DNA of 33,135 nt from SAR202 cluster bacterium (GTDB taxonomy: Bacteria; Chloroflexota; Dehalococcoidia; UBA3495): positions 1 to 33,135 of the forward strand of contig VFFT01000052.1 of the NCBI GenBank assembly GCA_009392775.1, read 5' to 3'. The position numbers were made by a program, and so were the translations under genes. The notes under the pieces are model-generated. The model ran no database searches. It had not been told where the DNA came from and was given only the letters and a program-made list of their open reading frames with translations. Shown here one piece after another: positions 1-33,135 of this stretch; position 1 is the first letter of the stretch, and each line of letters begins with the position of its first letter.

Positions 1-1
1 C

Positions 2-1318
2 GTAAGAAAGGAAATACACTTTCCCCATTCACTTGGGCTTTTATATTCAGCTTTTACCTATTATACGGGATTTAAAGTTAACTCAGGCGAATACAAGGTT
101 ATGGGGCTAGCTCCATACGGGAATCCCATATATTCAAATTTAATTAGAGATAATCTCATCTCAATTAATAATGACGGTAGTTTTCAGATGGATATGAGTT
201 ACTTTAACTATTGTACTGGTTTAACTATGACTAACAATAAATTCCATAAGTTGTTTGGTGGCCCTCCGCGGCCTCCAGAAAGTTTGCTTACTCAGAGAGA
301 CATGGATTTAGCCGCGTCCGTCCAAGAAGTAACTGAAGAAATCGTTGTCAAGTTAGCCAGAGGGATTGCAGAAGAGACCGGAGAAAGAAATCTTTGTCTA
401 GCCGGGGGTGTTGCACTCAACTGTGTGGCAAACGGCGCCCTTCTAAAAGAAAATCTATTTGACAACATCTGGATTCAACCGGCTGCTGGGGATGCTGGCG
501 GTGCTTTAGGCGCGGCATTAGCAGCATGGCATATCGAAATAGGCAGTGAAAGAATAACTTGTGAAACTCAAGATCACATGCAAGGGTCGTATTTGGGACC
601 CTCATTTAGCGATGCCACCATTGAAAAAACCTTAAAAGAATGTGGAGCCGTATTCCATAAACTAGATAAGACCGAACTGATAAGCCAAGCGGCTCAGGGA
701 TTAATCAACCAGAAAGCTGTCGGGTGGATGCAAGGACGCATGGAATTTGGTCCTCGGGCTTTGGGAGCGCGTAGCATAATCGCTGATCCTAGATCACCTT
801 ATATGCAAAAACAACTTAACCTCAAAGTCAAATACCGTGAAAGCTTCCGGCCATTCGCACCTAGTATACTGGCAGATCATGTTGCAGAATGGTTTGACCA
901 TCAGTCCGATAGTCCGTACATGCTTCTCGTCACGAGCATTAAAGAGGATAAACGCCTGACAATGAACGAAGAGGAATTAGCATTGTTTGGGATTGACAAG
1001 TTAAATATTCCGAGGTCAAACGTGCCAGCGATCACCCATGTGGACTATACTGCACGGGTACAGACCGTTCATAATGTAACTAATCCCACATATCATGCTC
1101 TGATCAGCAAATTCAACGAATTAACTGGGGTCCCTCTCATAGTTAACACATCGTTTAATGTTCGCGGAGAACCAATCGTTTGCAATCCTGAAGACGCATT
1201 CAAATGTTTCATGGGGACCGAGTTAGACATACTTGCAATTAATGAATATCTTCTTCTCAAAGAAGAACAAGATCCATCCCTGTTAAAAAGCTATAAAGAT
1301 AAATATGAGTTGGACTAG
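2..1318 (+). CDS. Carbamoyltransferase, NodU/CmcH family (5' partial)
   Basis: This is the C-terminal 438 residues of a carbamoyltransferase that transfers a carbamoyl group from carbamoyl phosphate to a hydroxyl of a sugar or secondary metabolite. The frame is open from base 2 (it reads HFPHSLGLLYSAFTYYTGF before the first internal ATG at 101), so the gene begins left of the window; the family is usually about 550-600 aa. Visible motifs are AGGVALNCVANG and AAGDAGGALGAAL of the ASKHA-fold domain, then FGPRALGARSIIADPR, ESFRPFAPSIL and VNTSFNVRGEPIV of the C-terminal carbamoyltransferase domain. The N-terminal metal-binding histidine region lies outside the window. The natural substrate cannot be read from this fragment. 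It is followed by a 354-base gap, so it probably does not share a transcript with purD. Confidence 0.93.
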   Translation, partial: VRKEIHFPHSLGLLYSAFTYYTGFKVNSGEYKVMGLAPYGNPIYSNLIRDNLISINNDGSFQMDMSYFNYCTGLTMTNNKFHKLFGGPPRPPESLLTQRDMDLAASVQEVTEEIVVKLARGIAEETGERNLCLAGGVALNCVANGALLKENLFDNIWIQPAAGDAGGALGAALAAWHIEIGSERITCETQDHMQGSYLGPSFSDATIEKTLKECGAVFHKLDKTELISQAAQGLINQKAVGWMQGRMEFGPRALGARSIIADPRSPYMQKQLNLKVKYRESFRPFAPSILADHVAEWFDHQSDSPYMLLVTSIKEDKRLTMNEEELALFGIDKLNIPRSNVPAITHVDYTARVQTVHNVTNPTYHALISKFNELTGVPLIVNTSFNVRGEPIVCNPEDAFKCFMGTELDILAINEYLLLKEEQDPSLLKSYKDKYELD

Positions 1319-1672
1319 GACAATTTTCCTGCTTACAACAGTGTTAGTACATCGATTCAAACTTGCTGAATAATATCCGAAAAATTGCACCAGCTTTTGG
1401 AGAAGCGATGGACCTAATTACGGTGTTCTAAATACACCTTACGCGCATAGGCCTCAAGGTGCGTATCCTAAACTCAGTAGTGGTACATAATACAAATCTC
1501 TTATACAAGCATAATATCGATACAACAACACCGCAAAAATTTGATTTAGAGTCTTATTCCGAAGTAATATTGGAGTACAAGTAAAACGGTCAATAAACAG
1601 TCTAGACCAGCTGTCGTACCATGAAAGTTGAACTAGACACAAATACCACTCTTCATTACAGGATAAAGTCCA
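1319..1672. other. 354-base intergenic gap
   Basis: I find no convincing gene here. Minus-strand frames of 60-100 codons exist but show no recognisable domain or start signal, and they run into purD. A short imperfect hairpin (CACCTT at 1435-1440, AAGGTG at 1456-1461) is the only visible structure, and it has no T-run. The purD promoter should lie in the right half. TTGGAG near 1568 followed 17 bases later by ATAAAC is a weak candidate only. No purine riboswitch fold was recognised. Confidence 0.5.
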
Positions 1673-2929
1673 GTGAATATTTTGATAATCGGTTCGGGAG
1701 GAAGAGAGCACGCTCTCGTCTGGCGAATCAGCCGGTCCATAGATAACCACAATATTTGGACCGCTAACGGTAATGCTGGAACTGATCTCATATCCACTAA
1801 CGTCGATGTAAATCCTCTAAATACAGAGGAAATCATCAGATTGGCTCAAAATTTGAATATAGACTTGGTAGTAGTAGGTCCAGAAACGCCCCTAGCATCA
1901 GGTCTAGTAGATAGCCTTTATAACGTTGGGATCCCTGCTTTCGGCCCAAGCAAGGCAGCTGCTCAAATAGAATCTAGCAAATCATTCGCACGGCAGATAA
2001 TTACCGATGCTCAGATACCTGGTCCTGAATATCATACTTTCTCAGACCCAAGCCTAGCTTTGTCATTTATAGAAAAAACCGAGTGTCCGCTGGTTATAAA
2101 GGCAGATGGACTAGCAGCCGGCAAGGGAGTGCTTATATGCATGGATCAACCTTCCGCCAGAGCAGCTGTTATTACTACAATGTCAGACCATATATTTGGT
2201 TCCGCAGGGGACACGATAGTCATAGAAGAGTTTTTATCAGGACCAGAAGTGAGCGTCTTTGCTTTTAGTGATGGAACATCTATATCGAAACCGATAGCAG
2301 CCTGCGATTATAAAAGAGTGGGTGATGGAGACAAAGGACCCAACACCGGCGGTATGGGAAGTTATACGCAACCTAGATTCTGGTCCGATGATCTCGAGAA
2401 TCAAATTATGACAGACATTATGGAACCGACAATTCGTACGTTAGCTGAAAGGAATATACCTTACAAAGGTGTCTTATACGCCGGGATAATGTTGACCCAA
2501 TCAGGTCCACAGGTGCTGGAATTCAATTGTCGGCTTGGTGACCCCGAGGCTCAGGTCATACTGCCGTTATTAGAAAGTGACCCACTTAAAGTAATGGAAT
2601 CATGTGTCAATGGATCTCTTGATAAAATGATCGTTAAATGGAATGAGAACCCTCACGTGGGAGTCGTAATGACTTCAGGTGGATACCCGGAGAAGTACGA
2701 AGTAGGGAACACCATCAAAGGCCTAGAGTCTGAAACTCCAAACAGCCTAGTATTCCACGCAGGCACAACACATAACCCGAATACTGGGGAAATAGTTACA
2801 GCAGGTGGGAGAGTATTAACAGTGGTGGGATGGGGTGAATCAATAGCTGACGCCAAATCCAATGCATATAATAGAGTGGATACTATTTATTTCGACGGGT
2901 TTAACTATCGAACCGACATAAGTGATTAG
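1673..2929 (+). CDS. purD: Phosphoribosylamine-glycine ligase (GARS)
   Basis: The enzyme makes glycinamide ribonucleotide from phosphoribosylamine, glycine and ATP, step 2 of de novo purine synthesis, in the cytosol. The 418-aa length is normal. The N-terminal fold starts with ILIIGSGGREHALVW. The ATP-grasp region carries KADGLAAGKGVLI and GPEVSVFAFSDG, the family signature around GDGDKGPNTGGMGSY is present, and the metal/ATP site reads FNCRLGDPEAQVILPLL. The start is GTG at 1673 with only a weak purine-rich stretch (GGATAAAG) ahead. The last base of its TAG stop is the first base of the next gene's possible GTG start, so the downstream genes are probably translationally coupled. It opens the first of two purine blocks in the window. 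Confidence 0.96.
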   Translation: MNILIIGSGGREHALVWRISRSIDNHNIWTANGNAGTDLISTNVDVNPLNTEEIIRLAQNLNIDLVVVGPETPLASGLVDSLYNVGIPAFGPSKAAAQIESSKSFARQIITDAQIPGPEYHTFSDPSLALSFIEKTECPLVIKADGLAAGKGVLICMDQPSARAAVITTMSDHIFGSAGDTIVIEEFLSGPEVSVFAFSDGTSISKPIAACDYKRVGDGDKGPNTGGMGSYTQPRFWSDDLENQIMTDIMEPTIRTLAERNIPYKGVLYAGIMLTQSGPQVLEFNCRLGDPEAQVILPLLESDPLKVMESCVNGSLDKMIVKWNENPHVGVVMTSGGYPEKYEVGNTIKGLESETPNSLVFHAGTTHNPNTGEIVTAGGRVLTVVGWGESIADAKSNAYNRVDTIYFDGFNYRTDISD

Positions 2930-3567
2930 TGAATAGCATTATTTCAGCCATGCATCAATCAATATCTACATACGATTTAGAATCAGCTTTTCAACAAGCC
3001 CTATCTAGCGGCACGTTCCACAACTATTCGCAAAAGAAATTTGGGAGATACTCTGAGTTTGCCACATGGTTGACCGAAGATATGCTGCCAATCCTCTCCA
3101 CTGAACAAAGTTTAGACTTATACAAGTGTTCCGGAGGCCGGAAAACTTCAGACTTTAAAGCCAATAGTATAGAAGACGTACGAGATACTTTAGATTTTCT
3201 GCTATACGACACCATCAAGCTTGAGGGGCGATTCGATGAATGTGTATCAGATGTTGGGGCTTACAAACTGAATGGTACAGGAAAAGAATTTGTGTCTTAT
3301 CTTCTTAACTTAAGAGACCCGTCGCTATTCGGCATTTGGAATCAGTCATCTGAGCGTGCTTTAAAACTCCTGGGCTGGGACACTCCAAATCTAAGAAAGG
3401 GTCCTTGGGGAATAAGATACATAGACATGTTAGATTTATTACACCGCATACAATCCCGATTCCAACTGCCTGACCTATCAGCCGTCGATCAATTCAATTA
3501 TTGGCTGACGCGTTTCTCCCCTATGGCTACCACCACCAAATCAAATACATCTCGAACGGGTGCCTAA
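2929..3567 (+). CDS. Unrecognised protein coupled to purD
   Basis: This 212-aa protein is not assignable to a family with confidence. It is soluble, with no signal peptide or membrane segment. The middle contains a compact motif, LLNLRDPSLFGIWNQSSERAL (about residues 124-144). It vaguely recalls the 'lxFxxPxxFpIWN' helix of some restriction- or nuclease-associated proteins, but that likeness is from memory and weak. The start could be GTG 2929, sharing one base with the purD stop, or ATG 2950; neither has a Shine-Dalgarno sequence. Its TAA shares one base with the ATG of the next gene (TAATG). The continuous coupling purD-this-next gene suggests co-translation and makes it a real gene rather than a chance frame. 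Confidence 0.75.
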   Translation: MNSIISAMHQSISTYDLESAFQQALSSGTFHNYSQKKFGRYSEFATWLTEDMLPILSTEQSLDLYKCSGGRKTSDFKANSIEDVRDTLDFLLYDTIKLEGRFDECVSDVGAYKLNGTGKEFVSYLLNLRDPSLFGIWNQSSERALKLLGWDTPNLRKGPWGIRYIDMLDLLHRIQSRFQLPDLSAVDQFNYWLTRFSPMATTTKSNTSRTGA

Positions 3568-4031
3568 TGGATTGGATAGAAAGAATCAAGACTCTACTCC
3601 CTGAATTCGATCAAATTCGACAAGAGCGGGAAATACATATACGGGAAGAGGCACAACAAACAGACAGAGATCGGAATACCATTGATAGTGTAATCTCTGA
3701 ACTACAGATACCCGAAATGTTACAGGGCATAAACGCCGTGGTATTACACGGTCAGGGAACCATATCAATCGAATCGTCTTGGGAAACCCAAAACGAGGAC
3801 ACCGATTACACCCTGGAAGATGAAGGGACTGGCCCAGATTATATAAGCGTTATACTATCCTGGAATGAGCCAACCGGAGGCGACCAAGAGAGAGAGATCG
3901 CCGTAGATGTTGGAATAACCATGAATGGTATTTACCTACAGATAAATGAAATAGACATAAGACCTGACCGCTCAGCGGTTGAGACTGCTTTATTAGAAGC
4001 AATAAAAGAAGAACTAAGGCTAATAATATAG
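3567..4031 (+). CDS. Unrecognised acidic protein, second gene after purD
   Basis: A 154-aa soluble acidic protein with no family I recognise. The N-terminal third is a charged, probably helical stretch (about residues 10-40, rich in R, E, Q). The rest alternates short hydrophobic strands (AVVLHG, YISVILSW, IAVDVGITM, IYLQINEIDI), suggesting a small alpha/beta or beta-sandwich domain, and the C-terminus is a helix. The frame is open upstream to an ATG at 3501, but I chose ATG 3567 because it forms a TAATG junction with the preceding stop and avoids a 67-base overlap. It probably works with, or at least is made together with, the preceding unknown protein. Confidence 0.72.
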   Translation: MDWIERIKTLLPEFDQIRQEREIHIREEAQQTDRDRNTIDSVISELQIPEMLQGINAVVLHGQGTISIESSWETQNEDTDYTLEDEGTGPDYISVILSWNEPTGGDQEREIAVDVGITMNGIYLQINEIDIRPDRSAVETALLEAIKEELRLII

Positions 4032-4036
4032 TCGGA

Positions 4037-4064
4037 GCAAGCTACTACCGTACGGCAGTCTTGC
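4037..4064 (+). other. Imperfect hairpin after the unknown gene pair
   Basis: GCAAG (4037-4041) pairs with CTTGC (4060-4064), with an inner ACT/AGT and CC/GG around a GTAC loop, separated by a small bulge and one mismatch. No T-run follows, so this is a weak attenuator or processing-site candidate rather than a terminator. It sits between the unknown gene pair and the HAD phosphatase gene. Confidence 0.3.
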
Positions 4065-4108
4065 CAGCCTAAATTCAAGGTCTAACCATCAAAAGAATCG
4101 AAAGGCTT

Positions 4109-4795
4109 ATGAACATTATCCGGGCAAATTCAGAAGCATCTAATTTGAAGCCATGCGTCCTAAGTGACTTTGACGATACAGCAGCACACCAAAACGTGGC
4201 CGAATTATTATTGAACAAATTCGGAGACCCCACGTGGACAACCATTCGCGCTAATTTTCGAAAGGGCGATCTCACACTGAAGGATTATCAAGAAATAGTG
4301 TTTCGCAATATCGCCACCGACATACCCACCATGCAAAAACATGTGCAGCAACATGCCAGTTTACGGCCTTATTTCGGAGAACTGGCTGAATACTGCTGTG
4401 TCAACGATTATCCTATGGCAATAGTCAGCCAAGGTTTAGACTTTTACATCCAAGCATTACTGGACTACGAAGGCTACGGTTCCATTCCTGTATTCGCAGT
4501 CAATACAACTGTTAATGGAAACGCAATATCATACCAATACGATTACGTACGGCCCGGGAAGGAATCCTTCGGCAATTCTAAGGGGCTGATTGTAAATGAG
4601 TACCAAAAGAAAGGCCACAGAGTGTATTACATCGGCGACGGGAGATCTGATTTTGAGGCGGCAGTAGAAGCCGATATTGTTTTCGCACATAGTGTGCTAG
4701 CCGAAGAATGTGAGCGGCAAAACATACCCTTCATTCCATTTACTGATTTTGGTGATGTATTATCAGCATTACAATCAGATCAGGGTAAAACATGA
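4109..4795 (+). CDS. HAD-superfamily phosphatase (IB/MtnX-like)
   Basis: A 228-aa cytosolic HAD hydrolase, probably a small-molecule phosphatase. Motif I is SDFDDTAAHQNV, with the nucleophile and acid/base aspartates (DxD) present but the usual DGT read as DDT. Motif II is AIVSQG, motif III is the lysine in PGKESFGNSKG, and motif IV is YIGDGRSDFEAAVEAD, as in the phosphoserine-phosphatase/MtnX group. The length fits that group (about 220-235 aa). The start is ATG 4109, preceded by GAAAGG. It lies between two purine genes, but the sequence does not show whether the substrate is a purine intermediate. Methionine-salvage or phosphoserine-type substrates are equally possible. Confidence 0.85.
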   Translation: MNIIRANSEASNLKPCVLSDFDDTAAHQNVAELLLNKFGDPTWTTIRANFRKGDLTLKDYQEIVFRNIATDIPTMQKHVQQHASLRPYFGELAEYCCVNDYPMAIVSQGLDFYIQALLDYEGYGSIPVFAVNTTVNGNAISYQYDYVRPGKESFGNSKGLIVNEYQKKGHRVYYIGDGRSDFEAAVEADIVFAHSVLAEECERQNIPFIPFTDFGDVLSALQSDQGKT

Positions 4796-4834
4796 TATCC
4801 AACCAAATCCCAGTCAGAAATAGGAGAGATAGCT

Positions 4835-6130
4835 TTGATTGACAGGTATTCCAGGCCGGCCATGAAACAAGTCTGGTCTGATGAGAACAAATATCAAAAA
4901 TGGCTAGATGTAGAACTAGCCGTTTCAGAGGCTTGGGCTGAGGAAGGAGTTATCCCAGAATCTGACATGAAATTATTGCGAACCGCCACATACAACCACG
5001 ACCGTATGATGGAAATATTTGAGACAACTCGTCATGATGTTACAGCCTTTCTAACATCAATAACCGAAAATCTAGGACCGGAGGGTCGTTGGTTACACCT
5101 AGGAATGACATCAAACGATATGTTAGACACAGCTCAGGCAATGCAGATGGTCCAGGCCGGTGAGCTATTAATTGGCGAGGTGGATAAGGCAATAGAAGCT
5201 CTCGCTGAACAAGCGATTAAGCATAAAGACACCTTAATGATGGGTAGAACGCATGGTGTTCACGCAGAACCTATCACTTTTGGACTCAAGATGGCTTTAT
5301 GGTGGGAAGAAATGAAGAGACAACGCACCCGCCTCGTTGACGCGTGTAATGGAATCAGGGTAGGTAAGATTTCAGGTGCGGTCGGAACACATGCTACCAT
5401 TCCGCCAAGGGTAGAAGATAATGTTTGTAGGCACCTTGGCCTACAGGTAGCCCCAGTATCCAATCAAATAATACAGCGTGACAGACATGCCCATTTCATG
5501 ACTACACTTGCCCTCATAGCAGCCTCGCTGGAAAAATTTGCAACAGAGATCAGAGGCCTCCAGAGAACTGAAATACATGAACTAGAAGAACCCTTCGGAC
5601 ATGGGCAAACAGGTTCTTCATCGATGCCACACAAGAGAAATCCCGAATTAGCAGAACGCATATGCGGCCTCGCAAGGTTGATAAGGGGAAACAGCGTGAC
5701 CGCTATGGAGAATGTTGCCTTATGGGGTGAGCGGGATATAAGCCACTCGTCAGCCGAGCGAATCATACTGCCAGATTCTTGCTTGGCACTAGATTATATT
5801 CTAAGCATCTTTACAGGTATTGTTAAAGGCCTGCGCGTCCTAGACAAACAAATGTGGGCTAACGTAGAGAGCAGCCGTGGGCTTATATTTAGTCAACAAG
5901 TTCTGCTGTCTTTAATAGATAAAGGACTCTCAAGAGAAGATTCATACAAGATAGTTCAGAGAAACGCCATGAAAAGTTGGGATGACGGAGAAGATTTCCG
6001 TTCGCTATTAAAGAGTGACACGGATGCACTAGCTAGCTTATCAGTAGACGATATGGAAAAAATATTTGATTATGGTTACTATACAAAACACATCGACGAA
6101 ACGTTCAATCGAATCGGACTTTCTAAGTAG
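4835..6130 (+). CDS. purB: Adenylosuccinate lyase
   Basis: The enzyme removes fumarate from SAICAR and from adenylosuccinate, so it acts in IMP and in AMP synthesis. At 431 aa it is the shorter Bacillus/Thermotoga-type enzyme. The signature loop GSSSMPHKRNPELAER carries the catalytic serine. TSNDMLDTAQAMQM and GRTHGVHAEPITFG carry active-site residues including the catalytic histidine, and the N-terminus matches the class (MIDRYSRPAMKQVWSDENKY). The start is a TTG at 4835 with the ribosome site TAGGAGAG ending about 7 bases upstream; no ATG is close by, and the family's first residues begin exactly here. It is followed after 17 bases by purC, so the two are co-transcribed. Confidence 0.97.
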   Translation: MIDRYSRPAMKQVWSDENKYQKWLDVELAVSEAWAEEGVIPESDMKLLRTATYNHDRMMEIFETTRHDVTAFLTSITENLGPEGRWLHLGMTSNDMLDTAQAMQMVQAGELLIGEVDKAIEALAEQAIKHKDTLMMGRTHGVHAEPITFGLKMALWWEEMKRQRTRLVDACNGIRVGKISGAVGTHATIPPRVEDNVCRHLGLQVAPVSNQIIQRDRHAHFMTTLALIAASLEKFATEIRGLQRTEIHELEEPFGHGQTGSSSMPHKRNPELAERICGLARLIRGNSVTAMENVALWGERDISHSSAERIILPDSCLALDYILSIFTGIVKGLRVLDKQMWANVESSRGLIFSQQVLLSLIDKGLSREDSYKIVQRNAMKSWDDGEDFRSLLKSDTDALASLSVDDMEKIFDYGYYTKHIDETFNRIGLSK

Positions 6131-6147
6131 CATTTAAGAGAAAATTA

Positions 6148-7047
6148 ATGATTATAAACACTAATTTGCCAGATATCATGCACCAGGGAAAGGTCAGGGA
6201 TACCTATGCCGTTGATGACGAAACCTTACTCATGGTAGCTACTGATAGAATCTCCGCGTTCGATGTCATATTGCCTGCAGGCATTCCACGAAAGGGCCAA
6301 ATTCTCAATCGGATATCCGCCTTTTGGTTCGAAAAGACTAAGGATATAGTACCTAACCATTTTCTGTGTTTAGCGGATTCCCCAGACCTTAAATCGAATT
6401 TTGGCGATAATCCTCTTCTGGCCACATTGCCATCAGAGATTGCTAGGCAAGCAATGATTGTAAAAAGAGCCGAACGCATTGATATTGAATGCATAGTTCG
6501 AGGATACATTACTGGGCAAGCCTGGTTAGAATATCAACGCAATGGAACAGTGTGGGGCCTGTCGATGCCATCTGGCATGCTAGAGGGTACACCCTTCCCC
6601 GAACCGCTTTTCACACCTACCAATAAAGCCGAAGAAGGCCATGACGTGAACATTACACAAGATCAAGTAGAGGATATAGTTGGAAAAGAGCTTGCGAAAG
6701 AACTCGAAGTTGTAAGCAAACAGATATATTCTTTCGCTGAACAGCACTCTAGGCAGAGAGGCATTATACTTGCAGACACAAAACTGGAATTTGGATTGCT
6801 TGATGGCAAACTAATCTTGATCGACGAGTTGATAACACCTGACTCCAGTAGATTTTGGAACGCAGAAGGATACTCTCCAGGAAAGTCTCAACCTAACTAC
6901 GATAAACAGTTTGTGAGAGACTATCTGTCGGGGCAAGGCTGGAATCAAAAACCACCTGCACCGCAACTGCCAAAGGATGTAATAGAGAAGACCACACAGC
7001 GTTACACGGAAGCGTACAAACTGCTTACCGGGGAAACCATATCATAA
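6148..7047 (+). CDS. purC: Phosphoribosylaminoimidazole-succinocarboxamide synthase (SAICAR synthetase)
   Basis: It condenses CAIR with aspartate using ATP to give SAICAR, the substrate of the preceding PurB. The 299-aa length matches the longer yeast-like bacterial form rather than the 237-aa E. coli form. Recognisable segments are the N-terminal GKVRDTYAVDDETLLMVATDRISAFD (residues 10-35), ECIVRGYITGQAWLEYQRNGTV, FTPTNKAEEGHDVNI and LILIDELITPDSSRFW. The ATG at 6148 follows an A/G-rich stretch and begins the typical INTNLPD leader. It lies 17 bases after purB and 19 bases before the next gene. Confidence 0.97.
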   Translation: MIINTNLPDIMHQGKVRDTYAVDDETLLMVATDRISAFDVILPAGIPRKGQILNRISAFWFEKTKDIVPNHFLCLADSPDLKSNFGDNPLLATLPSEIARQAMIVKRAERIDIECIVRGYITGQAWLEYQRNGTVWGLSMPSGMLEGTPFPEPLFTPTNKAEEGHDVNITQDQVEDIVGKELAKELEVVSKQIYSFAEQHSRQRGIILADTKLEFGLLDGKLILIDELITPDSSRFWNAEGYSPGKSQPNYDKQFVRDYLSGQGWNQKPPAPQLPKDVIEKTTQRYTEAYKLLTGETIS

Positions 7048-7066
7048 AGTAAATAGGAGATCCATA

Positions 7067-7735
7067 GTGCCATTATCAAAGCATCGTCGTCGTCGTGGAC
7101 GAATACAACCCGGTAGTAGAAGCTCAGACGCCTCTTTATCGTTAAACCGACCTAAGCCAAAAGCAAACTGGTGGTACATATCTGCCTCGGCAATCATAGC
7201 TTTTCTTGTAATAGCCGGATTCGTTGTAGGTGGTGCGTCCTTTGGTGCACGTGGTGGCGATTCTGAGACTTACGTAAAAGGAATCGGTATAGAGCATCAA
7301 ATAATGCCAACCAGGCGGCACATAAGTGAGGGTACGAAGGTGGAATATAACACTGTACCACCAACCTCTGGGGACCACTACGCAAGATGGGCAGAGTGTG
7401 GGTTCGAAGAGTTTGAATTAGTTGATGAACGGGTGGTACATAATTTGGAACACGGAAATATTGTTATCAGCTACAACCTAGAAGATACCGATGAAATTGA
7501 TCAACTACGAAAAGTATTTGACGATATCGGACCTTCTAAACTGTGGGGCGTGGCACGACCTTATGACGCAATACCTACTGGAACTATCGTGGCAGCGGCA
7601 TGGGGAATATCAGATACTATGACCACAATAGATAAGGAGCGTCTAGAAAAGTTTTTTGACACTTACGCCGGCAACCTAGGGCCAGAAAGACTGGTCTGCA
7701 CAGAAAGTGGAGTAATGGCGCCTCCGAATAGCTAA
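7067..7735 (+). CDS. DUF3105 domain protein with one membrane anchor
   Basis: A 222-aa protein with a very basic N-terminus (several HRRRRGR residues), one hydrophobic helix (about residues 34-59), then an extracytoplasmic DUF3105 domain. The domain is recognised by VPPTSGDHYARWAECG, VVHNLEHGNIVISYN and the late LVC; two cysteines (in WAECG and RLVC) could pair outside the membrane. The function of DUF3105 is not established. The start is GTG 7067 with a clear TAGGAGA site 7 bases upstream. It is wedged between purC and purS and probably co-transcribed, but nothing in it suggests purine chemistry. The positive-inside rule places the N-terminus in the cytoplasm. Confidence 0.85.
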   Translation: MPLSKHRRRRGRIQPGSRSSDASLSLNRPKPKANWWYISASAIIAFLVIAGFVVGGASFGARGGDSETYVKGIGIEHQIMPTRRHISEGTKVEYNTVPPTSGDHYARWAECGFEEFELVDERVVHNLEHGNIVISYNLEDTDEIDQLRKVFDDIGPSKLWGVARPYDAIPTGTIVAAAWGISDTMTTIDKERLEKFFDTYAGNLGPERLVCTESGVMAPPNS

Positions 7736-7780
7736 CCGTATTATCCAATCAACATATCACCAGTACAAAAGAGTTGAATT

Positions 7781-8038
7781 ATGTATTTAGCAAAGGTCAG
7801 GGTAACCTTAAAAAACATGGTCAATGATCCACAAGGGCTGACAGTACTGGGTGCTCTAGGAAATCTAGGGTTCCAAACTGTAAAAGATGTCCGCGTTGGA
7901 AAATACATGGAGATAACAATCGATGAGTCATCTCAGCCAGTGGCTGAAGCAAAAGTAAATGATATGGCTGAAAAACTTCTGTCGAATCCAGTAATTGAAG
8001 AATTCACGTATTCGCTGGAAGAGATCGCCATAGATTAA
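7781..8038 (+). CDS. purS: Phosphoribosylformylglycinamidine synthase subunit PurS
   Basis: The 85-aa PurS subunit bridges PurQ (glutaminase) and the small PurL in the three-part FGAM synthase. The whole length fits: KVRVTLKNMVNDPQGLTVLGAL at the start, then VRVGKYMEITID and a C-terminal segment LLSNPVIEEFTYSLEEI. ATG 7781 is the natural start, although the upstream site (AAAGAGTTGAATT) is modest. In most genomes that have PurS, purQ and purL follow at once. Here an Asp-box propeller gene comes next and neither purQ nor purL is in the window, so they must be elsewhere. Confidence 0.93.
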   Translation: MYLAKVRVTLKNMVNDPQGLTVLGALGNLGFQTVKDVRVGKYMEITIDESSQPVAEAKVNDMAEKLLSNPVIEEFTYSLEEIAID

Positions 8039-8070
8039 ATATCAAAATCTGCAAAGGAGTCCAGTAGTAT

Positions 8071-9063
8071 ATGGCTTTTGAAGAGAACACATTCATATAC
8101 GTAGGGGCAGAAACATATGGATTGTATCGCCTCTCGCCAGGATCAGACTCTTGGGAATGCCTAACCAATGGACTTCCGGATAAAGTGCAGGTACAGGGAC
8201 TGATTATCCACCCTGATAATCCTGAGATATTGTTTGCTGGAACTCATGACGGTCCGTATAGAAGCTTAGATAGAGGTAACAGTTGGACACGCTTAATTTA
8301 TCCCGCAGATGGCCCTAGTGTATGGTCTTTCTTATTTAAGCCTGGGGACCCCACAACTATGTACCTAGGAACTGCGCCTGGAGAAGTGCATAAAAGCACC
8401 GACGGTGGTGATTCTTGGCATAAAACACCCGCAATAATGGGATCCAATGAATGTATCATGTCATTCCCAACTCGCGTTATTGCGCTTACCGCAGATCCAA
8501 ACGCGCCAGATGAGATATATGCAGCATTAGAAGTTGCCGGGGTAATCAGAAGTCTTGATGGCGGAGACAATTGGGAAGATATTACTGGATCACTCGCGCC
8601 TAGTGAAGATACCCTAGATCTACACGGAATTCACTGTACTGCTGCTTCACCACACACCGTTTTCATCACTACTAGACAAGGACCATTCATAGGGCCTGAT
8701 AGAGGCAGCGATTGGATACCCATAAATTTCGGTCAATTCTCAGAGATCACATATACTAGGGACCTCTGGTCTGACACTCACATACCTAACGTTCTGTATG
8801 TGTCAATTGGCGCTGCAGCTATAAGCGATAAGGGAGCTGTATTCAGGAGCCGTGATCTATTCCGATCCTTTGAGACAGTCGGAAGTGGGGTGAACTCTAA
8901 TAGCACAATGATGGCCATTAGAAATAACCCAAGAGCCCCGCACAACGTATTCTGTGTTGCCCGAGCAGGAGAAGCATTTGGTTCCCAGGACGATGGTGCA
9001 ACCTGGAAAGCGTATCCTCTTCCAGAAACCGCCAAGGAAGTTAGGGCTCTAGCCGTAGGTTAA
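8071..9063 (+). CDS. Asp-box (BNR) beta-propeller protein
   Basis: A 330-aa protein made of repeated Asp-box motifs: DRGNSWTRL (about residue 69), DGGDSWHKT (about 111), DGGDNWEDI (about 164), DRGSDWIPI (about 211) and DDGATWKAY (about 309). These turn-forming S/T/DxDxGxxW units are typical of sialidase-like and VPS10/photosystem-II-stability-factor-type propellers. No signal peptide, membrane helix or sialidase catalytic residues (arginine triad, Tyr nucleophile) are evident, so enzymatic sialidase activity is unlikely. Such proteins often serve as binding scaffolds. ATG 8071 is preceded by AAGGAGT with normal spacing. It is the last gene of the plus-strand run; no clear terminator follows. 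Confidence 0.85.
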   Translation: MAFEENTFIYVGAETYGLYRLSPGSDSWECLTNGLPDKVQVQGLIIHPDNPEILFAGTHDGPYRSLDRGNSWTRLIYPADGPSVWSFLFKPGDPTTMYLGTAPGEVHKSTDGGDSWHKTPAIMGSNECIMSFPTRVIALTADPNAPDEIYAALEVAGVIRSLDGGDNWEDITGSLAPSEDTLDLHGIHCTAASPHTVFITTRQGPFIGPDRGSDWIPINFGQFSEITYTRDLWSDTHIPNVLYVSIGAAAISDKGAVFRSRDLFRSFETVGSGVNSNSTMMAIRNNPRAPHNVFCVARAGEAFGSQDDGATWKAYPLPETAKEVRALAVG

Positions 9064-9127
9064 TAGAAAACTGGTAAGTCTACTGGGCCCTACGTTTCCT
9101 ATCAGTCTTATATGATTCGACCCATTG

Positions 9128-9709
9128 TTAAAGGTTTGCTTGTAAGAGAGCTATTATTTCCGTCACCGTAGCCTGCTGCCATTCTCCAGCTTTGGCTCCG
9201 GTCCTATTACGCCGTTCCCGACCAAACTCTTGGTCCGTAATGTCAGGATTTTCGTCCCTTATTTGCTGTTCAATAACTCTTTGTTCCTGAGCTGCCACTT
9301 CTGGACGTTCGATCCAGTGACATATGTATTCATGTTCACTGGTATAAAAAACTGCCACTGGAATCGACATATATTTCCCTTCTTTCAGAAACTCATTCAT
9401 AATGTCTTCATGAGAGTCCCGTGGGAATATTTTCATATCCCAGCCAGCTGCCTCTGACATCCTAGCTAAAACTGGCAAACCTCGTACCACATCTCCACAC
9501 CAGTCTTCGCCTATAACCATCATCTTGGACGGTCCCTTGGGATTAGCTGCAATATCTTTTAAGGTCTTTGACTCTTCGTCATTAACCTGAAATTTATCGT
9601 AAAATTCCTGAAATCTTGCTTTGTTAACATTGATTTGGCCTATATAGTCTGAGTATCCAAATCCTTCTAAATATCTCTGAGGTGTAACAACCGTACTTTC
9701 ACTCGCCAT
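9128..9709 (-). CDS. Thioredoxin-like protein with a single active-site cysteine
   Basis: A 193-aa cytosolic thioredoxin-fold protein of the Thioredoxin_9 kind. The strand-helix core is MMVIGEDWCGDVVRGLPVLARM (from about residue 63), with the active-site position WCGDV: C71 is present but the usual second cysteine (WCxxC) is valine. The cis-proline loop is SIPVAVFY (P117). A second cysteine, C130, lies in YICHW and could be a partner, but it is not in the classical position. Start ATG 9709 follows GGGAG at 7 bases. The gene lies downstream of the small glutaredoxin gene on the same strand, separated by 72 untranslated bases containing an inverted repeat. A monothiol or disulfide-isomerase-like role is possible; the sequence does not prove a redox function. 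Confidence 0.82.
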   Translation of the reverse strand: MASESTVVTPQRYLEGFGYSDYIGQINVNKARFQEFYDKFQVNDEESKTLKDIAANPKGPSKMMVIGEDWCGDVVRGLPVLARMSEAAGWDMKIFPRDSHEDIMNEFLKEGKYMSIPVAVFYTSEHEYICHWIERPEVAAQEQRVIEQQIRDENPDITDQEFGRERRNRTGAKAGEWQQATVTEIIALLQANL

Positions 9710-9754
9710 TTCACTACTCCCTTAAACTAAATGTGCAATCAGTTTACTATTTGG

Positions 9755-9769
9755 CCGACCAACGGTCGG
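9755..9769. promoter_or_regulatory. Perfect inverted repeat CCGACC-N3-GGTCGG
   Basis: CCGACC (9755-9760) and GGTCGG (9764-9769) flank three bases in the gap between the glutaredoxin stop and the thioredoxin-like start. As RNA it would be a tight hairpin, but no T-run follows. As DNA it resembles a palindromic operator of the TetR/AcrR kind. It sits about 46 bases upstream of the thioredoxin-like start codon, a position suited to control of that gene. Confidence 0.4.
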
Positions 9770-9781
9770 TTATCCAATTTC

Positions 9782-9997
9782 TCAACCAGTTTTACCTTGA
9801 AACCCAATTTCAACTTTTCCATCAGGATATAAAATTATTGGAACCGAATCTCCATAGTCCAAAGCTTCATCCAGTGTATCCTGACTTTGATCGACCCGTC
9901 TTTCTTCATAATCCACCCCTTCACGACGCCATGTCTCCCTCAAAAGATCACAGGCAGGGCAGACTGTAAGTGTGTATACGATTGGTATATCGGCCAT
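9782..9997 (-). CDS. Small glutaredoxin-like protein (CPAC)
   Basis: A 71-aa glutaredoxin-fold protein with a dithiol motif C13-P-A-C16 right after the first strand (IVYTLTVCPAC), a helix (DLLRETWRREGV), and the cis-proline loop SVPIILYPDGK. The fold is minimal compared with the usual 80-85 aa. I chose ATG 9997 because GGAGATAGGA lies just upstream and the first beta strand begins at once. The frame is open further upstream to 10120, but that part runs across the divergent promoter region and looks non-coding. It probably reduces small protein disulfides in the cytosol. It has its own promoter, divergent from the monooxygenase gene, and precedes the thioredoxin-like gene. Confidence 0.8.
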   Translation of the reverse strand: MADIPIVYTLTVCPACDLLRETWRREGVDYEERRVDQSQDTLDEALDYGDSVPIILYPDGKVEIGFQGKTG

Positions 9998-10025
9998 TCC
10001 TATCTCCAGACCATCAGTTTTGGAA

Positions 10026-10054
10026 ATTCTACATCCTATTTCGAGACGTGTCAC
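10026..10054 (-). promoter_or_regulatory. Promoter for the glutaredoxin-like gene
   Basis: On the minus strand GTGACA (10049-10054) and TAGAAT (10026-10031) are separated by exactly 17 bases, five of six matches each to the sigma-70 consensus. The expected start of transcription is near 10019, giving a leader of about 22 bases that includes the Shine-Dalgarno sequence of the glutaredoxin-like gene. Confidence 0.55.
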
Positions 10055-10067
10055 CACAGCTATTTTC

Positions 10068-10096
10068 TTGTATCCCGCCATGTGCATAGATATAAT
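10068..10096 (+). promoter_or_regulatory. Promoter for the ABM monooxygenase gene
   Basis: TTGTAT (10068-10073) and a perfect TATAAT (10091-10096) are 17 bases apart. Transcription would begin near 10103 and give a leader of about 36 bases containing AAGGAGGG. This promoter is back-to-back with the glutaredoxin promoter, their elements lying 14 bases apart. Confidence 0.6.
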
Positions 10097-10138
10097 GACG
10101 TTGGCTATGAGGATATACACCAGATATAAGGAGGGAAA

Positions 10139-10468
10139 ATGATAGCCCTAGTAGTGACAATCAATATCAAGCCCGGGTTTAAAGATCAATTCATGGCATC
10201 AATGATGGGAGACGCACGAGGTTCAAACAATGATGAACCGGGTTGCCTAAGATTTGATGTTCTTCAAGATAACGAAGACGACAACCAGATCCACCTATAC
10301 GAAATATATCAAGATGACGCGGCTGTCGAAGCACACCGCAACGCACCACATTATGTAAAATGGAGAGAGGAGTGCAAAGATTGGTTCGCTACTGAAAACG
10401 TACGTAGATTAGCTACACCAGTCTATCCGCCTCCCGAAAAATGGGAAAAACGTGCTCCAGTAGACTAG
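10139..10468 (+). CDS. Antibiotic biosynthesis monooxygenase (ABM) domain / YgiN-like protein
   Basis: A 109-aa dimeric alpha/beta-barrel protein of the ABM family. The order is characteristic: first strand MIALVVTINIKPGFKDQF, then EPGCLRFDVLQD, then IHLYEIYQDDAAVEAHRNAPHYVKW. Relatives include quinol monooxygenases (YgiN) and the LsrG isomerase, so the reaction cannot be fixed from sequence. The start ATG 10139 has AAGGAGGG at 4-6 bases. It is a single-gene unit with its own promoter and a strong terminator, and it is divergent from the glutaredoxin-like gene. A shared link to redox or quinone stress is an inference from that arrangement. Confidence 0.88.
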   Translation: MIALVVTINIKPGFKDQFMASMMGDARGSNNDEPGCLRFDVLQDNEDDNQIHLYEIYQDDAAVEAHRNAPHYVKWREECKDWFATENVRRLATPVYPPPEKWEKRAPVD

Positions 10469-10484
10469 TCCAGATAATATAAAC

Positions 10485-10511
10485 AAAGGATGGGCCTTTA
10501 GCCCATCCTTT
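10485..10511 (+). terminator. Rho-independent terminator after the ABM gene
   Basis: A perfect 11-bp stem (10485-10495 with 10501-10511, core AAAGGATGGGC) closes a 5-base loop and ends in TTTAAAA. Because the stem begins with AAA and ends with TTT, it can also serve the minus-strand aminotransferase gene, which ends at 10581. Confidence 0.85.
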
Positions 10512-10580
10512 AAAATACCCATAACAAATCAATTACCATTTCTGATTTAAGACATACCATCAACTTTCAGCAGGTTCTAA

Positions 10581-11912
10581 TCACATATTTCTCAACAGAA
10601 CGTTTCTAAACGTTTCCGCAAATACTGCAACTTCAGCTTCCTTTGTCTCAGTTGACAGAGCTCCTACTAAATTAGGAGCCACTAGTATACCCTCGTTCAT
10701 AAGTCCTAGAAACACTCGATCTCGTAATCCGGTATCACAGTCAGCAATGTCACGGTAGTTCTGTATCTCATGACCTACAAAATGAATTCCAAATAGAGAA
10801 CCTATACCAGTAATTTGGGCAGGGACCTCTAGGTCAATACAGATATTATGAATCTCAGAACGTAATCTTTGCCCGTGCATTTCTAATTCTTGGTAGACTC
10901 GTGAGGTCAGATGGTCCAAGGTAATAACTCCAGCCAACATAGAGACAGGGTTGCCATTGAACGTGCCTGCATGGCTAACTCTAGGCCCTAACCTAGGATC
11001 GTACAACTCCATGATATCCCTCCGGCCACCAAAAGCACCAACAGGAAATCCGCCGCCGATTATCTTACCTAGGGCAGTCATATCCGGAGTTATATCATAA
11101 TGAGCCTGACAGCCTCCTGGGGAGACACGATAACTAATAACTTCATCAAAGATTAATACTATTCCATGTTCTTGGGTGAAACTGCGCAACATAGATAAAA
11201 ATTCATGCGTTGCGGGAACCATACCAACTGATCCCATGACTGGTTCTACAATTACTGCTGCAAGATCGCTGCGATGGTCTTGTAAGATGTTGAGAGCTAC
11301 TTCTGTATCATTAAATGGCAATACAATCACTTGATCTAATATTTCACTAGGCAACCCTTCACTCGCTGCTAATGGTTCCGGTGAATCCATACTGCCTGCT
11401 TTTGAGACATCTACTCTTACACTTACAGATACAGAGTCATGAGTGCCGTGATAACCACCTTCCACTTTTGCAAAGGACGTTCGACCAGTAAAAGCTCGGG
11501 CTGCTCTAATAGTGTTTAAAGTTGCCTCCGTACCAGAATTAGTGAATCGAACGAGATCGAAACTTGGTATCCGCTCACATAAACTCCGAGCCAGTTCAAC
11601 TTGGTGAGTGTTGGGAGCATTGTACCCAACACCATTTTCTAATTGACTCCGCACTCCATCAATAACGGGTTGGAAACCATGGCCCAGTATCATAGTCGTC
11701 ATAGTATTTATGAAATCTAACCGTTCACATCCATCAATATCCGTAACTATCGCTCCCTTGGCAGATTCAATAAAGATCGGATATGGTCTCCAATAGATAG
11801 AATTCCTACTATCTCCCCCGGGTAGATACTCACAAGCATTATCCCAGTAAGCTTTACTCTTCGGAGTTAACTCCAAGTATCTGGATAATTCATCGTTAGT
11901 TGAGTGCATCAT
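10581..11912 (-). CDS. Class III aminotransferase, glutamate-1-semialdehyde aminomutase-like
   Basis: A 443-aa PLP enzyme of fold type I. Visible features are SRNSIYWRPYP and DIDGCERLDFINTMTTMILGH in the N-terminal part, FTNSGTEATLNTIRAARAFTGR (PLP phosphate site), LIFDEVISYR (aspartate contacting the pyridine nitrogen, about D256), ALGKIIGGGFPVGAFGG (Schiff-base lysine, about K283) and HAGTFNGNPVSM. The GTFNGNP segment and general layout resemble HemL. The protein is slightly longer than HemL and has no haem genes nearby, so it may be one of the many HemL-like transaminases of unknown substrate. I chose ATG 11912, which has GAGGA 7 bases upstream; the frame extends to 11993 but across a promoter. 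It follows minE on the same strand. Confidence 0.88.
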   Translation of the reverse strand: MMHSTNDELSRYLELTPKSKAYWDNACEYLPGGDSRNSIYWRPYPIFIESAKGAIVTDIDGCERLDFINTMTTMILGHGFQPVIDGVRSQLENGVGYNAPNTHQVELARSLCERIPSFDLVRFTNSGTEATLNTIRAARAFTGRTSFAKVEGGYHGTHDSVSVSVRVDVSKAGSMDSPEPLAASEGLPSEILDQVIVLPFNDTEVALNILQDHRSDLAAVIVEPVMGSVGMVPATHEFLSMLRSFTQEHGIVLIFDEVISYRVSPGGCQAHYDITPDMTALGKIIGGGFPVGAFGGRRDIMELYDPRLGPRVSHAGTFNGNPVSMLAGVITLDHLTSRVYQELEMHGQRLRSEIHNICIDLEVPAQITGIGSLFGIHFVGHEIQNYRDIADCDTGLRDRVFLGLMNEGILVAPNLVGALSTETKEAEVAVFAETFRNVLLRNM

Positions 11913-11940
11913 TCCCACGTCCTCATAACAAGTGGCCAAG

Positions 11941-11968
11941 ATTATACTACTCAGATAGGACATACCAA
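11941..11968 (-). promoter_or_regulatory. Promoter for the GSAM-like aminotransferase
   Basis: On the minus strand TTGGTA (11963-11968) and a perfect TATAAT (11941-11946) are 16 bases apart, about 30 bases before the chosen ATG at 11912. This supports the shorter start and a transcript separate from the min operon. Confidence 0.5.
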
Positions 11969-12047
11969 AGGGGCATGCAGCGCAGAGTGCCAAATTTTTG
12001 CACCCCGAACCATCTACCCCTCTATAGTCTATTCCCGATATAAGTTT

Positions 12048-12335
12048 CTAAGTGGTAACAGTGTTTCTCGGTAATTCCTTAACCAATATATTTGACACTA
12101 AAAACACTGATTCGTCCGACCGATGAATCGCAAATTCTTGAAAATCATCTTCTACCACAAGATATCGCGACATAACATCTTTCATATCATTTTTTAGAGC
12201 GTCCATGATGTCCGGCGACACGTCCATACGGTCTCGCATCAAAACCATCTGCAGGCGCTCTCTTGCTGAAATTTTGCTGGCAACAATCCTCGTCTGGTCC
12301 CGCTTGGCAATTACCCATTTTATTAGTTCACGCAT
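12048..12335 (-). CDS. minE: Cell division topological specificity factor MinE
   Basis: MinE stimulates the MinD ATPase and drives its release from the membrane, which places the division site at midcell. The 95-aa product has the MinD-contact helix region ASKISARERLQMVLMRDR and the dimer domain VSPDIMDALKNDMKDVMSRYLVV. I chose ATG 12335, which overlaps the minD stop by 8 bases and has GAGGT 10 bases upstream; a GTG at 12347 would add four residues. The length is normal (about 80-100 aa). Coupled translation with minD would keep the two proteins in proportion. Confidence 0.93.
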   Translation of the reverse strand: MRELIKWVIAKRDQTRIVASKISARERLQMVLMRDRMDVSPDIMDALKNDMKDVMSRYLVVEDDFQEFAIHRSDESVFLVSNILVKELPRNTVTT

Positions 12336-13146
12336 GTGAGTAAGCACCTCTATTCATTCCCATGATTTCTTTAACTTTGCCCATAATACCTGTTTTAGGG
12401 TCTAGATCCATCAATGGAACATCATCTCCATCTATTCTGGCAGTAATACGTGAAAACGCTGCTCCTGAAACAGCTCGTTTATCATGTATTACTGGGACTC
12501 CTTGGTTAGTTGCTGTTATCAAACGATCATCTGCAGGAACCATTCCAAGAACTTCTACGGCCAACAAATCAACTATGTCATCCTTGTCCATCATCTCACC
12601 CCGTTTAACCATTCCAGGCCGTATCCTGTTGATTATTAGCTTGGGGTTATGAATTTCTGCAGCCGCCAGTAAACCAATCACTCGATCCGCATCACGTATT
12701 GCAGAGACTTCCGGAGTAGTTACAATTATGGCCTCTTCAGCAGCAGCAATAGCATTCCTAAATCCTTGTTCTATACCAGCAGGGCAGTCAATTAACACGT
12801 AGTCAAATTCACTTTCAAGTTTAGAGCAGAGTTCCTTGACTTGTTCTTCAGTGATACAGTTCTTGTCCCGAGTTTGCGCAGCCGGTATCAGGTATAGATC
12901 CTGATTGTTCTTGTCTTTAATCATACCTTGATGCATTTTGCAGTTGCCTTCGATTATGTCAACTAGATCATATACAATACGATTTTCTAATCCCATAACA
13001 ACATCAAGGTTTCGTAATCCGATATCAGTGTCTATAACAACCACTCTGTGCCCTCGCATTGCTAGTCCAGTACCAATATTGGCAGTAGTTGTAGTTTTTC
13101 CAACGCCACCCTTACCTGACGTGATTACTATGGTTCTACCCTTCAT
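12328..13146 (-). CDS. minD: Septum site-determining ATPase MinD
   Basis: A 272-aa peripheral-membrane ParA-type ATPase that recruits MinC to the membrane. The deviant Walker A GKGGVGKTTTTANIG lies at the N-terminus, followed by VVVIDTDIGLRNLDVVMGLE, the Walker B stretch DYVLIDCPAGIEQGF and TTPEVSAIRDADRVIG. The C-terminus MGKVKEIMGMNRGAYSHA is the expected amphipathic membrane-targeting helix plus a short tail. I chose ATG 13146, which has GGAGGGG (13153-13159) exactly 6 bases upstream. The GTG at 13161 overlaps that site and is less likely. The start overlaps the end of minC by 11 bases. Confidence 0.96.
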   Translation of the reverse strand: MKGRTIVITSGKGGVGKTTTTANIGTGLAMRGHRVVVIDTDIGLRNLDVVMGLENRIVYDLVDIIEGNCKMHQGMIKDKNNQDLYLIPAAQTRDKNCITEEQVKELCSKLESEFDYVLIDCPAGIEQGFRNAIAAAEEAIIVTTPEVSAIRDADRVIGLLAAAEIHNPKLIINRIRPGMVKRGEMMDKDDIVDLLAVEVLGMVPADDRLITATNQGVPVIHDKRAVSGAAFSRITARIDGDDVPLMDLDPKTGIMGKVKEIMGMNRGAYSHA

Positions 13147-14200
13147 ACAATACCCCTCCACTGTACCCAGAAAACCTCCCAGTGTATGTCGTTACATATA
13201 TTGAATTACGCCGGATGAAGGCTATCTTAGGCTTACTTCCTCTCGATTTATTCTGTTTGGATTTCTCAGGAGAGACTCCCCCGCAGTCGCTAATTTGGAT
13301 TCTGTGAGAATTCAAATTTGACGCTACTATTACTGACTGTGTATCTCCACTAGCACCAGCATGAGCAAATCCTCTAAGATTTCCGAAAATGATTATGTCT
13401 CCGTCAGCAACTAGTTGCGCGCCCGGATTTACATCTGCTAATACAACTATATCTCCAGGGTATTTAATAACCTCACCTGAGCGACATGTAGTCTTTATAA
13501 ATAGTGCTTCATTTCTGCGGTAGGCATCTATCAGCTCTTCCGTTTTGTTACTTGACTTAACCTCTACGGGTTCAGATTCATCTCTAATTGGAAATCCGAC
13601 GAGATCATCTAATTTTTCTTCATCGTCTTCCATAATTTCCGAAATATCTGAAGATACATATTCGGTATCGTAATGCAATTCCCCATCAGAATAGCCAGTA
13701 GCTTTAATCAATCCATCCAAATACTCTGGCGTATCTGGGAGGTCGGATTCAGAGCTATCAGTATCTACAGAGGAATCATCTACCAAGTCAATCTCATCAT
13801 TTTCTATATGGCTGATAGTATCTAAATATGTGGCTGGATCGTTATGTTGAATTACAATCGCCTGCTGTGGCTGCAATTTTCTTGAAGGATCCGCTAAATC
13901 TACCCCGAATCCATTACGTTCCGATAGTGCTTCAGACAATACAAACGGATCACACCAAAATCTGGCTACTGTAACATCCGATTCCGATTCAATGATTTCC
14001 TTTATTTTGTGGATCTCGTCCTTAACCAGAATCCGTTGCCCCACATTTACGTTTATAATCCCAGTCGAATACATAAAACGATTAGTAACTAAATGGTCAT
14101 GCAGATGTTGGGATACAACAGAAATATCTTCAATATCATCTATTGTGAGATTAACTGTGCTCCCTCGGCCAATAACTTTAACTAGACTCGTTTCGAGCAT
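13136..14200 (-). CDS. minC: Septum site-determining protein MinC with long acidic linker
   Basis: MinC, recruited by MinD, blocks FtsZ assembly away from midcell. At 354 aa it is much longer than the usual 220-250. The N-terminal domain (about 1-120) is divergent. The C-terminal beta-helix domain is clear from about residue 235: KTTCRSGEVIKYPGDIVVLADVNPGAQLVADGDIIIFGNLRG and AHAGASGD. Between them, residues 131-210 hold 29 Asp/Glu but only 3 Lys/Arg, a strongly acidic, probably disordered linker. A basic KSKQNKSRGSKPK insertion lies near 313-325. ATG 14200 has no good Shine-Dalgarno sequence. It is the first gene of minCDE, each overlapping the next. Confidence 0.87.
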   Translation of the reverse strand: MLETSLVKVIGRGSTVNLTIDDIEDISVVSQHLHDHLVTNRFMYSTGIINVNVGQRILVKDEIHKIKEIIESESDVTVARFWCDPFVLSEALSERNGFGVDLADPSRKLQPQQAIVIQHNDPATYLDTISHIENDEIDLVDDSSVDTDSSESDLPDTPEYLDGLIKATGYSDGELHYDTEYVSSDISEIMEDDEEKLDDLVGFPIRDESEPVEVKSSNKTEELIDAYRRNEALFIKTTCRSGEVIKYPGDIVVLADVNPGAQLVADGDIIIFGNLRGFAHAGASGDTQSVIVASNLNSHRIQISDCGGVSPEKSKQNKSRGSKPKIAFIRRNSIYVTTYTGRFSGYSGGVLYEG

Positions 14201-14457
14201 AAGGCTGAATTAACCCTACAACACTATTACTTGGGAGAATCTGTGCATGGACTAATAATAACCATAAAAGTTGCAACCACCCGACGCACTCACTTCCCAC
14301 TAAGTTGCTAATAATTTATATCAAGATCACTTTTTTTAAGTCAAGGACAAAGGATACCCATTTTCCACAATTTCTCCAGACTGTTCTACAGAACGCCGAT
14401 AATCAAGGGTACCCAAACAGAGTCACGTGATACCTTAAAAGCTGCCTATCATCAATT
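14201..14457. other. 257-base gap between the MFS gene and minC
   Basis: No gene is supported here. The stretch must hold the minC promoter, but I could not pair a good -35 with a -10 at proper spacing. A palindrome GTTC-TACA-GAAC (14383-14394) is present and is listed among the rejected items as a possible LexA-like box. Confidence 0.45.
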
Positions 14458-15720
14458 TCAAGTGGGTTCATTATTGAATATTCTCGGGAAGTAGAGACCC
14501 CGTACAGGCTTGTAAATGACGCTTACAATAGATAGAGCCAGAAATGCACTACCAGTTATGGTCATTATCAGGGGTGCATTGAAGACATCCGCCAATATGC
14601 CATTGAATAAATTAGCAAAAGCCATACTGCCTCCGACGTGCATGCTGTATATTCCAGACACTCTTCCACGAACGCCATCCGGAACCACAGCCTGAATGAC
14701 TGTATGAGTAACTGTCATAAAACCGGCAGTGCTCGCTCCTAATAAAACAGCAAATAACAGAGCCATCTCCATCAAGGAAGATACTCCTAAAGCCACATAT
14801 GTAAGGCCACTCGTTAGTCCCACAAACAAGAAAACGCGGCCTCTAACAGCGTCTGTCCTGACCCCTGCCAATAATACTGAGGATATCAAAGCTCCTACGC
14901 CTATACCTGACATCAACAAGACCGCGTGATTAGGATCGCCAGTTTTACTCATTATTTCGGACATCGCTGGTAACAGAGATTCGTAAGACATAGTCAGAGT
15001 ACAATGAAATACCGCGAACATTATCATGGCCAATACGATTGGAGTTGTATAAACATAAGCAAAACCATCAAATATGTTTCTTCCTACGCTCTTCCGTTGA
15101 TCTACTTCTCCGGTAGACCTTGTCTTTATCCGCATAGTCTGAACAAGACCTATCAAGTAGAACAGTGCACACACCCAGAACGCCCAATCCAGGCCTACAT
15201 AAAGAACTACTGGGGTAATCGCCAATGGCCCCACCGCTCTAGACCCTTGTTGAGTAGCCTGGTTTAAAGCAACCGCGTTCAGCAAGTGCTCTTTTGGAAC
15301 TAAATTCGGGACCAGAGACTGAGTCGCAGTCATTTGAGAAGCCCTCAGCGTTCCATTAAAGAAAGCTAGAGCGACTAACAGGAGTGGCCCTATTAAGTCT
15401 GTCATTACAAGAATTGCTAGAGCAACGTTATGCAATAGGTTCAGGGCATACGTCCAGGACAACACAGTCTGCCTGTCGAATCTGTCAGCTATAAATCCAA
15501 TCAAAGGAGTGGCCACTAGCCGCGGAATCATCGCAGCAAATACAACCAACCCAGCCCAAGAATAATAACCCGTGATCTCAAATGCTAAAACGGCACGCGC
15601 CACGATTAAAGCCCATGCCGCGGCACCTGCCAATAGGTTAGCCGTCCATAAAGTCCTATAATCCTGATATTGTAGGGCGATTAAAAATCTACTTGATATC
15701 GTCTTAAGAAAGTTACCCAC
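14458..15720 (-). CDS. MFS transporter, enterobactin-exporter (MFS_3) type
   Basis: A 420-aa inner-membrane protein with about 12 hydrophobic helices. The early loop IGFIADRFDRQTVLSW is the typical MFS motif A between helices 2 and 3. The start LQYQDYRTLWTANLLAGAAAW resembles the YfiS/EntS-like exporters, as does the repeated motif GVRGRVSGIYSMHVGGSMA in the second half. The start is GTG 15720, with TGGAG about 8 bases upstream. It lies 37 bases downstream of the thiolase stop, and a strong hairpin lies in between. Association with an acyl-CoA condensation pair suggests export of a lipid or small acid product, but that is inference. Confidence 0.87.
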   Translation of the reverse strand: MGNFLKTISSRFLIALQYQDYRTLWTANLLAGAAAWALIVARAVLAFEITGYYSWAGLVVFAAMIPRLVATPLIGFIADRFDRQTVLSWTYALNLLHNVALAILVMTDLIGPLLLVALAFFNGTLRASQMTATQSLVPNLVPKEHLLNAVALNQATQQGSRAVGPLAITPVVLYVGLDWAFWVCALFYLIGLVQTMRIKTRSTGEVDQRKSVGRNIFDGFAYVYTTPIVLAMIMFAVFHCTLTMSYESLLPAMSEIMSKTGDPNHAVLLMSGIGVGALISSVLLAGVRTDAVRGRVFLFVGLTSGLTYVALGVSSLMEMALLFAVLLGASTAGFMTVTHTVIQAVVPDGVRGRVSGIYSMHVGGSMAFANLFNGILADVFNAPLIMTITGSAFLALSIVSVIYKPVRGLYFPRIFNNEPT

Positions 15721-15744
15721 TAGCTATACTCCAAAACTTCCGGT

Positions 15745-15779
15745 TATTTTCGGATCTTCATTCAGCAGATCCGAAAATA
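15745..15779 (-). terminator. Perfect 13-bp hairpin across the thiolase stop codon
   Basis: Arms 15745-15757 and 15767-15779 are perfectly complementary (core ATTTTCGGATCT), with a 9-base loop. On the minus strand the loop contains the TGA stop of the thiolase gene (15760-15758), and the hairpin ends 25 bases before the MFS GTG start. It has no U-run, so it is not a standard terminator; attenuation, mRNA stabilisation or control of the MFS start are more likely. The structure is seen directly, the role is not. Confidence 0.6.
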
Positions 15780-16930
15780 GCTACTGAACAGGTAAATGAA
15801 CCGGGACGTCCGCCTAAGTTATGGGTCAGTCCAACATCAGCTTTTTTGAGTTGCCGACCTTCTGCCTTTCCCTGCAATTGTTTATACACTTCGTAAATCA
15901 TGCGTATGCCACTGGCACCAACAGGGTGACCAAAACACTTAAGACCGCCATCAGTATTAACTGGTAGATCACCTTCCAACGTAAAGCTACCGGAATGCAC
16001 ATCCTCCGATGCCTTACCTCTAGCACTAAAGCCTAGATCCTCACAAATAATCAGTTCAGTAATGGTAAAACAATCATGCACCATGGCCAGATCTATATCC
16101 TCTCTAGGATCCGATATACCGGCTTCATCGTACGCAGATTGACTTGCTTTGACAGTCTCAGGGAAGTGCGTAAAATCCCAATCGTCCCTTAAGACCCCGA
16201 AAGCTCCTACTGATAATCCTAAACCCTTAACCAATACATAATCTTTTCTGAGGCTTTGGGCTATTTCTGGTGTAGTAATTATCGCAGCTGCAGCACCGTC
16301 ACTGACACCGCAACAATCAAACAAACCCAAGGGCCATGCAATCATTGGAGCGTTAATCACTTGATCTGTAGTTATTTCACGTTGAAAATGAGCTTTAGGA
16401 TTAAGCGTTCCATTATGATGGTTTTTTGCTGCGATTTCGGCCAGAGTAAGTTTGCCTTGATCATATGGTATGTCATACTGATGGAAATAACGAGTTGCCG
16501 CCATTGCAAACTGGGATGGAGGAGGTGTGGGAGGAGCCACATCTGCCCCAGGAGCTTCGGGAATAGCTAACCCAGAGAATCCAGAGTCCTTCAGTTTCTC
16601 CACTCCAACCGCTAGAACAATATCGTATATTCCTGCAGCTACCGCATAACAAGCGTTGCGAAATGCGTCAGTTGCCGTTGCACATGCATTCTCCACTCTA
16701 GTGATCGGTATATAGTCTAACTTAAGTGCCTCTGCTAATGGTTGTCCCGTTCTAAAAGAGCTTACTGTCCCGAGCCATGCGGCCTGGATATCCTTTGCTT
16801 CCAACCCAGCATCAGCATATGCTTCATATCCCGCTTCCACCATTAAATCTGCGGCGCTAGAGTCCCAGCGTTCTCCAAAGTTACTACACCCCATACCGAC
16901 TATGGCAACCCTATCCTTAATTCCGCGCAT
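15758..16930 (-). CDS. Thiolase-family acetyl-CoA acetyltransferase / SCP-x-type thiolase
   Basis: A 390-aa thiolase of the SCP-x/archaeal type, expected to carry out or reverse Claisen condensation of acyl-CoAs. The nucleophile lies in VENACATATDAF (C83). The later sites are AMVHDCFTITELI, KCFGHPVGASGIR (catalytic His) and GLTHNLGGRPGS. The usual second catalytic Cys near the C-terminus is not evident, as is typical of this subclass. I chose ATG 16930, with GAGGTG 6 bases upstream; the open frame to 16981 would overlap the previous gene by 65 bases. The start overlaps the end of the HMGS-like/DUF35 gene by 14 bases, so the two are co-translated. Confidence 0.9.
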   Translation of the reverse strand: MRGIKDRVAIVGMGCSNFGERWDSSAADLMVEAGYEAYADAGLEAKDIQAAWLGTVSSFRTGQPLAEALKLDYIPITRVENACATATDAFRNACYAVAAGIYDIVLAVGVEKLKDSGFSGLAIPEAPGADVAPPTPPPSQFAMAATRYFHQYDIPYDQGKLTLAEIAAKNHHNGTLNPKAHFQREITTDQVINAPMIAWPLGLFDCCGVSDGAAAAIITTPEIAQSLRKDYVLVKGLGLSVGAFGVLRDDWDFTHFPETVKASQSAYDEAGISDPREDIDLAMVHDCFTITELIICEDLGFSARGKASEDVHSGSFTLEGDLPVNTDGGLKCFGHPVGASGIRMIYEVYKQLQGKAEGRQLKKADVGLTHNLGGRPGSFTCSVAIFGSAE

Positions 16931-18341
16931 CAACGACACCTCGCATTGGTATAGATTTCCAGTAATAATTATGTATCCCATTCACTATTCGAAGCTTACG
17001 AAAACTCATCTGTACAGGCATGCCGATATGGACTTGATCAAGATCTCTATCGGTCATCATGCACAGAATACGTCCACCGTCGACGAAATTGACTACGGTG
17101 ATAACCAATGGAACATCGACGGTACCCGCAATATAATCCATAGAGTACGTAAAGACGCTCCCCAACTGGTCACTAAACCTAACAGATGAATAGCCCTCTC
17201 TACTCTGACAGTTTACACAAACCGTTTGCACAGGATATTGAATGTACCCGCAACTATCACATTTACTACCGTACAGCCTAATATTCTTATCACTCTCTCT
17301 CCATAACGCCGTTGCTGAAGGAGATTGCGGATCTGGCCTTCGAGATCCATCATCAACATCCCACACGGACCGCCATTTCGCGTACGTTTCGTAGGATTCT
17401 AAAACTTGCTTAGATATCAAATTACCAGTCACACCGAGCACGCCTGCAGGCAGTTGCAAGTCTTTGGTAGCCCTGAAACCAAGGATATCGCTGCCGTCAC
17501 CATAAGACACAACTAAGATGCGATCTCCCTCAAACCGTGATTCCAATGATTTAGCCAACAACATAGGAGCGAAAGCCGCTCCTATATTACCAAGCTGACC
17601 AAACATTGGGTCCTCTATCTGCTCACTATTAAACCCCATACCTCTTGCCAAGGCCGTATGCCTGCGCGCGTCTGGAGCATATAAAGCCAATTTAGCAAAA
17701 TCAGATGAATGCAAATTATATTTAGATAAATACCCTAAAATACCATCGTTTAGAACACTTTCAAAGCCCTCTTCAACGGCAAACCTATCCTCCCACGTTC
17801 TGACAAAAGAATCCCCGCTCGACCGCCAATTATCAAGTATATTTCTGCTAACCGAATGGAACCCTTCATATTCTGCTATCAGGTTATGATCCCCAACCAA
17901 GAATCCAACTGCGCCATCTCCAGCATTGCGTTCCGTTTCACTCCTTGGGGGTCCTTGTCTACTATCTGAAACTATCACCAGTATTTGATTACATGATCCC
18001 GCTACCACCGCATCAAATGCTAACCGAAGGGCGCTTGTACCACATTTTAAAACATCCGTTACATCTGAAGTGAACAAGTTATCACTCAGATCTAAAGCTT
18101 CCGCCACTATGGCAGCGCACTGTTTCTCCGAATAAGGAGGAGTCGTACTAGCAAATATGAGGCCATCTACTTCTTTTCTATCGAGCCCTCTTAAACATTC
18201 ATAGCCCGCAGCAACACCCATAGTAACGGTATCTTCATCAAAATTTGCTACAGATCGTTCCTGAGTAGAATGCCAACCAACAGTATCAACCCCGAGCCTA
18301 TATTTTGGTATATATGCCCCAAAATTTATTATCCCTACCAA
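16917..18341 (-). CDS. HMG-CoA synthase-like ketoacyl synthase fused to DUF35 zinc-ribbon/OB domain
   Basis: A 474-aa two-part protein. Residues 1 to about 335 form a KAS-III/HMG-CoA-synthase-like thiolase fold: opening GIINFGAYIPKYRL, nucleophile region DVLKCGTSALRLA (C100), ERNAGDGAVGFLVGD, FGQLGNIGAAFAPMLLA and VSYGDGSDILGF. Residues about 340-474 are a DUF35 domain with a zinc ribbon C361-x2-C364-x10-C375-x2-C378, then an OB fold (GSVFTYSMDY, VPLVITVVNF). In archaea the thiolase, HMG-CoA synthase and DUF35 protein form one complex; here synthase and DUF35 are fused. True HMG-CoA synthase activity is unproven, since no HMG-CoA reductase is present. The start is TTG 18341, with GGTGAG upstream. 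Confidence 0.87.
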   Translation of the reverse strand: MVGIINFGAYIPKYRLGVDTVGWHSTQERSVANFDEDTVTMGVAAGYECLRGLDRKEVDGLIFASTTPPYSEKQCAAIVAEALDLSDNLFTSDVTDVLKCGTSALRLAFDAVVAGSCNQILVIVSDSRQGPPRSETERNAGDGAVGFLVGDHNLIAEYEGFHSVSRNILDNWRSSGDSFVRTWEDRFAVEEGFESVLNDGILGYLSKYNLHSSDFAKLALYAPDARRHTALARGMGFNSEQIEDPMFGQLGNIGAAFAPMLLAKSLESRFEGDRILVVSYGDGSDILGFRATKDLQLPAGVLGVTGNLISKQVLESYETYAKWRSVWDVDDGSRRPDPQSPSATALWRESDKNIRLYGSKCDSCGYIQYPVQTVCVNCQSREGYSSVRFSDQLGSVFTYSMDYIAGTVDVPLVITVVNFVDGGRILCMMTDRDLDQVHIGMPVQMSFRKLRIVNGIHNYYWKSIPMRGVVDARN

Positions 18342-18368
18342 ATACTCACCGTCCTAGGCTTTTCGGCA

Positions 18369-18398
18369 ATGCTATCAAGCATCTCCAAACTATGTCAA
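18369..18398 (-). promoter_or_regulatory. Candidate promoter of the HMGS-thiolase-MFS unit
   Basis: On the minus strand a perfect TTGACA (18393-18398) is followed after 18 bases by TAGCAT (18369-18374), which matches TATAAT at four of six. Transcription would start near 18362, about 20 bases before the TTG start of the HMGS-like gene. Confidence 0.45.
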
Positions 18399-18428
18399 TT
18401 TAAACTCCACAGCATACTATTAGGCCTA

Positions 18429-18437
18429 TGTTACAAT
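18429..18437 (+). promoter_or_regulatory. Candidate extended -10 promoter for the ctpA-smpB unit
   Basis: TGTTACAAT (18429-18437) is an extended -10 (TGnTAnAAT-like) in the divergent region. No -35 box is found at the right distance, which is tolerated in extended -10 promoters. The leader to the TTG at 18491 would be about 45 bases. Confidence 0.35.
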
Positions 18438-18490
18438 GAAATTTATAGAGAGTAACCAGCGTCGATTAATCTGTCTTCAGCCTAAATTTA

Positions 18491-19681
18491 TTGATCCATA
18501 TAAACAAACTAATACTCGTGTCAGTTGTGACAGCCATCATGCTAGTAGCGCTGCTTTCGGTAGCGTGCAGCTTTCAACCTGCAATACAACCATCTATAGC
18601 CAATGAGCAATCACTAACCACTGGTTTTGAACGAGTCGAAGAAGTGTGGCAACTCTTAGAGCAACAGCACATTAATCGTAGCGACCTAGACTCAGATAAG
18701 ATCAGCGAAGCTGCTATACGAGGAATACTGGAATCACTCGATGATCCATACGCTTCATTCCTCGACGCTGAACAATTCTCAATGGAGTCGCAGGACGTGC
18801 ATGGTTCCTTTGAAGGAATCGGAGCACACGTAGGTATACTGGATGAAAAGATAACGATAATTGCTCCCATGCCAGATTCTCCAGCGGAAAAAGCAGGCAT
18901 ACGATCTGGAGATATCATATTGGGCATTAACGGAGATAGCACTGCAGATACTACCCTTCTTGAGGCTGTATCCAAGATCAGGGGAGAAAAAGGTACTACA
19001 GTAGATCTTTTAATCCTACATGCAAACGAGCCTGCTCCAGTGACGATAACCGTCAGGCGCGGCGTTATACAAATAGACAGTGTTACTTTCCAATTAATGC
19101 CAAACGACATCGGCTATATTCACATATCTAATTTTACTGAAAGTACCAAGTCTGAAGTAGAGGGAGCTCTCAGGGAATTCGAAGAGGAAACCGCATCAGG
19201 GGCACTAATACTTGACCTTCGAAACAACCCAGGTGGCCTACTCAATTCAGTTGTAGACGTGACAAGCCTATTCATTGATGACGGACTTGTTCTTTACGAA
19301 ATCGACGGCTCTGGAGCAAGAAAAGATTGGCCAGTACGTAATAATAGACGCAAACAGGACTATCCTATGGTGGTCCTTATAAACCAATTTAGTGCAAGTG
19401 CCAGCGAGGTTTTATGCGGAGCTCTCATGGATCACGAAAGAGCGACAATAATCGGTACTAAATCTTTTGGTAAAGGCAGTGTTAATATACTGCGATCATT
19501 AAGCGACGGTTCAGGTATATACTTTACTGTAGCACATTGGTTCACTCCGAAGGGTACTTTAATAGAAGGAGCGGGTATTGAACCGGATGTAGTGGTAGAC
19601 ATTTCACCTGACACTCTGAATGACATACAAATAGAAAAAGCATTGGAAATACTAAACCAGAAGCGTGAAGATTTTGGCTAA
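18491..19681 (+). CDS. S41-family C-terminal processing protease (CtpA-like), probably membrane-anchored
   Basis: A 396-aa extracytoplasmic serine protease. Hydrophobic residues 7-25 form a signal or anchor ending LLSVAC, an imperfect lipobox (C26). Residues about 50-100 are the helical N-terminal segment, with GILESLDDPYASFL typical of CtpA. The PDZ domain spans about 105-190 (GIGAHVG, SPAEKAGIRSGDIILGING). The catalytic core has LRNNPGG (244-249), the nucleophile Ser in NQFSASASE (about S303) and Lys in SFGKGS (about K328), the expected Ser-Lys dyad spacing. It cleaves protein C-termini in quality control. TTG 18491 is the first start, with no clear Shine-Dalgarno; ATG at 18539 would remove most of the signal. 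Its end overlaps smpB by 17 bases. Confidence 0.92.
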   Translation: MIHINKLILVSVVTAIMLVALLSVACSFQPAIQPSIANEQSLTTGFERVEEVWQLLEQQHINRSDLDSDKISEAAIRGILESLDDPYASFLDAEQFSMESQDVHGSFEGIGAHVGILDEKITIIAPMPDSPAEKAGIRSGDIILGINGDSTADTTLLEAVSKIRGEKGTTVDLLILHANEPAPVTITVRRGVIQIDSVTFQLMPNDIGYIHISNFTESTKSEVEGALREFEEETASGALILDLRNNPGGLLNSVVDVTSLFIDDGLVLYEIDGSGARKDWPVRNNRRKQDYPMVVLINQFSASASEVLCGALMDHERATIIGTKSFGKGSVNILRSLSDGSGIYFTVAHWFTPKGTLIEGAGIEPDVVVDISPDTLNDIQIEKALEILNQKREDFG

Positions 19682-20162
19682 ACCCAAGAAAAAAGGCGCA
19701 AATACCAATAACGATGGCCGTACAATCGCCCTGAATAGGCGCGCGCTCTTTAACTACGAGATCCTCGAAAAATTTGAATCAGGCTTAGTACTAACAGGTA
19801 CAGAAATAAAGTCTATACGCGCAGGAAAAGTCGATTTAAGAGACGCCTACGCTCGGCCAGAATCAGGCGAACTTTGGTTGGTAAATGCACATATAGCCCT
19901 ATATGATTCTGGTAGTATTTACAATCACGATCCTAGACGACCTAGAAAATTATTACTCCACCGAGATCAGATTACTGAAATACAATCTTTTGTTTCCCAA
20001 AAAGGTCTGACCGTAGTAGCGCTAAGTCTGTACATTAGAAACAGAGTTGCAAAAGTACAACTAGGCGTTGGAAGAGGTAAGCGTCAATACGATAAGCGCA
20101 GGGCAATAATGAACAGAGAAATGGATATGGCTGCGCGTCGAGCAATGCGCGCCTACGAATAA
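19665..20162 (+). CDS. smpB: SsrA-binding protein SmpB
   Basis: SmpB binds tmRNA and brings it to stalled ribosomes for trans-translation. The 165-aa product carries LFNYEILEKFESGLVLTGTEIKSIRAGKVDLRDAY, the OB-barrel core with NAHIALY, RKLLLHRDQI, and a basic C-terminal tail GRGKRQYDKRRAI that forms the helix mimicking mRNA. The start is taken as GTG 19665 (reading MKILAKPKKKG), which overlaps the protease gene by 17 bases; TTG 19674 is also possible. Neither has a strong Shine-Dalgarno sequence, in line with coupled translation. The tmRNA gene itself (ssrA) was not found in this window. Confidence 0.95.
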   Translation: MKILAKPKKKGANTNNDGRTIALNRRALFNYEILEKFESGLVLTGTEIKSIRAGKVDLRDAYARPESGELWLVNAHIALYDSGSIYNHDPRRPRKLLLHRDQITEIQSFVSQKGLTVVALSLYIRNRVAKVQLGVGRGKRQYDKRRAIMNREMDMAARRAMRAYE

Positions 20163-20267
20163 CTTCCCCCAAACCACTCACTTTGGTCTATAATCACCGA
20201 TGGCAAACTAGGGTTTTGCTTTTTGAAATTAGCAAACCAAAAATACTTTCTTGCCAGGAGGTAGGTC

Positions 20268-20774
20268 TTGATCAGGAGTCTTGGAAATAAAACACCGAAG
20301 ATTGCGGACACTGCTTGGGTTAGCGAACATGCTTACGTCGTAGGTGACGTAGAAATTGGAGAATATTCAAGCATTTGGCCCGGTGTCACGGTGAGAGGTG
20401 ATGGAAAAGAAAGCATAAAAATCGGCAATTATGTAAATGCCCAAGAAGGGGCTGTTATACACGGCAGTGGCCTAATCATAGAAGACTATGTCACTGTTGG
20501 GCATTCAGTTGTAGTACATGGGGATTTCATTGGAGAAGGCTCTCTTCTAGGGAACAACTGCACCTTTCTTTTCCATTCTAAATTAGGCAAGGGATGCCTA
20601 ATAGCAGCAAATGCAGTGGTCTTAGCCAACGTCGATATACCAGATAATTCTTTTGTTACAGGAATACCTGGTGAAATCAAACGTCAGGTTAGCGATAAAC
20701 AAGCAGAGGCCATGAAGCGAACAGCGTTAAGCTTAGTAGAACACGCAAAACAGTTCAAAGAAAGTGGTCTATAA
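20268..20774 (+). CDS. Gamma-carbonic-anhydrase-like left-handed beta-helix protein
   Basis: A 168-aa protein of hexapeptide repeats (left-handed beta helix, probably a trimer) in the gamma-CA/YrdA/CaiE group. The three expected metal-ligand histidines are H65 (VIHGSG), H79 (VTVGH) and H84 (VVVHG). The N-terminal NKTPKIADTAWVSEHAYVVGDVEIG and ending SFVTGIPGEIKRQVSDKQ match the group. Whether it hydrates CO2 is uncertain, because many YrdA-type members show no activity. The start is TTG 20268 with a very strong AGGAGG six to eight bases upstream, which decides the start. A bulged hairpin (about 20212-20239) lies in the leader. Confidence 0.9.
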   Translation: MIRSLGNKTPKIADTAWVSEHAYVVGDVEIGEYSSIWPGVTVRGDGKESIKIGNYVNAQEGAVIHGSGLIIEDYVTVGHSVVVHGDFIGEGSLLGNNCTFLFHSKLGKGCLIAANAVVLANVDIPDNSFVTGIPGEIKRQVSDKQAEAMKRTALSLVEHAKQFKESGL

Positions 20775-20780
20775 TATTTA

Positions 20781-20803
20781 AGTACCCCCTTGCCGGGGGT
20801 ACT
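20781..20803. terminator. Hairpin between convergent genes
   Basis: AGTACCCCC (20781-20789) pairs perfectly with GGGGGTACT (20795-20803) around a 5-base loop. It stands between the gamma-CA gene (+) and the LLM oxidoreductase gene (-) and has A/T-rich flanks, so it probably terminates both. Confidence 0.75.
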
Positions 20804-20812
20804 AATTGGTTA

Positions 20813-21751
20813 CTATCCGAGACGCTGAGCAACTGGCAATACATTATTAGCCAAATGTTCCATAACTTTCACGCTCTCAGCTGTACCTTCTACGCGAAAA
20901 TCGTAGGTCAGCTGATCTATTCCCAATTCTTGGCAATAATGCAAATCATCGATGACGTCCTGAGTAGTCCCCATTACGGTCCCACCACTTATAGCATTCG
21001 CACTTTCGCCATATCCTAAATCAGTAAAATGCAAACTTCGCTTGAGTGAAATGGATACACTGTCGGGGTCTCTGCCAGCCTTCTCAATTTCTTGCCTCAA
21101 ATAGGGCAGATTCTCTGCCACGAAATCCGGTGTTTGCCTAGTTGTGTGCCAGCAGTCACCATATTTCGCCGTTCGCCGCAAAGCTCTTCGAGTATGACCG
21201 CCTACCCATATTGGCACACCAGGTTTCTGAATAGGTTTAGGAGCAAATTGAATTTCATCTATATCGTAGAACTTACCGTGGAACTCCGGGTCGTCATCTC
21301 TCCACAGAGTCTGAAAAATTTCCAGAAATTCATCTGTCATAGGCCCACGATCAGCATATTCCAATCCTAGCGTCTGAAACTCTTTTTCTAGCCAACCTAC
21401 TCCCACACCACAAATCATCCTGCCCTTAGTTAGCACATCAAGCGAAGCGAACATTTTAGCTTGTACTACTGGGTTGCGATAAGGAAGTATGATCACAGTA
21501 CTCCCTATCTTTATGGTATCAGTACAGGCTGCTATAAAGCCTAAAGTGGTCATAGTCTCGAAAAATGGTTCGTCGGGAGGTCTAGAAAAAGACCCATCTG
21601 CAGTATAAGGATACTGGTCAGTACCAGCCGTTGGAAGTACAATATGATCCCCCGACAATACTGATTCAAATCCTAACTGTTCGGCTCTTTCGACAAAATG
21701 CCGAATGCCATCGGCATCCGGTAAACGTGGCAAACCTAAACCGATTTCCAT
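20813..21751 (-). CDS. Luciferase-like (LLM) flavin/F420-dependent oxidoreductase
   Basis: A 312-aa TIM-barrel oxidoreductase of the bacterial luciferase superfamily, using F420 or FMN. Features in order: MEIGLGLPRLPDADGI at the N-terminus, FESVLSGDHIVLP, LGFIAACTDTIKIGSTVIILPYRNPVVQAKMFASLDVLTKGRM (the core LLM signature), GVGVGWLEKEFQTLG and KPGVPIWVGGHTRRALRRTAKYGDCWH. These fit the F420-dependent TIGR03619-like group best; cofactor choice is inferred. ATG 21751 has AGGAGG 6-7 bases upstream. It lies downstream of an SDR gene on the same strand, so the pair may act on one catabolic substrate, which the sequence does not identify. Confidence 0.9.
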   Translation of the reverse strand: MEIGLGLPRLPDADGIRHFVERAEQLGFESVLSGDHIVLPTAGTDQYPYTADGSFSRPPDEPFFETMTTLGFIAACTDTIKIGSTVIILPYRNPVVQAKMFASLDVLTKGRMICGVGVGWLEKEFQTLGLEYADRGPMTDEFLEIFQTLWRDDDPEFHGKFYDIDEIQFAPKPIQKPGVPIWVGGHTRRALRRTAKYGDCWHTTRQTPDFVAENLPYLRQEIEKAGRDPDSVSISLKRSLHFTDLGYGESANAISGGTVMGTTQDVIDDLHYCQELGIDQLTYDFRVEGTAESVKVMEHLANNVLPVAQRLG

Positions 21752-21802
21752 TGTTCATCCTCCTGAAGGAAACTCTTCCATTTCAAAATTCCACGGATTC
21801 TA

Positions 21803-22597
21803 TTAGATCATTGTATAGCCGCCACTAACACTAAGCGTTTGGCCAGTGATAAAACTAGCGGCATCAGAAGCTAGAAATACGACCGCATTTGCAATTTCAT
21901 TAGATGTACCCATTCTTCTAAGGATGTAATTACGCTCCACTTTTTCAAGTACATCTTCGGTGAAAATATCACGCATCTCATTCCACATACTCTCGGAACT
22001 TATGTCTTCGTCTTTAGGCGGAACTATCAATCCAGGGCACACCATGTTGAACCTCAACCCATATCTCCCTGTTTCTCGTGCGATAGCCTTACTCAATGCT
22101 ATAACGCCTGCTTTACATGCTGAATACACGGCTTCCCGATATTCTCCCATCCTCCCCGCGTCTGAACTAATACTTACTACTGATCCAGACTGTCTTTCGA
22201 CCATGTGGGGAAGAACAGCATGAATACAATTTATAGCGCCCCATAAATTAACCTGGACTTCCTTTTCATATTCAGAACGGGGCTTGTCTAAAAATAATCT
22301 ATCAACAGTCCAGCCGACATTATTAACTAATATGTCTACACTCCCCAGACTACTTATGGTCTCATTAACCATACTCTCTACACTTGAAGGGTTTGTGACA
22401 TCAGTAGAGACCACCTTTATATCTCCTGAAATCCCGGACTGAGACACCTCGAGGGCGACCCTTTCTCCTTGTTCGGGTGATAGTTCTGCTATAACAATAT
22501 TCGCACCTTCGTTAGCAAAGGCATGAACTATTGATCGTCCTATATTAGATCCGCCACCGGTGATTATTACATTTTTTCCATTTAGTCCTAAGTCCAT
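21803..22597 (-). CDS. SDR-family NAD(P)-dependent oxidoreductase
   Basis: A 264-aa classical short-chain dehydrogenase. The cofactor site is TGGGSNIG (residues 13-20), followed by the NNVG segment, catalytic Ser in SVVSISSDAG (about S144), Tyr158 and Lys162 in YSACKAG, and the family C-terminal region SFITGQTLSVSGGYTMI. The acidic residue after the second strand (AELS, E38) suggests NAD rather than NADP. The length is normal (about 250 aa). ATG 22597 has GGGAG upstream at normal spacing. It lies between a glycosyltransferase and the LLM oxidoreductase on one strand. The substrate is unknown. Confidence 0.9.
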   Translation of the reverse strand: MDLGLNGKNVIITGGGSNIGRSIVHAFANEGANIVIAELSPEQGERVALEVSQSGISGDIKVVSTDVTNPSSVESMVNETISSLGSVDILVNNVGWTVDRLFLDKPRSEYEKEVQVNLWGAINCIHAVLPHMVERQSGSVVSISSDAGRMGEYREAVYSACKAGVIALSKAIARETGRYGLRFNMVCPGLIVPPKDEDISSESMWNEMRDIFTEDVLEKVERNYILRRMGTSNEIANAVVFLASDAASFITGQTLSVSGGYTMI

Positions 22598-22646
22598 TAT
22601 GTTAGCTCCCTACACATCAAATTACTTCAATTACATTAGAGTTACA

Positions 22647-23366
22647 TCAGTTCTCTATACGAGGTATACCGCCAATACGCAACCTTAAAAGCCCTTTTAT
22701 ATCTTCCCACGCCGTGCTCATGACCCGTACACTGCTAGATGGATCTTCATCCCACTTAACTGGAATCGATCGTATGCGAAATCCGCGCTTAGCCGCGATC
22801 AGCAATAATTCTGTATCAAAAAACCAGTAATTATTCTTTATAAGCGGAACAATTTGATGAGCTGCTTTATTAGTTATTGCCTTAAATCCACATTGGGCAT
22901 CAGGGAATTGAGTGAAGAAAAGAGTTTTTATCATAAGGTTATATGACTGAGATATTATCTCCCGACGCACTGACCTCTGCACTTGGGACTCTTTGCTAAG
23001 ACGACTGCCAACAGCTATATCATATTCCCCGGATACTGAATCTATAATCTCAGGCAGATGCAGCAGGTCAGTCGAAAGGTCTACATCCATATAGCACAAA
23101 ATATCGGAAGTACTTCTGAGCCATGCCAATCGTAACGCTCTACCTCTACCTTTCTGCGGAACATAAAAATAATCCACAGAGGCATACTCGCTGCAAAGAG
23201 ATTCCGATACCTGACGCGTATTATCTATCGACGCGTTATCCGCTATTAAGATATCCCACGCATAGGCCTGATTTTCTGTTATAAATTGCGACAGTGTAGC
23301 AATACAATTTGGAAGGTCAGCTTCCTCATTATAAACGGGTATAACGATGGTAACTGTAGGTTTCAT
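22647..23366 (-). CDS. Family 2 glycosyltransferase, dolichyl-phosphate glucose/mannose synthase-like
   Basis: A 239-aa GT-A-fold enzyme, probably moving a sugar to a polyprenyl phosphate. Features are the opening VTIVIPVYNEEADLPNCI, LIADNASIDNTRQV (UDP-binding), the DxD-type motif CYMDVDLSTDLLHLPEII, and QCGFKAITNKAA with FFDTELLLIAAKRGFRI in the acceptor region. It has no transmembrane helices at the C-terminus, unlike larger DPM synthases, so it would act at the cytosolic face. ATG 23366 has AGGA about 6 bases before. The MDVDLSTD motif resembles Alg5-like enzymes in particular. Confidence 0.88.
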   Translation of the reverse strand: MKPTVTIVIPVYNEEADLPNCIATLSQFITENQAYAWDILIADNASIDNTRQVSESLCSEYASVDYFYVPQKGRGRALRLAWLRSTSDILCYMDVDLSTDLLHLPEIIDSVSGEYDIAVGSRLSKESQVQRSVRREIISQSYNLMIKTLFFTQFPDAQCGFKAITNKAAHQIVPLIKNNYWFFDTELLLIAAKRGFRIRSIPVKWDEDPSSSVRVMSTAWEDIKGLLRLRIGGIPRIEN

Positions 23367-23450
23367 TCATATCCTATAATACCCAGATACAGTTATTATT
23401 TAGAAGACTATTGAGTCAATAAACGTTAAAGCGTTTCTACGATGTGATCT

Positions 23451-24983
23451 CTAATGACGGAAGTGTCTCACTCCTGTGAAGACCATTGCCAAATTATGTT
23501 TGTTAGCTGCTGCTATTACTTCTTCGTCGCGTATTGAACCGCCAGGCTGAACAATAGCAGTTACGCCTGCCTCTGATGCCAGTTCTATATTATCTGGAAA
23601 CGGAAAGAATGCGTCGGAAGCCAATACACTCCCAGTAGCCTTTTCACCTGCTACGCGTTGCGATAGGTGAACGCTAACAACCCTATTAGGTTGACCTGCT
23701 CCCATGCCCATTAGGGCTTGTCCTTTAGCCAAGACAATTGCGTTGGATTTGATATGTTTTCCAGCTTTCCATGCGAAAGCAAGGTCTAGAAGCTCTTCGG
23801 CACTAGGAGATCTATCAGTAACAATCTTCCAGGACTTAGGGTCTTCTTCTATAAAATCGGGAGTCTGGACCAGGATCCCTCCTGTTATAGGCCTGACATC
23901 GTATACAGATTCTTGAGAGTTCTTATTATTCCTAACAGCTAATATCCTGAGATTTCTCTTTTTCATGAGAATGTCTAGCGCATCTGGTTCATATGCTGGC
24001 GCAACTACCACTTCATAAAACACTGGGTCCATTGCTTTGGCAACCTCGGCTGTAACCGGCCGGTTATAGCCCACTATTCCACCAAATGCTGATACTGAGT
24101 CGCCTTCATAAGCCTTATTGTAAGCTACAGCCAAATCACTATCAGTAGCAAGCCCACATGCGTTAGTATGCTTGATCACAACAGCCGTAGGATCGTCGAA
24201 ATCTGATACGGTCCGCCATGCCGCATCCGCATCCATCAAGTTATTAAAGGATAACTCCCTACCGTGCAACTGCTCCGCGCCAGCAATCCCAGAAGGCACA
24301 ACTCCCGAGATACCATATAAAGCTCCTTTCTGATGAGGATTTTCTCCATACCGTAATCCCAGCAGTTTATTCAGCCCAATAGGAATAGAGTCAGGCATAT
24401 CCGATTCATCGGAACTGTCGGATAGGTATCCAGTTACTGCAGAGTCATATACGGCAACATGTGCAAAGGCTTTTGCAGCAAGAGATTTTCTATCAGCTAC
24501 AGTTAGACCATTATTATTTAATTTATTTGATACCCACTCATAGTCTTCAGGATCAACTACCACCACTACCGATAGAAAATTCTTGGCAGCAGCTCGTATC
24601 ATTGTCGGACCACCGATATCTATATTCTCCAAAGCGTCTTCTAACGAGACTCCTTGTTTAGATATAGTTTCAACAAATGGATATAAATTAACTACTACGA
24701 CATCTATCGGTTCTATTCCATGCTTTGCCATCTCCTGTACGTGAGCATCAGAATCCCTACGACCGAGCAGTCCACCATGTATTACCGGATGGAGGGTTTT
24801 AACTCGCCCGTCCAATATCTCAGGAGACCCAGTCACATCCGATACCTGCTTAACAGGAAGGCCCGCTTCAGAGATCGCTGTGAATGTCCCGCCTGTACTT
24901 ATAAGTTCGAATTTTGCATCAACTAGTTTGCTTGCAAAATCTTTTATACCCGTTTTATCGTATACACTAATTAAAGCCTTCAC
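23451..24983 (-). CDS. purH: Bifunctional AICAR formyltransferase / IMP cyclohydrolase
   Basis: It carries out the last two steps of IMP synthesis. The 510-aa length is normal. The N-terminal MGS-like cyclohydrolase domain (1 to about 190) begins ALISVYDKTGIKDFASKLVDAKFELISTGGT and contains DGRVKTLHPVIHGGLLGRRD. The C-terminal transformylase domain has the catalytic pair in VVIKHTNACGLA, RYGENPHQKGALYG, KSNAIVLAKGQALMGMGAGQPNRV and AFFPFPDNIELASEAG. It starts at GTG 24983 with a weak AGGAA ahead, 23 bases after purM ends, so purM and purH form one unit behind purF. Confidence 0.96.
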   Translation of the reverse strand: MKALISVYDKTGIKDFASKLVDAKFELISTGGTFTAISEAGLPVKQVSDVTGSPEILDGRVKTLHPVIHGGLLGRRDSDAHVQEMAKHGIEPIDVVVVNLYPFVETISKQGVSLEDALENIDIGGPTMIRAAAKNFLSVVVVVDPEDYEWVSNKLNNNGLTVADRKSLAAKAFAHVAVYDSAVTGYLSDSSDESDMPDSIPIGLNKLLGLRYGENPHQKGALYGISGVVPSGIAGAEQLHGRELSFNNLMDADAAWRTVSDFDDPTAVVIKHTNACGLATDSDLAVAYNKAYEGDSVSAFGGIVGYNRPVTAEVAKAMDPVFYEVVVAPAYEPDALDILMKKRNLRILAVRNNKNSQESVYDVRPITGGILVQTPDFIEEDPKSWKIVTDRSPSAEELLDLAFAWKAGKHIKSNAIVLAKGQALMGMGAGQPNRVVSVHLSQRVAGEKATGSVLASDAFFPFPDNIELASEAGVTAIVQPGGSIRDEEVIAAANKHNLAMVFTGVRHFRH

Positions 24984-25006
24984 GTTTTAAAATTCCTCAA
25001 ACTAAA

Positions 25007-26026
25007 TTAATAAACTAATCGCACTTGGTTTTCATCCGTCATAGGAACAATACTACCTATAACCTGAGCATCAGGAATGGTATCCAAGATAGTAGCGACT
25101 GACTCTTGATCAGTCACTGCAACCATACCTAAACCCATATTGAACACCCGATGCATCTCATCTGACGTTACTTTACCGACTTCCTCAATCAACTTAAAAA
25201 TAGCAGGGACGACCCATGATCCCACGTTAAATTCTGCTGTTACATTATCGGGAATCATTGATGGAATTTTCCCCGGTAAACCTCCTCCAGTCACATGACA
25301 TAGACCTTTGCAAAGGGATAATATTGGCTCTAGCATAGGATAATAGGATCTGTGGCGTATCAGCATCTCCTCACCAAGAGAGTGTCCCAATTCATCAAAA
25401 TGCTTGAACAATATTCCAGGATTTTCTTCAGTTGAGAACACCTTTCTGACAAGAGAAAATCCATTTGTATGCAAGCCACTAGACGGAAACCCAATGAGTA
25501 CATCACCAGGGGTAACACCTTCGCCAGATATCACATTTTCCTGCTCTACTGCCCCAACTACAAAACCTGCCAAATCAAAATCTTCATCAGAATATATATC
25601 AGGCATTTGGGCAGTTTCGCCCCCAATCAACGAGCACCCTACTTCCTTACAACCCCACACTATCCCTCTTAGTAACATTTCCATTCTGTGGTTATCAAGA
25701 TAGCTAAAAGAAATATAATCCAGAAAGAAAAGCGGCTTTGCTCCTTTAGTCAAGATATCATTTACATTAAGTGTAACTAAATCTTCTCCCACAGACTCAA
25801 AGTGTCCCATTTGAGCTGCGACTCTCAACTTCGTACCTACACCATCAGTACTAGAGACTAGAACCGGATTCTTATACCCGGAAAGAGTATAAAGGCCTGC
25901 AAAACTTCCTCCTGACCCTACAACTTCTGGGCCATGCGTCAGAGAAGCAAAAGCCTTTATCCTATCTTTTAACGCATCCATACTTCCTAGATCTACCCCT
26001 GAGGAAGAATAGGTATTACTGTCCAA
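25007..26026 (-). CDS. purM: Phosphoribosylformylglycinamidine cyclo-ligase (AIR synthetase)
   Basis: It closes the imidazole ring (step 5 of the pathway). The 339-aa product has SSGVDLGSMDALKDRI at the start, VSSTDGVGTKLRVAAQMGHFESVGEDLVTLNVNDILTKGAKPLFFLDY (about 60-105), the signature IGGETAQMPDIY, FPSSGLHTNGFSLVRKV, and the C-terminal glycine-rich loops with HVTGGGLPGKIP. I chose TTG 26026 because the ribosome site GGAG (26033-26036) is exactly 6 bases ahead. The TTG at 26032 touches that site and is unlikely to be used. It comes after purF, about 110 bases downstream. Confidence 0.95.
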   Translation of the reverse strand: MDSNTYSSSGVDLGSMDALKDRIKAFASLTHGPEVVGSGGSFAGLYTLSGYKNPVLVSSTDGVGTKLRVAAQMGHFESVGEDLVTLNVNDILTKGAKPLFFLDYISFSYLDNHRMEMLLRGIVWGCKEVGCSLIGGETAQMPDIYSDEDFDLAGFVVGAVEQENVISGEGVTPGDVLIGFPSSGLHTNGFSLVRKVFSTEENPGILFKHFDELGHSLGEEMLIRHRSYYPMLEPILSLCKGLCHVTGGGLPGKIPSMIPDNVTAEFNVGSWVVPAIFKLIEEVGKVTSDEMHRVFNMGLGMVAVTDQESVATILDTIPDAQVIGSIVPMTDENQVRLVY

Positions 26027-26138
26027 TTTCAACTCCTACAATACCTTTATTACCTGGCAACCTAAACTATTCCGGTATAAAACAAATTTATATACAAACA
26101 TATCTTTAAGAATCATTCTTCTCTCTGGATAGTGATCA

Positions 26139-27593
26139 TCAACTAGAGGTCGTGTCAGTAGTCTCCAACGCCAGCTTGCTAAGCTGCAATTGAACAGGGA
26201 CTGGATAATTCCCAGTGAAACACGCATCACAAAATCCACCGCTCTGACCACCAACCACTTTCAAAAGGCCATTAACACTAAGATACCCCAATGTGTCGGC
26301 CCCTGTCATTTGTTTAATACCCGCCAAGTCTTTGTTGGCGGCGACTAGTTCGTCTTGACTCGCCATATCCACACCCATATAGCACGGATGCTTTATAGGT
26401 GGCGCGCAAACTCTCATATGTATTTCCTTAGCCCCAGCCTTCCGAAGCAGACTAACGACATGTGGAGTTGTAGTACCTCTAACTATACTGTCGTCCACTA
26501 CGACGAGACGTTGTCCAGCAATGACCTCTGACAACGGATTGAACTTCTGCCTAACACCTATATCTCTAAGACGTTGTTCGGGCTCTATAAAAGTCCTACC
26601 CACATACCTGTTTTTGATTAGTCCGTCGCTATATGGTATTCCAGATTCTTTAGCGTAACCTACAGCCGCAGCCGTGGAGGAATCAGGGATACCTATGACT
26701 AGATCTGCATCTATTGGATGTTCCCTAGCTAATTCAGCACCCATTTGCTGTCTAGACGCATAAACTAAACTACCTTCCATTATGCTGTCGGGACGAGCAA
26801 AATATATGAGTTCAAAAACACACATTGCCTTTTGGCCTGACCGACCATCCCAATGAGATGATTCCAAACCATTCTTGCCTATTACTATTACTTCCCCAGG
26901 GTCTACATCCCTTACGTATTCCGCTCCGATATGCTCCAGCGCGCAACTCTCGGAGGCCACTATCCAGCCGCCATTGATTGTTCCTAGACACATAGGCCTG
27001 ATACCTAGAGGATCTCTCACCGCGATAATGGAATCATTAGTCAGAGCAACGAAAGAGTAAGCACCGTTCAGAACGTTCATACAATGGAATGCTCTTTGAT
27101 GCCAATTATTACCCGGAGCATTAACCATAAGGAGGGCAATAATTTCTGAATCTGTAGTAGAAGAAAAGGAGCAGTTCGACTGCTCCTTTAACTGATTTCT
27201 TAGCTGCACTGTGTTAATTATATTGCCATTATGCGCGAGTGCTAACTTACCATGATATCCTTCCACCAACATCGGTTGAGCATTACACAATAAGCTACTC
27301 CCAGTAGTGGAATACCTGGTATGCCCAATTGCCATATCACCAACGAGAGGGTAAAAGTCTTGTTCCCGGAAAATCTGTGTAACCAGACCCATTTGGGAAT
27401 GGATATTAATGCCGTCGCCGTCAGAGGTGGCTATACCTGCGCTCTCTTGACCGCGGTGCTGAAGAGCAAACAAACCAAAGAACGCCAGACGACTAGCCTC
27501 CTCGCCTGGCATATGAACCGCTACAACTCCACATTCCTCTTTGGGGTGGTCATACGAAGCATATCGGCTAGATTGGCTACTCTCGTTTCTCAC
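26139..27593 (-). CDS. purF: Amidophosphoribosyltransferase, Bacillus-type with propeptide and Fe-S cysteines
   Basis: PurF commits PRPP and glutamine to purine synthesis. The 484-aa product begins with a 20-residue propeptide ahead of the catalytic nucleophile C21 in KEECGVVAVH, which must be freed by cleavage, as in the Bacillus enzyme. The glutaminase domain has FFGLFALQHRGQESAGIA and GDMAIGHTRYSTTG. The PRPP loop is LVVVDDSIVRGTTT. Cysteines placed like the [4Fe-4S] ligands are in MCVFELIYFARPDS, IKHPCYMGVDM and FCDACFTGNYP. The GTG 27593 start has no Shine-Dalgarno, and a promoter ends only 6 bases before it, so translation may be leaderless. Nothing else in-frame offers a start before C21. 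Confidence 0.96.
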   Translation of the reverse strand: MRNESSQSSRYASYDHPKEECGVVAVHMPGEEASRLAFFGLFALQHRGQESAGIATSDGDGINIHSQMGLVTQIFREQDFYPLVGDMAIGHTRYSTTGSSLLCNAQPMLVEGYHGKLALAHNGNIINTVQLRNQLKEQSNCSFSSTTDSEIIALLMVNAPGNNWHQRAFHCMNVLNGAYSFVALTNDSIIAVRDPLGIRPMCLGTINGGWIVASESCALEHIGAEYVRDVDPGEVIVIGKNGLESSHWDGRSGQKAMCVFELIYFARPDSIMEGSLVYASRQQMGAELAREHPIDADLVIGIPDSSTAAAVGYAKESGIPYSDGLIKNRYVGRTFIEPEQRLRDIGVRQKFNPLSEVIAGQRLVVVDDSIVRGTTTPHVVSLLRKAGAKEIHMRVCAPPIKHPCYMGVDMASQDELVAANKDLAGIKQMTGADTLGYLSVNGLLKVVGGQSGGFCDACFTGNYPVPVQLQLSKLALETTDTTSS

Positions 27594-27599
27594 GGCGCT

Positions 27600-27628
27600 A
27601 TTCTAAATCGATTATTGGGTGTGGTCAA
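27600..27628 (-). promoter_or_regulatory. purF promoter, very close to the start codon
   Basis: On the minus strand TTGACC (27623-27628) and TAGAAT (27600-27605) are exactly 17 bases apart, five of six matches each. The -10 box ends 6 bases before the GTG at 27593, so transcription should begin at or within a few bases of the start codon, giving a leaderless or nearly leaderless mRNA. No purine-box-like repeat was recognised nearby. Confidence 0.55.
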
Positions 27629-27707
27629 CGCCATATATAGGGCCGTTAAACCTGATCTGTTCGTACTGATTAAATGTCTTTTGCAGTTATTCGATAATTA
27701 AGCGAGT

Positions 27708-28379
27708 TTAGTCTTCTGAACTCCCGGCCGCGGGCATTATTTGGACTTTCCTATCATCACCATAGCCTACACTTTCCGTTGAAACACTAGCATTATCGGC
27801 TAAGGACATGTGAATCACACGTCTATCTGCGGCTGACATTGGTTCTAAGACAATTGTTCGTCCAGTCTGAGCAACTCGGGAAGCTACCCTTATCGCCATG
27901 TCCTTTAGAGAACCTTCTCGCCTCTGTCTATATCTTTCGACATCTACCATTATTCGTGCTCCATCAGGAGTACTGTCGTCATGCCGATTACGAGCAATCA
28001 TATTGACCATAAATTGTAAGGCTTGTAATGTCTGGCCTCTTCTTCCGATTAGCAGCCCTGCGTCTTCGCCCGTTATATCTATAATGGGACCGCCTACATC
28101 CTGGTCGTGCGCTGAGCGAATATTTATACCAACATTAATACCGGAGAGATCCAGTATCTCTTTCACTGTATTCATTGCAAAGGATGCCGTATCTCCACCT
28201 TCTGTAATCCTACGGACACGAACTCTAGCCAGCTCTGCTCCAATTCCAAGGAACCCGGCTTTGCCTCTACTTAGTATTTCTACCTCTACCTCGTTGCGGT
28301 CGGCGCCTAGTTCTTTCAGAGCCAGTTCTTCTGCCTCTTCTACGGTTCTGGCGGTTCGTATTACTGGTTCTTCCGTCAT
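27708..28379 (-). CDS. jag: Jag/SpoIIIJ-associated RNA-binding protein (KhpB)
   Basis: A 223-aa cytosolic RNA-binding protein that normally pairs with YidC/SpoIIIJ in the same operon. Order: the Jag N-domain (about 6-56, with RTARTVEEAEELALKELGAD and SRGKAGFLGIG), a KH domain (GGPIIDITGEDAGLLIGRRGQTLQALQFMVNMIA, about 90-125), and an R3H domain (LEPMSAADRRVIHMSLADN, about 175-200) with the expected R/H pair. ATG 28379 is firmly set by GAGGAGAT (28385-28392). Its first 37 codons lie inside the 3' end of yidC in another frame, a 113-base overlap on the same strand. Confidence 0.95.
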   Translation of the reverse strand: MTEEPVIRTARTVEEAEELALKELGADRNEVEVEILSRGKAGFLGIGAELARVRVRRITEGGDTASFAMNTVKEILDLSGINVGINIRSAHDQDVGGPIIDITGEDAGLLIGRRGQTLQALQFMVNMIARNRHDDSTPDGARIMVDVERYRQRREGSLKDMAIRVASRVAQTGRTIVLEPMSAADRRVIHMSLADNASVSTESVGYGDDRKVQIMPAAGSSED

Positions 28380-29199
28380 CGTCTATCTCCTCTGGAGTCT
28401 TATCTCTTTTCTGCTGAGTATTTGATTGAGATCGACTCGTTGCCGGCTCAGGTTTGGGAAACAATGGAAATAATGGTCCGAAGCCGGTTATAAAATACTG
28501 TATACCAATTCCTACAGCGTTGGATACTATCCAGTACAGTGGCAATCCGCTAGGCCATCCCAGCGAGAACACCCCTAAAAAGATCGGCATCATCCAAAGC
28601 ATCATATTTTGCGTAGACTGCTGCCTAGGATCAATAGATGGGGTCATGGTCATTTTTTGTTGAACCCAAGTAGAAGCAGCCACCAAGACAGGTAATACTA
28701 TATTCGTTGGGTCAGGTTCTGCAAGGTTTAACCACAAGAATCTGTCATTTAGTGGTGCGGCCTGATGAATTGGAACGAAAGTAACCCATGCATAGAGTCG
28801 GTCTGCCACACCCACAAGGTCATCTGGATTAGTTGGCAATACCTGAATAAGCACTCTAAATAACCCAATCAATATTGGCAGCTGGATAATAAGAGGGCCA
28901 ACACAACCCAGAGGACTGACTCCAGCTTCTTTGTACATTTTCATGGTTTCCTGGGATATTCTGGACCGGTCTCCTACATACCGTTCTTGAATCTCTTTCA
29001 TTTTCGGTTGCAGGGTAGTCATGGCTCTCATCTGCCGAATCTGCTTCAAAGTTAGAGGCAGCGTAATCAAACGGATCAATAGAGTAAACACAATAATGGC
29101 AATACCCATTTGATTGAAGAACAAGACATAGAACACCAGTAAGGTGTTCAACATAGGCCTTATAATACCCTCGTTCCAAAGAACTAAGAAAATTTCCAA
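28267..29199 (-). CDS. yidC: Membrane protein insertase YidC (Oxa1 family) with Arg-rich C-terminal tail
   Basis: A 310-aa inserting enzyme of the short Gram-positive-type form, without the large periplasmic domain. Helix 1 has IAIIVFTLLIRLITLPLTLKQIRQM, where the arginine in LLIRLI is the conserved groove residue. The cytosolic hairpin follows (QPKMKEIQERYVGDRSRISQETMKMYKEAGVSPLG), then GCVGPLIIQLPILIGLFRVL and the last helices ending LPLYWIVSNAVGIGIQYFI. The final 34 residues contain 14 Arg and one Lys, as in ribosome-binding YidC tails. About residues 274-310 are read from DNA that is also jag. The start is TTG 29199, with TAGGAA upstream. No signal sequence other than helix 1 is needed. 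Confidence 0.94.
   Translation of the reverse strand: MEIFLVLWNEGIIRPMLNTLLVFYVLFFNQMGIAIIVFTLLIRLITLPLTLKQIRQMRAMTTLQPKMKEIQERYVGDRSRISQETMKMYKEAGVSPLGCVGPLIIQLPILIGLFRVLIQVLPTNPDDLVGVADRLYAWVTFVPIHQAAPLNDRFLWLNLAEPDPTNIVLPVLVAASTWVQQKMTMTPSIDPRQQSTQNMMLWMMPIFLGVFSLGWPSGLPLYWIVSNAVGIGIQYFITGFGPLFPLFPKPEPATSRSQSNTQQKRDKTPEEIDDDGRTSNTNRQNRRRGRRTGSERTRRRPQRGRGRNTK
28385..28392 (-). promoter_or_regulatory. Strong ribosome binding site of jag inside yidC
   Basis: GAGGAGAT lies 5 bases before the jag ATG at 28379 and inside the yidC reading frame. It fixes the jag start and so shows that the yidC/jag overlap is real on the jag side. Confidence 0.8.
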
Positions 29200-29223
29200 G
29201 GATTCCTACCCCAACTTAAGATT

Positions 29224-30528
29224 TTATCCACACGGCTCTTTTTCTTTTGTGTCAAAACACCACAATTGGCTCTGAACTGACTTAATCTGTATACGCAGAA
29301 TCGTTCCTTCCTGACTACCAATGAATACTGACTCCCTTTGATTTCCTCCAGAGGCTTGCACGCCAGTCGTGCTCAAATCACTCTCATCTAATGGAATTGT
29401 ATATAGCGGAGCCTTTATCTCATCATCTGGTAGCGTTAGTGACGCTGTTACCGTATCCCCTGTGGCGGTCTCGAGCAGGGTTAATTTGCCATCTATTGAC
29501 GCTACTACAAGACCTCTAGGAACTAGAACCGGAGTAGAAACTATTGGAGAACCTAATTCATGAGACCACTGGGCGACACCATTGTTGTCAAGTGAATATA
29601 CATTTCCATCCATTGAACCCACAAACACCGAACGATTATTTCCTATAGCTGATCCCCATATCCAATTCTTAGTTTCAAATTCCCACTGAATCTCTCCATA
29701 TCTTGAATCCAGCGCATATACTTTTCTATCAAAGGAACCAACAATAACGAGATCATTCCATACAAATGGTTTCGCTACGATAACTCCATCAGTCGCCGTC
29801 CGCCACTTCTCTTTACCAGTGCTAATATCTAGAGCGTATATATTCTTGTCGTGAGAACCAAAATATACTATTCCGTTACTGATCTCAGGAGTTGTCCATA
29901 TTTTACCGTCAGCTTTAAAACGCCACAGCTCTTCAGAACTGACAGCATCCAAGGCATACAAATAACCGTTTTCCGAACCAACAATTAATATCTGTCGCAA
30001 CGTGTCTAATGCGGGCCCAGCTACCAGACTTTGCCCCTCATCCGGATCTACTAGTTCTCTTTTCCATCCTCTTCCATCTGAACGTCCAGTATCTTTTTCT
30101 AATGCGTATACAAACCCATCTACTGCAGTTACGTATATCAGATCATTGCCAATCACAGGAGTATAAAAAGTTCCAGAAACAGTCGTATCATCACCTGAAG
30201 GAAAAACCCATTTAACAGTGGGCACTGATCCGTCATCATACAGTGCTATAACCTTACCTTCTCGTGTCCCTGCATAAACGACATCGTCTGCAGCGGTAAC
30301 TGGAGTCCAACCCCGTGTGTCTGATCCCAAATGAGGAGTACAACCGATAACACCCATTAGAATGACAAGTAAAACCGAAATCCGACAGACACTCCTAATA
30401 AGAGAATGCCCTGTGGGTTTTTCACAGGTTGTAGAAGTCTGAATGTGGCTTGGACTGACTGAACCTAAATTATTGATCAAGTTAGTTATATGACAGGGTC
30501 GTGGCCCTTGCCCCCCCATGGTTGACAT
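29224..30528 (-). CDS. PQQ-like beta-propeller lipoprotein (BamB-like)
   Basis: A protein of up to 434 aa with repeated propeller blades of the PQQ enzyme type: [96 protein letters not shown] and [15 protein letters not shown]. The N-terminus has a hydrophobic run ending LMGVIGC, a good lipobox (C63 from ATG 30528). Start choice is uncertain: ATG 30528 or 30519 overlap yidD, while TTG 30480 lies 5 bases after the yidD stop; none has a Shine-Dalgarno sequence. Without an outer membrane it would sit on the outer face of the cell membrane. No catalytic residues of PQQ dehydrogenases are seen. It lies between yidD and yidC, an unusual place. Confidence 0.88.
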
Positions 30529-30698
30529 CGGCTGATGCGTTTAACCCCCATCACTACCCCCCTGATTACACCATATTTTGATATGGCTTCCGAGGTATAA
30601 GTAGAGCAGGAAGGCGTGTATCTACACATCGAGGGCAGATACGGCGATATCACAGCTTGATAACCTTTTATAGTGAAAAGCAATCCGCTTTTAATCAA
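30486..30698 (-). CDS. yidD: Membrane protein insertion efficiency factor YidD
   Basis: A 70-aa small membrane-associated protein that helps YidC insert proteins. Its hallmarks are [33 protein letters not shown] and [21 protein letters not shown], with three conserved cysteines and the final WGG-G-DPV. The start is TTG 30698, overlapping the rnpA stop by 4 bases (TTGA), with AAGGAG 5 bases before it, so translation is coupled to rnpA. The length is normal. Confidence 0.95.
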
Positions 30699-31048
30699 AG
30701 CGTCTCCTTTTCCGAATGTTCATCTAAAATATTAGCTCTATCCAATACGTTCTGAGCAGACTGCCTTAATGCGGTAAAATCAGCAAATTCAGCACCTTTT
30801 CGCACTATAAATACTGCATCCCACCCGGTTGTCACGCGCGTATTTCTAACTACTTCTCTCAAGCGACGTCTAATTTTATTCCTTGTGACAGCGTTCCCAA
30901 GACGCTTACTCACCATAAACGCATAGCGATTATGGGAAAGACCATTTTGGAGAACCCTCACCACTAATAGCCGGTTCGCTACGCTAAGTCCTTCCCGGTG
31001 AATCTCCGCGAATCTTTTATCTTCACTTAAGCGAAACCTACTTTGCAT
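30695..31048 (-). CDS. rnpA: Ribonuclease P protein component
   Basis: The 117-aa protein subunit of RNase P, which supports the catalytic RNA in trimming tRNA 5' ends. The signature [25 protein letters not shown] (about residues 44-68) is perfect for the family, and the N-terminus [20 protein letters not shown] is typical. It starts at ATG 31048, 13 bases after the rpmH stop, and is transcribed with rpmH from the promoter at 31224-31253. Its end overlaps yidD by 4 bases. Confidence 0.96.
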
Positions 31049-31060
31049 TTTAAGGGACGA

Positions 31061-31198
31061 CTAGACGGTCAGATTGTGGCGACCCTTGAATCTGCGTCGC
31101 TTTAATACTGCTCTTCCGTCTGATGTCTTTGAACGTGATCTAAAGCCGTGCACTCTCATGCGACGACGTTTCTTTGGTTGATAAGTACGTTTTGGCAT
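31061..31198 (-). CDS. rpmH: Ribosomal protein L34
   Basis: A 45-aa very basic protein: [20 protein letters not shown], followed by the characteristic [23 protein letters not shown]. The [16 protein letters not shown] motif and the GRAVLxRRRxKGR motif are diagnostic. ATG 31198 is the only suitable start; GGAG lies about 13 bases before it, farther than usual. It is the first gene of the rpmH-rnpA-yidD-(lipoprotein)-yidC-jag unit. In many bacteria dnaA is nearby on the other side, but here a tRNA-Leu gene is divergent and dnaA is not seen. Confidence 0.97.
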
Positions 31199-31223
31199 TG
31201 AAAATTAATTCTCCAGTACACGA

Positions 31224-31253
31224 ATTATAGAGGTCTATAGAAATAACAGTCAA
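31224..31253 (-). promoter_or_regulatory. rpmH operon promoter
   Basis: TTGACT (31248-31253) and a perfect TATAAT (31224-31229) on the minus strand are 18 bases apart, close to the best sigma-70 match in the window. It would start the rpmH-rnpA-yidD transcript, with a leader of about 20 bases. Confidence 0.75.
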
Positions 31254-31306
31254 GAATTTTATACTGACTGTCCAGTTCTTACAGCATCACTAACGCTGAT
31301 TGATCA

Positions 31307-31315
31307 TGTTATAAT
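31307..31315 (+). promoter_or_regulatory. Extended -10 promoter of tRNA-Leu
   Basis: TGTTATAAT (31307-31315) is a perfect extended -10 (TGnTATAAT), 18 bases before the tRNA. No good -35 is present, as often with extended -10 promoters. Transcription would start near 31322. Confidence 0.55.
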
Positions 31316-31333
31316 TGCCCCTCCACTAAACTA

Positions 31334-31419
31334 GCCGAAGTGGCGGAATGGTAGACGCGCTGGTCTCAAAAACCAGTGAGGGCAACCTCGTGTCGGTTCG
31401 AGTCCGACCTTCGGCACCA
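31334..31419 (+). tRNA. tRNA-Leu (anticodon CAA)
   Basis: An 86-base class II tRNA with encoded CCA. The acceptor arm GCCGAAG (31334-31340) pairs with CTTCGGC (31409-31415), followed by A and CCA. The anticodon stem CTGGT/ACCAG encloses loop CTCAAAA, giving anticodon CAA at 31367-31369, which reads the Leu codon UUG. The long variable arm (TGAGGGCAACCTCG) is typical of tRNA-Leu, and the T-loop GGTTCGAGTCC is canonical. It is transcribed away from rpmH. Confidence 0.97.
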
Positions 31420-31441
31420 CCCAATTTTAAGCACGCACGCC

Positions 31442-31472
31442 GGCCTTTTGGCCCTTTCTTGTTATCTTTTTT
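31442..31472 (+). terminator. Weak terminator after tRNA-Leu
   Basis: A short GGCC-TTTT-GGCC stem-loop (31442-31453) is followed by a T-rich stretch ending TTTTTT. The stem is only 4 bp, so confidence is moderate, but the position 23 bases after the tRNA is right for a terminator. Confidence 0.4.
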
Positions 31473-31491
31473 AATGTCTGATTTTGATGGT

Positions 31492-31513
31492 TTTGTAGCG
31501 AATTTGTAGCGAA
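31492..31513 (+). repeat. 11-bp tandem duplication TTTGTAGCGAA x2
   Basis: TTTGTAGCGAA occurs twice in perfect tandem (31492-31502 and 31503-31513), 73 bases after the tRNA-Leu 3' end. It stands in non-coding DNA. Its place beside a tRNA would fit a leftover attachment or recombination site, but no integrase is in the window. Confidence 0.7.
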
Positions 31514-31551
31514 ACTCTTTTTTTCATGTTTTTCCACGCTCAGAAAAAGAA

Positions 31552-31577
31552 AAGCCCCGAATTAACTGTCGGGGCTT
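31552..31577. terminator. Terminator hairpin between tRNA-Leu and a minus-strand gene
   Basis: AAGCCCCGA (31552-31560) pairs perfectly with TCGGGGCTT (31569-31577), with an 8-base loop and a CTTCTT tail on the + side. On the minus side the stem is followed by TCTTTTTCT. It lies 31 bases after the end of the minus-strand gene at 31608, so it probably terminates that gene. Confidence 0.7.
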
Positions 31578-31607
31578 CTTCTGATGGGTTTTGTATAGTT
31601 ACTATAG

Positions 31608-31910
31608 TTATTGGCCCCAGTATCCCAATGCGTGTCGTTGAGCAATCCCATCTCCGACTGGTTGCACGTCACATTTACCTGTATCCTTCCAATGGTTGGT
31701 AAAACTATTTAAGTCATCATACGTCTCTGCCTCTATCACTGCAAAAACTCTATGATGCGGTTGGTTCAGAAACACGGCTATCACTTTAACTTTATCGTTC
31801 CCTTCCATCCATCTGCCAGATTCCTTTTGGTAGTCCGTCCTACCCTCTTTCCTTGACTGTACTCCCCCGCAACTCAAATGATCATGCTGTGCAGTTATGT
31901 GAAATAACAT
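31608..31910 (-). CDS. Small alpha/beta-barrel-like protein, similar to DUF3303/GYD-type
   Basis: A 100-aa soluble protein. It opens with MLFHITAQHDHLSCGG, then a stretch (VKVIAVFLNQPHHRVFAVIEAETYDDLNSFTNHW) with the strand-strand-helix pattern of dimeric ferredoxin-like (stress-response A/B barrel, DUF3303, muconolactone-isomerase-like) proteins, and ends DVQPVGDGIAQRHALGYWG. H4, H9, H11 and C14 of the opening could bind metal, but this is speculation. ATG 31910 has AAGGAG upstream at about 9 bases. It stands alone in the right-hand non-operon region. Function unknown. Confidence 0.75.
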   Translation of the reverse strand: MLFHITAQHDHLSCGGVQSRKEGRTDYQKESGRWMEGNDKVKVIAVFLNQPHHRVFAVIEAETYDDLNSFTNHWKDTGKCDVQPVGDGIAQRHALGYWGQ

Positions 31911-32295
31911 TACTAAAACTCTCCTTATTAATTTAAGATCTTTGTCAAATTAATGGATTCATTATTTACATTGATTAAGGCAAATCGATATGAGTGCTAC
32001 CTCCTTACTTGTTCCTGGCTGCCGTGCACGATTAATCAGCAAACTCCATACTTTCTGATTGCAGCCATCTCAAGACCTTTGCTGAATATTCCAAACGCCT
32101 TAGTACGTTACTTATCGAACTAGAAGATAGGAGCTTTGGTTACTAGAACAGTATTTACTTTCGCGAAATTATATCATCTAAGCAATACAGATCAAGCTAG
32201 GCCAAGCAATGTGATTCGAGTTATTGAATCGTATTCAAACTACGACTAACAGATTCCTAACGTTGCTAATTGAGCATAGGAGCCTGATTATAAGA
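31911..32295. other. 385-base intergenic gap
   Basis: No gene is convincingly supported. A perfect TTGACA on the minus strand lies about 35 bases before the 31910 gene but has no -10 at usual spacing. A plus-strand frame beginning at TTG 32224 crosses the end of the minus-strand gene at 32296 and shows no domain. I see no tRNA and no strong hairpin. Confidence 0.5.
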
Positions 32296-33135
32296 CTATA
32301 CCTGTGGTTGGGTATTTGGAGCGAGGTGAACGCCACTAATCTCAAGAATATGCTGCATCGAACGGATCCTATGGCCAGGATCGAATGTGTAATACACAGT
32401 CTGCAACTTCCGCCCTTCTAGATGTATAGGCGGGATATTGGCCTTAACAGTATCACCTTCTGAACTGTAATTGTAGTATTGAGGCTTATGCCTATTATTC
32501 ATCTCAGTGATCAATTTATCCCTAGTATCGTCAAGATCACTTTTCTGCTCGGGTATATCCTCAGGGCACAGATCGCCCAAAATAGTTCCACTTAACGCGT
32601 CTAACCAACCTATGTTCTGACTGGAATCTACTTCCAGAGTTTCATCCATTGCTGGTTTATCGATTAATTCGTAAGTTATAAAACCCATTGTTGTAGTGGT
32701 CAGAGCCATATGCAGCTTCACTTGATAATCACCTTGAGCTTCCCTCCATTGCTTCAACGCTTTCATAAGTTGTTCAGAATTAACTCCTCGCAGCAATTCC
32801 GGTATTACTGAACCCATCCAATTATTAGAGTTGAATTGCACATCAGTGCTTACGCTATCCAGAACTAAATCCCAATCCCGTCGTCTCACACCCCTCAAAA
32901 AGTTTTTGAGAGTAAGAGCATTATCCAAATCCATTAAATTGATTCCGCCACCAACCATTTGAGCATCCAAAAACGAGTCGTCATCCTTATCCCAGAAGGC
33001 CCTCTGATTGATAACAGTTGAAGCCTTCAGAATCTGTTCAAACATCCTACCAAGCTGCTCATCAATTACAACGCAACTACCGGACGGTAGAATCTCTTCT
33101 CCATTAGATGGCTTATAGTTAACAGTCACCTTTCT
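32296..33135 (-). CDS. Unrecognised soluble protein (5' partial)
   Basis: At least 279 residues; the frame is open to the window edge, with R and K codons before the GTG at 33129, so that GTG is unlikely to be the real start. No signal peptide or membrane helix is visible in the part present. Motifs are rather plain: FWDKDDDSFLDAQMVGGGINLMDLDNAL, NFLRGVRRRDWDLVLDSV and a Pro/Tyr-rich C-terminal third (KPQYYNYSSEGDTVKANIPP, TVYYTFDPGHRIRSMQHILEISG). I do not recognise the family. The end, with GHRIRSMQHILE, may be a beta-strand plus helix module. Confidence 0.72.
   Translation of the reverse strand, partial: RKVTVNYKPSNGEEILPSGSCVVIDEQLGRMFEQILKASTVINQRAFWDKDDDSFLDAQMVGGGINLMDLDNALTLKNFLRGVRRRDWDLVLDSVSTDVQFNSNNWMGSVIPELLRGVNSEQLMKALKQWREAQGDYQVKLHMALTTTTMGFITYELIDKPAMDETLEVDSSQNIGWLDALSGTILGDLCPEDIPEQKSDLDDTRDKLITEMNNRHKPQYYNYSSEGDTVKANIPPIHLEGRKLQTVYYTFDPGHRIRSMQHILEISGVHLAPNTQPQV

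Follow-up and report, generated by a model that had tools for sequence, protein, structure and literature searches.

A long same-strand overlap of yidC and jag in Dehalococcoidia encodes a basic YidC tail and the start of the Jag_N domain

Introduction

Can two conserved bacterial genes on one strand share more than 100 bases in different frames, with both proteins kept by selection? In the parts of a 2008 survey of 338 genomes drawn on here, 715 co-directional overlaps of more than 60 bp were examined and none was accepted, and the longest real co-directional overlap was that of holD and rimI, at up to 56 bp (PMC2478687). The question is raised by a stretch of 33,135 nucleotides from a SAR202 cluster bacterium (contig VFFT01000052.1; hereafter the window), for which a first-pass annotation had proposed that yidC and jag overlap by 113 bases and that the Arg-rich tail of YidC and the Glu-rich start of Jag come from the same DNA. 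No earlier report of a yidC–jag overlap was found in the open-licence literature, as judged by titles and abstract openings, and the portion of PMC8546722 used here makes no mention of Jag.

Results

Organization of yidC and jag in the window

The yidC gene, which encodes a YidC/Oxa1/Alb3 insertase, lies on the minus strand at 28267–29199 (310 amino acids, TTG start), as identified by the ORF call, Pfam, and NCBIfam. Its product belongs to the insertases, with a 60KD_IMP domain at residues 31–238 (28486–29109, minus strand; PF02096, E = 9.3e-54) and 187.2 bits against TIGR03592 (cut-off, 84.3). The jag gene (khpB/eloR), at 27708–28379 on the same strand, encodes 223 amino acids from an ATG start and contains the Jag_N (PF14804, E = 1.1e-17; Jag residues 9–56, 28212–28355, minus strand), KH (PF13083, E = 3.3e-10), and R3H (PF01424, E = 2.2e-15) domains. 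With 181.7 bits against the NCBIfam model Jag_EloR NF041568 (cut-off, 145), it is a full-length Jag/EloR/KhpB protein. The 113 bases shared by the two genes (28267–28379, minus strand) encode the Arg-rich tail of YidC and the first 37 residues of Jag in different frames; coordinates and frames agree with the first-pass annotation. Each YidC codon in the overlap consists of jag codon positions 3|1|2 (labelled phase 1), and the YidC frame does remain open past the jag ATG, with 36 sense codons and a TAG counted from the G of that ATG. The tail encoded by the overlap, DGRTSNTNRQNRRRGRRTGSERTRRRPQRGRGRNTK, has a net charge of +13 and is preceded by a cytoplasmic linker that joins it to the insertase domain (28380–28485, minus strand) and is fast-evolving in relatives.

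The strong ribosome site claimed for jag is present as the Shine-Dalgarno sequence GAGGAGAT at 28385–28392 on the minus strand, within yidC and 5 bases ahead of the ATG, and its GAGGAG reads as Glu-Glu in the YidC frame. The starts of yidC and jag are 820 bases apart, and jag therefore differs, with its own site, from the ambiguous-start type known from rnpA–rpmH, in which two starts share one ribosome site. Shine-Dalgarno matches of at least 4 bases at a spacing of 3–13 were found in 159 of the 168 overlapping loci, a count that is not independent of the start calls, which were partly chosen by this site. Pfam Jag_N covers 89 bases of the overlap (28267–28355), and choosing another start codon for jag would therefore leave the genes overlapping. 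YidC keeps the length of its orthologues and Jag_N itself is inside the overlap, as in a real co-directional overlap.

The gene order in the window is rpmH-rnpA-yidD-propeller-yidC-jag. Upstream of rnpA, a 45-amino-acid ORF resembling ribosomal protein L34 (rpmH, recognized by eye), shorter than the cut-off of the ORF list, is located at approximately 31061–31198 on the minus strand; L34 is highly basic. Between yidD (30486–30698, minus strand) and yidC is an ORF that looks by eye like a beta-propeller (29224–30528, minus strand); at its maximal length it shares 43 bases with yidD, although a Met further on means that this may be an effect of start choice only. A Ser-rich open frame of 175 codons at 27898–28425 on the plus strand is antisense to jag and the overlap, and is perhaps a by-product of wobble bias.

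Openness of the YidC frame and conservation of the tail

Synonymous resampling of jag codons left the YidC frame open to the observed point in 0.0055 of the trials, and permutation of jag's own codons gave an equally open frame in 0.010. Simulated open tails had a mean net charge of +7.0 (sd 2.6) as compared with the observed +13, and third-position T occurred in 2 of 36 codons in the overlap as opposed to 57 of 185 in the remaining jag. For many relatives the chance of openness per locus is modest (median 0.19; below 0.05 in 18 of 63 representatives, these being overlapping loci with less than 65% Jag identity). Openness alone thus proves little, and tests independent of openness were used.

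A protein search gave 1284 YidC homologues, 120 of which were listed. Among those 120, most are 290–315 amino acids long with the same C-terminal tail: 110 carry its strict form and 6 fail even a looser pattern. Three of these exceptions are short (P0029, P0067, and P0088; 216–240 amino acids) and stop ahead of the tail, and three have variant basic tails (P0034, P0105, and P0112). A sequencing frameshift near the YidC C-terminus, which the first-pass annotation had named as a possible source of error, was looked for and is excluded by the tails of the homologues; together with the 197 overlapping loci described below, the shared tail rules out frameshift and misannotation as candidates.

Distribution of the overlap

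Genomic loci were taken from a genome-contig scan (7 loci) and from searches by rank around the genome of locus L001, which covered 294 genomes at the level of class (266 matching), 247 at order (233), and 131 at phylum (128). The class sample comprised 141 loci out of the 266 matching genomes and was drawn mainly from the best-scoring ones, with 39 from lower-scoring matches and 13 obtained via the phylum search; since the lowest-scoring matches were left out, distant class members are under-sampled. Loci counted as class members if they came from the class or order search or were listed there, and L002–L004, L006, and the window were assigned via contig-scan relatives. Junctions were scored with an anchor on the TM5 motif.

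Scoring of 135 of the 141 loci in the class sample placed the yidC stop within Jag_N in 106, all in phase 1, and not in 29. All sources together gave 286 non-duplicate loci, and the 279 that were scored consisted of 226 members of the class Dehalococcoidia (window included) and 53 other Chloroflexota. The latter are phylum-search genomes outside the class list, some of which could be class members, although the tree places them elsewhere. The overlap that the first-pass annotation had suggested looking for in relatives was found in 197 of the 226 class members, always in phase 1, and in none of the 53 others (0/53), in 9 of which yidC and jag, as its start was chosen, share more than 4 bases although Jag_N is not reached. 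Among the 197 loci, the overlap exceeds 60 bases in 159, is 80–122 bases in 150, and is 26–50 bases in 33. The distance from the jag start to the yidC stop ranges from 26 to 179 bases; with tail length varying in this way, the exact tail end is not uniformly constrained. Since 29 of the 226 class members lack the overlap, it is dispensable in some lineages. In 5 of these 29, about 20 bases are shared with a possible GTG start of jag and Jag_N is not reached. L102, L103, L112, L113, and L126 of the class have a yidC stop 20–23 bases beyond a GTG that may start jag, and a long run of Arg, for example KRRRRRRRGRRRR, closes their YidC ahead of Jag_N; this is a different route to a basic YidC end.

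The overlap extends to cultured organisms. L203 has an 89-base overlap, and its YidC is 99% identical to the Dehalococcoides mccartyi protein P0241. By protein comparison only, the tail of P0317 from Dehalogenimonas formicexedens resembles those of the overlapping loci L199–L202.

Selection on the YidC frame

The main comparison used 47 tree-independent pairs of overlapping loci, in which fourfold-degenerate jag sites in the overlap were set against those downstream. Such sites differed at 114 of 576 positions in the overlap versus 1818 of 3716 downstream, and the proportion was lower in the overlap in 47/47 pairs (sign p = 1.4e-14). The direction was the same under a less strict limit on distance (190/717 versus 2380/4562; lower in 58/63 pairs), with greedy pairing (178/719 versus 2288/4409; 57/59), and with a second greedy pairing (183/648 versus 2145/4036; 50/55). 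In addition, 36 of 92 differences in the overlap were silent in the YidC frame, whereas 5.9 were expected from the downstream spectrum, and none of 20000 simulations reached 36; with greedy pairing, the count was 55 of 146 (10.3 expected), and all 55 were Arg-Arg changes.

The choice of wobble base follows the YidC reading. T before GG, GC, or GT, which gives Trp or Cys in YidC but no stop, occurred in 0 of 506 cases in the overlap (145 loci) versus 616 of 3690 downstream, whereas C in this position, which gives Arg, occurred in 312 of 506 versus 1340 of 3690. The 63 representatives behaved likewise (T, 0/238 versus 268/1483; C, 135/238 versus 520/1483). In the Jag_N of 49 non-overlapping representatives, T was found before these dinucleotides in 29 of 183 cases, and within the overlap the fraction of T before C-starting codons was 0.33 of 129. 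No Trp or Cys was present in the YidC-frame codons from the Jag_N start in any of the overlapping loci (197/197), as compared with 0.80 per 26 shifted-frame codons in 20 class members without the overlap and 1.19 in the 53 outsiders. The loci had been chosen for an open frame, a selection bias that removes TGA, TAA, and TAG but not Trp or Cys codons; because these readings are absent though they are not stops, more than an open frame has been kept. In 57 of 62 representatives the tail also carried more net charge than open simulations did on average (median, 10 versus 5.7), and in the other 5 it did not.

Both proteins are conserved across the 47 pairs. Jag identity was 92.6% in the overlap versus 81.9% downstream, and jag codon positions 1, 2, and 3 were all slower there (0.032, 0.044, and 0.188 versus 0.145, 0.090, and 0.452, respectively). 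YidC identity was 0.845 in the tail, 0.702 in the preceding linker, which also had 91 gap columns, and 0.894 in the TM5 region; at 84.5% identity versus 70.2% for the linker, the tail does not vary freely, as the first-pass annotation had allowed that it might. The joint constraint that it expected on both frames is thus seen: jag-silent sites are held back, in a manner specific to the YidC amino acids. This second-frame selection exceeds what the first frame imposes, as expected of an overprinted segment, and supports the interpretation of the region as true overprinting. Judging from the pattern of substitutions, the YidC frame is under protein-level selection.

Jag_N without the overlap

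Relatives in which YidC stops before Jag_N, which had been listed as grounds for doubt, do exist (29 of 226 in the class and 53 of 53 among other Chloroflexota), but they do not refute overprinting; they serve as negative controls. Over the same Jag_N stretch, non-overlapping loci differed at 85 of 210 fourfold sites versus 591 of 1222 downstream, lower in 10/15 pairs (p = 0.3); this dip has the same direction as the effect in overlapping loci but is far weaker. The looser limit (142/298 versus 902/1715; lower in 15/24 pairs, p = 0.31) and greedy pairing (164/327 versus 960/1866; lower in 13/26) agreed. Class members without the overlap gave 43/77 versus 246/470, lower in 4/8 pairs. Differences silent in the shifted frame numbered 2 of 68 in the non-overlapping loci (2.6 expected), 3 of 99 with the looser limit (3.2 expected), and 2 of 26 in class members without the overlap (0.8 expected). 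No significant trace of constraint was therefore found in the Jag_N of non-overlapping class members or other Chloroflexota. Stops in the shifted frame occurred within 26 codons in 18 of 20 class members without the overlap and in 36 of 53 outsiders.

Origin of the basic residues

The first-pass annotation had derived the Arg residues of the tail from the Glu codons of jag. This holds in that GAR is read as nGA in the YidC frame, but Arg (AGA or CGA) results only when the codon before ends in A or C; with G in that place the product is Gly, and with T a stop. A column count over 122 loci showed that Jag K-T-V-E-E-A becomes mainly Asn/Asp, Arg/Ser, Arg/Gly, Arg, and Ser/Gly in the YidC frame, and that the later Leu-Asp/Gly-Ala-Asp yields three YidC columns with 84, 89, and 74% Arg. 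According to the simulation, Jag conservation alone accounts for approximately half of the tail charge (5.7 of 10), and the rest is wobble choice. Over the final 30 residues of YidC, net charge had a median of +11 in 146 overlapping loci of the class and order, as expected of the strongly positive C-terminal extension of a ribosome-binding YidC/Oxa1 tail. Where the overlap is absent, it was +5.5 (18 loci) and, in the phylum set, +6 (53 loci); these medians are from junction scoring that covered 226 of 247 loci.

Evolutionary origin and a second phylum

In a FastTree tree built with the overlap columns left out (191 overlapping and 78 non-overlapping rows), the overlap state required 8 changes versus 68 with shuffled labels, and 7 were forced by starred branches. 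The tree has long branches, and the split from other Chloroflexota is weakly supported (78, in an earlier tree). In that earlier tree (232 rows, 7 changes), 50 non-overlap rows grouped together, namely, 49 from outside the class and class member L116, and the remaining class members without the overlap were scattered over several small clades. On these unrooted trees, the simplest reading is probably one gain near the base of Dehalococcoidia followed by several losses. Six loci outside the class (L228–L231, L234, and L249) have a yidC stop 14–17 bases into jag in the same phase and may possibly represent an intermediate state.

The junction was also scored in a second phylum, the one to which the Ruminococcus genome of L007 belongs and which we take to be Bacillota; Jag matched in 59 of its genomes, and loci from 30 of these were used. 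The yidC stop is within Jag_N in 5 of the 30, all in the same phase, and before it in 25; most of the 30 have a 4-base overlap or a gap. The overlaps in L261, L276, L280, L286, and L288 are 35–80 bases long in phase 1, and the YidC ends are rich in Lys/Arg; those of L286 and L288 are identical.

Discussion

The yidC–jag overlap of Dehalococcoidia is very probably a genuine case of same-strand overprinting that is old and has been maintained by selection on both proteins. The alternatives fare differently against this evidence. In the parts cited here, PMC2478687 regards co-directional overlaps of more than 60 bp as usually mispredictions, which would make a sequencing frameshift or gene-calling error the default reading; the same structure in 197 loci, the match of one overlapping locus to the D. 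mccartyi protein, and the position of the overlap within conserved Jag_N, which leaves no alternative jag start that would remove it, make this the least credible explanation, with a negligible probability. Passive run-on, by which yidC lost its stop and the next in-frame stop happens to be inside jag, leaving a functionless tail, is scarcely more credible. Jag_N alone does give basic peptides in the YidC frame (open simulations, median +5.7), and another phylum has overlaps of the same phase (5 of 30 loci), but silent jag sites are held back in every one of the 47 pairs, YidC-silent change is approximately six times that expected, and Trp and Cys are excluded besides stops. Run-on is refuted for the class as a whole, though it may still account for individual lineages in which the overlap is short.

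It is also very improbable that an RNA element or a jag initiation signal, such as weak 5' structure or a codon ramp, constrains the region and leaves the open YidC frame as a by-product. The region contains the start site, and its fourfold sites are A-rich ahead of GA codons, as such a signal might require; however, Jag_N without the overlap is not significantly constrained inside or outside the class, and the bias follows the YidC amino acid, with T absent before GG, GC, and GT and allowed before C. A search of 27600–29300 against Rfam gave no match up to E = 1, and with the unconstrained non-overlapping loci this largely refutes an RNA element. An explanation that is unlikely but deserves more weight than these places selection on the YidC tail during its own synthesis: the Arg-rich nascent chain would delay ribosomes crossing the jag start, Jag output would thereby be matched to YidC synthesis, and the finished tail would be of lesser importance. 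The ribosome site and start of jag do lie under the path of yidC elongation, and a preference for Arg would suit an effect of the basic nascent chain as well, but the 33 loci with overlaps of 26–50 bases would have little tail beyond the jag start, and YidC ends are basic in Chloroflexota without the overlap too (median +6, 53 loci), which points to a role of the tail itself.

Under overprinting with a functional tail, the yidC stop would have moved into jag in the 3|1|2 frame, in what was probably a single event at the base of Dehalococcoidia or close to it. The acidic start of Jag_N (A/G-K-T-V-E-E-A ... E-L-D/G-A-x-R-x-E-V-E-V) would then have been read as a polar, Arg-rich peptide in the YidC frame, because the GA and GG of Glu, Asp, and Gly codons become AGA, CGA, AGG, or CGG after a wobble A or C. 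Selection subsequently favoured wobble A or C and removed readings as stop, Trp, or Cys, with the outcome that YidC has a conserved basic tail and Jag_N is kept. By analogy with other YidC/Oxa1 proteins, the likeliest role of the tail would be that of a basic extension that docks on the ribosome. Translation of jag would presumably begin independently at its own Shine-Dalgarno site within the last 40 or so codons of yidC, given how far past the jag start yidC ends.

Known systems resemble this one in part. Like yidC–jag, holD–rimI of Enterobacteria is described in the cited parts of PMC2478687 as a real, conserved same-strand terminal overlap in which both proteins match orthologues, but it is 32–56 bp long and confined to one bacterial group, whereas yidC–jag overlaps by 80–122 bases in 150 of 197 loci, is class-wide, and has measured selection in two frames. 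The rnpA–rpmH pair of Thermus, as presented in the relevant part of PMC9841429, likewise uses two frames of one strand and belongs to the gene neighbourhood of yidC and jag; it differs in being a nested gene with adjacent starts and a single ribosome site, whereas the yidC–jag overlap is terminal with a separate start and site. Ordinary yidC–jag junctions, with a 4-base or short overlap or a gap, have the same gene pair and order but differ in that YidC ends before Jag_N (53/53 other Chloroflexota and 25/30 loci of the Ruminococcus phylum). The constant phase carries little weight by itself as evidence of overprinting, because one phase is in any case favoured among long same-strand overlaps of bacteria, according to the part of PMC2542354 considered. 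For the ribosome-binding C-terminal extensions of YidC, Oxa1, and Alb3, the cited source is reportedly Seitl et al. 2014. The basic C-termini of these proteins contribute to ribosome binding, as stated in the cited section of PMC8733628, and they share with the Dehalococcoidia tail a positive C-terminus after a five-helix core; in Dehalococcoidia, by contrast, the charged stretch shares its DNA with the following gene, and ribosome binding is putative.

More generally, we tentatively propose, at somewhat less than even confidence, that the start of Jag_N holds a reusable two-protein code in its deeply conserved acidic motif: each time yidC came to end inside jag in that phase, YidC would gain a predicted ribosome-binding tail. 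Dehalococcoidia would have fixed this arrangement early, at their base or close to it, and then refined it one residue at a time, the Ruminococcus phylum would have reached it independently, and Jag expression would be tied to ribosome traffic on yidC. Because cultured Dehalococcoides carry the overlap, its translation and function are directly testable. The lineages without it form a built-in control set, and selection can be measured residue by residue. The yidC–jag pair is a long same-strand overlap across a class, between two conserved housekeeping genes and of a kind dismissed as annotation error, and it illustrates how overprinting may start from a coding bias, here an acidic motif that reads as a basic tail, and then be refined.
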